Position numbers and translations under genes: made by a program. 64,000 bases of DNA from Nereocystis luetkeana (taxonomy: Eukaryota > Sar > Phaeophyceae > Laminariales > Laminariaceae): positions 10,320,528 to 10,384,527 of the forward strand of contig JARUPZ010000015.1 in NCBI GenBank assembly GCA_031213475.1, in the 5' to 3' direction. The notes beneath the pieces were generated by a model. That model was not told where the DNA came from. It did not search any database and saw only the letters and a program-made list of their open reading frames with translations. The first letter of the stretch is position 1, and each line of letters begins with the position of its first letter. Below are positions 1 through 64,000 of the stretch, piece after piece.

Positions 1-205
1 CGATATACAACGTTTCCAGTCTAATGTCGTTAACAACATGACATATATATGTATGTATCGATAGACAGCGTTGCTAGTTTATTGTCGTTAACAGTGTCTA
101 TCGATAGACAGGGCTGCTAGTCTATTTTGGTTCGCAATGTCTATCGTGACCCAGTGTTGCCAGTCTGTTGTCGTTAACAATATTCATTCATTGATACACG
201 CTTTT
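1..205. repeat. Degenerate ~46-bp tandem repeat with TATCGATA cores
   Basis: Successive units share a TATCGATAGACA core followed by a GTTGCTAG/TCTATT block and GTCGTTAACA. Units begin near 1, 56, 101 and 148. They are diverged and A/T rich. No protein-coding potential is visible. Related cores return at 600-760 and 2031-2330, so this is the edge of a longer array that was later split by a LINE. Confidence 0.6.
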
Positions 206-595
206 TCGGGGCCACTGTAGCGGCAATGTTCTATTTCCTTTCTATTGTCCAGGTTATATGGAAATTACTACCTCACCTATCTATCCCAAGGGATCACTGT
301 AATATATTATTAGCATCACCGAGGACCAATCACAACAACACAGCCGACAATGCAACACACTTAACCCCCATGATGCCCACTGTCTTGTTGAGACACACAA
401 CGTTGCAGTCCTCCTTCACGCTATGCCATGTACCCACATTGATTGCTGCTCATCACCATACACCAGCACTGACTGGTGGTGATCACCAGATGAAATTACG
501 ACATTTCTGCGGCCCAAAATATTGCAGTGCTTAATAAATCTATTGCAGTGCTTACTAAATCAGAGTTCATTGCTGGTGTGCTAATAGGCGGGTAA
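206..595. other. Intergenic, no supported feature
   Basis: Short open frames occur but show no recognisable domain, no repeat partner elsewhere in the window and no splice or promoter structure I can defend. Confidence 0.4.
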
Positions 596-760
596 TTGAT
601 GGTGTCAATCGGTAGACATTGTCCACCACAATAGATTATCATCGGTGTTTATCGATAGCAATTGCAGGTCACAAGATATTCAGAAACGTATATCGAAAGC
701 CATTCATTGCCGTCACAATAGATTGAGGACTGCATCTATCGATAGCCACTGCCGGCCACA
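596..760. repeat. TATCGATAG tandem array, left part
   Basis: Diverged ~46-bp units with the consensus TATCGATAGCCACTGCCGGC followed by a CACAATAGATT block. The last 44 bases (717-760) recur with one mismatch at 2031-2074, directly after the LINE that interrupts the array. Confidence 0.6.
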
Positions 761-2030
761 GTGTAAGACTTGGCATAGATACATAGTCGAAGACCTTAGG
801 GAGTTCCGAGCCACCGAAGGGTCAACGGAAGTTGCCCCCTTGGTGTTTGGAGTTGAGACCGCGTTGTGGCCCACTGCAGCCAAAAAGGTGGGGAAGTGGT
901 ACCGGGGGGTCCTTGAAGCAGCCGAACGGTTCATGGTGAGGTGGCACGAGGCTGAGGCTGAGATGAGTAGACAGCGCCGCGCATCCGCCGTGGATGGTGC
1001 CCAAGGGAACGGGGGGGGAGGGGGCAACAGGAGAAGTGGCATAAAGCCCGACCGAGGGAATGCGGAGAGGGGGGGGGACAGGAGGGGTAGAAGGGAGACG
1101 GCGGTAGACGAAAGTAGGAAGGAGATGGCAGACAGGGTAGCAAGGCACCAAGTCGACTAGGAAGTAGAATATGACCATACTACTAGTGCTACCAACTGGT
1201 GCAGCTGGCTCGAACGTGGTCTTCCCTTGTCTTCTCTTTTAGTTTTGTTTTTTTTCTTTCTTGCGCTGACTCTCCGTGATTTTCATTTCATTTTTTCTCT
1301 TCCTCTTCCTTTTCTGATTGATAAGCCGTACTCAAGGAACCGTGTGGCGTGGTTGGAAGACGAACCTGCTCTGCTCGGCTCGTATTGTCTGACGCCAAGG
1401 GGCTGGGCATAGTTGACGAACGCAGGGCGGAGACGGCAGTCTGGGTAGCAAGGTACCAGGCGGATTAGCAGGGAGAACCTGGCTATACTACTCGTACCAC
1501 AAGCTGCTGCCGCCACCTGGAAGGTGCTTTGGGCTTTGGTCTGCCTGTTATTTCCCCTTTGTTATTTTTCCTTGTTACTTTCTCCTTGGTTCTTTGTCTT
1601 ACTCTGTTCACAAGCAGTGGTGTTTTTGTTATTTCTTCTTTTTTCCAGCTCGTTCTTTTTCAAGTGTTGGCCACCTCGCCTGCGGGGGGGGGGGCACGAC
1701 AGATTGTTTCTCTTACATTTTGGTTTCATTTTTCTTCTTTTTCTTTTTCGATTTGTCTACCTTGTTTTTGTTTTCTCTTTGATTGTTTCTTTTCGTTTCA
1801 CTATTTCATAGATTGCGTATGTCGTGCCTGTCGTATCTAGTATGATGACATGGCTTTGCATTGCCCACTGCAGTTCACACTGCACACGTGGCAACGTAGT
1901 ATCTCTGTGGCGTAGCTTTGTGACCACAGAACTTGTATCTCTCCTAGGATTGAAGAATCGGCACGGACACTGGTTGTGCTGGATGTCGACGGGTAGAAAG
2001 AACGGTTTAATGTGAAGAACACACACACAC
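761..2030 (+). mobile_element. 5'-truncated LINE copy A (C-terminal ORF plus 3' UTR)
   Basis: The segment holds the end of a LINE reverse-transcriptase ORF (762-1160), then a ~870-bp 3' UTR with a G run near 1682-1692 and pyrimidine tracts. It ends in GTTTAATGTGAAGAACACAC and a CA tail. The same 3' UTR recurs at 9675-10083 and 12520-13815. All copies end with the same CA-repeat tail, as expected for target-primed reverse transcription. Flanking 44-bp near-identical repeats (717-760, 2031-2074) may be a target duplication, or may simply reflect the tandem array it inserted into. Confidence 0.7.
762..1160 (+). pseudogene. LINE reverse transcriptase, C-terminal fragment
   Basis: The open frame runs from the truncation point to a TAG at 1158-1160, with no start codon of its own inside the element. 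Residues around TWHRYIVEDLREF and GKWYRGVLEAAERFMVRW align with WDWMRHLEEDLKEF and AGRWFRRVEEGAEAFMRK in the longer LINE protein on the minus strand at 24636-25508. Downstream is a Gly/Arg-rich tail encoded over G runs. The finger, palm and catalytic motifs are missing, so this is a dead 5'-truncated copy. Assignment rests on the alignment with the 24.6-kb fragment, which itself has the LINE motif FVYLGGVIS. Confidence 0.65.
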
Positions 2031-2330
2031 AATAGATTAAGGACTGCATCTATCGATAGCCACTGCCGGCCACAATAGATCAAGAAATGTTTTGATCGGT
2101 AGCCGCTGTCGACCGCAATAGATTCTTCAAGCTATCCGGCGATAATCCGTGCCGAAGACAGTAATAGCTTTCAACCCAGGTCTTCAGCACACTCCTCCTG
2201 CCTGAACAATATGTTGGGGACGTAACCTATCGATAGACATAGTCGACAACAATGGATCGAGGAACGTGCCAATCGACAGACATCGCCGACGACAATAGAC
2301 CCGTCCATTGCACCATATATATTCTATTGC
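2031..2330. repeat. TATCGATAG tandem array, right part
   Basis: Continuation of the array broken by LINE copy A: units with (A)TCGATAGCCACTGCCGGC, ATCGGTAGCCGCTGTCGACC and ATCGACAGACATCGCCGAC. The unit is ~46 bp and decays toward 2330. Confidence 0.6.
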
Positions 2331-3100
2331 TGCTATTGCAAGGGCCACTGTCGGTTGTCCAGGGTGTCCATCCATATATATCGAGTATCCCATAACATAT
2401 TATGCAAGATAGAACGTTGGGTTATACAAAGAACACGTTCACACCATATCACAGTTTTGCAAACATCCCCATCGCCTGGGTTGTCCGTGCTTATTTCTTA
2501 TAATTGACGGACTAATTATGTGCGCGGAAGCTAATGAATGAGGTTGTTTCACATTGCAACGCACCGGGTCAAAATACCATAGCAGAGAAAGCCAGTTAAC
2601 GGCCAACGTACCGGGTATGACCCTAGCGGGTGAAACAAGTGATATCGCAACGTATCGGGTACGACAAGACCAGAATAACCCGCTATGATACATGACTCTC
2701 GTTGTTGTGTGGTTCTCAGTTCTTTCACCGTATAGCTTTCATTCCGCGCCTTCACCCGAATAATAATGTTACAGAGCAGCTTTCATGCGGTGCTCACCCC
2801 CGAAAAATAACCTGCGGTACACTGCACAGCTGAACGGCTTGAAGACAACAGAACTTACTTCATGCCGGGCCGATATTTTGCTGCGATAGTAGGGGACACT
2901 AGTCCCGTACCTGTGTAGGGGCGTGTGGGGCCAAAGTTAACCGTCTCCCCCCTTGTGGAAGCAAGAGGGACGGTAGACCCAAGGATGTAGAGTACTCTTG
3001 CCGTACGACCTTCAGTCCCATGAACGGTTATATTGATAGTATCTAGTATTAATACCGTATATACTGCTGTGGATGAGGGATCTTGCCATATATATACGGC
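2331..3100. other. Intergenic, no supported gene
   Basis: A/T-rich single-copy-looking sequence. Short CGTACCGGGT-like strings recur at 2565-2670 but no clear unit emerges. No coding, RNA or TIR structure is supported. Confidence 0.35.
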
Positions 3101-3101
3101 C

Positions 3102-3233
3102 TACCTGGTACAGTTTTACGGGAGTGTGTAGTATTATAGATAGCAGATAGCCTACATACGTCCTTTAGTGATGTGGTAAAAAGCATACATACTGCGAGCC
3201 ACCCCCCCTGCATGCTTAACCGTGTACCAGGTA
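3102..3233. mobile_element. Candidate small TIR element bounded by TACCTGGTACA
   Basis: The segment begins TACCTGGTACAG-TTTTA and ends with the reverse complement of TACCTGGTACACGGTTAAGC, an imperfect ~18-bp inverted repeat over a 132-bp span. No coding capacity. The TACC-W-GGTA palindrome at both tips is strongly over-represented across the window. It could instead be two independent copies of that palindrome. Confidence 0.35.
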
Positions 3234-3759
3234 TCAAGAACTCACCCTGTTCGGGGAAAAAGAAAAAGAAAACGCAGGTACAGGGTAGTAGCAGTTGCAA
3301 TATATGGGTCCTCCCTGTTTTTTTTCCAAATTATTACGTGTACTATCATTAATATTCATATTATTAGTCGTGTACAGTAATGCAGGTCGTCGTACCATCT
3401 TCTCATCTTTTCGAGCATCGTGTGAACCTGCGTACTGTATAGACTACTGATGGTATTGTAGACGGGCATACGGCTTTTCTGTGTAATTTTCAAGTTGAGG
3501 CGCCTTTGCTCCAGGCAGCTATTAATAGTGCTCGGGGCATGGTAGGTTATCGGTTACTACGTACAACTTCAAACTCAGAATCAAATCATCTAAGCGTCAT
3601 TCTTATCGAGGAGGTTCTCCTCCCGCATCGGTATTCAAACATACTCCCTGTTTCGATACCAGCAGCTAGGTATACTTCAACAACAACAACAGCAGTTACA
3701 TGTGACATGTGACCACGAAAATACTGCTTGCTGTCGCTCAGGTTGGGCTGAGATTGTTA

Positions 3760-4001
3760 GGTTCATTCTTAGCGGAGAGCGTTTTCACCATAATTTCCAA
3801 AGGTTGGAAAAAATTGCAAATATGTATCAATATGCGGAGGCGTTCTTTCACTATTCGTGAATTTTTCCAAAACCAAAAATATCAAGTTCGTTAACATTCC
3901 AATAATTGGAGAAAAAAAAACAGGAAAATATGGAAGAATGAAAAATTGCGTGTAAAAAATGTCGAAACATTGGAAGAAAAGCTCTCCGATAAGAATGACC
4001 C
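3760..4001. mobile_element. Tourist/Harbinger-like MITE, copy 1
   Basis: The ends are inverted repeats: GGTTCATTCTTAGCGGAGAG at the left and the reverse complement of GGGTCATTCTTATCGGAGAG at the right. Flanking bases are TTA on both sides (3757-3759 and 4002-4004), the 3-bp TTA/TWA duplication known for PIF/Harbinger elements. Length 242 bp, A/T rich, no transposase. A diverged inverted copy lies at about 6546-6805. Single ends are recognisable near 3598, 7785-7806 and 10886-10908. Confidence 0.65.
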
Positions 4002-4019
4002 TTACAGTCTTACACATAC

Positions 4020-4940
4020 GTGTTGCAATGGTAATCTAAATGAATACAGCCGAGGCCACAATTTACTACAATAATCAGATTCCATGCCTTTCCGAACGCC
4101 CCGGGCAGCTCGTCACTGGTATATGTGTCTTGTTACACTTACTTGCTACCGGTAGCCCGTTGGGTCCATGTCCAAGTTATTTAATCGATCGGTAGTCCTC
4201 CCTATTACGGCATGCGCTGCGCGTGTTTTCTATCGTTGGCGAGTGTGACTTAAATTAGAAGTCAATCAGGGCGACCCAGCCTATCCCCCTCATTTGTTTG
4301 CTCGAGGAGTACCGCACAGCAAGAAAAATATCCTTATTATCCACTGCAAAAATCTAGCGTCCCGGTTGAGGTAAGTGACGGCCGACTATAATTGAGATGA
4401 CCGGACATCATGACCTGCCGTCCTGGCGAAGGTGTGCTTCTAACTGCACCAGGTGACTGCCGTAAGGTTGTGATCTGTGCTTATATTTCTCGACCGATCT
4501 GCGCAGGGGTGAGTTTCTGGTGGCTCTGCTTCGCTCTAATAGTATGTACGGTCGTGATTTTCTGGTCCTGCTCTATCGCCCGTCTGGGGTGCCGAGTTTG
4601 TGGCTACCGGCCGTGCCTGTTTCCTGCTAAGTTATGTTCCGTGTTAAAATGCCGCGCTCGCCCGCCCTACATACTGCAATCCATGTCTGCTGTATCCTGT
4701 AAGTTATGCATGGTTCATACTGTAAACAGCAGTAGTGCTACCTAAATACATGTACTCTATCGTAGTTTCTACGTATATCTCTCGCTGCTGGCCCTGGGCC
4801 TCTACTCATCCCAGCCCTTGCAATCCCTCGAACCTCCAAATGCCCGCGCAAAGGAGATGCGCCTACCTCCGCCTCTCCGTCCTGCTGATCCTGGACAGTG
4901 CTTACCTCCACTGTCCATGCGCATCGGCAGGACCTATTTT
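4020..4940. other. Intergenic, no supported gene
   Basis: The open frame at 4410-4745 is Cys-rich with hydrophobic runs but has no family signature. I found no repeat partner or RNA structure and do not call it. Confidence 0.35.
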
Positions 4941-4954
4941 TCAAAACATCTACG

Positions 4955-5265
4955 CGAGATGCTCACCTTCATCTCCCTACGCGAGATGCTCACCTTCATC
5001 TCTCTGCGCTCGATAAAATTAGCAATCCATCAGATTCCACCCGGGAAAAAAAACTCGGGCCCCGATACTTGGCCACTCATCAGATTCCATCAAGGAAATG
5101 CTCGGGCCCAGACACAGATCCCACCTAGGGAAAAACTCCGGCCACGATGCTTGGGCCTCATTCCGCCCAGGAGGATACTCGGGCCCAGGTATCGGGCCCA
5201 GGTTCCGCCCGGGAAAAACCTCAGGCCCAGGTGCCCGGGGCCAAATTCCCTGGGTATCAATCTCC
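4955..5265. repeat. Two adjacent minisatellites
   Basis: At 4955-5008 a 25-bp unit (GCGAGATGCTCACCTTCATC) is repeated twice. From 5035 to 5265, diverged ~50-bp units contain CCCGGGAAAAA-CTCGGGCCC and TTCCGCCC. Open frames over this stretch merely translate the repeats. Confidence 0.6.
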
Positions 5266-5879
5266 CGTGTCCCCGCCAGAGCTCATGCCCTTGAGCTCCA
5301 ATCTCCTCCCCTCTCTGTCATCATCTGGGTTCACCATGTTACAGCTTGGCCTCCTCTTGGGCCGCTATCGGCTCGGTCTCACGTCGATAGCCAGCTGTTG
5401 TCGTTCGTAGAGAGAGTCCTTATGGGGATTCTCTCCGTACCTCTCTCCTAAATCCTCTCTGGACACGTGGCCAGACGTCACGGAGTCGGGCGTTGGTATT
5501 GCTCAGCAAATACGAAGTGTGATTAACGGACAGGCACGTGATGGGCCATACTCATGCACTGCGTGTGAACGGTATGTGGTTTGACTTGTTTATTTCTTCA
5601 CTTTGGTGGGATTAACTAAACCCCAGGTAGCGCAACAAAGCACCCGTATCGACCACTACACCCGATACGGGGTTTCCATGACCCAGACAATGGCCTCCCC
5701 CGCCGGGGACACTCCATTGTATCCCTACATCGATATGACAGCGAGCTATCCTTCGGCCTTATCGCTGTCTTACACGATGCACCCTCCATACGTCACTAGT
5801 CAGGTCAGTCGGCGTACATCACAGAGTATCGTGTCGCCCTCCTGGACGACTTCTGGAGCCCGTAGCGCTGCAACGGGTA

Positions 5880-6018
5880 CACGCACGCACACACGCGCAC
5901 ACACAGACATACACACACACGCACACACACAGACAGACGCACACATACACACACGCACACACAGACAGACAAAAATACACACACAGACAGACATACAGAC
6001 AGACAGACATACACACAC
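5880..6018. repeat. CA/CAGA microsatellite
   Basis: A run of ACAC interspersed with ACAGACAG, about 140 bp. The long Cys/Val-rich minus-strand frames crossing it are translations of this simple repeat. Confidence 0.9.
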
Positions 6019-6116
6019 TATATCCCTCAGCCAGCCTAAATATGCCTACTATAGCAAGAACCAGGAGATAGACGAATCTCAAGAAGCCCCAACGTTTCGA
6101 TGTTTGTTGAAGGACC

Positions 6117-6436
6117 TTTAACAATCTGGGAGAAGGGATCTTTGGGTTGGTAGGCTGTTCGGATGTTTTGGTTCCTGTTGAGATCAAGGTACAAGCGAAG
6201 ACCCAACCCAACCCCTGACTCTAACCCTAACCCCAACCCTAACCCTAACCCTAACCCTGACCCCAAACCGCAGCCAAAATGGGACAAAACTCGCCATAAA
6301 CTAAACGCGGCTACGCCGAGTTTGCATCGAACCAGGAAATTTCTCAGATGCGGACGACGATTCCGAAGTGCAAACCACGCTACACATTTGTAAGGTAAAA
6401 AAAATCCCTAAAGATCCCTTCTCCCAGACTGCTAAA
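6117..6436. mobile_element. 320-bp TIR element carrying telomere-like repeats
   Basis: The left end TTTAACAATCTGGGAGAAGG is the inverted match of the right end (6405-6436), whose reverse complement reads TTTAGCAGTCTGGGAGAAGG. The inverted repeat extends ~30 bp with few mismatches. The interior holds a block of CCCTAA variants (6219-6265). No protein is encoded. The TTTA/TAAA tips may include the target duplication. Likely a MITE. Confidence 0.6.
6219..6265 (+). repeat. Interstitial CCCTAA telomere-like tract
   Basis: About seven units of CCCTAA/CCCCAA/CCCTGA in direct order. TTAGGG-type repeats are the telomere sequence of many eukaryotes. Here the tract is internal and lies inside the TIR element at 6117-6436. 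Confidence 0.75.
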
Positions 6437-6545
6437 CCTACTCGTTTGTTACAGTTGTGGTTCACCATGGTTTCCATACGGGGTACGGGGTTGATATATT
6501 GGATGTTTGATGAGATGATTGGAGGGATATCGGTCGGGGGTTTTA

Positions 6546-6805
6546 GGGGTTTTCTCATGGGAGAGCCTTTTCCATAATTTCGATGTTTTGTTCGCGCAAT
6601 GTTTCAATCTTCCTGATTTTCCTGGTTTTTTTTTCAAATACGAGAAAGTTAACAAACCTGATTTTTTGCTTGTGGAGAATTTCACGAATAGTTACAGAAC
6701 GCCTCCGTATATTGATACATATCTCCAACTATTTTCAAACGCCTACTACGTATACTTCGTATTAATATACATGTTCAACTATTTCTAAACTTTGGAAAAT
6801 AATGA
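6546..6805. mobile_element. Diverged Tourist-like MITE, copy 2
   Basis: Bases 6550-6740 align in inverted orientation with the MITE at 3760-4001. Shared blocks include GGGAGAGC-CTTTTCC, TGTTTCAATCTTCCTGATTTTCCTG and CGCCTCCGTATATTGATACATA-type strings. The left end follows a TTA at 6543-6545. The right end is eroded, so its boundary is approximate. Confidence 0.5.
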
Positions 6806-6984
6806 GTATTACATGTTTCACGCTCTTATTTCAACTCCCCACTCCCCACCTCTCTACTCGATCCCACAGAAAATACCCCTACCTAGTTGCCTGCATTCGT
6901 CGAGAGTCGCGAACTGAAGTCATGATTTCCCACCCTTTCGTCTTACCACGCCGCCTCTCAAAAGCTACACGGGGAGAAAATAAT

Positions 6985-7275
6985 ATATGTTAACCCAAGT
7001 ACCCGTGTCCGCTTACCACGCCGCCCCTCAATCGCCACAGGGGGGGGAGCAAAAATAGTATATATATATATATATATTGTAAACCGGGTACCCGGGCACC
7101 CGGGTATCCGATTACCCGTGTCCGCCTTTTGCCCGCCGCCGCTCAGGCGCTAAAAGTGTCGAAAATAGTGCGTTATATCCCGGGTACCCGTGTACCCGGG
7201 AATACATAGTGCGTTGTATCCCGGGTACCCGTGTACCCGGGTACCCGGGTACCCGTGTCTGCCTGACCCGGGTAT
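6985..7275. repeat. GGGTACCCG-type short tandem repeats with AT tract
   Basis: Multiple CCCGGGTACCCG and GTACCCGTGTCCGC blocks surround an AT dinucleotide run at 7057-7076. The GGGTACCC cores are self-complementary and would form cruciform-prone DNA. No coding evidence. Confidence 0.6.
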
Positions 7276-7279
7276 CTGG

Positions 7280-8430
7280 TTCTGGTCCCGCCTTAATCGC
7301 CCCGCATCGTCCCGGTTCTAAATTGTGAGGCCGTTGTGCAACTCTAGTGTCTAGCGTGTTATGCAATGCATTATGGCGGGTAGGAGTATTCTCTATTCTC
7401 AATCAGACTGTGTAGTCTGCAGGGGCGAGATGCAAAAAGCTAGGGGGACAGCCGCTGCAGTGCATGTACAAATCAACATATACACTGGTCTTGGGGGCTC
7501 GGTCTCGAACAATTCACGAGTACCCGAGGTACGAATACCCGCGATTCCGTGAGTTGGACCGGGACAGTTCCGGCTCCGACGGTCCCGGGTACCCGCCACC
7601 GGGTACGCGGTAATCAGTCAGACAAGTTGCAACTATATTTATAGTTTGGAATGAATAGATATATGCGTCAAGAGATGGAGGCGTCCTGTCACAACATGTG
7701 AAATTATTCTGAAGCTAGAACATCAGGAAAGCTAGAGTTCACATATATATGCACGAAAAAATTATTGAAATTATCGGACAAAAAAAGCTCTCCGACAAGA
7801 AAGACCCTTACTTGTGAGCTGCCACGCACTTGGTCTGCGTCGACGAGGTGAACTCACGATCTACACCGGCAGAGGTCCACCCTCGAACACAGGATGGCAG
7901 GGGTGACAAGTGGCAATTCATCCCGTTGTTGGTGAGTGTCCTCTTATCCTCTTGCTTAGTATTCTCTGCTTTTCCTTCTGCCATGCCAAACGTCCGCCGG
8001 TTGCTTGTTGTGTGTCGGATGCGACGTTTGCATGTTGTCGATTAGCAAGCAGTAGTCGGCGACCGGTCACCGGGAAACAACTACCAGGTGACTATTTTAA
8101 TCTTGCAATAACTGCCACTCACTGCTGTCTGTTGTTGTGCGCATACTCCCCAACTCCCAGCTGTCGATTAGACGTTCAGACCCCCAGTGATCCCTCTGCT
8201 CGATATCAGGATACTTTTTCAACATAAATAATTGGTGCCAACGGGCGGGTTGCGTTTCGCGTTGCATCGAGTCAGGATTGCATCACGTGTCTCCATTTTG
8301 TCAAGGGACACACTCCAAACAACAGGGCGGTGGGTGTGCTCTCTGACAAGATCCGCTCTCGTGGCAACAAGGAAGTGCAGAATTTATACTCGTAGTCGCT
8401 GTGTTTCTTCTCTCCTCACCATAATAACCC
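7280..8430. other. Intergenic with one MITE end
   Basis: Apart from a Tourist-like MITE right end at 7785-7806 (AGCTCTCCGACAAGAAAGAC, then TTA), nothing is recognisable. Open frames here lack domain signatures or repeat partners. Confidence 0.35.
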
Positions 8431-8436
8431 ATACAA

Positions 8437-8830
8437 CCTGGGACCAGATGGCCTCCCGGCCGAACCTCTTAAACTCGACCACCCCGCATTCGCCCAGTGC
8501 TTCCACACCACCATATCAATGTCTGGGTAACAGGATAAAAGTCCCCCAGTAATGGGATGATGCGATCGTCAAGGTCGTTCACAAAACGAAGGATCGAGCA
8601 GATTGCAACAACTACAGAGTGAGAGGGATTTCACTTGTTGCCTACGCAGGCAAGGTGAGGTTGGAAATCGTCGCGTCCAGCCTTATTTAGCAACTAACTA
8701 CTGCAGGACCGAGTGATTACTCCCGGAGGAACACCGCGACTTCCGCCCCGCACGATCTACGATTGGTTAGTATTGTATGTTGTTCTTCGTGCGCCGGTTG
8801 TAGGAGCTCGGACGATGGAGGAAAATCCCG
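8437..8830 (+). pseudogene. Decayed LINE reverse transcriptase (N-terminal RT motifs)
   Basis: Canonical non-LTR RT blocks are readable, spread over three frames: GPDGLPAE-LKL near 8443, WDDAIVKVVHKTKDRADCNN followed by YR-GISLVAYAGKVRLEIV near 8555-8680, then LLPEEHRDFRPARSTIG and FFVRRL-ELGRW near 8715-8820. Several stops and indels separate them and the catalytic Y/F-x-DD block is absent. The blocks come in the order expected of RT motifs 0-2. A dead fragment. Confidence 0.75.
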
Positions 8831-8889
8831 TGTTCGTTGTTGTTCTCTCATTATTAGCTCACTTCCCTGTAATTTTGCCTGTACTGCTG

Positions 8890-9075
8890 TGTGGCCACAA
8901 AACAGGCTGTATAACAAAATGCGTTTCGATGGGAAAAAACAATGCGAACGGCAGTATACCAGTTCAAACGGGAAACCGTACTAACGAGCTGTGGTATACC
9001 ATCCCGACAAGAAGAGGGAAGAGACAAAGAGCTCTTAATACCAACAAACAAAAAAGGAGCAGTCCTACACACGCA
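8890..9075 (+). repeat. Dispersed repeat T, copy 1
   Basis: Matches the reverse complement of 58030-58240: CCACAAAACAGG...ACAAAATGCG, CGATGGGAAAAAACAA, ACGAGCTGTGGTATACCATC and a CCTACACACGCA block occur in the same order in both. No domain is recognised in either copy and the reading frames are not conserved. Probably a transposon fragment. Confidence 0.5.
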
Positions 9076-9079
9076 TATA

Positions 9080-9670
9080 TATATGTCCAAGTGGTGGGTC
9101 AAGGACGACACAACCGACGCAAAAATGACAGAGGGAGACGGGCCAAGGGGAGGCTAAAACTATTTCTACGGTCACCCATAATAAATGACCCCGTGCGAGT
9201 TCACTTACTTTTTGTTTGCATCTTCCAAGATAATTTGTTTGGTTGGCTATCATTTGTCCCTTTTCATTGAAATATAATGCCAGAAAATTTGGGCATCCGG
9301 ACAAATTAACTCGAGCACAGACACACACGGGGGGACATTAAAATCCTTGGTCAGGTTACACGGAAAGCTAGCTGAGGATTCGAACTTTCCAACGGTGCTA
9401 CTTGTAAAGCGAAAGCATGGGGCTACAGATGAGGCAGATGTGATCGAGGGGGATTGAGGTTCCCTTCTTTGAACGCTTATAGCTCAGGAACGACCGCGGT
9501 TCTTGCAAAACTAATCGGAGCGTTACACGGCCCAAATCGTGAGCTTTCCGGTGATGCCCAGGACAAAGTGGGTTGAGGGCTTCTCCCCCGTTGAAAATTA
9601 GTACCTGGTATGTTTTTGAGGACTCATATTTACTCATCTCCTCCTCACCCAAAACCGTATAATTCGGCTA
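9080..9670. other. Intergenic, no supported gene
   Basis: No recognisable coding or RNA gene. One TACCTGGTA palindrome occurs at 9602-9610. Confidence 0.35.
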
Positions 9671-9674
9671 CACG

Positions 9675-10083
9675 TTTTTTTTTTTTTTTCTTTATTCCAG
9701 CTCGTTCTTTTTCAAGTGTTGGCCACCTCGCCTGCGGGGGGGGGGGGGGCTCGACAGATTGTCTCTCCTAGTTGTTTCTTTTTTTTCTTTTTTTTTTCTC
9801 TTTCGATTTGTCTACTTTGTTTTTGTGTTCTCTTTGATTGTTTCCTTTCGTTTCTTTATGTCATAGATTGTGTATGTCGTGCCTGTCGTATCTAGTATGA
9901 TCACATGGCTTTGCATTGACCACTGCAGTGCATACTGCACACGTGGCAACGTAGTATCTCTGTGGCGTAGCTTTGTGACCACATAACTTGTATCTCTTCT
10001 AGGATTGGAGAATCGGCACGGACACTGGTTGTGCTGGATGTCGACGGGTAAAAAGAACGGTTTAATGTGAAGAACACACACAT
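9675..10083 (+). mobile_element. LINE 3'-UTR copy B (severely 5' truncated)
   Basis: Starts within the 3' UTR at CCAGCTCGTTCTTTTTCAAG, carries the G run, and ends in GTTTAATGTGAAGAACACAC like copies A and C. At 10002-10020 it keeps the uninterrupted sequence AGGATTGGAGAATCGG, an empty site for the MITE found in copy C. Confidence 0.75.
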
Positions 10084-10224
10084 GGTTTTGCTCTGTGTGT
10101 CAGAGTAGTCGAAAATAATTCAAGATGCATACGTACACGTTTCGTCATAAAAAGAGGTAATACTTTGGGCCCAAAACAGTTGTTCCGAGATGAACAAAAT
10201 GCTGTTTTTGGGGGTTATTTATTA

Positions 10225-10400
10225 CGGGCCTCACCTGCGGGGGGGGGGGGCACGACAGATAGTTCTTACAGTTTTTGCTTGTATATATATATATTTTTTC
10301 TCTTTCGATTTGTCTTCTTTGTTTTTATTTTCTCTTTGATTGTTTTCTTGCGTTTCTCGATTTCATAGAATGTATATGTCGTGCCTGTCGTTTTTTAGTA
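10225..10400 (+). mobile_element. Small LINE 3'-UTR fragment (copy D)
   Basis: Matches the middle of the LINE 3' UTR: GCCTCACCTGCGGGGG with a G run, CACGACAGAT, TCTTTGATTGTTTTCTTGCG and ATGTCGTGCCTGTCGT. Both ends are missing. Confidence 0.55.
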
Positions 10401-10419
10401 TTTTTGTTGTTCATCCCAT

Positions 10420-12250
10420 TTACTATCTTCGCACATCTTCTTCTCTTTCTCCTTCCTACTCCGGCGTTCCGGTGGTTCCAGGGGTTAACCTCGAAGTTTC
10501 AGTAAAAAGTTTGAATTTTCAAGGCACCTGCCATTTGTTTTAGAACACGCTTCCTATGCTGACATGTTGTCTTCACATTAAATCAACCTTTCTACCCAGC
10601 TTCATCAGTACACCCAGTGTCCGTCCTGATTCCCTTATTCTAGACACATACATCCTGATTATGTGGTCACAGACTGTGAGACAGAGGAAGACCAAAAACA
10701 TAAAAACTAAATCGCAAATTCAAGTGTCAGGTGTCAGCAAGCGAAATGTCAGCGTACCGGGTACGAGAACACAACAACACAAGCAAGAAGACCGGACAAA
10801 TAAAAACAAAAAGACAATAAAACGAAAACAAAAATCTGAGATGAAGCATGATCCAAACGACGCAAGTACTTCAGAAAGGCTGCTATTATCTCCGATAAGA
10901 ATGAGCCTAATAGACGGAAAGCATACGAACTCAGGAAGGTCGGGTATCTGCTGCTATCTGCTGCGCGGACGAAACAAGACGAAAGAGAGGGAGATACAGG
11001 TAAAAGTCTGTAAGAGCTAGTCGACCCGATACCTAGCCACCCGATCTATCATTTCGTTTCCGGATCCACCGACAGGAAGCTGTATCAGTACAGCTGCCCC
11101 TCCTCCCTCCTCCCCTCCCCTTGTCGCCGTTCTTGGCGTCCTCGGCTGCATGGCGCAGCCGGCTCTTCTGTGCTGCTTCCTATGGGCCACGTAAAAACAA
11201 AAAAGTTCCTTATAACTGTTAGAAAAGCCCGGCAAAGACAAATCTGCAACATCGGCTTGAGAAAAACTCAGGCCGATCTTTGGTTCGAAGCGGCGAGATT
11301 CCGAGTCCTCGACAGACATCGATCAACAAAACCAACGATTGCGTCATGAATTCTAAACGGAGTGCGCTCGTTAGGGGCTCCCCGACCCACCCTAGGGTGA
11401 CCGTCTTCACACCATGGCCGGTGTCATGTGGCGGGAGCTGACCAGGCGTATGATAAAGAAACATTTGGCCACTGGTTAGCACGAAACAGAAGACGAAACT
11501 TTTCCACCCGTCTCGAATGGCAAAAAATAGACTTTTTTCCAGGTTTGGGAGGATACCGTAGGACGCCGCGGGCACAAGCTCTCGCCCCCTTGACCATGGA
11601 TCCACCTGATATCTTCGAGGCCGTCATCTCTACATTCGTTGGCCTTGTCAGATACGGAGCGGGTTGGCCGTGGGCTGAGTCTATGTCGAGATCGAGTGTC
11701 GATCGTCGCACGAGCTGGTTTCGATCACCGTGTTGACAATTTGCAACCAGAAAAAACAAATTGCGCCGCCTGCAGCCGTTGGGGGGGAAAAATAAAAATA
11801 AAAAATAAACATTTTTATCTTTTTTCCCCACAGCGGCGGTACGAGATTTTTTTCGGCTGCTTTTTGAAGGCAATATATTTGAAAAAGTATTAAAAAATGA
11901 GACAGGTTAATAATTGGACTCGATCTCGACGAGATATCGGCGAAGACTCAAAAATACCAACTTTTCAACAAAATACCGTAGTAAAGTCGCCGTCGTTCCC
12001 GATAAAGGAGATAATTAATGAAGACTTCGTAGCTGGAGGCCCTAAGAAAAGACCAATATTATTTGTTTCAGTGCCTAATTCCCCACCCATTAAGAGATAC
12101 CGCCGAAACAAAAGAATGCCACACACAACACGAGTGTAATTACGATTAACGATGTGTTTTTCTGCGATTCCGCTTCCAACCTTGCGAGTGTAGACCACAA
12201 AAATTAACTTCGTGTGAGTATGAGTATTTCAAATACATTCCCTACTATAC
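10420..12250. other. Intergenic, no confident gene
   Basis: Open frames at 10556-11020 (+), 11424-11873 (-) and 11428-11736 (+) overlap one another on both strands and none shows a known domain. The minus frame has a plausible amino-acid mix but no splice context I can defend. A MITE-like end (TCTCCGATAAGAATGAGCC) lies near 10890. Confidence 0.3.
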
Positions 12251-12252
12251 TG

Positions 12253-12522
12253 GGGAAGTGGTACCGGGGGGTCCTTGAAGCAGCCGAACGGTTCATGGTG
12301 AGGTGGCACGAGGCTGAGGCTGAGATGAGTAGGCAGCGCCGTGCATCCGCCGTGGATGGTGCCCAAGGGAACGGGGGGGGAGGGGGCAACAGGAGAAGTG
12401 GCAGAAAGCCCGACCGAGGGAATGCGGAGAGGGGGGGGAACAGGAGGGGTAGAAGGGAAACGGCGGTAGACGAAAGTAGGAAGGAGATGGCAGACAGGGT
12501 AGCAAGGCACCAAGTCGACTAG
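12253..12522 (+). pseudogene. LINE reverse transcriptase, C-terminal remnant
   Basis: Encodes GKWYRGVLEAAERFMVRW and the Gly/Arg-rich tail ending RVARHQVD, the same as in the 762-1160 fragment with few substitutions. It begins at the truncation point and ends at a TAG, and lacks every catalytic RT motif. The close match with copy A implies recent amplification of the family. Confidence 0.65.
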
Positions 12523-13334
12523 AAAGTAGAACATGACCATACTACTAGTGCTACCAACCGGTGCAGCTGGTTCGAACGTGGTCTTCCCTTGTCTTCTCTT
12601 CTTGTTTTTGTTTTTTTTTCTTTCTTGCGCTGACTCTCCGTGATTTTCATGTTATTTTTTTCTCTTCGTCTTCCTTTTCTGATTGATAAGCCGTACTGAA
12701 GGAGCCGTGTGGCGTGGTGGTTGGAAGACGAATCTGCTCTGCTCGTTTCGTATTGTCTGACGCCAAGGGGCTGGGCATAGTTGACGAACGCAGGGCGGAG
12801 ACGGCAGTCTGGGTAGCAAGGTACCAGGCGGATTAGCAAGGAGAACCTGGCTAACTTACTCGTACCACAAGCTGCTGCCGTCACCTGGAAGGTGCTTTGG
12901 GCTTTGGTCTGCCTGTTAATTCCCCTTTGTTATTTTTCCTTGTTACTTTTTCCCTTGGTTCTTTGTCTTACTCTGTTTCCAGGCAGTGGTGTTTTTTCCT
13001 ATTTTATTTTATTTTCCTTCTTTTCTCCAGCTCGTTCTTTTTCAAGTGTTGGCCACCTCGCCTGCGGGGGGGGGGCACGACAGATTGTTTCTCTTACATT
13101 TTGGTTTCATTTTTCTTCTTTTTCTTTTTCGATTTGTCTACCTTGTTTTTGTTTTCTCTTTGATTGTTTCTTTTCGTTTCACTATTTCATAGATTGCGTA
13201 TGTCGTGCCTGTCGTATCTAGTATGATGACATGGCTTTGCATTGCCCACTGCAGTGCACACTGCACACGTGGCAACGTAGTATCTCTGTGGCGTAGCTTT
13301 GTGGCCCCATAACTTGTATATCTTTTAGGATTGA

Positions 13335-13730
13335 ACAGACAAAACGGAAAAATGGGAACGAAACAAAAAATGGGAACGGACGGTTTTTTTTAGAAAGCAA
13401 ACCAATTGTGTACAACTCCAAGAAAAAAAGTTGACAGTCCTGTGGGGCTGTACAGCAGCCTTCGAATGAGCTGTCGCTCAGGCTGGAAGTCCTCGGCATC
13501 GCCGCGGTAGCCAGCATCTAGAGAAATCACAATAGAGCCAGCGTATATCGCTTTTTGCGCCCACCCGAAGGCACGAGATGGAGCATGACCGTTCTGACGA
13601 GCTCCTCTCACAGGGCTGGCCAAGGGGTTTCGCAGGATCATTTTGGTTCTCTGATACACCACATGGTTCTGGAGATACGGCTTGGTTCTCATTTTAGGCT
13701 TCGTTCCCATTTTTCCGATTTGTCTGTTAA
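13335..13730. mobile_element. 396-bp MITE (copy 1) with 5-bp target duplication
   Basis: Left end ACAGACAAAACGGAAAAATG and right end, read inverted, ACAGACAAATCGGAAAAATG form ~20-bp TIRs. ATTGA flanks both sides (13330-13334, 13731-13735). The homologous position in LINE copy A (1949-1953) has a single ATTGA and no element, so the insertion boundary is directly visible. No ORF of note. Copy 2 is at 48168-48561 in inverted orientation. Confidence 0.8.
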
Positions 13731-13815
13731 ATTGAAGAATCGGCACGGACACTGGTTGTGCTGGATGTCGACGGGTAGAAAGAACGGTTTAATGTGAAGA
13801 ACACACACACACTGC

Positions 13816-15435
13816 AGATTTTTTGTTTTCATTTTTGGCATCACCTAATTTAATCGCAAAACAAATATTTCTGCATTCATTAATATCTGTCTACTACCTG
13901 TAACTCTGTAGAAAAAAGAACCTGTTGTTGTTGTTCTCACATTAATAACTCTCTGACGAAGGAGTCCGTGGTCACACAAAGGTGCTGGAGCCCTAGGAAG
14001 ATCCGAAAAACAAAAAAAAAATCGAACATTCGGCTGCCTCAAAATACACGAGACGAAAAAAGCGTACACAAGATAAAACCAATGTGCAAAACTGGACTAA
14101 CATGGCCGCGGGTATATCCTCTCGACTATAACATAGAAGAGTACCCCCGTTCCCACCACTAACCAACTCGTGGCTGCTGACTACAGCGGATGCTGTCTGA
14201 AGTGCTGCCTGCACCGTACGAAACGCACGGTAGTCGTGAAAACGAAAGAGGAACACACCTGCCTGCTATCTGGGGTGCTGTCAGAGTGAAGACTCGCGGA
14301 TATGCAGTCAAAAAAGGAGCAATCGAACCTTACTACCACACGAATATCAACGATCGCCATAATCTCTTCCTGGACTGTCTGACACAAAAAAGTGCAGCAC
14401 AGTTATGATACCACGTCCCTGATAATTGCGTAGGTTATTCCCCATGAAGGGTATACAACTCGTTAAACTACAAAGACCAGTCAGTGACGACGTTTATAGC
14501 AAGTACCGGTAGATACTATTCTGCCTCGTGAAAAACAATACCAGGAACAAACAAATTATGACTGCTTCTCTCGTGATGATAGTGTGCGCGCAGATCATGG
14601 GTCTCCATGCACTGTCTTCCTGCTGCTCTTCATGGCCGCATCATCGCCTTGGCCCAATCCACCCGCTCCTTTGCGCATGCACTCGTTGCCATTCCCTTCC
14701 AGTCGTTTCCCTTTCTCCGTCATCCTGAAAAACAAAATGCTCCTCGCACTTGCGGTTATGATCTGGAAAATAAACATTCTCGCGCAGGGGGAGGTCAATC
14801 CGTCTCTTCCCCGCACGTCGACGCTCAGTCTCCCTCCTCCCTCGTCGTCGAATCCAGCCTCCTACCGGCGCAATAGACTGTGCCGTAGTGTGGCCTGTGG
14901 TGGCGCCTGCCTCCGCGCACGGACACCCCGATTGAGCATTGCTGCTCTGCCGCAGCTGCCTAAAAAAGACGGGCGAATCGTGCGTCTCCGTGCCTGACGC
15001 ACCACGTACGACCGTACGAGTAGCAGGGATGAAATTTGAAATTCAAAAATTGGAAAATACTCATGGAAATCACGTGTCAAACGTTCACGTCAAAATCCGT
15101 GACAACCGCGCCGGAAATCCCGTTCCGCCATTAATATTTCGCTCCTATTTCGTCCTGGCCAATCCAGTTCAATTTCGCGCAATTTCTACGACGGCATGCG
15201 GGCTCGCGTGCGTACGGATGATGGTGATGTCACGTAGGGGCTGCTGCAAGGCTGCGTTCAACCGTTATTAGTATCCATATGCAAGAAAATTCGCCTCAAA
15301 AGTGCTTCTTTGTATCAGGTAGGATGCACCTCACCCTTCGTGCGACTCCACCAACACCTCACAGCCCGTCGTGGTTGGTGCAAGCAACATCTGCCTGGTA
15401 CGTGTAAACTAGACGTGCCCCGTCCCCGAAGTGTA
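13816..15435. other. Intergenic, no confident gene
   Basis: Several overlapping frames up to 137 codons (for example 14584-14997) lack domain signatures. Some hydrophobic runs occur but with no conserved partner. I see no RNA gene. Confidence 0.3.
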
Positions 15436-15437
15436 GG

Positions 15438-15780
15438 GATGCGAGAATCTATGGTCGTACGACTACGGCCATGCATGACATAAGTACCCCCACCTTCCCC
15501 CCCACGGTCTCGGGAGCAGACAACCTCCCCCCCGAAGCCTCCGACGCAGATAAGGACGCCTTCACGGAGGAGTGGCGTGATCGGCAGATTTCCGATGCTC
15601 TGAACTCCCTGAAGGTGGCGGCGGCGGACGACCTGGATGGGTTGTTAGCACTCATGAAGAAGAAGGCAGCGTGCTTTGACGAGGTAGACGCTAAATGAGG
15701 GGACGAGAAGGAAGATTCAGTCGAGCGCGGCATGGGCATCGGAGGTGATACCACAACAACGGTTGTGTACCTATTTAAAT
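15438..15780 (+). CDS. Repeated N-terminal protein module U, copy 1
   Basis: An ATG at 15471 follows the block CTATGGTCGTACGACTACGG, also found upstream of the minus-strand copy at 57740. The reading frame starts MHDISTPT and runs to a TGA at 15696-15698. It has an acidic/aliphatic stretch (ISDALNSLKVAAADDLDGLL) that aligns with FDALDCLKVVEKDGLEGILK in the other copy. Past the stop, homology continues in another frame: GGDTTTTVVY and KLTHTTH versus RGDMTTAAVS and KLTRNTQ. So either an intron or a frameshift lies near 15698. The family is unrecognised. Shared leader and start suggest a duplicated gene or a transposon-borne exon. Confidence 0.45.
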
Positions 15781-15799
15781 TGACACACACGACACATGA

Positions 15800-16384
15800 C
15801 CTCTATGTGGGAGTGCGACTGATATGGTCTATTAATAGGGGGGAATTGCAACAGAGATGGCATGTACTTTGCCTACGGGAGGTGAATCGCAGCGGGGGTT
15901 ACGTTACTCTACAGGGGCACAGCAGTAGTTTAGTAAACATATCGGTTCCACTTGCGTTTAGACTTGAATCGCACGAGCGATTCGAGCTCCAATAATCTCC
16001 TCCTGGATGGTGAGGGGGGGTCAATACATCGTATCGGGTAAAATATGTTTTTGCGCGAATCGCTGAACTATCGCAGCCATTTTAGAAATTTTGAATCGCG
16101 ATTTTTCAGGAAATTCCAAATTACGATTCCGATGTCGATCGGATCGTACTATTGATATATATATATAGATTGAAGCGAACCCGGTACCTACGACGCACAG
16201 TAAGACCAACAGCCAACCAATTAATTAGAGCAACGACCTTTGACAGGTGTGGTTCCAACAGCTGCACCTGAAACTACTAAACTGTTTGTTACTGACGCGC
16301 AGCAGAGCATTCTTTTTCCAGCGCACCTTGAAGCTGAAGCATAGAGGCTTTTCGAGGGGCAACTCTGACCTCTAGCTAAACCGA
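15800..16384. other. Intergenic, no supported feature
   Basis: No recognisable gene or repeat. A palindromic TCGCACGAGCGA-type string occurs near 15971 but has no partner. Confidence 0.3.
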
Positions 16385-17170
16385 CGCACATTATGTTTTA
16401 TGCATGCTGCTCTCCGGCGGCGGAGGGTTCTTTCTCGCACTTTTCACTGCGGGGCAAGCAAGCGGGCTGTGGGCACATGACGACGTTTGTTTGGATCCCG
16501 GCCGAGCACCGTGTCGGCACTCCGGGCATCTCATGTCGCTGAGCCGGCTCTAAAAAACAAGGGGTTGCTTTCCGCCTCGCCGAGCCGAGTAGGTGACATG
16601 GAAAACCCCACATTTTTTTGTTTTTTAGTCAGAGCAAAGTTGATAGCCCGCCACCCTCGAACACGTTTTGAAGCCCCCTCAGCTGTACATACGTTTTCAA
16701 CCTCAGCAAAAGAAGTAGCAGTAGCAGCAACAGCGGATCTACAGCAGCAACATGTTACAGCGGACCTACAGCAGCAACAGCAGTACCCATCAGATGCTAT
16801 CTGTCGGCCGTCGTATCTGTTGCACCCAACCCCTTTGATGGAAGGTGTACACCTAACAACGAGCACCTTCGTGACCACAAAACTGCCTCCCTCGGTTCGC
16901 CTACCTGAGAGGCATTGAGCCCGGGTGTCTATGTGTTTGTGTGACACCCAACCAGTTGACCAGTCGCACGCTATCAGCAGCAGGTAATCGCACCGGACAC
17001 GACCCACACAGCCAGGCCCATTACTGTCTCCCGTCTCGCCGTACTGCCTCCTGTCTCGGTGCGGCATCGCGTACAGCCCACATTGCTCGACTGCTGATAC
17101 GACGAGCTGTGTGCACTTCCAAAAACGAAGAGTTTTGTTCTGATCATTTTGTCTTCGTTGAAAATCTCAA

Positions 17171-17841
17171 ACAGGAAGACGATAGTCCTTGTCGTGTATC
17201 TCATCATGGCTTTATTATGCATACTGTAGTACGAACAATATGTTTTAACCTCAAATCATCAGTGATAGCAACAACAGTTAAACAGCAGCAGCAGCAGCTC
17301 ATTTCCTCGGAAAACTCCACCCGACATAATTTCGGGAGTAGTACCGATGCTGCCTGATTTAGGTGCGGCCACCTTGAGCCATATATAATACACTGTACAA
17401 TCCGAGCATCACAGCAGCAGCAACGACTACGTAAAAAATATTCGCAGTTAGAACCATCCCATACAAAAAGTCAAAAGGTTAATCAATATTTGTAAAATGA
17501 AAAGATTTCAACATGTTGCAAAGTCGTATTACCCTCCCTTATCTGGGTTATATAGTATCAGTGCGCAGGATGATTATATATATTGTCCTGTTGACCCGGG
17601 CAGCATCCAGGGGAATCACTGTCCTATATCCTTGACAAGGAAATACATACCTGGTATAATAGAATAATATATATGCGCGAGCGGCTTATTTATCATAAAT
17701 TTTGAAATTCAGTAAAAATGGGATATAGACGAGACATATTACGCAGCTAGCTTGCAAAGTTGAGTATCAACTATGTAAGCAGTCGAACTCACAGCTGACG
17801 TATTTCATTCAATACTCAACTTCGCAAGCTGCGTAATATAT
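17171..17841. mobile_element. Unclassified 671-bp insertion with 10-bp target duplication
   Basis: AAAATCTCAA occurs at 17161-17170 and again at 17842-17851. R copy 2 has a single AAAATCGCAA at 34609-34618 with the two flanks directly joined. The inserted DNA therefore runs between them. It lacks terminal inverted repeats but its last ~104 bp (17736-17839) fold into a strong hairpin. It contains a CAG run and one TACCTGGTA. No ORF above ~45 codons with any signature. The class is unknown. Confidence 0.6.
17736..17839. repeat. Hairpin at the 3' edge of the 671-bp insertion
   Basis: Left arm ATATTACGCAGC-TAGCTTGCAAAG-TTGAGTAT and right arm ATACTCAACTT-CGCAAGC-TGCGTAATAT are complementary over ~30 bp with a short bulge. 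The loop is ~44 bp. It could be a small TIR element in its own right or the structural end of the larger insertion. Confidence 0.6.
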
Positions 17842-18290
17842 AAAATCTCAATAACTTTTTAATCCCCCGCCTTTTTTCTGTCTTGTTTTTTTTCAACCTC
17901 AGCAGCAGCAGCAGCGCCGCAATAAATAGCAGGTACAGCAGCACCAGAACACGCCTGTCGAGAGTCATGTAACAATCACCCAGCCCTTTGGCGTGCACCA
18001 CACACCTTACACCGAGCAAGTACGTGACCACAAAGCTGCCTTCCTCGGTCCATCTACCTTTGCGAAATTGCCACCAGATATCTACTCTATACGAGTACCT
18101 GGTATGTATAGGTATCATACCTAAAAATAGCGACTTGTCCAGTCGCACGCTCTAAGCAGCAGGTAATCGAACCGGGGCAAAGCCACAGCAGTGTCAGACT
18201 GGTTCTGCCGCCCGTCTTTCTCTAACCCCCCTGTCTCGGTGTGCATCTGGCATAGTAGCAGCAGTAGTAGCAGTATTAGCAGCAGTGTAG

Positions 18291-18412
18291 TACTATTACG
18301 GGGGGCCATAGTTAATAGGGCCTGTGGTATACATAAAAAACTACCAGGTATATATTATACCATTTCTACTAACAATATTTGGTCCTATTAACTATATTCC
18401 CCCGTAATAGTA
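18291..18412. mobile_element. 122-bp TA-flanked MITE
   Basis: The left end TACTATTACGGGGGGCCATA and right end TTCCCCCGTAATAGTA are inverted repeats extending ~32 bp (through AGTTAATAGG / CCTATTAACT). Both tips carry TA, consistent with a Tc1/mariner-type TA target. The interior holds one TACCAGGTA palindrome. Confidence 0.6.
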
Positions 18413-18415
18413 GAA

Positions 18416-18451
18416 GAAGGAGAAGTCATAGTAGCAGTAGTAGTAGGAGTG

Positions 18452-18496
<45 letters not shown>

Positions 18497-18500
18497 ATAT
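18416..18500. repeat. TAG/GTA trinucleotide microsatellite
   Basis: An interrupted then pure run of GTAGTAGTA directly after the 122-bp MITE. Simple repeat, no coding claim. Confidence 0.9.
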
Positions 18501-18509
18501 TAATAATAG

Positions 18510-20185
18510 CAGTATTGATGATACTATTAAGTAGAAGGGCTGTCGTTGCCACGAGTCTGCTGTAACGATGACTTTACACTGCGTTTGGCAGTCATGAATT
18601 GAAACGTAGAGAGAAACATTTCATCACAAGTGCAGATACCGTTTTGATGCCCTCAATCGTATGTAGACCGGTTGCTGCCTGTTTCTGTTAGGAGTGATGT
18701 TAGAGTTCTACTACTGCAGATGCCAAGAGTCAGCTGCTGTTGCCGTGAGTGCTTATTCGACAGTCATTAGATTTTTTGGCAGTAGAAATATATGCAGATA
18801 ACTTTTTCATCATGCCCCAGCCGTACGTTTACCTGTATATTAATAAGTACGGAGAAGCTGCTTTCTACTAATAGTGATATTTTGGGGTATTTGTTCTTTG
18901 CGTATTTTTTTACTCGCACTAGGTGTATATTATTATTATGCTTGCCATCCGACAATCAATGTGTAGTGTTGTTCTAATAAACGACTATAATAACTTATTC
19001 ACAAGTAGATAGTATAGTATATAATAGTTGTCGTTAGTGTATTTGTATTAATAATAGCCCATGGTCCCGAATGTATGCTGCTTCTATTAAGGCCTGTCCA
19101 ATATCACTAGTAGTACCTGTACTATCAGTAGTAGCAATAGTCGCAGTCGTTGTGGTGTCCGCTATTGCTGTTGTTGCCGTCTGCATGTTGCTTCTACCTG
19201 GTCAACAGCAGTGAATGCAGTAGATGTCCTCAACCGTATATAATACCTCGCCTGTACATATATAAAAATTCAGTAGTAGTCGTGTAATAGTAGTATAGTA
19301 CTTTGTAGCGTGCATGCTGCTTCTAACTTTACTGCAGTACATTCATCTGCGTCGTAGTGGTAGTGGTGTATGTTAAGAGTAACAGTATAGTAGTCATGCA
19401 CCCGATCCATGGTACCGCTTGCGTGCAACGCTGCCGTTGTATGAAAGTTAGTACTCTAATAGTAACAGTAGGAGTTGTAGTCGTAATAAGTGGTGTAGCA
19501 TCTAATCATGCTGCTTCTACCTCTGCTGCGTTTACGTATTACTGGCGGTGGTGTATAGTATAGCAGCATAGTAGTCGCCCCAACCCATGATACCGCGTGG
19601 ATATTTGACCTCTCTGTTTACCATGAGGTTGTCTGTATTGTATGAGCGATTGGTCATGCTCTAGCAGCTAGTACTTAGTGTTGGTACAGTTAGTAGTCGT
19701 AGTGGTATAATATAGTGTACAAGGTAGTATTTTGTAGAGTGCATGCTCTCGGTGCCACGGGAATCACCTTCGCTGCTATCATCTCTATTCCCTCGAGCAA
19801 TACGCTTACCCATGGCTCACGTTTCCGCCAAGAATAGCCAGCGTCCCCGGTGGGTTATTAGGTGGTCCGCGTGCCTACTAAGATCACTTTCATGGGTTCA
19901 AGTCTCACCGAGAGCATACTCGTGAGGACTTTTTCATGCAAGAAACAGGATTAGCGTAAAGCGCGAAAGCGTGAGTCAGCTACATTCAATGAAATTGACG
20001 ACCAGTGGGAATGCTGAACCCTCTGCGTGGCAAAAAATGAAGGCATCTACCGGGGGGAGGGGGGGGGGGGGGGACGATACCTGTGACCACGGTTTGTCCA
20101 GAAGACCGCTGAGGGTAAAACCCCTCCTACAAGTATAGCTGAAAAGTGAAAGTGACGATTAAAACAAAAAACGTTTTGCAACCGC
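18510..20185. other. Intergenic, scattered trinucleotide-rich sequence
   Basis: Many GTAGTA/AGCAGT strings, a G run at 20051-20073, and a tRNA-like fragment near 19843-19915 that I could not fold properly (see rejected list). No gene supported. Confidence 0.35.
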
Positions 20186-20300
20186 TGAATGACTCCCTTT
20201 TCGCCTTGCGACGCCCCAGGATTTCACGTTACCTACATCCCGAAGGGGGACCTTGTATTTTATATTACCTGGTATGTCGTATCCCGTCCTATAATGTCCT

Positions 20301-20525
20301 ATGCTACGATGTCTGAACGCGCGTTTCACTTCGTTGTTCTATTGTGTGTTTGTGACAGAAATGGCGACGATCGTTGGTGGTCTGGACTTCCGGCGCCAGA
20401 AAGTGTTTATTTGGTTTTTACCCATGTCAAGGTTTTTGGACGAAGCGGCGGAGGACTTGGAACGCAGAGAGGCGGCGGAGACAGAGGCGAAGGGAAATAC
20501 ATCTTGTATTTGCGGATATACTTGA
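20301..20525 (+). CDS. Small dispersed protein module V, copy 1 (unknown function)
   Basis: The frame contains NARF-S...TEMATIVGGLDFRRQKVFIWF then FLDEAAEDLERREA, which aligns with FNSVVTPFFGTEMVTIFGGL-DVERQDVFVFWF and VDAAAEDLEREEV in the minus-strand frame at 54646-54900. Conservation is at the amino-acid level with many silent-looking differences, so the module is or was translated. It ends at a TGA, 26 bp before a long hairpin (20552-20940). N-terminal extent and splicing are unclear. I do not recognise the family. It may be host multigene or transposon-derived. Confidence 0.45.
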   Translation: MLRCLNARFTSLFYCVFVTEMATIVGGLDFRRQKVFIWFLPMSRFLDEAAEDLERREAAETEAKGNTSCICGYT

Positions 20526-20551
20526 AGTCACATGGTGTTGTTGATGCATCT

Positions 20552-20940
20552 GTGGTCTACAGCAGTTCAGAATGTGTGCACCCCCGTCTCTGGCCTGGGC
20601 AGTTTGAATGCTGTGCTGCTGCTGCTTCTGCTGGTGACGAGGTGCTGCTGCAGTGATATTGCCTCTCTTTCCTTGATGCTCGTCGAGGTGCAGCAATACA
20701 AACTATTCGTAGTGAGCACTGATGTATTTTGTTGTCCAATAGTTCAGCACTTTGGAAAATATTAATACATCAGTGCTCACTACGAATAGTTAGTATTGCC
20801 GCATCTCGGTGAGCATCACGGAGAGAGAGGCAAGATCACTGCAGCAGCACCTCGTCACCAGCAGAAGCAGCTGCAGCACAACATTCAAACTGCCCAGGCC
20901 AGAGACGGGGGTGAACACGTTCGTAACTACTGCTGTGTGG
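20552..20940. repeat. Near-perfect 177-bp inverted repeat (hairpin)
   Basis: Arm 20552-20729 and arm 20764-20940 are reverse complements with only scattered mismatches. They share CACCCCCGTCTCTGGCCTGG, CTGGTGACGAGGTGCTGCTG and ACTATTCGTAGTGAGCACTG. The spacer is ~34 bp. A transcript would form a long double-stranded stem. Frames across it are incidental. It could be a foldback MITE, or a small-RNA source. Confidence 0.8.
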
Positions 20941-20959
20941 ATCTGGTCGCTGTAGCTGG

Positions 20960-22390
20960 TGCGTACCTGGAGTAAATAGTAGCTACCAGGTAAAGTAGTG
21001 GCGGCCCGGGTAAAACATGCCCAAAAATACGCCGCGACACCAATCGACTCGTATCCTTGCAACCTGATCCTGAAGCCAGCTTGCGCGGTTCCTCGTACGT
21101 TAAGCGGCGGGCGCGGACCTGAACGACGCGGTGAAACAATGCCACAGGGCGGCAGAAGCCTGTCTACACCGATCGAACCCGCACTCTCTGTGATTGGTCA
21201 TCTGTTTGGGGTCTACGAACGATACTCGTACTAATTCTTGCTCGAGCGGTTGTTGTGCGTACAACGGTGTTCAAATGGGTCGCCGGCGTCAAGGCACAGG
21301 GTACTGGAGAGGCAGGAGGTTGGGGCGAGGCGATTATGTGTTTCACCTATCGACTTCCGCTGTGCGACCATTTGGAAAATATAGATGCGTAGGTTGCGAG
21401 CTTCAGGATCGATCGGACACGTTTGGACTGAAGACGTTCCGTCATTGAAGACTGTATTGTTAGGTAAACGGAAACAAATGTCGTGGCAGTAGACTGGAGA
21501 GATAAAGCAGTTGTAGAAATTCGGCAGCAGTACTGTAGTCTAATGCCGTAACCATAGACTGGGGCTACTGTCTTGAGAGTGGGTCTGCTTTCTAAACCGT
21601 TCTAGCAAATATATGAGGTCGCCAGCGAATGTGAATGTTTGGCGCAAAGAACTGCTACGCCCACGGTGCCGTGTACGTTGCCCTGTGTGTTCGAGCGGGT
21701 GGTTGTAGAGATGCTAAAACACTTGTGCTCAACTGCCGCGTGTGCTAATGTTTTGTGACCTCGTGTATCCCGTTGTAGCAAGAGGTTGTGTTACAGTCTC
21801 GTGGCGTGCATGCATCAATTCAGGGGGACCAGTCACAATTCCTGCATGCAAAACGTTCATGATAGGAGCTACCACTCCGGGGTCCTTTCGGCACCATGTA
21901 ACAAACGCCTGTTTTCACACCATCGTGTGCTTTATTTCCGATGGTTCTAGTCCGCTCTAAGCTGGGTATACATGCCACGCTCACACTCTGCCCAAGTTCA
22001 TGCACAGTCTGGCCATTGTACCACGAAGCCTGCGGTCCCTGTTGGTGAGCCATCGTCAGCGGGAGGCGTAACCCTAGGCGGCGTTATTGGTTCATTCCGA
22101 AAGGAGTATCACCATGAAAAGGAGAAGATCATTAGAGATCGGGAACCGATATGATTATTGTTATCGTGGAGAGAATAAATCGTTATGGTTCATATTATTT
22201 GGCTGAGTACGTATTGGTAGTACGTACGTCACTTTGACCGCAGCAGTTGCTGTTTGGTTGATCGCGCTTGTGGGATTACCAAATGGATTTCGCACGGAAC
22301 GGTGCTGGCAGACTTGTAGAACATGCGAACAGACAGTGCTGCTGCTTGCAGCTGGACAGCGGTTACTCGCTGGACCAGGTAGTTCGTGCA
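20960..22390. other. Intergenic, no supported gene
   Basis: Frames such as 21194-21448 and 21742-21960 have no domain signature, homologous partner or start context. One TACCAGGTA at 20984 pairs with TACCTGG at 20964. Confidence 0.3.
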
Positions 22391-22394
22391 GCCA

Positions 22395-22595
22395 AGTATG
22401 TAATATGGCACACTGAATGAGTGATTCCCCACGCGGACTACTGGGTGGGAGATAATATTCACAGCCAAGCGATCGACTCGGTTCTGGGCAAATACAAGTA
22501 TGTAATATGGCACGCTGATCGAGTGACTCCCCACGCGCATTGTTGGGTAAGAGAGAACCTTCACAGCCAAACACTCGAGAGGTCGTGAGCGCGGA
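22395..22595. repeat. ~101-bp unit repeated twice
   Basis: GTATGTAATATGGCACACTG at 22397 and GTATGTAATATGGCACGCTG at 22498 start two diverged units containing CCCCACGCG and TTCACAGCCAA. The minus-strand frame through them shows the duplicated motif ARGESLDQRAILHTCICPEP / PRGESLIQCAILHTWLHELP. Translation is probably incidental. Confidence 0.55.
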
Positions 22596-22599
22596 TACT

Positions 22600-23465
22600 T
22601 GTAGACAGTCAACTACAAGGGCAGAAATTGTGTCTTGTTGGGGGAAAGCGTGTGGCATAATCCACAGGTTGCGGCAGGACAACAAAAACTTCTTACAGCG
22701 CAAAATAAATGCGGCTGGATATAGGGCACTGCTGTATTTTCTTGAAAGTTACATCTCGTGCGTTTGCGATGGGGTGCAGAATATATGTTTTAGAATATAT
22801 GATATTATTTGTCTGCTGGACAGCACTACGTGCAAGTTCTATTTAACAGGTGTGCAGCGCCACTGGATAGTCTTGCTGGTACCTCTCGAAAGATATACCT
22901 GGTATGCAACAAACCTATTTTCTGTTTGGGGGGTTGGCGGATGGGTGAACCTCTTATCGGTCTGTTAAAAGCGAAACCGAAGAGAGCTTCCGCAATTCAC
23001 CTGCCAAGTGTCGTAATATCGTTTTTTCCCCCGGCAAACTACTGAACTGTAGGCACGAGGACGATACTACCACCAGGTGGTAAGGAGGGAGGACAGTGGA
23101 ACCTTGCATGAATGACTGTTGTTCTTGGTAGACGATACGGCCGTTGGTGTTGTTTTTCCAAAGGGTTCAACGTGAATGGGGGGGGGGTGTACCTCTAGGC
23201 GGTGTTCTTGGTGTATTTCTGTAATGAGCATCACCGTCACCTCCTTTGTTGTCCGTAGCGAAAGATGCCGGCATACTACATAGAGAGCAAATACGCAAAT
23301 ACTCCTGTAAATATTGTTGCCGTGGTCCCACTGTAGTGTGGTAGTGTGGTGCATCGCACAAAGACGATACGCGCACTGTCCCGAAGCATCTCGCCGGTCT
23401 AGTGTGGTACTGCTGTGGGACGAGGTGGCGACAAGCGATTATCGCCGCACTGTCTCGGGGGCGCG
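22600..23465. other. Intergenic, no supported gene
   Basis: No domain or RNA feature. One TACCTGGTA at 22896-22904. Confidence 0.3.
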
Positions 23466-24167
23466 GACTCAAGGGTACCACACTATCGTGGCACCACGAC
23501 CGTCGCTGGGTTGTTGTTGTCCAAATCTGTGCGTCTTTAGTGAGTTTCGTTTCGTAATGGTGTGTGATGTGCGCGTAATTGCTCTGTGTTTGGGGTTGTG
23601 CTGAGCGGTGTGGTGAGTTGCGGCGTAGTGCGGGCAGTTGGCTTCGCTATGTTCCCTCCATCCTTGCTTCCTTGCTTCCTTCCTTTTCTCCTTCCTGATG
23701 TGTGTGGTTTGTTTCCGGGTAGAGGAACTCAGTTGAAGCAACGGGGGGAGAGTGAGGGGTAGATACAGGCATACACGCATGGGGATCGAGGGATCGTTCG
23801 GGGAAGGGATCGCCGATGAGTACCTGGTATATGTATAGCTTGCGTTTCGCTTGGACGCGAAACATTGCTGCAATAAGCTCAGGCCTCTGGTATTTTTTGT
23901 GATCGACTGCGAAGTAGTTGGCGCAGCGGCAGAGGGTCAGGGGGGATGGACAGCGCTCGGATGGGGTTTCGGTCGCCAGAATGATCTTCCTGACAATTTC
24001 TGGAATGGTTCCTTCCCGAACGGTCTCCAGATAGGTTATTGCTTGGTTCCTGGCCGATTTGTCGCGCGGTCTTTCGTTTGTTTTTCGATTGTGCGGTCGG
24101 TACGCGTACGGTGGTGATTGATGATGACGATCAATGTCATGATTGGCGATGATGATCACTTGTAGTT

Positions 24168-25484
24168 GTTGTTGTTATCACATTAAGTCACAATACAATG
24201 CAGTCCGTGGTCGCAGGGCAGGCTCCAATAACTCTGGAGTGGAAGAAATACCTCGATAATAGTGAAACAGAGGCAAAAACAAGAACACAGCATACGCACT
24301 CCACCACTACGGATACCAGGGAAGCAAAAAGGGAACTTAGCAGACAAGAACCTAAAACAGAAGATGAATCAAAACAAGAACAAACGCAGATAGCAAAAAA
24401 CCGCAAAAAAAGGCAAAACGGGCCATACTAACAGAGACACAAAGAGGTACAAACGGGAAAGAAAGAAAGACAAAAGAAGGAACAAAAAGGGACAAACACG
24501 GGCGGGGGGGAAAGAAAATACGAAAGGCAGGCACTGGAGCATACAGACACGCAAAGTTGCCCAGGTGGCACCATGCTAGTTTCTTGGGTCCCAAAGAAGA
24601 GAGTGCATCATGACGATGATGGCCATAACCAGGCTTCAGTCTGTTGGGCAGACCGCCTCCCCCCCCAGTTCCCCCTCGTCCCCCTTTCGCCTCCCCCCCT
24701 CTTCCCTGCCATTCTGCGCAGGCGCGTTGGTGTCAACGGTTTCGGTCGTGGTTTCAGCTATTCTATGCCGTTCTGCCGATGCCTCCTTCTCATCTCTATG
24801 TTTTTTTCGCATGAAGGCCTCCGCCCCTTCCTCGACCCGTCGGAACCATCTGCCGGCTTTCTGTGCTGCCTCGCACCACCCTTCGGGCTTGATGCCGAAC
24901 TCCTTGAGATCCTCCTCAAGGTGCCTCATCCAGTCCCACTCTTGCCCTCCGGAGTAACCCTTACCCCCAACCATCTCCCCAAACATCACCCTCTTCGGCA
25001 GACTCTCCTGTCCCATGCGTGTCACAAAGCCCGAAAACAAGAGCCTACGTCTGCGTACCGTCGTCTCAACGCTCTCATATTTTGTCCTGAGAAGCGCGCT
25101 AGCATAGGATAGAATGTCGTCTTCGCGCTTTCGTTTTCGCCAGCCGATGCATCGGAGGAGCATCTTGTGGTGGGCCTCCCGTAGCCTACCGTAATCAGTC
25201 TTACTCGGGCTCCAAGTAACGCAACCGTGGAGCGACGTTTCGATCACCTCGGCTCTCAGCATTCGCACCTTCAGGCGTAGGCGCACACCCGGGCGGTCAT
25301 AGATTTCCATCTTATACTGTCCGAAGCATGCCCATACCGTCTGGAGTCGACGCGTTACCTCGACTCTTCTGCCCGTCCAATCTGCGCTGATAACCCCGCC
25401 CAGATACACAAACTCGGTAGTTTGTTTGTACACTTGGCCGGCTGCGGTGACGGTGAACGGCACGTTCCCCCCATCTTTCGTCAT
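24168..25484 (-). mobile_element. 5'-truncated LINE copy E
   Basis: Contains the C-terminal part of an RT ORF (24636-25484), a ~450-bp 3' UTR, and a 3' end reading TTAATGTGATAACAACAACA on the minus strand. That end is related to the TTTAATGTGAAGAACACAC end of copies A-C but has an AAC rather than a CA tail. Both sides are GATGATCA satellite, so the insertion site is inside repeat S. Confidence 0.7.
24636..25484 (-). pseudogene. LINE reverse transcriptase, C-terminal third
   Basis: The open frame reaches a stop at 24636-24638. FVYLGGVISADWTGRRVEVTRR is the conserved block found after the RT palm in many LINEs. It is followed by KMEIYDRPGVRLRLKVRMLR, LHGCVTW and HHKMLLRCIGWRKRKREDDI, then WDWMRHLEEDLKEF near the end and a basic, Gly/Glu-rich tail. 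The catalytic palm lies upstream of the truncation and is absent. The first few codons up to 25508 translate satellite DNA, so the apparent ATG is not a native start. Intact over ~280 codons, hence young, yet incapable of retrotransposition. Confidence 0.8.
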
Positions 25485-26604
25485 ATGATTGATGATGACG
25501 ATCATCATGATCGGTGATGACGATCACCAGGATTGATGACGATAGTCATTATCGGTGAGGACAACGATATTCATGATTGGTGATGGTGATCACCGTATGA
25601 TCGATGAAGTCAACTATATCGTGAAAGGTAGTGGTCTTGAGGACGTGGTACACACAGCACAGGACGCATCGGTCGCTAGTCGAGCGTGTCCATCTGCTTT
25701 CAAGCATGTCGGTCAGAAGTTAAGCACCATCATCGGTAAAAACATTCTAGCGTATCAATCGAGAGTCGAGCGCGTCTGTACGAAGTCAAGCGCATCAGTT
25801 GGTTTAGTCAAGCGTGTATCGGTTTGAAACTCGAGCATATCGGTCGGTGCGTCTGCAAGGAAAATAACCGACAATGACCGATATTGGAGTTCTGAGGACC
25901 AACGCCCCAAATGGTAGGGTGGACCGTAACTGGACCAAGTCCGGCGGGAAGGCCTCATAGCCTCGGTTTTTGTTAGTGGGTGAGCTCGCGCAAGTCCCAC
26001 ACTACCCGGGAGAGATGACTCTTCAGGGTGGCTCTCTCCACCGCACCTCCCCTTCTCGGGGATCAGGTCGGGTCAACGTGCCCAAGCGCCAGTAGCAACA
26101 GCAGCCTGCGCTAATGTTGTAACTGGAGCTATAATAGGTTAAATTGACACACGATACGAGAACGAACGTAGAAGTGTGGTGCTTTAAGTTTACCAATCCA
26201 CCCGAAGATTATTGATTTTTAGTAACAATGGAGTTCCAATGAATTTAAGCCTTCTGGTGCGGGTAATGTTTGTATGTTGACCAAATGCAGAGGTCGATAG
26301 TCAAGCGTGGTCCAAGCATGCCGGTTAGTAGTCGAGCGCGCCGGTCAGTAGTCGAAGCTATCCGTCGTTCACGTAGCGTATCAGCCGGCAGTCGAGCGTA
26401 GCGGTCGGTAGTCAATCACACAGGTCGAAATTCGAGATTATCGAGCGGTAGTCGAGCGCACCAATCGGAAATCCATACAGATAACAAAAAATGGAGTAGT
26501 TCCAGTGACGTTGTCGCGTTCTGGTTTGGATCGTTTTTGTTTCTACATAAACGAAGCGCACAGGCAGTCAACGATGCCGATCGGTACCCGAGCAGGGTTC
26601 TACA

Positions 26605-27235
26605 TTATTTGAATTTTCGTGGCATGGTCATGGTACCACCCATGGCAAACCATGGCATCCGTGGTGCCACGGCATGCCACGGCATGTATGTCGCGAAAAA
26701 CGACGATGCCTGAAAGCAGGCGAAATCATGCTAGGGGTTACTATCCTCTTGTTACGAAAGAAATGGGCATGCTTGTCCCTCTGCCTGTCTGCTCATTCAT
26801 GTCAATTGTGGTTGAGGTTTCTCTGGTGCTGGAGTGAGGAGCGTATGTACCAGCATGCATCAGGCCTAGGTTGGCATCATTCAGCAGTAATAACTCCAGT
26901 CGACGTCAGTTCGCCCCCCTCTAACCTGGATGGCCAATCTGGCGCCTTTTTTTTTTTTTCGGGAAACAACATTAGACATTTCGGGGAGGGTGTCGCGATG
27001 CAACTCCCAGCTATGGGGGTGTCAGGAATCGAGAAGGGGCAGGATGATGGCATACCCACACCGATGGCGTGGGGATGGAGAGCGTGGATGTGGCTTAGGT
27101 TTTAAGAATAGAAAGTAACTAATACCTAGTACATTTTACTGAGATGGGGGAGGGAGCAAAGACAAAAAATAGAGTATCGTAGATTAAGCATAGAGGGAAG
27201 TAGACATATTATATGTAAACGGCGTATGTATATTA
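26605..27235. other. Intergenic, short palindromic strings
   Basis: CCATGGCATCCGTGGTGCCA-type overlapping palindromes occur at 26625-26690. A T run lies at 26947. No gene supported. Confidence 0.3.
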
Positions 27236-27240
27236 CCAGG

Positions 27241-28133
27241 TATGCATTTTATTTTTTTGGCATGCTGCTCTTCGGCGGCCAAGGGTTCTTTCTCGCACTT
27301 TCGGCAGCGGGGCAAGCAAGGGGGCCGTGGGTACATTACGACGCATGTCTGGATCCCTGCCGAGCACGGTGGCGGTGCTCTGTGTATTGAACGTCCCTGA
27401 ACTGGTCCCAAATAACAAGGGATTCCTTTCCGCCTCGCCGAGCCGAGTAGTTGACATGGAAAAACCCACATTTGTTTTTCCTGTTTCGCAAATAACCCGC
27501 CACCAATGGGATAGGTGTTCCCGTTGCTCGCCGCCGTCTGCTGTACCCTGGTACATATGTTTTCAACCTCAGCAAAAGAAGATGCAGCAGCAGCACAGCA
27601 TCAGCAGCAACAACAACACTAACAACAACAATAACAGCAACAACCACAACAACAATAACAACAACAACAACAACAACAATAACAACAACAGCAACAACCA
27701 CAACAACAACAACAACAAAAGCAGCAACAACAACAACATACAGCAGCAAGATAACACATCTGTCGGCCGTTGTATATTTTGCACCAAGCCTTTTCACGGG
27801 TGGTGTACACCTACAGTATAACACCGAGCACATGCATTCGTGATCACAACAAAACGGCCATATTTTGATCCGTCTACTGTACCTTGGATGATTTGCTTGC
27901 ACCAGGTATTGTCATACCGAGCTACGGTAGTTGTCCAGTCGCACGCTCTCAGCAGCAGCTAGCAGGTAATCGCAACGGGAAAACGCAACAGAGCCAGGCC
28001 CATACTGCCTCCGGCCTCGCTGTAATATTTCTCGGTAAGGCACCTACGGTAAGACGACCCACACTGCTCGACTGCCTGGCCAATATCCTATGTGTACGCC
28101 TGGAATGCCAATACACGCGTGATACGACAGGCA
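27241..28133. repeat. Dispersed repeat R, copy 2, left part
   Basis: Aligns with 16393-17100 of copy 1 (GCATGCTGCTCTTCGGCGGC, GGGTTCTTTCTCGCACTTTC, CGAGCCGAGTAG, TCCAGTCGCACGCTCTCAGC). A CAA/CAG microsatellite has expanded within it at 27590-27745. Poly-Asn/Gln (+) and poly-Val/Leu/Cys (-) frames are translations of that run. Alignment with copy 1 breaks at 28133 and resumes at 34556, on the far side of the foldback element. Confidence 0.65.
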
Positions 28134-29150
28134 TGTTGCGAGTTAGGGGACCCCCCTAGTTCGGGGGTCCCTTTCGCCTCACAGGATCCCCTCTTACCTT
28201 AGCGGATCTCCTCTTACCTTCGGGGATCCCCACTCAACTAAGAGGATCCCCACTTATGTTAGGGGATCCCCAACCGGCTTAGGTGATCCCCAACAGGGTT
28301 AGGGGACTCTCAACCGACTTAGGGGGCCCTTACCATGTGTGTATTGTATGTGTATTGTATGTGCACCCAACATGTACGAATCGTATGTGATAAAGTGACT
28401 ATGTTCAGTTTCTTCTTTGGAAGTTATGGTAATCATTGACGGACCCCCTAACACCATTTATTTGGGTGATATTGTACTATCATATAATGATATTAAATAT
28501 CACAGAATGATATTCCAATATCACATAATAATGATATTGGGAAATCACCGGAATGTAATGTTGGAAAACCATGTTGCATGTAGTTGAGTAGGCGAGAGGG
28601 GATATCCCCTAAGCCTGTTGGGGATCCCGCAAGCTAATAGGATCCCCTCGTAATATCAAGGACTTTGACCCAACTTCACGCTGAATATCATGTGGTTATT
28701 ATGGGGGATACCCTAACTCGCAACAGGGGGTCCCCTAAAGTAAAAGGGATCCCCTGACTCGCGACAGGTAACAGGTGTTCCTGGTGGAAGCAGGCATCGT
28801 GCCCATCATCGCTCCGATCGAAGTGGGCGAGACGGGGCAGACAAACAAAACTGTAACGCCGACACTGCCGCAGGGGCTATCGCAGGGGCTTTGAAAGCAC
28901 ACCGCCTGCTGCTGCTCAAGGGGATCCCGTAAGGCAAAAGGCATCACCTACCTAGGGGGATCCCCTAACTCGCAACAGGGGATCCCCCAATCCTGTTGTG
29001 GACCCCGCAAGGCAGAAAGGGTCACCTCACTATAGTAGGGACTTGGGCCCTAATTTCATGCTCAATACCATGTTGATAGTATGTAATTCACCTAGTTGCG
29101 AGTTTGGGGATGCATGTCAAGGCGGGAGGAGGTCCCCTAACAAGCTGCCC
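28134..29150. repeat. Foldback left arm, outer GGGATCCCC-rich block
   Basis: Dozens of short motifs built on GGGGATCCCC with linkers such as TAAGCCTGTT, AACTCGCAACAGG and TAAGGCAAAAG. Each core is self-complementary, so cruciforms could form locally as well as across the whole element. The reversed equivalent lies at 32510-33215 and 34335-34555. Confidence 0.7.
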
Positions 29151-30990
29151 GTGTACAGTACCCCTGCCACTCATTGCTCCCTTCCGTGTCTCCCCTACCA
29201 CAGGAACCACCAACTCACCCGCTCCTCTTCCAGAACAATGGCCATTTCGCGGATTGCTGCAATGCTAACCCAGCACAATGTCGAGGTTTGAATTCCCCGC
29301 CCTCGCCCGACTCCTACGGGCTGCCTATGTTCAAGCCCTCCCCGTTTCAATGCTACTTCTTGCGCTTGAGCTCCCGACCACATGAAAACCCAACCCGCTC
29401 ACTCCCCTTCCTGAACCATGATAATTTGCGGAATGCTGCAATGAGGACTTCGCAGAATGTCTAGGTTTTTGAATACCCCTCCAACGCCCGACCCCTGCGC
29501 GCTGCCCGTGTCTGGCACATTCGCCACCGGTCCCTGCGGAAGTCTTCCCGACCACAGGAGAAACCAACCCACCCATTCCCCTACCTGACCAAAGCGATAT
29601 TTCCGGATTACTGTCGCGTGATAACCCACCAAAGCGTTTTCCTCGGGTTGGTTGTCCAACGTTACCCTCGCCTAATCCCTACGCGCTGTCCGCGTCTATT
29701 ACCTCCACCACTCATAGGTCCCATCCTCTTCTTCCCGACCACACGAATAACCAACTCACGCATGCCCTACCTGAACAATGCTCATTTTTTCACGGATTGC
29801 TGCAATGAAAACCCAGCAAAATATCCACGTTCGAATACCTCACCCTCACCCGAACCCTAAACGCTGTCTGTCTCCAGTATCTCGGCAGTCTATTCGCCGT
29901 TCATTGCTACCTGCGCCTGTCCTCTCCACCACATGAACATCAAACCAACCCGCCCCCGTACCGGAACATTGCTCGTTTCGCGGAATGCTGCAAAGCGAAC
30001 CTCGTACCATAACTTCCAGGTTGGAATACCCCACCATCCTCGAACCCCGACGACCTGTCCGTATACAGTGCCTCCGCCACTTATCGCTCCCTTCCGTGTC
30101 TTCCCGATCACACGAACAACCAACTCGCCCTTCCCCTTCCTAAAAAAGGTTCACGTTTTTACGGATCGCTGCATGAAAAAAAAACAGCATAATAACTACG
30201 TTCGAATACCCCACCCTCGCCTGAACCCTACGAGCTGTCCGTCTCCAGTACCTCGGCCGCTCATTCGCCATTCATTGCTACCTGCGCCTGTCTTCTTCCG
30301 GACTACAGGAACAGCATACCCACCCGCTCCCCGACCGGAGCAATGCCCATTTCGCATATTGCTGCAAAGAGAACCCAGCATAATATCTAGGTGGGAATAT
30401 CCCACCCTTGCCGGACCCCTACAAGCTTCCTTCGTACAGTACTCCCACCGCTCATTGCTCCATTATGTGTCTTCCCGAACACCGGGAGAACCAACCCACC
30501 CGCTCCCTATCCTGAAAAATGCCGAGTTTGGGGGCTTCTTCCAAGGAGAAATCTGTATAAAATCTCGATTGGTATACTCCGCCCTCGCCCGCCCCCCAAC
30601 GAGGTGATTTAACCAGGGAAATAGGTTGGTCAGAAAACACCTCCCTCGCCCGATCCCCTACGAGCTTCCCGTGTGTAGTACATCCGATACGCATTGGTCC
30701 TTTCCCCGTCCTCCCGACCACGCGAACAACAAACTCACCTGCCCCGCTTCGTGAACCACGATAATTCTTGAGACCGCTGCATTAAGCACGCCGCGTAATA
30801 TTCGGGTGGGTATGCTCCACCCTCGCCCGGCCCCTATTGACCTCCCGATGTCTAACGCCTCCACCATTCATTGATCCCTTCCGTGTCTCCCCGACCACCG
30901 GAACAAGCGGCCCACCGACTCCACTTCCTGAATGATGTTTATTTTGCGGATAGCGCTCGTGGTGGCTGTGCGAGAGGATGTCATTCATAG
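29150..30990. repeat. Foldback left arm, ~180-bp tandem units
   Basis: About ten units with a recurring GCGGATTGCTGCAATG landmark at about 29251, 29430, 29605, 29793, 29982, 30163, 30355, 30535, 30772 and 30946 (spacing mostly 174-192 bp). Other unit landmarks are CCACTCATTGCTCCCTTCCG, TCTTCCCGACCACA and CTCGCCCGACCCCTAC. Frames through the array are Pro/Arg-rich translations of the repeat with no domain. Confidence 0.75.
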
Positions 30991-31141
30991 TGCAGGAGGA
31001 ATCAAATTTGTAGCGGATGCAATATATATTGGGCCCACGTTTGCGTTTTTTGTAGGGAGGACGGCTATCATTTGAGTGAACTCGACCATTTGGTGGAGAG
31101 TTCGTCGACCATATACGGCGATCCTACACATGGCAAAAATC

Positions 31142-32510
31142 CTAGAGGAAGGGCAGTGGGTGGCCCTGTTGTTCGGTGGTCTGGGAGACTGGGAAGGGAG
31201 CTATGAGTTTGCGGAGGTACTGCATACAGGCAGATCGTAGAGGTCGAGCGAGAATGGGGTATTCAAGCCCTGAGTTTTCATTGCAGCATTGCTTGAAACC
31301 ATCATTGTCCAGGAACGGGAGCGGGTGGGTTGGTTGTTCCTGTGTTCGGGAAGACACGGAAGGGAGTAATGAGTGGTGGATGTACTGTACACGGGCAGCT
31401 CGAAGGAGTCCGGCGAGAGTGTTGTATTCCAACCAAAATATTCATCCAGAGTTTCTCATTCCAGCATTCCGCAAAATTATCAAAGTTCAGGGATGGGAAT
31501 GGGCGGGTTTGCTTTAGACGTGGTCGGAAGGACAGTCGCGGGGGATAATTAATTATGAGGGTTTTGTACAGGGGCAACTTGCAGGGGTCGGACGAGAAAG
31601 GGGTATCCCAACCTACATAATATATATCACGCTGGGTTTTCATTGCAGCGATCCCCTATTAGTAATCAAGGGGAGTGGGTGGGTTGGTTCTTCGTGTGGT
31701 CGGGAAGACGATAATGAATGGTGACATGCAGGCGAGGGTAAGGTATTACAGGCTACCATTGGACGCGTTCTAAGATAGAGGTAGCACATTTCCGCTCAAA
31801 TGTTTTCTGGATGACGGGTTCCTTAACCCAGAATAGTCGGACTGCCAATGTTGTTTCGAAAAAATGACATTTTTGTTTGCTTGGGCAATGGGACTATTCA
31901 TCGGGATGCAATTTGATTTTTGCTGAAGTCAGTTTTCGGGTGAGGTATGGAGCTCCTAAAGTGAGGAGCCCCAGAAAAATTAGGGTGAACCTCTATCGTA
32001 GAACGCCTCATTGGTAGGAACTATGCTGGGTTATCATGCGACAGTAAACCGGAAAAATATCATTGTTCAGCCAGGGGAATGGATGGGATGGTTGTTCCTG
32101 TGGTTGGTAAGACTTCCGGAGGGGGCAGTGGCCGATGTGCCAGACACGGACAGCGCGCAGGGGTCGGGTGTGGGTGGGGTGTTCCGACCTAGATATTCTG
32201 CTAGCTTCTCATTGCAGAATTCCGCGAAATTCGTATTGTTCAGGAAGGGGAGTGAGCGGATTGGGTTTTCATGTGGTCGGGAGGACAGGAGCAGGCAGAA
32301 AATAAAACGGGGAGGGCTTGGACATAGGCAGCCCGTAGGAGTCAGGCGAGGGCAGGGTATTCCAAACTACATACGATCCTGGGTTTTCACTGAAAAAATC
32401 ACAAAAATCGGCATTGTTGAGGAAGGGGAGCGGGCGGGTTGGGTGCTGTCGTAGTCAGGGAGGCACAGAAGGGACCAATGAGTGGCAGAGGTATTGTACA
32501 CGGGCAGCTC
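31142..32510. repeat. Foldback right arm, ~180-bp tandem units (reversed)
   Basis: The reverse complement of this stretch carries the same landmarks as 29150-30990. The outermost units (32010-32510) align base for base with 29150-29640, including two variants not shared by other units (GGGCTGCCTATGT-CAAGC; GCGCGCTG-CCGTGTCTGGC). Arms were therefore homogenised or made as a unit, not assembled independently. Confidence 0.7.
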
Positions 32511-33227
32511 GTTAGGGGACCCCCTCCCGCCTTGCCTGGGCGCACTACGTGATATATATCTACACGGTATTCTGCGTGGAATTAGGGTCCCAGTCCTTAT
32601 TCAAATCAGAGCGTCCTATTTCCCTTGTGGGGTCCCCAACAGGCTTAGGGGACCCCCTGTTGCGAGTTAGGGGATCCCCTTAATTAGCTAGTTTCTTTTG
32701 TCTTACGGGATCCCCATTTGCCTTAGGGGACCCCCCATAAGAACTACTGCAGAGGGTATTCAGCGTGAAATTGGGTCCTAGTCCCTAATAAAGTAGTGAG
32801 GGGATCCTATTGGCTTGCGGGATCCCCAACAGGCTTAGGGGGTATCCCCTCTCGCCTCGAGTGTATAACACTTCAACACAACATCGTTCGAAACAGGATC
32901 CCCTAACACCATCTGGGTGATTTTCCAATATAATTGTGTGATACTGGAATATCACCCAAAACAGTGTTAGGGGATCCCCCAATGATGACGATACTTTCGA
33001 TAGAAGAAACTGAATAGAGACGCTACGTCACATACGAATCGTACATGTTGGGTGCGCACACAATACACACATGGTGGGGATCCCCTCACCCGGTTGAGGA
33101 TCCCCTAAGCCTGTTCGATGATTTCCCAACATCATTGCGTGATATTGGAATATCACCCAAATGGTGTTAGGAGGCCCCCCAATGATGACGATGAATTGAA
33201 AAGAAGAAACTGAACACAGACGCTATA

Positions 33228-34338
33228 GAACTGCTTACTTAGATATAAATCCCTGTGCGTGCTCGGTTGGTACATCCCTGGCGAAACCGCCTCCTCTTAT
33301 TACTTGCCGGACCTTTCCAGCGGTTCTTTGTTTCTCCATTTCTCTTGGCACTCTCAGTCCTTTCTCCCTTTTTCATATTTCGTTTCATGCGCGTGCGTGT
33401 ACTCCGAGCACGGTACGGCGGGAGAGCCCGGCGCCGTCGCGGGTGTCAGCGGGTGCTGACGGGTAGAGGGGGGGTTGCAAGGAGCGCGGTCGCCTCTTTC
33501 GTGTCTAAGCGTCGCGTGTGCCTCGAGACACGAGGGGTGCATGATCGGGCTCTGTCTGGCCTGAAAATGCGATTTTGGATAGAGTGTGTACGAGATATAA
33601 GGGTCGTTCGGAATTGCAAGATAACATTAAAGCGGTGCTTATTTTAGCTACCACGCTGAAGTTGAAAGAGGGAGCTACCAGTCTGAGTACCAATACTGTC
33701 GAGCTGGCGAACGATGGCCTCGGTGAGCACCGGACTTCACGCGAGGCGGGCGACGGGGCTGACTGTGGCAGAGAGTGAGGAAAGCTTACTCGGACCGAAT
33801 CGGTGGCGAGGTGGTCGCGAGAGGGGCGGGCGGCGTACGAGGCTGAGAGAGAACTTCTGCTGTTCTTTTTTCTTTTTCTTTTTTGACCGGTGCAAGGTGT
33901 TTCAATCAGGCAGAAAATTATTTCAGGAGAGGGACGGGGATTTGTTCCTTCCCGGATTTTTCGGTTTCATTTTTCATTGTTTTTGCGGTGCTGCTGTGCC
34001 GTTGTGCCCTGCTGTGCTTTCTCTTTTTTCGTACATACTGCATATCAAAGGAAGAAATTAAGTACGCTACCTGGGGTATGTACGTACGTGCGGCAACCGT
34101 CCGCGAAGCGAAGGGTATGTGGCGTCTGAGCTGTTTTCCCCAGAAGCATGGCGGCGGGACTCTTGGCATTATCAAGTCGCCAGTCAGTGTGCAACAGTGC
34201 GATCATAATAAAAAACTACATACCTGGTATATTCAATAATGGACCTCTGTCCGCTTCGCGTAGTAATTTGGTGTACTTTTCCTTCCTGAGCCAGCGTAGC
34301 GAGCGGCGTAGGCCATCCGTGGAGCGGAGCTCCTTGTA
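33228..34338 (+). other. ~1.1-kb segment present only in the right foldback arm
   Basis: In the right arm the sequence leaves the repeat after AACTGAACACAGACGCTAT and rejoins it at CACGTACGAATCG. The parallel inner copy at 33005-33045 and the left arm (28395-28375) run straight through. The insert begins with a TATAAATC box-like string (33242), has frames at 33255-33647 and 33714-34061 with no known domain, and contains one TACCTGGTA. It could be a nested element or a captured genomic fragment. Confidence 0.5.
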
Positions 34339-34555
34339 TCACGTACGAATCGCCTGTTCGCTGTGTGCACACACAATGCACACATGGTGGCGGTCCCCTA
34401 AGCCTGTTGGGAATTCCCTAAGCCGGTTGGGGATCTCCTAACATAAGTAAGTGGGGATCCCCTAAGTTGAGTGGAGATCCGATACCCTAAGGTAAGAGGG
34501 GATCCCCTAGGGCAAAAGGGGTCCCCTAACTATGGGGATCCCCTAACTTGCAACA

Positions 34556-34881
34556 CAGCGCCACTTCCAACAACGAAGAAGTTTCTCTGCTGAATTTTGT
34601 CAGCGTTGAAAATCGCAATGATTTTGAAATCGCCCGCTTTTGACCCCTCCACTTTTTTTGTTTTTGATCAATCTTAGCACCACTAGCAGCAGATACAGCA
34701 GGAGCAGTACACGTCTGTCGAGCGTCATATATGCTTCACCTGGCCATTTAACGTACGCCACGCACCTGGCTCACTCGGTCCGCCTACCTGGGGCAAATTG
34801 GTACGAGGTACCTACTACAGTCGTATGTGCATAATAATTATCATACCTATTAATAGCAAGTTATCCAGTCGCACACTCTCA
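34556..34881. repeat. Dispersed repeat R, copy 2, right part
   Basis: CACTTCCAACAACGAAGAAG aligns with 17113 onward of copy 1. After AAAATCGCAA (34609-34618) it continues directly with the sequence found at 17852 onward in copy 1, ending TCCAGTCGCACACTCTCA, where the LTR begins. It acts as the empty site for the 671-bp insertion of copy 1. Confidence 0.65.
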
Positions 34882-35070
34882 TGTTATGATACTGCTTTGT
34901 ATGAGGTTGAAAGCCCGGTAATTACCCCAGGTTCTGGCACTGGGATCGTATTTGTAATACTTGGAAGGCGTATCTTAGGTGAAAAACCAGGGGTTTTCCA
35001 GAGAGGCACGAGCGTGGTCTCAGTTTCCGTCGTGCACGAAAAGAGTAAAGCTACTCTTCTATCTCTAAGC
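34882..35070 (+). repeat. Left LTR
   Basis: Begins TGTTATGATACTGCTTTGTA and runs to CTCTAAGC. It matches 49051-49238 with roughly 15-20 differences, including the GGGATCGTATTTGTA and GGGGTTTTCCAGAGAGGCAC blocks. It starts with TG as LTRs usually do. The downstream primer-binding site is not recognisable to me. Confidence 0.85.
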
Positions 35071-35201
35071 ATCTTAACAAGAAAGTGGCGTCTTTGGCTT
35101 AGGACGTTTTGCCTTTTTGTCAGCACAAGTATTTTTTGTCACTGTTTTTTCTTTCGCCCAGCTTTGTTTTAGCTGAGCCAGTCTGCTCCACCCACTGCAC
35201 G

Positions 35202-36960
35202 ATGGAGACTCATGAGGAGGGAGGGTCTGCTTCCCCTCATGATGGAAGAGACACTGAGGCCTAGAGCCCCTCAATGCCCCACCGCCCAAATCTCGTCGAT
35301 GGAGATCGAGCGCCTTGTACACACCACCAAGCGGAGCGTGTGTCTCGGCCGGAGCCCCATGATGACGGCGTGGATCGCGCGCCTTGTACAACACACCCGC
35401 ACGAGAGGCCCGGGTTGGAGCCGCTAGACGAAGCTCGAGCAGCTTCCGGCAAACGGCCCGGGTTCACGACCTTTCCGGGCCTTCTCGCTCGCCGGAATGA
35501 GCTCTACCGTCCAAGCCACCTGGCTCCGCTGAGAGCGTTGAGCCAGCTTTTTCTGCTCTGGGCCGGAGCGCGTCGGACTCTTCGGAGCGCGTGGCGCGCG
35601 TAACCAGCCAGGCCTTGGGTTTTGCAGATCTTACTCCCCACTCGTGCCCTCTGCCGTCCAAGCCACCTGGCTCCGCTGAGAGCGTTGAGCCAGCCGTTTC
35701 TGCTCTGGGCCGGAGAGCGTCAGACAAACCTGGACGTAGCGCTTTTCACGCCACCCAGCTGCGCTTTTCGCCGTCGGATCTACCTGCTTCTGGGCCAGAT
35801 GAGAGAGTGATTGAGACTCTGTTTCCGCCTCGCACGATTCCACTGCTGCCCTACCTCGCTCGTACGCGTACGATAGCCGCGAGCGATGCTGCCACTCGCG
35901 ACTTTTTCCCGCAACGCGAGCGCACGATGCGATTTTTCCCGTGCCTGAGTCACACGATGACGCACTGGATTTCAGTATTGAGCACGCTTCCCTCATTGCT
36001 GTAACTGCAAACGGCGATACCGCGTGGAAATTCCGTACTGCTGCGCGTTTTAATACTACTGCTGTTAGAGGGGGCAATGCGGCCGCTCATGGAATGCTTT
36101 CCGCGCCTCGCCCACAAGACGGCACACAGGATTTCAGTATCGAGCCTACTTCCCTCGCTGCTGTAGCAACAAACAGGGATCCTGGCAGCTCCAGTACTGC
36201 TTCGAGCTTTACTACTGCTGTTAGAAAGAGCGAGGCGGTCGCTCGTGAAGACTCCCCCACTCCTCGCCCACAAGACGGCACACTGGATTTTAGTATTTCA
36301 CCCGCTTTGCCCGCTGCTGTGACCACCCGCGCCGATTCTGCTGAGCGTTCAAGTACGGCTGCGAGTTTTAATGCTGGTGTTAGAGGGAGCGATATTGTCG
36401 CTCGTGCATGTTTCTCACGCCTCGCCCACAAGACGGCACACTGGATTTCAGTATAGCACCCGCTTTGCCCGCTGCTGTGACCACCCGCGCCAATTCTGCT
36501 GAGCGTTCAAGTACGGCTGCGAGTTTTAATGCTGGTGTTAGAGGGAGCGATGCCGCTCGTGGAAAGTTTCCCACGCCTCGCCCACAAGACGGCACACTGG
36601 ATTTCGGTATTGCGCCTGCTTTGCCCGCTGCTGTGACCACCCGCGCCGTTTCTTCTGTTTCTAGTACGGCTGCGAGTTTTGATGCTGCTGTTAGAGGGAG
36701 CGATATGGCCGCTCGTGATTTTTTCCCACGCTTCACCCACAAGACGGCACACTGCATTTCAGTAGTGCACCTGCCTTTTCCTCTGCCGTAGCCACCCACG
36801 CCGATTTTGCTGGAACCTACAGTACTGCCGCAAGTTATGAGGCTGCTGTTAGAGGGAGCAAGACGGCCACTCGTGATTTTTTTCTGCGCCCTGCCCACAA
36901 GACGGCATCGTGGAGTTCAGTATTGCGCCTACCTTACCCGCTGATATAGCGACCCGCGAC
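35202..36960 (+). pseudogene. Retrotransposon Gag, N-terminal repeat-rich region
   Basis: The first ATG after the LTR in a good position (35202) opens a frame METHEEGGSASPHDGRDTEA that meets TAG at 35262. The same frame then stays open to 35601. Continuity across frames 0, 2 and 1 is shown by conserved blocks (two copies of LPSKPPGSAESVEPA at ~35507 and ~35657, then 52-residue repeats). Composition is Ser/Ala/Pro/Arg, predicted disordered. This is probably the Gag leader of the polyprotein. At least three frameshifts mean it is not translatable as one chain here. Confidence 0.5.
35800..36955 (+). repeat. 156-bp tandem repeat encoding a 52-residue unit
   Basis: CCCACAAGACGGCA recurs at 36111, 36267, 36425, 36581, 36736 and 36894, with an older unit near 35955. 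Spacing is 155-158 bp. In frame, each unit reads like RPQDGTLDFSIAPALPAAVT followed by STAASF-AAVRGSD-AAR. The 156-bp (52-codon) period keeps frame. The 155- and 158-bp steps break it and are the decayed units. Confidence 0.8.
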
Positions 36961-37073
36961 GATTCTGCTGGAAAATGTCGTGCTGAGAAAATAATAATAC
37001 TGCTGTTGGAAGAGACGATCTTTTCTATTGCCTCCCCAGTACCGGCGACGTACCTGCACCAAACACACTTGAT

Positions 37074-38348
37074 GTTAGTACACGTACAAACCGTGACGAC
37101 CGCATACCTTTCGCGCCACCTTCTGGGGTCGATGCTGGCTCCCCGAGCGCTCGTAGTGCTCGCCGAATGGCTCGCCAAGGCTTGATCACCGCTAGACAAG
37201 TTGCTGAAGCACAAGCCGCAGATACAGCCACCGCAGCTCCCTCGTTACACCACCCTGAGTACCGCCGAATGCCGCCTCCTCCGGCCCCGGTGTACCCCTC
37301 TGCCCCGGTGTCCTCCCCTGCCCCGATGTTTATCGCCCGTCCCCGACTCAGCATGTCACGGACAGCAAAGGGAAAGAAAGAGTCCCCCAGCCCCGCCAGG
37401 TCTGCCAGTGGTCTGAGGACATACGGCCCCTCTCCCTCGTCGGGAGAGAGGACACCCCAGCTCCCGGGCCGGACGCATCTGGATGATGCTGTGGGCTACG
37501 AGGCCCGAGATTCCGAGGGCGAGGAGCGGACGGCGATGAAAGGCACAGTATGGGAGACGGTGCTGGACGGGAATCAAGCCCTGCCCCCCCAACTACCAGA
37601 GGCCTGGACCTCCCTCTCGGTCGAGGCTCAGGCTGCCCTCATCCGGTGCTGGTCAGACATTCCGGGCCTCGGCGTGGGGGCCACGGCCCAATGCTCGACC
37701 CCAGCTCAGGCCGACGCTGCCGCAGTCGAACGGTCAATTGCTGCCGCCGACGATCACCCCGACGTCGACGCGGCCGAACGGGCCTTGACTGCCGCCGAGA
37801 CCCTCGGGGCGGCCTCGGCAGCAACCGCCCGCCGTCGGGCGCAGGAGCTCACGGTGGCCGAGCATGAGACATCAGCGGTCGCTCGCACCGGCGCCGACGC
37901 TACCACTGCCTCGGGGACCGCAAACAGCGCTTCGAAGGCGGCCGCCGTGACCTCGGAGGACGCCGCGCTCTCCGCCTCCCCTGCCCAGGACTCCATATCC
38001 CGCGCCAGGGAAGCTCTGTGGGCTGCCCGGGCGGACAGCAGCACGAAGCTCCGTCGTGGTGCCGAGGCAAGAACCTTAGGGAAGCGCCTTCTCCATGCCG
38101 AGGCCGCGACAACGGCCACTCCAGCCCCCGGACTTAGCTCCTCCGCCACGCTCCCTCCTAGCGCGATCGCGGTCGACGCCCGGATCAAGCGTACCGGGGA
38201 TATGGATTTCTTCCAGGAGAGTGTCGCCTGCATGGCCGCCGGCCCAAATTCGTGCTTCCCCCTTGATGCGGCAGCGAGGGTTGTCTCTGCCGCTCGCCAG
38301 CTCCGACTGGATATGCCCGCGGACGACCTCTCCGTACACGACGCTTAG
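37074..38348 (+). CDS. Retrotransposon Gag, central Ala-rich segment
   Basis: Open from about 37074 (DVSTRTNRDDRIPFAPPSGV) through MARQGLITARQVAEAQAADT to a TAG at 38346. The first half is Pro/Ser-rich with PTYP-like linkers. The second half (from ~37600) is a long Ala-rich, Glu/Arg-spaced stretch (AAVERSIAAADDHPDVDAAE, ARRRAQELTVAEHETSAV) that should form extended helices or coiled coil. It ends with a folded-looking segment (MDFFQESVACMAAGPNSCFP). Position between LTR and capsid/nucleocapsid supports Gag. No internal start needs to be real, since the polyprotein was probably read from 35202. Confidence 0.6.
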   Translation, partial: VSTRTNRDDRIPFAPPSGVDAGSPSARSARRMARQGLITARQVAEAQAADTATAAPSLHHPEYRRMPPPPAPVYPSAPVSSPAPMFIARPRLSMSRTAKGKKESPSPARSASGLRTYGPSPSSGERTPQLPGRTHLDDAVGYEARDSEGEERTAMKGTVWETVLDGNQALPPQLPEAWTSLSVEAQAALIRCWSDIPGLGVGATAQCSTPAQADAAAVERSIAAADDHPDVDAAERALTAAETLGAASAATARRRAQELTVAEHETSAVARTGADATTASGTANSASKAAAVTSEDAALSASPAQDSISRAREALWAARADSSTKLRRGAEARTLGKRLLHAEAATTATPAPGLSSSATLPPSAIAVDARIKRTGDMDFFQESVACMAAGPNSCFPLDAAARVVSAARQLRLDMPADDLSVHDA

Positions 38349-38609
38349 CTCGCCATGGCGGGTGAAAATTGGATGCCCAGCAACGCCGGGGGCACCCCAT
38401 GGCTCTCGTGATAAGCCTGCGGCAGGCGCGCGACTTATGCTCCGCCACCGTTTTTAGGCCGACCCCGACGGAGTATGGGCGTCACTACAAGCGCCAGGCC
38501 GACCTCGGCGTCAAGGAACAACGGCTCCCGGACGTCGGACAGGGCTCGGGTCAGGCCCACGCCCCCTCCAACCCCCTCTCGGGCGATCGGGCTCACCGAC
38601 CCCCGGGGC

Positions 38610-39453
38610 ACCAACACCGGGAGCCCCCGATAGCTATGGGGCCCGCGACCGCTCCTACCGTCGCGATGACGACCGGGACCACCGGCGACCAAGCATGGGG
38701 GGAGCCTCGGCAGGCCATGACGGCAGGGCCCGCCGCGGACAGGGTTCAAATCACGGCCGGCGCAAATTCCGGCGAAACGGGGCTGGACGAAACCGGGGCC
38801 AGGGGAAAGACAGCTCGAGCGACAGGCGAAACTGGAGCTACCGCCCGCGAGGAGACGCGTCGCAGGCAAACTCTTCGAGATCCTCCTCGGACGGCAGCAG
38901 CGAACGCCCCATTCCGGAGGTCAGTACTGCCTCCAAGAGGCAAGTGGTTCCCTCGCTGGCGGAAGTTGCTTCCTCCGCCGCGCTTCTTGGTCGCTTGACC
39001 ATGTCCGATAACCCCGCCATGCCCGTGTCGTCTAACTTTGCCCACGCTTGCACGACGGCGATCGACTCTGCCGCCGCCGCCGCGAAAAAGCACAACGCAG
39101 ACGTCCAACGGGCGTACAAACACCTGGGGCTGAAGGATATTTCACGCATTTCCGTTCTACCCTTTTCCTCCCCGATCAACCCTCCTGACGCCGCGCAGCA
39201 ACTTCCTCGTTCAGTGAAGGCCTCCACGTCTGATATTCTCATGATGTGCAACGATGGCAGCCACGAAGGCCTCAGTTCTACCGATTGGATCCCCGGTTGG
39301 GAGTACCCCCTCAAGAAATCCTTCGCGCGCGCCAACGCACCTGACAAGTCCACGACCGCCCCCCTCACTACCTTGATGGATGATGTTTTGGGCAGGCGTC
39401 GCGCGCCCTCGCAGCTGGATCGACGGGACCGGAGACGTTCACGCTCCTCCTGA
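38610..39453 (+). pseudogene. Retrotransposon Gag, basic RG-rich linker and capsid-like start
   Basis: In a frame different from the previous segment: GAPDSYGARDRSYRRDDDRD, RRGQGSNHGRRKFRRNGAGR, then an Ala/Lys helix (AIDSAAAAAKKHNADVQRAY) and WIPGWEYPLKKSFARANAPD. The Arg/Gly/Asp-rich part is consistent with RNA binding. It stops at 39451, but frame 0 takes over smoothly at 39420, so a 1-base indel near 39415-39425 is likely. Confidence 0.5.
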
Positions 39454-40271
39454 GGCTGCTGAGCGACCTCTTCGACCGCACCGACACGGGGGCCAGCTAC
39501 ACCAAGTTGCATAACTTTGGCGTACCTAACGGGACCCCCTTTTTCGATTTTAGCCGTGCTTTTTGAGGGGTGGTGCCGGCAGCGACGCGGACTGAGCGTG
39601 TTTTGGCACCGGGGGTGGAGGTGGTTTTGGAGGTTGTTCGGATGGAAGTGAACGAGCAGTTCCCCAGCTTGATGCCCACGCTGTACCCGGGAGTTTTAGC
39701 TACGGTGTCGAGGCCGTTTGGTACTTTGGACGCCATGTGGTTGGCTTTTGAGGCTCCCGCGAATAATAAGACATCTGCCATCAACGGCGAAACAAATGTT
39801 TATTTGCCTGCTTCTTCGAGGAGTGTGCGGTCATCCACCCCGTCGGGGGCCCGGCCCGCCAGTAATGGTCGCGGCCAGGGCCGGACGCTCCCCTGGTCGC
39901 CCGTTTGGCAGACGGGGTCGCGCAATAATCCGCTTGCGATGAACGTCCTCGAATCCATCCCTGACCGCCTCGACCCGTGGCTTGGCCCCTTTCCCCCTTG
40001 CCGGCCCCTAGAAGAACACCACTATGCTGAAGTTCACGCTGTGCGCATGTCCATCCAGACCGAGGACCGTTCCCTCTGGAGTGATATACTTTCATCGTCC
40101 GCCCGCGCGGCCGTCCTCAGCGAAAACAGAGGCTGTTTGAACTGCCACGAAGACTCACACTCCCTCAGACAGTGTAAGCCCCCCCTTCAAAACCTCAGCG
40201 GTATTCTCAACCCCGACCTCGAACTCTCGGCGACGACGGAGCGGCGTTCCGTCGTTGGCAAGAACGCATGA
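39420..40271 (+). pseudogene. Retrotransposon Gag capsid end and nucleocapsid (CCHC zinc knuckle)
   Basis: The frame opens STGPETFTLLLRLLSDLFDR and KLHNFGVPNGTPFFDFSRAF, a TGA follows near 39564, then VNEQFPSLMPTLYPG and AVLSENRGCLNCHEDSHSLRQC. The last string is a canonical CX2CX4HX4C knuckle (Cys at ~40136, His ~40160), the retroviral nucleocapsid motif that packages RNA. A short basic Asn/Arg/His-rich tail continues in another frame at 40268-40570. Domain order and the knuckle identify Gag with confidence. The stop and indel mark decay. Confidence 0.75.
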
Positions 40272-40570
40272 CCCGACACCGCCGCGAAAATAACTCACGG
40301 CCGAACAAGAACAACCACAAGAAAAACAGGCGTCGTTCAGGCCATTCGCGAGGGCAGCATCACGGCCAGGGCCACCGACAAGGTGACGGCTACAGCACAC
40401 ACGCGGAACGAGGGCACCAACAGTCTAACTCCGGCTACCACGGTGGTGGTTCGACCACCTCTGCCTCTTCTACCACGGCTCCCGCGTCGGGAGTTCGCTA
40501 CGGTGCCTCGCATAATTCGGACGGTAACCCCAACGGACGCCATCCGGGCACCTTCCGCGCCGGTAACTAA
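40268..40570 (+). pseudogene. Basic nucleocapsid tail
   Basis: TRHRRENNSRPNKNNHKKNR, then RSGHSRGQHHGQGHRQGDG and a Ser/Gly-rich end. It lies immediately after the CCHC knuckle segment in a shifted frame. High Arg/Lys/His/Asn content fits nucleic-acid binding. The frame ends TAA at 40568. Most likely the C-terminus of Gag after a 1-base shift near 40240-40265. Confidence 0.45.
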
Positions 40571-40949
40571 CAGGTCGACGGCGGTTCGGCTCCTCCTGCC
40601 CGCCCGCCGCCTGCATTGCCGGGAGACCATACATTGATTTCACAAGATACACGCGTCCCAGGCTCGCCCAACACTCAGCGTCGCCCTGCGCCGCGCCCCT
40701 CCCGCGCGTTCCTCCGTACTTGGGACCGACGCAGCGACTCAGCTCCACCGGTTCTACCGGGGAGTCCCCGGGCGTCTATGCCGACGTCGGGAGCCCGCGC
40801 CTCGAACGCCGCTTCCCTCCCTGGGCACGATAGCAGGCGAGATAAATGCCCCTCTCCCGAACCACGCACCGCGTGGCATCACGCGTGTCGCGCCGTCGCG
40901 TCGTTCTTTTCAGCGAGGGTGTTCCCCTCTTTCACCTCCCGGCCATGCG

Positions 40950-42170
40950 GTGGCGGTCGGTTTTGAGGTGCGGGAAGGCAAACACCAAAACCCCGAGATC
41001 TCGGTTAAACTCGGCTCGGCGTTTCCTCGCAATAACGGTGGCCGTTCAATCATTTTTCCTATTAAGGAAGAGTCGACAAGACTAGCTACCTCGTCCCCCT
41101 TCCCCACCAGGTCTATAGGACGGAAGCCCTCTCCGGTGGACCCTTTGTTGCCCCCCACCGGAGCACCGTTCTTGAAGTCGTCTACAGGGTCTGCAGGCCC
41201 TCTTTCGTCTTCGCGCACGCCACTCCACGTGCGCCGCGCTCCTTCGGCTCCAGTAGAACAGGAAAAACCTGGTACTGCCCGTCGAGCCAGAGGTGACTCC
41301 ACAGCCTCCGATCTGATCAATCAGACAGCATACACGTTAAGTTCGGAAGAATCGCAGCTCTCGTCAAGCAGAACGGGCTCAGAGCCCCCTGCCCCCTTTC
41401 GTCCAGGACAGAGATCATCGGGCGCAGGAAGAGAACCTTCTGGCGATTTTTTGCCTACGGGCAATGATGACACTGAGCCAGTATACGTGGAACCGGACTC
41501 GCCGCGTGCACGAGGGGCTCAGTGTTCTCAGAAAAGCACACTCCCCCCTACACACACCGCAACGGCAGCCACCGACGACTCGACATCTTCGGTATTTGAC
41601 CCTTCTCTCGAGTATTCAACGAAGCGGGTGGTGCTTTTCTGGCAGCCCCCCTCCTATTTCTCGCAGTGGTCCCCCTCGGTTTTTGTCATTGACGGAGTGA
41701 CATATTCCTGCGCGGAGCAGTATATGATGGCTGAAAAGGCTCGCCTTTTTCTGGACCACGACATAGCGGAGCAGATTATGGCCTCGCCAGACCCTCGCGA
41801 GCAAACACTCCTCGGTCGAGGCGTGTATAACGTCTACTACGCTACCTGGGACCGCCTTCGGGAAGACGCCGTCCTCGCTGGTTCCTTTGCCAAGTTCACG
41901 CAGAAGCCGGTCATGAAGTAGCACCTACTGAGCACTGGCAACAAAAGTTTGGCTGAAGACAGCCCTTTTGACTCCGTGTGGGGCATCGGTCTCCGGGCAG
42001 ACGACCCCGAGGCTCAAGACCCCTCTCGGTGGCGTGGCAAAAAGTTGCTCGGGAAAGCTCTTTCCGCCGTTCGCGACACCCTCCGCTCAAGTGAGGCCGG
42101 GCTGGCACCCCCCGCCTCTTCTCATCAATTCTGCACTCCGACCACGACTGACAGAATTCATGAGATTTCC
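40950..42170 (+). pseudogene. NADAR-family domain protein within the retroelement polyprotein
   Basis: Residues 1-215 are Ser/Pro-rich linker. The domain starts at 41622 (KRVVLFW), with YFSQWSPSVFVIDGVTYSCA then EQYMMAEKARLFLD, IMASPDPREQTLLGRGV, a WDRLRED block and FAKFTQKPVMK. An in-frame TAG at 41919-41921 follows. The same frame continues HLLSTGNKSLAEDSPFDSVW then GIGL, and WRGKKLLGKALSAVRDTL to ~42095. These blocks (DGv-y-AEQYmmAeKA, LGR, KFtQ, SPfDsvWGiGL, W-G-nlLG) match the YbiA/RibX/DUF1768 NADAR family, whose members are N-glycosidases in riboflavin-intermediate metabolism or remove ADP-ribose from guanine. Full domain length (~158 codons) is normal. It lies between Gag and protease. 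Confidence 0.8.
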
Positions 42171-42205
42171 CCAGCGCCGCCCCGCCTTTTGGCCGTGGAC
42201 CGCGC

Positions 42206-43162
42206 TTGCCTAGGCCCTCCCTTGGAGTTTCGACCTCTTTTTCTGACGCGCCGGCTGATCACAGCCCCGAGGTTTTGGCTGTCGCACCTGGTGCCGGCCC
42301 TTCCCTTGCGCTGCCAGAACACGGCCCCTGCCTCGTCAAGGGTATCAATACCTCCGATGACGCCTCTTTTACAACCAAAATCGCGATCCACAGCGGAGCT
42401 GGCGTTCTTGCACCTTTTGGCTGCGTGGCGCTTCTTGACACTGGCTCCCCACAGACCTTCATTCGGCAAGATGTTTTGGATCGCATGCTCACGGTTGGCG
42501 CGGCATCCATCGCTTGCGAGCAGAAGTGCGCCCCTCGTTCCTGGGGGGGGGTTGGCGAATCAACCCCTCTGAAGACATCGACGAGAGTGCGCCTGAGCGT
42601 CCAATGTTTTCGAGAAAATAAGCCTACGTGCCTCCTCGCAGTTTGGGCCTGTGTGCCCCCCCCCTCAGTGATGCGGCATGCAGTACTGATGGGGCGTGAC
42701 AGCTGGATGTGCTTTAATAGCCGCTCCTACCGCTCTCTCCCTCCTCGGCCGTCAGACCATCGCGTTTTTAGCGAGTTGGAGTTACTTCACCACACCCCGA
42801 CAGGCATGTCCGTGTACGCCATCGACCCCGCCGCTTCGGGTGGAGGCTTCCATCTCCGCTACGAGGGCGCGACAGGCGTCACCCTGTCTGACGATCCTCA
42901 ATTCCTTGCGTTTAATTTGGTTCGAAGCGATGGCTCCCCGGCACTCACTGGGCACTACTTGGTCGACATGATGCCCCAGTCCGACCTGCCCTCGGTTGAG
43001 GAGCACTTCGTCTCCTCCGGGCGACAGGTTCTTCCCCTCGTTGGAGTGGCGGCCCTCGAGCCTGGAGATATCCTCGGCGTCGTCCACGCCCCACGGCTAA
43101 GCCTTCCACTGGACGTTTTGCATCCGGACAACCGAGCCCCCAGCCCTCCCTCCGGACTCTGA
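42206..43162 (+). CDS. Retroelement aspartic protease (retropepsin-like)
   Basis: ALLDTGSPQTFIRQDVLDRM holds the catalytic D-T-G at residues 78-80 (GAC at 42437). The flap/ILG-type motif VLMGRDSWMCF follows ~100 residues later. The first ~60 residues are linker in a frame shifted from the NADAR region, so the visible start is not necessarily used. Downstream 150 residues (TGHYLVDMMPQSDLPSVEEH, PLVGVAALEPGDILG) form a spacer before RT. The enzyme would cleave Gag-Pol as a dimer in the particle. Motif residues are intact. The link to RT needs another frameshift near 43150. Confidence 0.8.
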   Translation: MPRPSLGVSTSFSDAPADHSPEVLAVAPGAGPSLALPEHGPCLVKGINTSDDASFTTKIAIHSGAGVLAPFGCVALLDTGSPQTFIRQDVLDRMLTVGAASIACEQKCAPRSWGGVGESTPLKTSTRVRLSVQCFRENKPTCLLAVWACVPPPSVMRHAVLMGRDSWMCFNSRSYRSLPPRPSDHRVFSELELLHHTPTGMSVYAIDPAASGGGFHLRYEGATGVTLSDDPQFLAFNLVRSDGSPALTGHYLVDMMPQSDLPSVEEHFVSSGRQVLPLVGVAALEPGDILGVVHAPRLSLPLDVLHPDNRAPSPPSGL

Positions 43163-44241
43163 GGTGGCTCCGGTCTCCGCAGTCACAACTTCCCTCGCAG
43201 CTCCAACCTCGCCCTCGCCTTCATTGCTTGAGTGTTTGAGTCCGGCACAGCGCGTTTCGTTCCTGGGCGTCTGGGCACGCTTGCCGCTGCATCTGCGGGA
43301 GGTGGTTTTTGACCTTCACGGCACGAACTGGACCCCTGAGGCCATCGAACAGCTGGGGGATGTTCTCTGCGATTTCCGGACGTTTTCTCGAAGTTCAAAT
43401 CTGATTTTGGTTCCTGCTCGTTGATGCCTTTCGTGATTTCGGTCCCGGAAGGAAGCGCTCCTGTCACGTCCAGGCCGCACCGCATCAACCCAATCCTGGC
43501 CAAGGAAGTGGAGGCCACCTTGGATCAGTATCTAGCGGCAGGTCTGATCCAGCACTCGACCTCTCCGTACTCGAGCCCGCTGGTGGTCATCCCGAAGAAG
43601 TCTCGAGGCGTTCGGATCATAGTGAACTACAAGAAACTCAACCAGATCAGCAACCTCAGCCAGCTGCCCGTTCCTCGCGTGGATCAAGTTCTCGACTCCC
43701 TGGGGAAGGGACGGGTGTTTTCTCTCTTCGATTTGGTCTCCTCGTTCCACGAAATTACGGCGCTCAAAGACACCGCCCCCCTCACGGCATATTGCACTCC
43801 TACGGGACTCTACGAGTGGCTCGTCATGCCCCAAGGCAGCAGTGCTTCGCCCAACTGGTTCGTCAAAATAACGAAGTCATCAAAGGCCTGGCACAGGTGG
43901 CGGCCTACCTCGATGATGTGATCGTCTTCGACTCTGATCCGACGGCCCACGTCGAGACGATACGAGCCCTTTTCGAACGCCTGCGCAAACACAACCTCAA
44001 GCTCTCCCCCTCGAAGGCTCGCCTCGGCGCCACGGACGCTAATTTTCTGGGCCACTCCATTTCGCCCGCGGGTATACGCCCCAATGCGGAAAACGTTTCG
44101 GCTTTGTTGAAAGTGCCCATGCCCAAGAACCTCAAGCAGGTCCGAGCATTGATGGGCGGCGTGGGATATTATCGCAAATTCCTGCCCGACCTGTCTAAAC
44201 GGATCCGGCCTCTTACTGCCCTCCTCCGGAAGGGGGTTTAG
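43155..44241 (+). pseudogene. Ty3/Gypsy reverse transcriptase
   Basis: Three frames are involved. Frame 1 (to 43424): VSFLGVWARLPLHLREVVFD before a shift. Frame 2 (about 43400-43865): SVPEGSAPVTSRPHRINPIL, SPYSSPLVVIPKKSRGVRI, VNYKKLN, FSLFDLVSSFHEI and LVMPQGSSASPNWFVK, which are RT motifs 1-4. A 1-base indel near 43866-43874, then frame 3: YLDDVIVF with the catalytic Y-L-D-D at 43906-43917, FLGHSISPAGI and RALMGGVGYYRKFLPDLSK. TAG at 44239-44241 interrupts just before RNase H in the same frame. Motifs are complete, the reading frame is not. Confidence 0.85.
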
Positions 44242-44799
44242 TACGTCTTTACGCCGGCCATGGACGTTATCGTTCGCCAGATCCTCGCCGAGCTCGCTGC
44301 CCCACCAATTTTGGTCTTCCCGGACTGGGGCGCTGTAGCCGACGGCTCCCGCCCCTTTCGCGTGTACTGTGACGCCTGCATGGACGGTTTTGGTGCCGCG
44401 CTTGAACAAGAACAACTGGACGGCTCGGTACGGCCCATTGCTTATATAAGCCGCGCTACTCTCGAGTCCGAGAGACACTGGACCCCGTTGGACCTTGGAG
44501 CGGACAGCATTGTCTGGGCTATCAAGCGACTCCGCGGCTACCTATGGGGGACAAAGTTTCGCATCTTTTCAGACCACAAGGCACTTGAGAGCATCGGCAA
44601 AGTAGGGGATCACAACGCGCGAGTCCAGCGGTGGCTCGAGTTTCTCACAGCGTTCGACTACACCCTCGAGTACCGCAAAGGCAGCGTCAACGGCAATGCT
44701 GATTTTCTCTCTCGTTTGCCAGAGCCGGCCACGGAACACGACCGCAGTGGGTCTAGCAGCCTCACACCCGTAGAGGATGGGGGTATCTTCCTCATTTAG
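44242..44799 (+). CDS. Retroelement RNase H domain
   Basis: In frame with the RT C-terminus after a single TAG. FRVYCDACMDGFGAALEQ carries the first catalytic Asp, RPIAYISRATLESERHWTPL the second block with Glu, and FRIFSDHKALESIG the third Asp. The domain ends with LEYRKGSVNGNADFLSRLPE, the classic Gypsy RNase H terminus. It removes the RNA strand during reverse transcription. TAG at 44797-44799 separates it from the integrase in the same frame, so one more nonsense change splits an otherwise continuous chain. Confidence 0.85.
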   Translation, partial: YVFTPAMDVIVRQILAELAAPPILVFPDWGAVADGSRPFRVYCDACMDGFGAALEQEQLDGSVRPIAYISRATLESERHWTPLDLGADSIVWAIKRLRGYLWGTKFRIFSDHKALESIGKVGDHNARVQRWLEFLTAFDYTLEYRKGSVNGNADFLSRLPEPATEHDRSGSSSLTPVEDGGIFLI

Positions 44800-47080
44800 G
44801 CCTGCGGGCTTCGCACTCGCTCTTCCCCGACCCCCGGTGTCGGTTTGAGTGGGCTGGTGCCCCGCATCGAACGTGCCGTCTTGGGTGGGCTGCCTTTCCC
44901 CCCTTCGGAGTTTCGCGATTTTCGCACACACGGGCCACGTATGAGGATTGACGACCTCTCTGCTCCTTGGGGGAGATTCGTCGCTCGTGCCTCTGCTTCC
45001 GTCGCCACCGTCGATCGCCGTCATGGCTTGAGGGTTTTTTCACCTGCCGCCAACACCGCTTTCGCTTCGGTTTTTGTCGTACCCTCCGGGGGCGACCAGG
45101 GCTCTGCAGAAGCCCCCGCTGCAGCGACGATTGTCGCCCAGCACGCTCCTCCCCCGACGTGCACTTTACAGGGCGAAGATTCCGCCGTGAGCACTGCTCC
45201 GGCCGCGTCAGTCCCTTCAGGCCAGGGCAATGCAGAAGCCCCCGCTGCAGCGACGACTGTCGCCCAGCGCGCTCCTCCCCCGACGAGCACTTTACAGGGA
45301 CAAGATTCCGCCGGGAGCACTGCTCCGGCCGCCTCTGCCCCTCGAGGCCAGGGCAATGCAAAAGCCCCCGCTGCAGCGACGATTGTCGCCCAGCGCGCTC
45401 CTCCCCCGACGAGCAATATTCAGGGAGAAGATTCCGCTGTGATCACTGATCCGGCCGCGTCTACCCCATCGCCGCCTGGCACCCCGGCGCCCACCAACGT
45501 TTTGCCGTCTTCCTGCCGCATCTCCACTCGGACGCGCCGACGAACGGCCGCCGCCGCTGGCTCCGCGCCGCCTGCTGTTGATTATGGCTTCGGGCCCGGC
45601 GGGGCCCCTAGACCATCCGCCCGGCGTGCTATCACCCCGCCGCGAGCCCCACGACCGCGACCGACCGCGCCAGTCGTTTTGACCCCGGCTCCTACCGCTT
45701 CGTTGGTCCCGACGGTACCCATCCCGTCCGACCGCGACCGCGCCGAGCCCGTGGGAACCCCTCTTTTACGGCTTCCGCTGCCAACTGACGAACCGCCCGT
45801 CCCCACGAAAGACTTCGACGCTCTCGGCGCAGCTGCCGACTTTCAATTTGGTGATTCTGCAGCGCGCTGTTCGCACACCGATTGGGCACGGGAACAACAG
45901 GCCGAGCCTGCGTGCAACGCCGCCATGCGCTACATAGCCCTTGGCCGGCCGGAATTTTTGCCAGCCGGCTTTTGGTCGTGTTTCCCTTCCCACCAGCTCC
46001 CTCCTTTTTCGGAGGTTCAGGAGCTGGCTACCAAAGGCCGTTTACACACTACCTACGCGGGCATCGTTCTACTCGTCCGGCAGCCGCCCCCCACCCCTGC
46101 GTCAGGCACGCAACGCCCGGTGGGTCGTGCGGCCTGTTCATTGAATGACGAGCCTATCCGCATTTATGTGCCGCTCCTCATGCGCCCTTGGGTCATGCAG
46201 GCTTGCCATTCCACGGCTTCCTGCCACCTAGGAAGAGCGCGCACCCTACGTATGCTCGAACGTTTCTACTGGTGGATCGGTATGAGCATCTGCACCCGGT
46301 GGTGGTTACGCCACTGCTTGAAGTGCCAGGCACGGAAAACGTCGCGGCAGACGGTCCGGTGGCCCATCATCACATTGCCCTTGCCAGAAGGGCCCGGCAT
46401 CGCCGTCAGCATCGACTATTTCGGCCCCCTCCCTGTGACGCCTCGAGGAAATATCTACATCTTGCTTTTCACTGATCGTTTCAGCCGCCGAGCCGACATG
46501 TACGCCGTCACTGCGGCAGAGTTCACCGCTGAGGGCACGGCTAACATTCTCATCAACCGGTATATTCCTCTCTGGGGGTGCCCGCGCAGCATCCTCTCGG
46601 ACAACGGCCTCCAATTCTGCTCCAAGCTTTCGCACGCCGTATATCAGCTCCTCGGGGTTCGAAAAATTGCCACCAGCTCCTACCACCCAAACGGCAACGG
46701 CGGGGTGGAACGTGTCAACCACACGATGGCCCAAACGCTGGCAATGGTCGTCAACGAGCTCCAGAACAACTGGGATGAACAACTCCCTCATGTCGAATTT
46801 GCGTACAACAATTCGGTCAGTGCCGCCACGGGCTTGGCTCCGAACGAGGTACTTATGGGTCGGCTGCCACGCCTCCCCCTCACGACTTTCGAGCGTGCTG
46901 GCGTCGCCGGCCACCAAACCTTGGCCCGCGACCACCTCGCCTATTGCGACTTGGCGATGGACCGCCAGCAGCGCGCGTATGATATCGTGCGCGAACACCA
47001 CGCCCTCCCTGTTGCCCGTGTCAACCGCCGCAACTCCGCCCTCACCGACGCTCTGCGTCCGGTCCCCAGGTTGACGTCGG
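44800..47080 (+). CDS. Retroelement integrase (HHCC zinc finger and DDE core)
   Basis: The frame continues directly from RNase H (ACGLRTRSSPTPGVGLSGLV). Numbering from the ATG-like codon at 44845: residues ~80-205 are three ~42-residue Ala/Pro-rich tandem repeats (GNAEAPAAATTVAQRAPPPT), ~205-330 Pro/Arg-rich linker, His455/His461 with Cys491/Cys494 the HHCC finger, then the catalytic core: Asp524 (SIDYFGP), Asp586 (LSDNGLQF) and Glu622 (GGVERVNHT), with 35 residues between the last two as required. EFAYNNSVSAATGLAPNEVL closes the core. After ~47062 the frame shifts. Catalytic residues are intact. Confidence 0.9.
45090..45465 (+). repeat. Three ~125-bp repeats inside the integrase N-terminal linker
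   Basis: Each unit contains GAAGCCCCCGCTGCAGCGAC, GCTCCTCCCCCGACG and GAAGATTCCGC. Units start near 45090, 45216 and 45342 and keep frame. The translation is a low-complexity Ala/Pro/Gln linker, so length variation here would be tolerated. Confidence 0.8.
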
Positions 47081-48049
47081 CGGCTGGGCGTGGGTGTACA
47101 ATACGGCGGCCACCATCCGCCAGGGGGAAAAACCCGACACGGACGCCAAGGCCCTCAAGGCCAAACTCTCACTCAACCGGACAGGCCCCTACACAGTTCT
47201 CGCAGTTGGCCCCTGCTCCGCAGCGGACACCCCGGACGGGTCTCCTCTTGGGGCCAAGCTTCTGTATTTGGATCTTCCTTTCGACATGCCCGGCGCGAAT
47301 GCCCGTCGGCGCGTTTCAGTTCAACGCTGCAAGCCCTGTGCCAACCCCCACGACCGTGGCGACATGCCGAAGTATTTGCCAGCGGGTTTGACGCAGTACG
47401 TGCTCAACAACTTATCCACGTCACCCAGGACGACGTCTCGACACCTCTTCACCGACTCGAAGTGGAGAAAATTACCGGACACCAATCGGTTCGAGGTCGA
47501 GGTGGCGTCATCGCAGTGATGTACGAGACGCACTGGACTGGACTCTCTCGTCCATCCTGGGAACGGGAAATGGACCTTCAGCTTTCTCGCCAAGCAATTT
47601 TGCGCTACTGGGCCGGCACCCCGAACCAGCATCGTCAATCCAACCGCCTGTACCGCCGAATGAGAATCGGCGAGGCACAACGGGAGCTCTCTCGGAATAA
47701 CGGCCAGCGGTTTCTGGCATCCGGCTATGGCTGCGTCTCGCACGCCGACTGGCTCCGCCGATACTGCAACACCGTGCTTCCCAACGGGGCCCATTTTTGG
47801 TACAAGGCCGACGACGGGCTGTGGTGGCTCGAGAAAATCAGCGCGACTACGCCCACGGATGGAGTATATTTGGTTCGATTTTTGGACGCCCCGGGACCGA
47901 TCAAGCTTCATCTTTTTCCGGCGCGCTACACGACTTCGACGAGAGCTGTACGTGGCTCTTGGTGTCTCCAAATTCACTTGGCTAGCGCATTTGCGCGGGG
48001 GGTCCAGTGTAACGTAGACGAATCTCGAGGCGCCGCCGTGGATAGCTGA
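47075..48049 (+). pseudogene. Integrase C-terminus: GPY-like region, chromodomain and Tudor-like tail
   Basis: In the frame open to 47519: VDVGGWAWVYNTAATIRQ, LKAKLSLNRTGPYTVLAVG (GPY/F-type module) and QRCKPCANPHDRGDMPKYLP. A shift near 47405-47425 leads to LEVEKITGHQSVRGRGG, AVMYETHWTGLSRPSWERE and QAILRYWAG (47453-47620), which has the chromodomain pattern (V-x-K-I, W-x-G, SWE, YW). The tail GAHFWYKADDGLWWLEKI then YLVRFLDAPGPIKLHLFPAR resembles Tudor/agenet folds. Chromodomains steer integration to marked chromatin in chromoviruses. The second fold may add specificity (inference). Confidence 0.7.
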
Positions 48050-48167
48050 TTTTCGCTTCTTGGCTGCACTCGATTGTTTTTTTCTTGACGTTTTCCTGGA
48101 TTTGGGCCGTGGTATTTCTCGTTGTTGACGTCTTCCGACTTTTCGGGTCGATTTTTTCTTCTGGCAG
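48050..48167. other. Retroelement 3' non-coding leader to the nested MITE
   Basis: Follows the stop of the integrase tail. T-rich with no coding signal. Belongs to the 3' UTR of the Gypsy element. Confidence 0.5.
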
Positions 48168-48561
48168 CAGACAAATCGGACAAATGGGAACGAAGCCTAA
48201 AATGAGAACCAAGCCGTATCTCCAGAACCATGTGGTGTATCAGAGAACCAAAATGATCCTGCTAAACCCCTTGGCCAGCCCTGTGAGAGGAGCTCGTCAG
48301 AACGGTCATGCCCCATCTCGTGCCTTCGGGTGGGCGCAAAAAGCGATATACGCTGGCTCTATTGTGATTTCTCTAGATGCTGGCTACCGCGGCGATGCCG
48401 AGGACTTCTAGCCTGAGCGACAGCTCATTCGAAGGCTGCTGTACAGCCCCACAGGACTGTCAACGTTTTTTCTTGGAGTTGTACACAATTGGTTTGCTTT
48501 CTAAATAAACCCGTCCGTTCCCATTTTTGGTTTCGTTCCCATTTTTCCGTTTTGTCTGTTA
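48168..48561. mobile_element. MITE copy 2, nested in the Gypsy 3' region
   Basis: Reverse-oriented match to 13335-13730 across its whole length with ~10-15 substitutions. It starts CAGACAAATCGGACAAATGG and ends with the inverse of TAACAGACAAAACGGAAAAA. Subterminal direct copies of AAATGGGAACGAAG occur at each end. No clear target duplication is visible here. It is absent from the coding part, so it does not explain element decay. Confidence 0.8.
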
Positions 48562-49050
48562 GGTGTGTTCCTGGGTTGTTTGTTTGAGTGTTTTTCCTGG
48601 GCTTGGTTAGGGATGTTTTTCGCGTATTCTGCCCTGCCTACCCCCCCGCTCAGTGTCGGGGCTGGTTTGGGTAATCGTGCCACTCACTGTGGCACAGGAC
48701 ACGTTTCCCGAGTAGTAGGCTGGGTTTTCGATGTCTCTTGATATCTTCCTTGATATGTTTCTTCTCGTCTTTTTTTTATGTTCCCTTTTCACTTTCCCTG
48801 CATTTTCCTCGCCCCCTCCCGTCGCGGGTGACTTGGCGATGGGTTTTCGTTGACGATTTCTTCCTGCCCCGTGAGGCTACGCTTCCTATCATTATTTTTT
48901 CCGTGCTTTGCCGGCTTCGTTGCCTTGCCGCTCAGAGGTGTGGGAGTGGGTTTTGAGGAGCCACATCTTCGACTCATGTTCTAGTTGTGGAATCGGGGTT
49001 TCCATGGATTTCCCATAATTCTGCATATAGGGCTCATCAGAATGGGCTAG
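48562..49050. other. Retroelement 3' UTR
   Basis: Non-coding stretch between the nested MITE and the right LTR. The bases before the LTR (GGGCTCATCAGAATGGGCTAG) are a weak polypurine-like tract. Confidence 0.5.
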
Positions 49051-49238
49051 TGTTATGATACTGCTTTGTATGAGGTTGAACGCCAGGTAATTACCTGGGT
49101 TCTGGCACTGGGATCGTATTTGTAGTACTTGGAAGGCGTATCTTAGGTGGAAAACCAGGGGTTTTCCAGAGAGGCACGAGCGTGGTCCCAGTCTCCGTCG
49201 TGCACGAAAGGAATAAAGTGGCTCTTCAATCTCTAAGC
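49051..49238 (+). repeat. Right LTR
   Basis: Direct copy of 34882-35070, beginning TGTTATGATACTGC and containing AATAAA (49212-49217), a possible polyadenylation signal. Its divergence from the left LTR indicates an old insertion, consistent with the frameshifted ORFs. Confidence 0.85.
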
Positions 49239-49359
49239 GAACATCAACGTGAGTACCAACGAGTGTCGGCTTAATAGGCAGACCTGTCCAGGGATACAAA
49301 GTGTCCTGCTCTCCGTGATCTCAACACTGGTCCATGGTTTAACGTGGAGCCCAGCGGGT

Positions 49360-50690
49360 TTCCGAGGGGATTCCCTCTTCAGCCGCGGGTTGCCGCGGAA
49401 GGTCGATCGTGAATTACTGCTTTCCGTGAGTCGCCGCGGTCGTGTAGGAGTGCCCTCTTTAACCGCGAGTTCCCGCGGTTTATTGCGGGCTCCCGCGGGT
49501 TCCCGAGGAAATTTGCAAATTTCGTCGGCCACCGAGGGTTGCAGTGGGAATTCTCTTTTTTAACCACGGGTTCTTGTGGATCACCGCGGAATTCCCCCTC
49601 TGAACGTGGGTTCTCGTAACAAAATCGTGAACCGAACCTCCCCTCCTCATGGAAACAGTGACTTTCCGCGGGCCCTCGTATGTATGATTTCCGGAATCTG
49701 GTCCCTGTTTAATGTGAAGTCATCGCGGAATATTCTCCCTAGACGTGGGTTCTCGTAGAAACTCCATGAAACGTACCCCCCCCCTTGGAAACAGTGGCTT
49801 TCCGCGGGTCCTCGTATGTGTGATTTCCGGGATCTGGTCCTTGGTTTACCGTGATTCCCTGCGGGTTCCCGTGGGAACTCCCGCTGCTGTCGCGGAGTCG
49901 CGTGGATAGCACTGGGTGAACCGCGGATTTACCGCGGGAAGTCCCTGTTGGCCGCGTGTTTCCATGAGTCACCGCGGGTTCCCGTCGGGATTCCCTCTTT
50001 GACGGTGGGTTCCCGTGATAATCCTATTTTTCCGCGGGTTCCTATGGGTTCCCGCCGTTCCCACCGGAGCCTGAGGGGATTCCCGCGGCAAACCGCGAAA
50101 CAATGTGAGAATTGTATATCCTTGGCGTGGCTTGCTTTGGGTTACCAATGTTGCCACGAGGATTCGTGGGAATTCCCGCGGGAAACCACTGAACACCGTG
50201 GGAATTGGAAGGGATCGCCGTGGATTCCTACGAGTATGGGTCCCCGCTTTTCCCGTGGGTGTCAGTGGGAATTTCAGCGGGGTCCCATAGGAATTGCAGG
50301 TTTTTCCCGTGGGTTCATATTGGTTCTCGCTGTTCCCGCGGGAAAGCACGCGCTATGGTCTTCCATCGTACGGTATGGTCTTTGTGTCTGGCATGCAAGC
50401 CGGGTTGTCGTTTACCTGGTACTAATTATATTCACGAAATCCAAGGGATTCCATGGGACGCGTCACGGGAACTCCCGTGGAACCCCGCGGCAAAAAATGA
50501 GGGAACTCCGCTGGGCCCCGCGATGTACCATGGTCTTCCCGTGAGATCCCGGAACGATTGGGAATACCCACGGTATACCGCGGGACACTGTGGGGCATCC
50601 TACGCGTTGCCGTGGGGTACACCACGGGTCCATGGTGTACCGTGGGTTCCCATGGAAATTTCTCGTGAGAACTCGGCTTGAGTACAATGA
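49360..50690. repeat. CCGCGGG/TTCCCGCGGG minisatellite field
   Basis: Over ~1.3 kb, motifs such as CCGCGGGTTCCCGTGGGAAT recur every 20-60 bp in diverged form, mixed with GTGGGTTCTCGTG. Many cores (CCGCGG, TTCCCGCGGGAA) are palindromic. No reading frame is conserved. Open frames on both strands simply translate it. Confidence 0.65.
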
Positions 50691-50699
50691 CGCCAATCA

Positions 50700-51270
50700 C
50701 TGCCAAGGGGAGAGGGCCTAAGCCACACTAACGTCAGGTAATACATGGAGAAGGGGATGCTTAATGATAACTACGGTCATGCATGATAATGAGCACACAC
50801 ACCCCCCCCCCTAACGACTTCTGTGAAAACCAACCGCGCCTTTTCTGGTTCAGCCATTTGAGGTTCATATACCTCACCTCAGATGAAAAACTGGTGCTTG
50901 GAAACGTGCAGGTAGCGAACGGTGGGCATGTCTGAACGGGCAGTGCACAAAAAAATGTGTTTTTTCGTCTCTGGAAGCTTGTTTTGCAGTATGTTGAAAA
51001 CCCATGTTCGTAAGATGGCTAATAAAACCCTTTCGCCTCTACGGTATAAGAACTACTGCAGTACTGTACTATAGCATAAAGGTGAACAAAAAACGACGAG
51101 TTGGTGCGATTTGATCGAACGACTGGGCACTAGCGTGCAGCAGCGGCACACGTACCGTTAAGTTGTGCGCGTGTTTGTGGTACCGCTCCTTATACAATCC
51201 AGTTCGGACACGCGCCTTTTTGACCAATGCTGTAATCGGCACTTTTTCGATATTTTCTTATTTCCCTCCC
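50700..51270. other. Intergenic, no supported feature
   Basis: A short C run at 50802-50811 and A/T-rich sequence. No gene or repeat partner. Confidence 0.35.
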
Positions 51271-51277
51271 AAGCCCC

Positions 51278-51874
51278 ATGAGGGTTACTAGTAATAGTAA
51301 TGCAGGTCAATTCCTTCGTCTCCTCACAGGCCAACCGCCCCAGACCTGCCCCAGACCTGCCCCAGACCTGCCCCAGACCTCGGCGAAGCAACCATCGTGC
51401 CCACACCCCATCACGCTCTACTACTGCAGTAACAGCACCACTGTAGAAACAACAGTAGCAGCTGGCGCAAACGAAAGACGCACATATTTGCGCAACACCT
51501 GCGACGGTCGTGATCCCGAGATCGTGCGGTACTTGTTTGTGCGTACCCCCAACGCAGTACGGTGGAAAAATCTCGACCTTGTCCTGCAGTACCGCACTAC
51601 ACCGGCGGGATGCGTTGGGACCCTCTTTGAGTGCGCTTATCGTCGTCTGGCAAGGCACCGCACCCTAGTGGGACCCAAACTATCCTCCACCAGGTATATA
51701 CGGACGATAGGAGGTCATGGTCATGCTCCCTTCGAGAAACACAAAGAAAAACGCCCAATCATACGCCCCCCCCACACCCCCTCCAATCCCGTCCAACCCT
51801 ATTTCCACCGAGGACCATACGCTTTCCTAGAAACAACATACACTCAACTATGTCACCCCCCCCCCCCCTTTTAG
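51278..51874 (+). CDS. Hypothetical protein, doubtful
   Basis: A 198-codon frame from ATG to TAG. It starts across a 13-bp tandem repeat (CCCAGACCTGC four times at 51349-51395). The middle (TYLRNTCDGRDPEIVRYLFV, WKNLDLVLQYRTTPAGCVGT) has protein-like composition, while the end is Pro-rich. A 166-codon minus-strand frame overlaps. I recognise no family and see no paralogue in the window, so coding status is uncertain. Confidence 0.2.
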   Translation: MRVTSNSNAGQFLRLLTGQPPQTCPRPAPDLPQTSAKQPSCPHPITLYYCSNSTTVETTVAAGANERRTYLRNTCDGRDPEIVRYLFVRTPNAVRWKNLDLVLQYRTTPAGCVGTLFECAYRRLARHRTLVGPKLSSTRYIRTIGGHGHAPFEKHKEKRPIIRPPHTPSNPVQPYFHRGPYAFLETTYTQLCHPPPPF

Positions 51875-52429
51875 CTACAGTAGTAACATCATCTTTGTGC
51901 CAACTTTCGCCGTCGAATACACCTGAAAGTACAACACGTGGCAGGTGGTCCCGGAAACTTTGTTCCCTCCCGTTGAATAACAGAACGAAAAAAGGTTGTT
52001 ACCCCATCTGCCGGGAGAAAACACTAAATTAAAATTAAGTCTCCTACATGTCGTGCTGACGTTTTTGTTGGGAACCTCTGCCTCTGGCATGCGCTGCTGG
52101 TGTAACAACTAGTCCTACAGCGGTACACATATGGTAACTAAGGATCGATAGCACGAGGCAGTCTAGCACACGTGTTTTCACGTCTTAACGTATCTACAGC
52201 CGTCCGCTCAACCACACACGGCCAGATACCGCTGACGCGTCTGCCCTCGCCGCCGCCGCCGGAGCTGCCGACGTCGGGTGAGGGCGGCTCATCTAAGCAT
52301 CCCCGGTCGGCCTTAACTCCTGCTGCCCGCCTCCCTCTTCCCTCGTTCGTCCCCTTCAACCTCCTGTCTGTTTCCTCTATCCCCTCCAGGTGCTCTCACA
52401 TGCTGCCCGCGTGTCGCTCTCGTTGCTGT

Positions 52430-53700
52430 TCGCGGATACGCTCGACTAACGGTTGACTCACTCGGCTACCGACCGGCAAGCTTGATCAAGGACCGCTAAT
52501 CTCGACTACCGATCGACGCGCTCGATTGCCGACCGATACGTTTGGCCAAAAGTATGGACGAACCGAACCAGAACGCTGTAACGTCACTGGTGCCCCATTT
52601 CGGTTACTTTCCCTACAGGCCCACCGATCGATGAGCTCGATTTTCGACGGATACGCTGGACTACCGACCGATGCGCTCGACTAAAGACACGCTCGAACGT
52701 TTCGACCGATGTTGTTTGACTACTGACTGACACGCTAGACGACAGATGGACACGCTCAGCTACCGAGCGGTGTTTTTTGTGCTGTAAACACTGAGTCCTT
52801 ATGACCATAACCAATCACGACAATCGTCATCATCGATCATGGGGATCGTCATCATCAATCATGGTGATCGTCATCACCAATCCTGAGTATGGTCATCATC
52901 AATCATGGTAATCGTCATCACCAATCATGAATATCGTCACCAATCATGGTGGTCGTCACTACCAATCATGATACCACCAACATGAAGATCGTCATCAACA
53001 ATCATGGTGTTAGTCATCATCAGTCATCAATCATCTCGCCGCATTGCCACGCGTACCGACGGCATAAAAAAAAACACGAACGAATCACAGCGCGAAAAAA
53101 GGCCAGGAAATAAGAAATAACCTTTCCGGAGGCCGTCCGGGAGGCCATTCCGGAGACTTTTCGAGAGATTATTGCGGGAATCGGGACCCCATCTCAGCGC
53201 AGCCCGTCAACCCCCACCCTCCGCCGCCGCGCCATCTACCCAGTCGAACACGAAAAATGCCGGCAGCCTTAGCCGACCGCAGTAAAAATAATTCGCATCG
53301 GAGATATACGCAAGGAATACAGAAACTCATCGGGAATCCCACACCCCAAACATCCCACGCTTCCCACGCGTCTGCACCTGTATCTCATCCTCACTCTCTT
53401 CCCCAGTTGCTTCAACCGACTGCCTCTACCCGGAAAAATGAAACACAGAAATTACGGAAAGAAGGGAAGGAGACAAGGAGGGAGGAGGGAAGGGAGCGCA
53501 GCCAGCTACAGTAGTGGGCCCGCACTACTGCACCTCACCTCACCACACCGCCCAGCACTCCCCCATACACAAAAACAAAAAAGCGCACACGTCACACACC
53601 ATCCTGGAACGGAACTCGCTCGCGGCCGGGCGGAGAACGATCGCTGTTTCACCACCATCGATGCTGCGCAACAAAGGCCGAAGATAAAAAGCAGCCGCCC
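52430..53700 (+). repeat. Composite dispersed repeat S, copy 2
   Basis: Same block order as the minus-strand copy at 23470-26600: CGACTACCGACCGATGCGCT-type ~23-bp units (52430-52790), a GATCGTCATCATCAATCATG satellite (52805-53030), then a segment sharing CACGCGTACCGAC, GGCCAGGAA-AA, TTGCTTCAACCGACTGCCTC and GCACTACTGCACCTCACC. Also shared within the 23-bp block is CCAGAACGC-GTAACGTCACTGG. This copy has no LINE. Function unknown. Carrying internal minisatellites is common in Helitron-like or satellite-bearing elements. Confidence 0.6.
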
Positions 53701-53785
53701 CCACCTCGTTGAATCCCCGGCGGCATTCGCAATTTTATCTCTGTTTTTCCTTTATCCTGCCCTCATTCCTTGCCCGTCGCGGCTA

Positions 53786-54110
53786 CCCCCCCCCCCCCCC
53801 CCCCCGCGCCCTCTCCCCCCCCGAAAGGTGCGTACCACTCCCAGCCTATCGAGGAGGTAATAGGGCAACCCCCCCCTCAATGGCAGCAGGAGTGATTTAC
53901 TGACGAATATAAAGGTCAAGACTCGCTGCCTGCGCCGTCTGCCTCTTCTCTAACGACCGAGGCCTCGTGAGCTCGCTCCGATTGCGAGGCCCCGTCGCAT
54001 CTCTTCTCGTCCCATTCCATCCTGTCCCATCCCGTCGTATTATATCCCGTCCAGTCCCATCCGATCCCACCCCGTCCTATCCTACCCCTAAACACCCCGT
54101 CCCATATCGT
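53786..54110. repeat. C run and CCCGTCCCAT-type short repeats
   Basis: A C homopolymer of ~18 at 53787-53804 and, from 54003 to 54110, loosely repeated 10-bp CCCGTCCCAT/CCCATCCCGT units. No coding evidence. Confidence 0.6.
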
Positions 54111-54580
54111 CCCGTATCACACAGTAATGAGCCGTACCGTGGCGTTCTGCGGTTGTACTGCACAAGACCTTCTGGTCAAAGAGAACAAACACACACGCGA
54201 TGCGGTCGCGGCGGCGGCAAGGCCCAAAACAGCCATCACAGACAGCTAGCTAAACGACAACCCTGATAGCTAGGTAGCTTACAGCTGTACTAAACTTCAC
54301 GTACGATGCCCCTATCGATGCCCCACTCCGCCAGCTTGAGGAACGGCAGCTGTAATAGCGAGATTGCTTCGACGAAGACATGCGACAGCTAGGCAGCTTA
54401 CAGCTGCATCTTCACGAGCACCTTCGGATCCCCTACCGGTGTCCCTCATCCCCATCCGGTTGCCACACGCCACACCACACTACATGCTACGCCACTATAC
54501 CCTCCCTCCCCCTCCCGTTTCCCTCATATGCATCTCCCTCCCCTCTCGTCCCTCCTTCCCTCTCCCCTCTCCTCCATATG

Positions 54581-54697
54581 CACCCCCCCCCCCCCCCCCC
54601 CCCCCCACATCCCTCTACGCCTACACAAACTCCCTCCCACCCTTTCTACTCCATTTTTCCTCCCTCCCTCTCCCTCTCCCTCTCCCTCTCCCTCTCC
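54581..54697. repeat. C homopolymer and CTCCCT hexanucleotide run
   Basis: About 25 consecutive C at 54582-54606 and (CTCCCT)n at 54661-54696. On the minus strand the latter encodes the Arg-Glu run at the end of module V copy 2. Confidence 0.85.
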
Positions 54698-54900
54698 GCC
54701 CCCTTTCTCGTTGCCCCTGCCCCCGCCACCTCTTCGCGCTCCAAGTCCTCCGCCGCTGCATCTACAGCCTGCTCGACCAGGTCAAACCAGAAAACGAACA
54801 CGTCCTGGCGCTCGACGTCGAGGCCGCCGAAGATCGTGACCATTTCTGTCCCAAAAAACGGAGTAACCACGGAATTGAACGCGCGTTGGGGCGACGTCAA
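54646..54900 (-). CDS. Small dispersed protein module V, copy 2 (unknown function)
   Basis: The minus-strand frame FNSVVTPFFGTEMVTIFGGL continues DVERQDVFVFWFDLVEQAVD, AAAEDLEREEVAGAG and ends in a charged Arg/Glu run. It aligns with the plus-strand module at 20301-20525 (TEMATIVGGLDFRRQKVFIW, LDEAAEDLERREA). The first half is hydrophobic/mixed, the second is helical and acidic, probably coiled coil. The Met used is tentative, since the frame could belong to an exon of a longer gene. No family recognised. Confidence 0.45.
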   Translation of the reverse strand: MTSPQRAFNSVVTPFFGTEMVTIFGGLDVERQDVFVFWFDLVEQAVDAAAEDLEREEVAGAGATRKGAEREREREREREGGKME

Positions 54901-54939
54901 TAGGAGATATTTGAAAACAGAATTAGGATAGGAAAGGAT

Positions 54940-55130
54940 AAATAAATATAAAACAGAGCAGGATACATTCGAAAAAAGAATAGCATATAATAGGGTAGGA
55001 TGTGATAGGATGATAAAGGATAGTTTAGGACAGGATAGATGGGTGAGGGGAGCGAGTGGCGTAGAGGGTAACTATCCCAAGAGTGTGCCTAGAAAGGTAA
55101 CAAGCAGTTTCGCGGGATTGGTACTGGGGT
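54940..55130. repeat. AGGATA-rich degenerate repeat
   Basis: AGGATAGGAAAGGATAAATA-like strings recur loosely from 54925 to 55040. Low complexity, no coding evidence. Confidence 0.5.
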
Positions 55131-55249
55131 CGATACTAAAGCTACCCGGCTACCCGGGTAAAGCATCCAAGGTCTCCTGTTACGTGATATGGAGACGGGT
55201 ATGGTATTTGGGGGGACTGCAATGTATGGTGGGTAGTATATACCCGTTG

Positions 55250-55735
55250 GTATGTCCCACCCCGTTGTAATCGGGGAAAGTTTTTGGGTAAACTCGGAGA
55301 AGAAAAATCGGTTAAGCACGTACTTTGCGCTAGATGCTAAAGGTTACCCGACTACCGGAGTGTATGATCCCACAACCCCTTTTTATGTGGTATGCCGATG
55401 GGTATGGAATTGGGCGGCGCCAAGATAGGTAAAACTATCATTATACACGTTGGTAGGTTACACCCGTTGGTACTGGAGGTTATAGCAGTTGTTGGGTCAT
55501 GCCGGTTGTGGTAGGTCATGCCCGTTGGAACTGTAGGCTGCACCCTTTGCGTAGGTAATACCCGTCGGTAGATTATACTCGCCGGTAGGTTATACCCGTT
55601 GGTAGGTTTTACGCATTCGTGGATTTTCCCGTTAGGGTAGGCTATACCCGTTGGTAGGATATACATATAATATATATATATATATATATACCCGTTGGTA
55701 GGTTAAACCCGTTTTGGTAGGTTACCCACCTAACC
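55250..55735. repeat. CCCGTTGGTAGGTTATA minisatellite with AT tract
   Basis: Units of 15-17 bp (ACCCGTTGGTAGGTTA, ATGCCCGTTGGAACTGTAGG and variants) from ~55460 to 55730, sparser upstream. An AT dinucleotide run lies at 55670-55690. The minus-strand translation is repetitive and not a gene. Confidence 0.7.
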
Positions 55736-55739
55736 CCAA

Positions 55740-57040
55740 AGTACACACCCTAACAAACGCACCTTTGGACCATACATGCTGTGAGGCTTGCTTTCTATGG
55801 TATGATATACTCTTTCCTGGTAAACGGCCGCGCGCCGGATGCATCAATGATCATGCGACAAAGGGGATCAGCAACCGAACCAGAAAGGCGGCGTTCCGGC
55901 GGAATCGTGTCGTATGTACCGCGGCAAAGCTTAGCACGCCGTTGGAGTAGAAATATGTCCGCACTCTCTCTGAGTCCCCTTTTTTTCCCTGGCTCTACAC
56001 ACTACACCCTCTGGTCTAGTCGATGGGCGTTCTATCAACGGTACCGCGTCCCTGGCTTGGAGCCGCCTTTACCAGACGGATGATCAAGTGCGCAAACCGG
56101 GGAGGTTGTGGGAATTCAGTACAGGTATACCTGGAACGAACTGGCGCCGGGTCCCTAGATTCAGCGTGCGAAGCATGCACGAGGTGGGCATGAAGCCCTG
56201 ACTGTTGAACAGAGCAAGGCGTTTTAACAAAAGTATTATCGGTACACGGAAAAACAAAAAAAAAGTGTATTTGTATCAAAACCTACCAAAAATATATCAA
56301 GTATAAATGAAAAGACACCAGCACTCGTATAAATATTTATGAGGTAAAACATAGCCGACATGTTGTCCAAAGTTAGACGTATGGTATTCTTCGGGCGAAT
56401 GTTTTACCGGACAATATTTAATAGGGTCAGCCGAGGTTGTGGTTGGGGTAGGGTTGGGGTCAGAGTTAGGAGAGCGAGTAATTTAAACGGCGTTATCTCC
56501 AATATCCCCTCTCGCAATACTGGAACCACACGCGGGCCACACAATATTCCAGCTCACCCATGCCGTATCCTGTACCTGATACGATAGGTTGTTTTACGTG
56601 GCTTGCATAGGCGGCAGCGTTTCAATAGCGAAAACTTCTGAAGCGCTCGCTCTAGTGGAGGAAACTTCGGGCTGGACACTCGGTTCCTCGCGGTTTGTGG
56701 GCATCACTCCTGCGTTAGAGTTACACCACAACCAGTCTCCTAGGACAGCAGTCAGCCCTAGGTGATACCTGGTAGTATAATAGTATGGCCCAATGGTCGT
56801 GGCGTGCCTCGAACAAAAACAAAATCGTTTCCACCTGTACCGTGCCGTGTTGACTCGTAAAGTTGAAGGGCTTGCAACGCTCTGGGCTTGCGATCAAAAT
56901 TGAAACAAAAACGAGGTCGGGGTTTAGCATTTAACAGCTTGAGCTTTCGCTAAAACATTAGTACCTCTGCACAAAAAACACTGAGCTAGCAGTCAGCGCT
57001 GGCTGCTGTTCGTAGGTCAGCGGTTATAACATGGTGGGTG
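55740..57040. other. Intergenic, with a degenerate TTAGGG-like tract
   Basis: GGGGTAGGGTTGGGGTCAGA around 56444-56475 resembles a decayed telomere-type tract. Frames up to 100 codons show no domain. One TACCTGGTA occurs at 56766-56774. Confidence 0.35.
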
Positions 57041-57044
57041 CCTC

Positions 57045-57124
57045 TACCATATTGTGACTCGAAGTGATTGATACTACTGTGCCATCCAAGCCCCTATGCG
57101 GTGCGCTCTAACCAACGAGGCCGC
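57045..57124 (-). tRNA. tRNA-like fragment or tRNA-derived SINE head
   Basis: The minus strand reads GCGCGGCCTCGTTGGTTAGA then GCGCACC, an A-box/D-arm-like region. About 45 nt on is ACTTCGAGTCAC, a degenerate B-box. Acceptor and T stems do not pair, so it is not a functional tRNA as far as I can fold it by eye. It could be a SINE promoter head or a decayed tRNA gene. Confidence 0.3.
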
Positions 57125-57312
57125 GCAACTGAGAAACAGCTCGTCAGTATCTACTACTGTAGATACGTTTGTCTGCCACCCAACGCTAGCAGGGATAGGG
57201 ATCATCGCGACAACCTCACTCAGCAAATCGACAGGTCGCCCTCCTGCTGTGCCGCTCCACGGGATGGCCCCGCATGCGCAAGCACGTTTCACTTCACATT
57301 GATATTTTTTTG

Positions 57313-57740
57313 TTAATCTTCCGGCGGGCGGGTAAAAACAGTAAACACAAAGCTAAGGAAGGTAAGCCAACACTTGAAAGACTTGCCAAATACGGTGCAG
57401 ATGGGCTGTGTGTTGCGTGTCAATTTAGTAACCCTGTTCGAAGACACAGCGGCTGTTGTCATATCACCTCTGATGTTAAGCGCCCGCGTTGTCGGTTCTT
57501 CTTCCATGTCGCCCCCTCCACCCCCCGTCCCGCCCCCTCCATCCTTTCCTGCGTCCGCGATGCGTTTGAGGATGCCCTCCAGGCCGTCTTTCTCCACCAC
57601 CTTCAGGCAGTCCAGCGCGTCGAAGACTTGGAGATCGTGCCACTCCCCCATCACACCTTCCATGTCTGCGCCGGAGAGCGGGGGAGGGGGGGGGGGGGGG
57701 TACTCAGATCATCCATGGCCGTAGTCGTACGACCATAGAC
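57313..57740 (-). CDS. Repeated N-terminal protein module U, copy 2
   Basis: The minus strand has the leader CTATGGTCGTACGACTACGG then an ATG at 57717 (MDDLSTPPP), a C/G homopolymer of ~14 that shifts the frame, and from 57663 MEGVMGEWHDLQVFDALDCL, KVVEKDGLEGILKRIADAGK, a Gly-rich linker and RGDMTTAAVSSNRVTKLTRN. It parallels copy 1 at 15471-15780. The homopolymer is a likely indel hot spot, so the gene may be intact in other individuals. Family unrecognised. Confidence 0.45.
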
Positions 57741-58029
57741 ACTCGCATCCCTACAATGCCGGGATGGAGCAAGTTGGGTTTCCACCGACAGCTTCGAATG
57801 CATTTTTTTTTTCTGGTGTGGCCACTTCCAGAAACAGCGCTGGGTATACCATGTATCTGCCTTGTGGCGGAACATGCTTAGCGCTGGAGCTCCGTGGCCT
57901 GTGGAGGGTGGCGGAACACTCAAGACATGTTTGTTTAATACGTGCACTCATCCTGTACAGCAGATAACAGCAAGAAGTGCGTGTGCAGGACGGTGCACCT
58001 TGGCAGCAGGCCGGCATTGTGTATGGTTC

Positions 58030-58240
58030 TTTTTTCGAGCGTACATATAATATAATACCATGGATATATTCCTGGTGTTATTCGGTTGCAAGTGACACGG
58101 GATGGTATACCACAGCTCGTTACCGTAGTACCTTTCCCCTTACGGACTGGTATGACACTGCCGTGCGCGATATAAATCGTACTTGATTGTTTTCTCCCAT
58201 CGAGACGCATTTTTGTTATTGCCTATTTTGTGACCACAGA
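58030..58240 (-). repeat. Dispersed repeat T, copy 2
   Basis: Minus-strand match to 8890-9075: ATGCGTCTCGATGGGAGAAA, ACGAGCTGTGGTATACCATC and a GTCCTGCACACGCAC block. Frames are not conserved between copies. Confidence 0.5.
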
Positions 58241-58324
58241 CGGGATTTCAGGGAAAAGTGCTAATGCGAGAACATCATCATCGTGGTGCAATGCGCCCTG
58301 TTCATCTGTGCATTGCGTGTTGTA

Positions 58325-58555
58325 TTACGGGTGTACGGCATGGCCCCTCCTTCGCTGTATTTTTTTTACATCGTATATACCCTGGTAAACAAAATGAAAG
58401 CGTTGAAAAAACTTATCAGGGGCATCAGACGAGGTGATCGCAACAGCGATGCGAGCCCACACAGACTCACTCCCCATCATCACTGCTCTCTCGAGCATGC
58501 CCACAATAGCGCCACCTGTCAAACCATCTCTCTCTTTTTCTGCTTTGTTGAACAA
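58325..58555 (-). CDS. Possible exon, unknown protein
   Basis: A 76-codon minus-strand frame with protein-like composition (LTGGAIVGMLERAVMMGSES, VWARIAVAITSSDAPDKFFQ). A CCAG/GGTATATAC junction near 58378 could be a splice donor. No homologue in the window and no known family, so this is weak. Confidence 0.2.
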   Translation of the reverse strand: MFNKAEKERDGLTGGAIVGMLERAVMMGSESVWARIAVAITSSDAPDKFFQRFHFVYQGIYDVKKIQRRRGHAVHP

Positions 58556-58599
58556 CGCGAGTATATCTCACGATCACTGGGTGTTATAATCCATTAGCG

Positions 58600-59405
58600 A
58601 GTCTCTTCACGAGACGCATCATCATGAGCCTCATCCCATCATGCCTAATGTTTAAACAGCAAGGAGAACAACGTTGACGTTTGGTCGATGGCATTGATGG
58701 TGTGCTGTGTGCTGTTATGCGGTAAATACATGTACATCTTGGGTTTCCACCCACCTAAAGGGACAGGCGCCCTGGTGACTGATGAAATCACGGCGACTTT
58801 TCAATTTTTCAAGTTGCGGCCAGCCCAGCTTGGTTACGCGTAATTACGTCTACGCCGAAACGGCCCTCCCTGATACCTGGGTAGTTCGTCAGTTGGAATG
58901 GAGGATATGACTTTCCAGTCAGTCAGCAATCGGAAATGCAACGGTTGGCCAAACGGTGCTACTATTAATAATAATCTAGCAATGATATTTTGCCATTAAT
59001 ATTATATATACAAACGAGTATAGAGATACTATCAATACGTACTACTGATGTACCTCTATATTGGCAGGCGTTTTTGCTAAAAACATTCTATCTACGCTAG
59101 CAATAATATTATTCATAGAGACTCCTTATACTATTACTAATTGTGATGACAACATGAGCTTCCAGGCGCGTTCGTATTTCCAGAGTCGCGGCTTCTGGCA
59201 GAGGCAACGCGTGAGCAGGTGTTTCGACGCTGGGAATGGAAACGTTAACACTATTGAGAAGTATATCAGATGGGCGTTGTGTGACGTGCTCCGTTTTTCC
59301 TGCTCATTATATATGCATATGAAGAGCAGTATATACGTGGCGTCCCGAAAAGGGGGGCCAAACTCGTGCATATTTACCCACCAAATCGAATCCCATTCGA
59401 TTCGA
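58600..59405. other. Intergenic, no supported gene
   Basis: A frame at 59061-59423 (+) begins with a hydrophobic segment but shows no family signature, and its end overlaps the 3' end of the minus-strand gene model. Not called. Confidence 0.3.
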
Positions 59406-59411
59406 TGCAAT

Positions 59412-61231
59412 TCAGTAAGTTGAATCGGATTCAATTGTTTCTTCGTGGATACGGGCCTTGACACGGGCCCTCGCGGCTGCTAACACGCAGGGACCTGACT
59501 CACAGATCATCCTCCTCTCCGCCTCAGCATCGTTAGCGACAACGGTGGAGGCGGTCTCCGCGCTCTCATCGCGCTCCTCGCGCTCCAGAAGGAATTCCCG
59601 GCACCCCTGCGCGAAAAAGTCCCCACGCTGCTGCTGCTGCTGCTGCTGCTGCTGCGCCTACGAGGGTGGTCGAGGGGGGAGGGGGAGTAGGGGCGGGGAA
59701 GTGCACAGCGCGACGGCACTCAACACATCGGGAGTTAACAAAGTTTGGCTTGACGCTTGCACGAAAATACAAAAAAAAAAAAAATGCAATACGAACCAAT
59801 TCTCCCCGCGCACCACCTACAGTAATTTGCCACACAAAAACGCACCCCGTGTGAAAAAAACACTTGATACAAAATAATTCTCACGTGCAGCTCTGCGGCC
59901 TGGACGTCTGCTGGCACCAGTTTTCCACTCCCCGCCCCCTCCCCCCGGCCGCCGCTTTCACTGAAAGAACCCCCCTGCGACGATGGTCCGTCTTCCCCCT
60001 CCCACGACCTCGGGCACACCTCGACCGCGACGGACAACACCTCGTCAGCCTCCTCCTCCCGCGCCCCCGTCCCCGCCTCCTTCTCTTCGACCACCTCCGC
60101 CACCGCCGCGCTCCCCATGCCCCCCCCATTCCTCTCCCCCACACACACCTCCGGAGGTGGGAGAACATCTAGCGAAGACAAGACCACCGGCGAAGACTCC
60201 CGGCATGGCGCCACAGCGGCTCCCGCCGTTCTGTCGGAACCCACCTCAGATGCCTCGGACAACAGGTCAATCGATCCTCCCTCCGCCCCCGCCGTTACCT
60301 CCTCTTCCACCCCCGCCACCCTTACGCCCTCCGGTTTCATCCGCTCCCCCGTCCCTTCCACTGCCTCTGCAGACTGGATGGCATTTCGTTCTTCGAAGAT
60401 CCAAGAACCCGAAGACCCGAAGGAACACGCCAACCAGTCTCCCTCCTCTATCTCCGGGCAGTCGTCGGACGAGACGGACAATACATCAGCCACCCGCCTT
60501 ACCGCCTCCCCACATTCCCCTCCTTCCTTGCTCACCCCGTCTGACACCGCCGTTCCTTCAAAGTCTCCCCCCCCCGTCCCTCCCGCCCCATCCCCACCCC
60601 CCGAGGAACCCGCAGGTGGTGGAGGTACCGCTCGCACCGCCACTGCCGCTGCCTTCGCTGGCGTAACCTCCGCAGTCGTCGCCGTCGCCGCAGCCGCCGC
60701 CGCAGCAGCAACCGCCGCCGCCGCCTCATCCGCCGCAGCCGCCGCAGCCGCCGCAGCTACGGCATTCGCCGAGGCCGTCGCAGCCGTCGCAATCGCCGCA
60801 TTCGCTAGGGCCGTCACAACCGCCGACGCAACCGCAGCCGCCGCAGCCGCCGCGGCCGCCGCAACCGCTGCGTCGGCTGCAGCTGGAGCATTGGCCGCAG
60901 CCGCCGCATCGATTGCATCCGCAGCATCCGTTGAGGCTGCCGCAGCCGCCGCAGCCGCCACATCCGCTTCTCGCGGGAGGGAGCGATCCTCGCGCTCCTG
61001 CAGGAACTCCTCGCGAAACTGCAGGAATTCCTCGCGCTCCCTCAGTAGATTCTCGCGCTCCCTCAGTAGATCCTCGCGCTCCTGCAGGTGCTCCTCGTGC
61101 CGCTGCTGCCGCCGCCGCTGCTCGGCGAGCCGCTGTTGCTGCTGCTCGAGCTGCTCCTGCGGTTTGTCGCTTTGGCGCCGGTGGTGCTTGGGCGGCGGTG
61201 GCGGTGGGTGCGGCCCTGGTTCATCCGGCAA
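59412..61231 (-). CDS. Coiled-coil, poly-Ala protein; two-exon model
   Basis: Exon 1 is 61231-59885 and exon 2 is 59657-59412. Exon 1 (449 codons) starts [14 protein letters not shown], then a Gln/Arg-rich coiled coil ([20 protein letters not shown]), a ~100-residue Ala-rich stretch, a Gly-rich linker and a Ser/Glu-rich acidic region ([20 protein letters not shown]). A donor GTGAGA follows CTGCAC, and an acceptor CTCGTAG preceded by a pyrimidine tract leads in phase to a Gln run and [20 protein letters not shown], ending TGA. Exon 2 extends the coiled-coil style, supporting the join. A second donor-like CTGTGAGTCAG at ~59494 could add an exon. The family is unknown. Possibly a structural or adaptor protein. 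The best candidate host gene here. Confidence 0.5.
59658..59884 (-). other. Predicted intron in the coiled-coil gene
   Basis: The minus strand begins GTGAGAATTA and ends in a C/T-rich tract CTCCCCCTCCCCCCTCGACC then ACCCTCGTAG. It is 227 bp. Without removal, the frame reads into a T-rich, stop-bounded tail unlike the rest of the protein. Splicing keeps phase 0. Confidence 0.5.
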
Positions 61232-61562
61232 TACGGTGGTGGTAGCGCGGGGGTGAGACGGGTGGGATGGGGGCAGTGGAGCAACGGGCCATACAAGGGG
61301 ATAGGGGAGGATTTGACAGGCATTCCGATATCGGGCGGGGTTGAGTTAGCTCAAAGCGTAGAAAAGCGTTTGGGACGGCAAACTCCCTAGCAGTATACAA
61401 CAGTCAATGCCATCGCAGTTTCAACGTGAACCGACTGACGGACATCGCGCGCACAACAGCAGAAACAACCACAACAAAAAAAAAACTCCACCCAATCCCG
61501 AACACCAGCTCTAACGTCGGCACCAGCACCAGCACACCATCAACCCCCTACATTCTCCCCAA

Positions 61563-62003
61563 TCACGTCCCTACCATGACGACGCTACTGCTGCAGCTAA
61601 TACCTGTGGTACACAGGTCTCCATAGCTCTCCCCGCTCGACCGTCGGATGCAACGCCCCTGCAACACATTCACCACCCGCGTCGCCCACTCCAGGAAATC
61701 CAGCATGAACGGGAGCTTGCTGTGGACGGGACCCCCCTCCGCATAAGCCGCTGTCAGCAGCCGCTCCTCTCGAGATGCCATCACCATAGCCTTTCCCGTC
61801 ATCGCCGTTGTGGCCGTCACAGTGTCACCATCACCACCACCACCGTTCCCACCACCGTTATCCCCACCATCGCCACATTCACGGCCATCCCTCCCGTTGG
61901 CGGCGGCAGCGGCAGATATAGCTAAAGACATATCTCCACACGGCGAGAGATTTCGGGCGTGCTTGCTCGAGGGTCTCGGCCCCAGCACCGACGGCATAGC
62001 CAC
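61563..62003 (-). CDS. Hypothetical Gly/Ala-rich protein, tandem-duplicate unit 1
   Basis: A 146-codon minus-strand frame. Its start VLGPRPSSKHARNLSPCGD and SAAAAANGRDG parallel VPGPRPAHSSSMRDTSSLLC and SAANGWGRDD in unit 2 (62814-63533). The C-terminal part (LDFLEWATRVVNVLQGRCIR) is more complex than the Gly-rich middle. No known domain. Sequence upstream of the ATG is also duplicated, so a longer spliced gene is possible. Confidence 0.3.
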   Translation of the reverse strand: MAMPSVLGPRPSSKHARNLSPCGDMSLAISAAAAANGRDGRECGDGGDNGGGNGGGGDGDTVTATTAMTGKAMVMASREERLLTAAYAEGGPVHSKLPFMLDFLEWATRVVNVLQGRCIRRSSGESYGDLCTTGISCSSSVVMVGT

Positions 62004-62189
62004 ACGGCTTGGGTGAGACGTACCCTGTGCGGTAAGACGGTAGTGGCAGGTTTATGTTGGAGCATGGACGCGCGAGAGACAAGGATGGAAAAAGAGAGAC
62101 AAGGGGAGGAATAGTCGTTAGTGAGAGAAAGGGAGGGAAAGACAGCAGTTCATAGCGGTACCGTGAGGGGAACGGACAGGCAGGATTTC

Positions 62190-62770
62190 ACAGAAATAGC
62201 CCCAGGTCACGATTTGACTCAAACGGACGACGTGAGCGAGACGACGCCGGCGCAATCTTGAAGAGCAGCAACAAGGTCCACGTTCCCAGATGAAGCGGCG
62301 ACGGTGGCGTTGGCGGTGGTGCCGTCGGTGATGATGCGGGACAAGATGACCCAGCTTTCCAAGAGCTTTGGGAAGTTATAGACAACTTGGGTACGTCATC
62401 GGAAGAGGAAGCGAGCGAAATGACCACTCAAAGTCGTCAGAAGGCCGGCCTTCCGGGAAACAAGCAACACCAAGCAAGCCTGTGCATACTCATCCCCAAG
62501 GGGGACGACGGCCTGATGATTTTCCGTGCTTACGTCACTCGTGTCGTCTTCCGATCATGTACACAGGTCACCTAGGACTTTCCACAGCTCTTGGAAATCT
62601 GGGTCATTTTCTCCCCCATCACCACCGCCTGCCGACGCCACTGTCACCGCCGCCGCCACTACTTGGGCCATCGACCTTGTTGCAGCTCTTCGAGCCGTCA
62701 TCAGTCACGACTGCGCAGGCACCATGTTCCTTACACCGTTCGCTCAAGTCAAAGCGTGATTTGGGGCACC
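62190..62770. repeat. ~240-bp inverted repeat, unit 1
   Basis: The reverse complement of 62190-62435 matches 62530-62770: TCACTCG-TTCCTCTTCCGAT, AGCTCTTGGAAA-CTGGGTCA, GACCTTGTTGCTGCTCTTC. The spacer is ~95 bp. Both arms can be read as a similar peptide (LASSSDD/LVSSSDH, SSWKAGS/SSWKSGS), one on each strand. Confidence 0.7.
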
Positions 62771-62813
62771 CTTTGGACGTGGCGAGCACATCGTTACTCC
62801 CAACCCCCCCCTC

Positions 62814-63533
62814 TTACTCCCGTGCTCCATAATGTGCGGCCACCACCCTCGCGCCGCCTCCGTAGGTAGGAGGGACTCTATCAACGGTTGCTGCCGCAGA
62901 ATTGCAGAAACTCCGCGGACGATTGGGCCCCGCTGCCCCGTCTCCCGAAACTAGTTCAGGGCTCACCTCGGATGCGCCGTGCAGCATGTTGCCCCCCTCA
63001 CCCTGCCCCTCCGCCGCCTCCTTCGCGGCGTCGTCGTACGGCGAAGACGCAAGCCTCCCCGCCGAGCGCTCCTCATCTCTGGCACCAACGGCGGCAGCAG
63101 TCGCATCAGGGGGCACCTTGTCCTCCCGCTCCGGGTGGGTAGAGGAATCCTCAGCAGCAACAGCGCCACCGCCGTCACGATCACCCGAATTAGCTCCAGC
63201 CCCAGACCGAGCCCCAGCACCAGCAGAACCAGCACCTGGAACACCGTCATCGTCATCGCGACCCCACCCGTTGGCAGCGGAAACCGCGGTGGGTTTAGCT
63301 CGAGAATGACCTTCGCAGAGCAAGGAACTCGTGTCACGCATGCTCGAGGAGTGCGCCGGTCTCGGCCCCGGCACCGTCGGCGTCACCTTACCGCTTGGGT
63401 GTGACGCGCCCTGTGCGGTAAGACGGAAGTGGCAGGTTCCACGTTGGAACAGCGCGCGAGAGAAATAAAGTGGGGCGGGAGGGAGAGAGAGGTGGAGATA
63501 CAGTATTAATAGTAGTGAGAAAAGGGAGAACAC
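62814..63533 (-). CDS. Hypothetical Gly/Ala-rich protein, tandem-duplicate unit 2
   Basis: A 239-codon minus-strand frame: hydrophobic start (MFSLFSLLLILYLHLSLPPA, possible signal-like segment), then VPGPRPAHSSSMRDTSSLL, an Ala/Gly/Asp-rich middle (AGSAGAGARSGAGANSGDRD) and NMLHGASEVSPELVSGDGAA. Partly homologous to the 61563-62003 frame. The hydrophobic start lies over spacer that is not coding in unit 1, so the true start may be internal (Met near 63343). Family unknown. Confidence 0.3.
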   Translation of the reverse strand: MFSLFSLLLILYLHLSLPPAPLYFSRALFQRGTCHFRLTAQGASHPSGKVTPTVPGPRPAHSSSMRDTSSLLCEGHSRAKPTAVSAANGWGRDDDDGVPGAGSAGAGARSGAGANSGDRDGGGAVAAEDSSTHPEREDKVPPDATAAAVGARDEERSAGRLASSPYDDAAKEAAEGQGEGGNMLHGASEVSPELVSGDGAAGPNRPRSFCNSAAATVDRVPPTYGGGARVVAAHYGARE

Positions 63534-63574
63534 TACAGAAGAATATAGCGGTACAGTGTTGAAAACGCACAGGC

Positions 63575-64000
63575 AGTCTTTGACAACACGTGCATCAGAT
63601 CACGATATGACTTACACGAACTGTGCGAGGGGCACGACGCCGACGCAATCTTGCCGACCGACGGCTCGAAGAGCAGCAACAATGTCGACGTTCCGGGACG
63701 TTGCGGCGGCGGTGGTGCAGTCGGTGGCGATGAGGGAGAAGATGACTCAGGTTTCCAAGAGCTTTGGGAAGTTATAGGCCACAGAGGTGCATCATCGGAA
63801 GAGGAAGCGAGCGAAATGGCCACTCAAAGTCATCAGGAGGTCGCCCCCCCGGGAAATAGGCAACACCAAGCAAGCCTGTGCTCATTCATTTCCCTAAAGG
63901 GCGACGGCCTGATGACTTTCTGTGCTTACGTCACTCGCGGCGTCTCCAGATCATGTACACATGCCGCCTAGACCTTTCCAAAGCTCTTGAAATATGGGTC
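63575..64000. repeat. Inverted repeat, unit 2 (truncated by window end)
   Basis: The left arm 63580-63828 aligns with 62190-62435. The start of the right arm is at ~63925 (GTGCTTACGTCACTCGCGGC) and runs to the window edge. Same organisation as unit 1, so the inverted repeat predates the tandem duplication. Confidence 0.65.

Follow-up and report, generated by a model that had tools for sequence, protein, structure and literature searches.

A NADAR domain within the Gag-Pol polyprotein of Ty3/Gypsy elements in the brown alga Nereocystis luetkeana

The window analysed here is a stretch of 64,000 nucleotides from the genome of Nereocystis luetkeana (contig JARUPZ010000015.1, positions 10,320,528 to 10,384,527). 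It contains, on the plus strand, a Ty3/Gypsy element bounded by a 5' LTR of 189 bp (34882-35070) and a 3' LTR (49051-49238), which were paired by self-BLAST at 92%. The LTR starts with TGTTATGATA. An earlier note on this DNA, made from the letters alone, had described the element as lying inside matching LTRs. The pair is there, though it is aged, with 174 of 189 aligned positions identical and a K2P distance of 0.079; no target-site duplication was seen flanking it. The leader region carries a tandem array with a period of 158 bp and 5.9 copies (36035-36970, plus strand, found by TRF). The Gag region follows, with two open frames on the plus strand, 36987-38348 and 38458-39453, which are without a Pfam match. 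A pattern scan located a nucleocapsid-like CCHC zinc knuckle, CLNCHEDSHSLRQC, at 40134-40175 on the same strand, in the frame 39567-40271. This pattern is present in 11 of the 14 sibling loci scanned, and in one locus, L047, a stop lies within it. The GC content is about 0.60-0.62 across positions 36001-48000 of the element, compared with 0.45-0.53 in the preceding 36 kb.

Downstream of the knuckle and upstream of a DTG motif at 42437 lies a NADAR domain (PF08719) of the YbiA type, located at 41637-42086 on the plus strand and cut by an in-frame TAG at 41919-41921. The first half of the domain, in the frame 40638-41921, corresponds to positions 2-106 of the 163 positions of the Pfam profile (E 7.2e-21, 75.6 bits), and the second half, in the frame 41922-42572, corresponds to positions 111-163 (E 1.6e-15, 58.2 bits). 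Both halves are above the curated cut-off of 35.1 bits, and they form a single reading frame that is divided by this one TAG. The whole domain was also recovered as one match in the genome search (C15:10362164-10362613, E 6.0e-43). The earlier note had placed a NADAR domain at 41622-42095, between a CCHC Gag knuckle and a DTG protease. The two Pfam halves and the whole-domain match are significant and confirm the domain, while the pattern and motif scans confirm its position. The plus-strand direction that the note gave for all these parts also holds, but in the window the NADAR and the DTG motif are in different frames and the reverse transcriptase is spread over two.

The protease frame (42164-43162, plus strand), which is out of the NADAR frame in this copy, is without a Pfam match and is named by its DTG motif only. 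The reverse transcriptase (RT; 43340-44241, plus strand) is frameshifted and consists of two overlapping frames, 43340-43921 and 43405-44241, with RVT_1 E values of 7.5e-11 and 5.1e-09, respectively. It is followed on the same strand by RNase H (44242-44799, RT_RNaseH, E 5.7e-30) and by the integrase frame (44800-47391), which is composed of an H2C2 zinc domain (Integrase_H2C2, E 7.1e-12) and an rve core (E 2.1e-07) whose 31.5 bits are 1.1 under the cut-off of 32.6. The stretch between RNase H and integrase contains three repeats of 126 bp (45096-45473), to which the siblings align as well. The order protease, RT, RNase H and integrase between LTRs is that of Ty3/Gypsy elements; the assignment is made from this domain order, in which the protease is counted by its DTG motif only. 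We regard the anatomy described here, a NADAR-bearing Gypsy polyprotein between LTRs, as nearly certain. Because its LTRs are aged, a TAG lies inside its NADAR and its frames are broken, the window element is an old, inactivated Ty3/Gypsy copy, belonging to what we call family A.

Toward the 3' end, the element contains a MITE-like insert, about 387 bp long, with terminal inverted repeats (48168-48554, no strand assigned, right edge placed to within a few bases). Self-BLAST aligned it to a second copy in inverse orientation at 13334-13726 (98% identical), and it is absent from all five sibling loci that cover the site (L047 and L049 to L052). By this comparison, the insert is a later insertion into the Gypsy element. 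Elsewhere in the window, an open frame on the minus strand (24636-25523) resembles by eye the C-terminal part of a LINE reverse transcriptase and gave no Pfam match at E 0.01. Self-BLAST also detected a dispersed repeat of about 1 kb at 889-2030, 9674-10082 and 12251-13812, with main alignments 89-95% identical, and a segment at 20560-20932 that is 88.5% identical, along its full length, to its own reverse complement.

A NADAR profile search of the same 465-Mb genome gave 778 first-look candidates, of which 150 were scored, and all 150 passed the Pfam cut-off. Among these 150, in which a few rows from small contigs may be duplicates, 47 are in open frames of 2000-2428 amino acids with no stop in the match, and 20, including the window copy, have a stop inside it. 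The copies that were compared were drawn from the 150 best Pfam scores, a choice biased toward intact domains. The window NADAR and 62 other copies fall into five clades, A (21 copies, including the window), B (34), C (5), D (2) and E (1), whose representatives are 46-56% identical to one another. At the DNA level, the family A copies share about 91-95% identity with the window element in long stretches; one stretch in L052 is weaker, at 84%, and the LTR of L050 matches at 85%. Pairwise DNA identities within clades, taken over one part of the element, are 0.936-0.960 for A (10 pairs, the remainder of the 15 overlapping too little), 0.985-0.9985 for B (45 of 45 pairs) and 0.959-0.969 for C (3 of 3 pairs). 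Clade B has the highest identity and is therefore the youngest.

Surroundings were fetched for 25 of the copies, the remaining 37 being NADAR slices only. In 24 of the 25 (8 from A, 11 from B, 3 from C and one each from D and E), NADAR is followed by downstream element sequence, as judged by DNA or tblastn alignment. The coverage of the 25th, L033, extends only 1.5 kb past NADAR, and no DNA match was found there. Part of the protease region is unaligned in L035, and in L054 the protease and the integrase were recovered and the RT was not. The sibling L049 has the CCHC knuckle, NADAR and DTG in one frame, which is open continuously from NADAR through DTG, and in L045 (clade B) and L055 (clade C) Pfam finds NADAR, RT, RNase H and integrase all in one open frame. 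When L045 and L055 were used as tblastn queries, the same neighbours were found beside L096 and L097, which are one D copy and the E copy. When four natural polyproteins were aligned, NADAR stood out by its identity, with 0.51-0.52 per 50 residues and 0.42 at its end, flanked by poor stretches of 0.18 before and 0.26 after. From these alignments, NADAR appears to be a standing part of Gag-Pol in a Ty3/Gypsy lineage, located between the nucleocapsid knuckle and the protease.

A protein search with the window NADAR gave 416 matches at E <= 1e-5, of which the 120 best were listed. Among the matches listed, bacterial NADARs, such as that of Nannocystis, are 54-55% identical to the window domain. 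By eye, some ENA proteins also resemble it in their flanks: P0002 has a similar upstream tail and P0004 continues into a DTG protease. Among the 120 matches listed in a search with the integrase, 22 have RT and 6 have a NADAR detected by phmmer; at least six combine NADAR with rve, five of them from Ectocarpus sp. CCAP 1310/34 and one from ENA (P0158). The window integrase, used as query, aligns with P0123 over 77% of its length at 74% identity. In the listed relatives that have RT and are without NADAR, the sequence before the RT is no longer than 320 residues (320 in P0226, 233 in P0209), too short for a NADAR in an unspliced frame. An Ectocarpus NADAR compared with long proteins gave 18 matches, six of which have both NADAR and RT (P0123, P0195, P0242, P0245, P0248 and P0249), the other 12 having NADAR alone in the Pfam columns. 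The animal proteins P0243, P0244 (Patella) and P0252 (Oopsacas), of 866-958 amino acids, have NADAR as the sole Pfam domain listed.

Two trees were computed. In both, P0123 and P0195 of Ectocarpus sp. CCAP 1310/34 group with clade C (100/98), and the fork that joins clades A and C, including these two proteins, has support of 97/85 in the first tree and 98/83 in the second. Proteins P0246 to P0249 form a further NADAR clade. The first tree, which left out the short pieces P0158, P0162, P0204 and P0212 and in which translations of 13 of the 27 IMG/VR loci were placed, has the NADARs of the retroelements and the brown-algal host genes on one branch (92/77). In the second tree, which left out P0245 and the 13 IMG/VR rows, weakly supported forks separate clades B, D and E from A, C and the host genes. 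A constraint that holds all the NADARs of the retroelements together was not rejected (p-AU 0.101).

A NADAR in the same part of Gypsy Pol has been published for Ectocarpus, for example in Gypsy-12_Ec32, as stated in the accessible part of that report (Genome Biol 2025;26:320, PMC12477816). The combination of NADAR and Gypsy is therefore already known, and its novelty is below what the earlier note implied. Our literature search, outside of which preprints and the majority of subscription papers lay, led to this one paper on the subject among the papers listed. In the Ectocarpus lineage, as in the window element and its siblings, NADAR is N-terminal of RT, RNase H and integrase in a Gypsy polyprotein, and the two groups are related by integrase and NADAR through P0123 and P0195; Gypsy-12_Ec32 was outside this comparison, and P0123 presumably belongs to the published lineage, judging from its NADAR. 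The elements described here differ in that they reside in another genome, and the window's clade A is without any Ectocarpus row in the trees. A C-terminal chromodomain is reported for the Ectocarpus lineage in the text available (PMC12477816). In our siblings, the chromodomain profile PF00385 gave E 0.023 in L055, which is below the cut-off, and no match in L045. What is new relative to the available text of PMC12477816 is the presence of five NADAR clades in one genome, the selection estimates for each domain and the counts of retained active-site residues.

The NADAR domain of L049 was modelled with AlphaFold2 using 29 relatives (pLDDT 96.9, pTM 0.89). Foldseek aligned this model to 8BAU, the NADAR of P. 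nicotianae with ADP-ribose (E 2.1e-12, TM 0.84/0.76), and to YbiA of E. coli, 2B3W (E 2.8e-08, TM 0.76/0.78); the remaining 28 of the 30 listed matches are all above E 0.001. The domain of this sibling, modelled in place of the broken window copy, is thus predicted to have the NADAR/YbiA fold. Residues are numbered after the P. nicotianae NADAR, as given in the accessible part of its description (PMC11543638), and positions were matched by spacing, partial alignments to 8BAU and motifs. Eight ADP-ribose-contact positions were picked after inspection of the window copy. E43, K50, W89 and W133 are kept in all 62 other copies, R93 and D130 in 61 each, R79 in 60 and E125 in 59, and all eight are intact in 56 of the 62. 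Five further ADP-ribose positions are less kept, namely K75 (54/62), G78 (60/62), V81 (58/62), Y84 (1/62) and D86 (1/62); position 84 is F in 60 of the 62. In the window copy, the eight positions are kept together with G78 and V81; K75, Y84 and D86 are lost. The domain therefore shares the fold and residues E43, K50 and E125 with 8BAU and 2B3W, but contact positions 84 and 86 differ, and the entries compared have no retroelement polyprotein. The catalytic residue 125 is Glu in the window copy and in 59 of the 62 others, and K in three, which are the family A copies L034, L072 and L078. The mark of the YbiA subfamily is a catalytic Glu (E125 in P. nicotianae) and not Asp or His, according to the available parts of two papers (PMC11543638, PMC11125620). 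By its Glu, the window domain belongs to this subfamily.

Selection was estimated for each domain with a codon model. Pieces with a stop or of less than 80% length were dropped, the window copy and L043 being left out for stops; because broken and short pieces were removed, the row sets vary by domain from 9 to 14 copies. Across families, NADAR has an omega of 0.21 (14 copies from clades A, B and C) and the protease one of 0.18 (11 copies); the values for RT, RNase H and the integrase are 0.064 (11), 0.078 (11) and 0.057 (9), respectively. Omega = 1 was rejected for each domain (2dL 104-328), and 12 rows from all five clades gave 0.19 for NADAR. Between clades, synonymous sites have reached saturation (for NADAR, pS 0.78-0.83 vs pN 0.29-0.40), and the cross-family values are therefore approximate. 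Within clades, omega of NADAR is only mildly below 1, at 0.58 in A (20 rows, p 8e-5), 0.54 in B (33 rows, 30 of them distinct, p 0.004) and 0.47 in C (5 rows, p 0.02). NADAR is under purifying selection. The earlier note had held that many intact copies under such selection would support a functional module; both parts were found, in the 47 long open frames and in a cross-family omega of about 0.2, rough owing to the saturation.

Some retroviruses encode a dUTPase between nucleocapsid and protease, a position that resembles that of the NADAR in these Gypsy elements. Among other retroelements, Tx1 LINEs of Crassostrea gigas have a divergent NADAR in ORF1, as described in the accessible part of PMC12477816; these resemble our elements in carrying a NADAR but are non-LTR, and the comparison is by description only. 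DarT1-NADAR (DarTG1) belongs to the same superfamily as the window domain, and its tested members remove ADP-ribose from guanine (PMC11543638, available part). It differs in having Asp where the window domain has the catalytic Glu, and a search of the N. luetkeana genome for a DarT-type guanine transferase returned 0 candidates, with a control that matched in 1 of 14 genomes and with intron-split genes able to escape it. Other NADARs, as far as the available text of the two reports goes, reverse guanosine ADP-ribosylation on RNA (PMC11833690) and on DNA (PMC11125620). Like these, the NADAR of the elements may hydrolyse ADP-ribose from guanine bases. Made within Gag-Pol, it would be carried into the particle together with the element RNA and RT, and there it could keep the element RNA and cDNA free of ADP-ribosyl-guanine, which would hinder reverse transcription. 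To our knowledge, few natural NADAR substrates are known outside bacterial toxin-antitoxin systems. That a carried NADAR might strip ADP-ribose from the guanines of the element's RNA or cDNA is a tentative proposal, to which we would give somewhat less than an even chance. For the full explanation, in which a standing Gag-Pol NADAR enzyme has this cleaning role, we put the probability at about 0.5.

The earlier note had also allowed for all related copies being without the domain, so that the window would hold a single chance capture of a host gene. Free-standing NADAR proteins of Pylaiella, two Ectocarpus and Scytosiphon are indeed 53-58% identical to the window domain (among the matches listed), and a search for a host NADAR gene gave 937 candidates, of which 150 were scored; the rows listed, which all share 39-58% identity with the Pylaiella protein, are indistinguishable from element copies. 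Nevertheless, the related copies examined have the domain, and it occupies the same site in five clades and in Ectocarpus Gypsy proteins; we reject a chance insertion into one copy, the probability of which is negligible. An enzyme acting on other substrates is a different matter. Bacterial and plant NADARs are described, in the accessible parts of PMC11543638 and PMC11125620, as N-glycosidases that clear riboflavin intermediates, and the domain in the elements could detoxify riboflavin by-products or bind nucleic acids or metabolites, with no action on ADP-ribosylated nucleic acid. The two contacts unlike those of 8BAU, 84 and 86, agree with this, but most ADP-ribose contacts are retained. 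NADAR fusions of the PYRR type, which act in the riboflavin pathway, are defined by a fused deaminase or reductase domain. No such fusion, and no other riboflavin-pathway partner, was seen in the Pfam scans of the window and sibling frames, and we consider this reading quite unlikely.

Counter-defence, by which NADAR would remove ADP-ribose placed by the host on nucleic acid or proteins, or would destroy NAD-derived signals, so that the element escapes restriction, seems to us unlikely as well, although a little less so. Animal RNA viruses provide a parallel, as they have Macro or NADAR domains within polyproteins, together with a polymerase, for which host ADP-ribosylation is the proposed target (PMC9503650, accessible part); they differ in being positive-strand RNA viruses and not LTR elements, and no rows of theirs are in the trees. 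The higher omega of NADAR relative to RT could be produced by conflict, but the protease is as fast, and the speed of NADAR therefore requires no conflict. On the host side, one partial PARP-domain exon match was found in the genome (C20:9599331, E 1.1e-5) in a search whose control matched in 0 of 14 genomes, and this result and the DarT search described above decide neither for cleaning of the element's own nucleic acids nor for counter-defence. We know of no ADP-ribosylation-based restriction in brown algae. The likeliest role, in our view, is to free the element's own RNA or cDNA of ADP-ribose, and the next likeliest is counter-defence.

It is conceivable, though rather improbable, that a lineage of algal LTR elements depends on a packaged NADAR that would reverse the ADP-ribosylation of guanines in its RNA or cDNA by a yet-unfound host transferase. 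If so, an ADP-ribosylation-based defence against transposons would be implied in brown algae, and the faster change of NADAR relative to RT, together with its split into five clades that differ by about 50%, would mark an arms race. The domain has been kept through several family splits, and its copies in long open frames offer a natural test case. This suggests that some step in the life of these elements in algae needs the removal of ADP-ribose.
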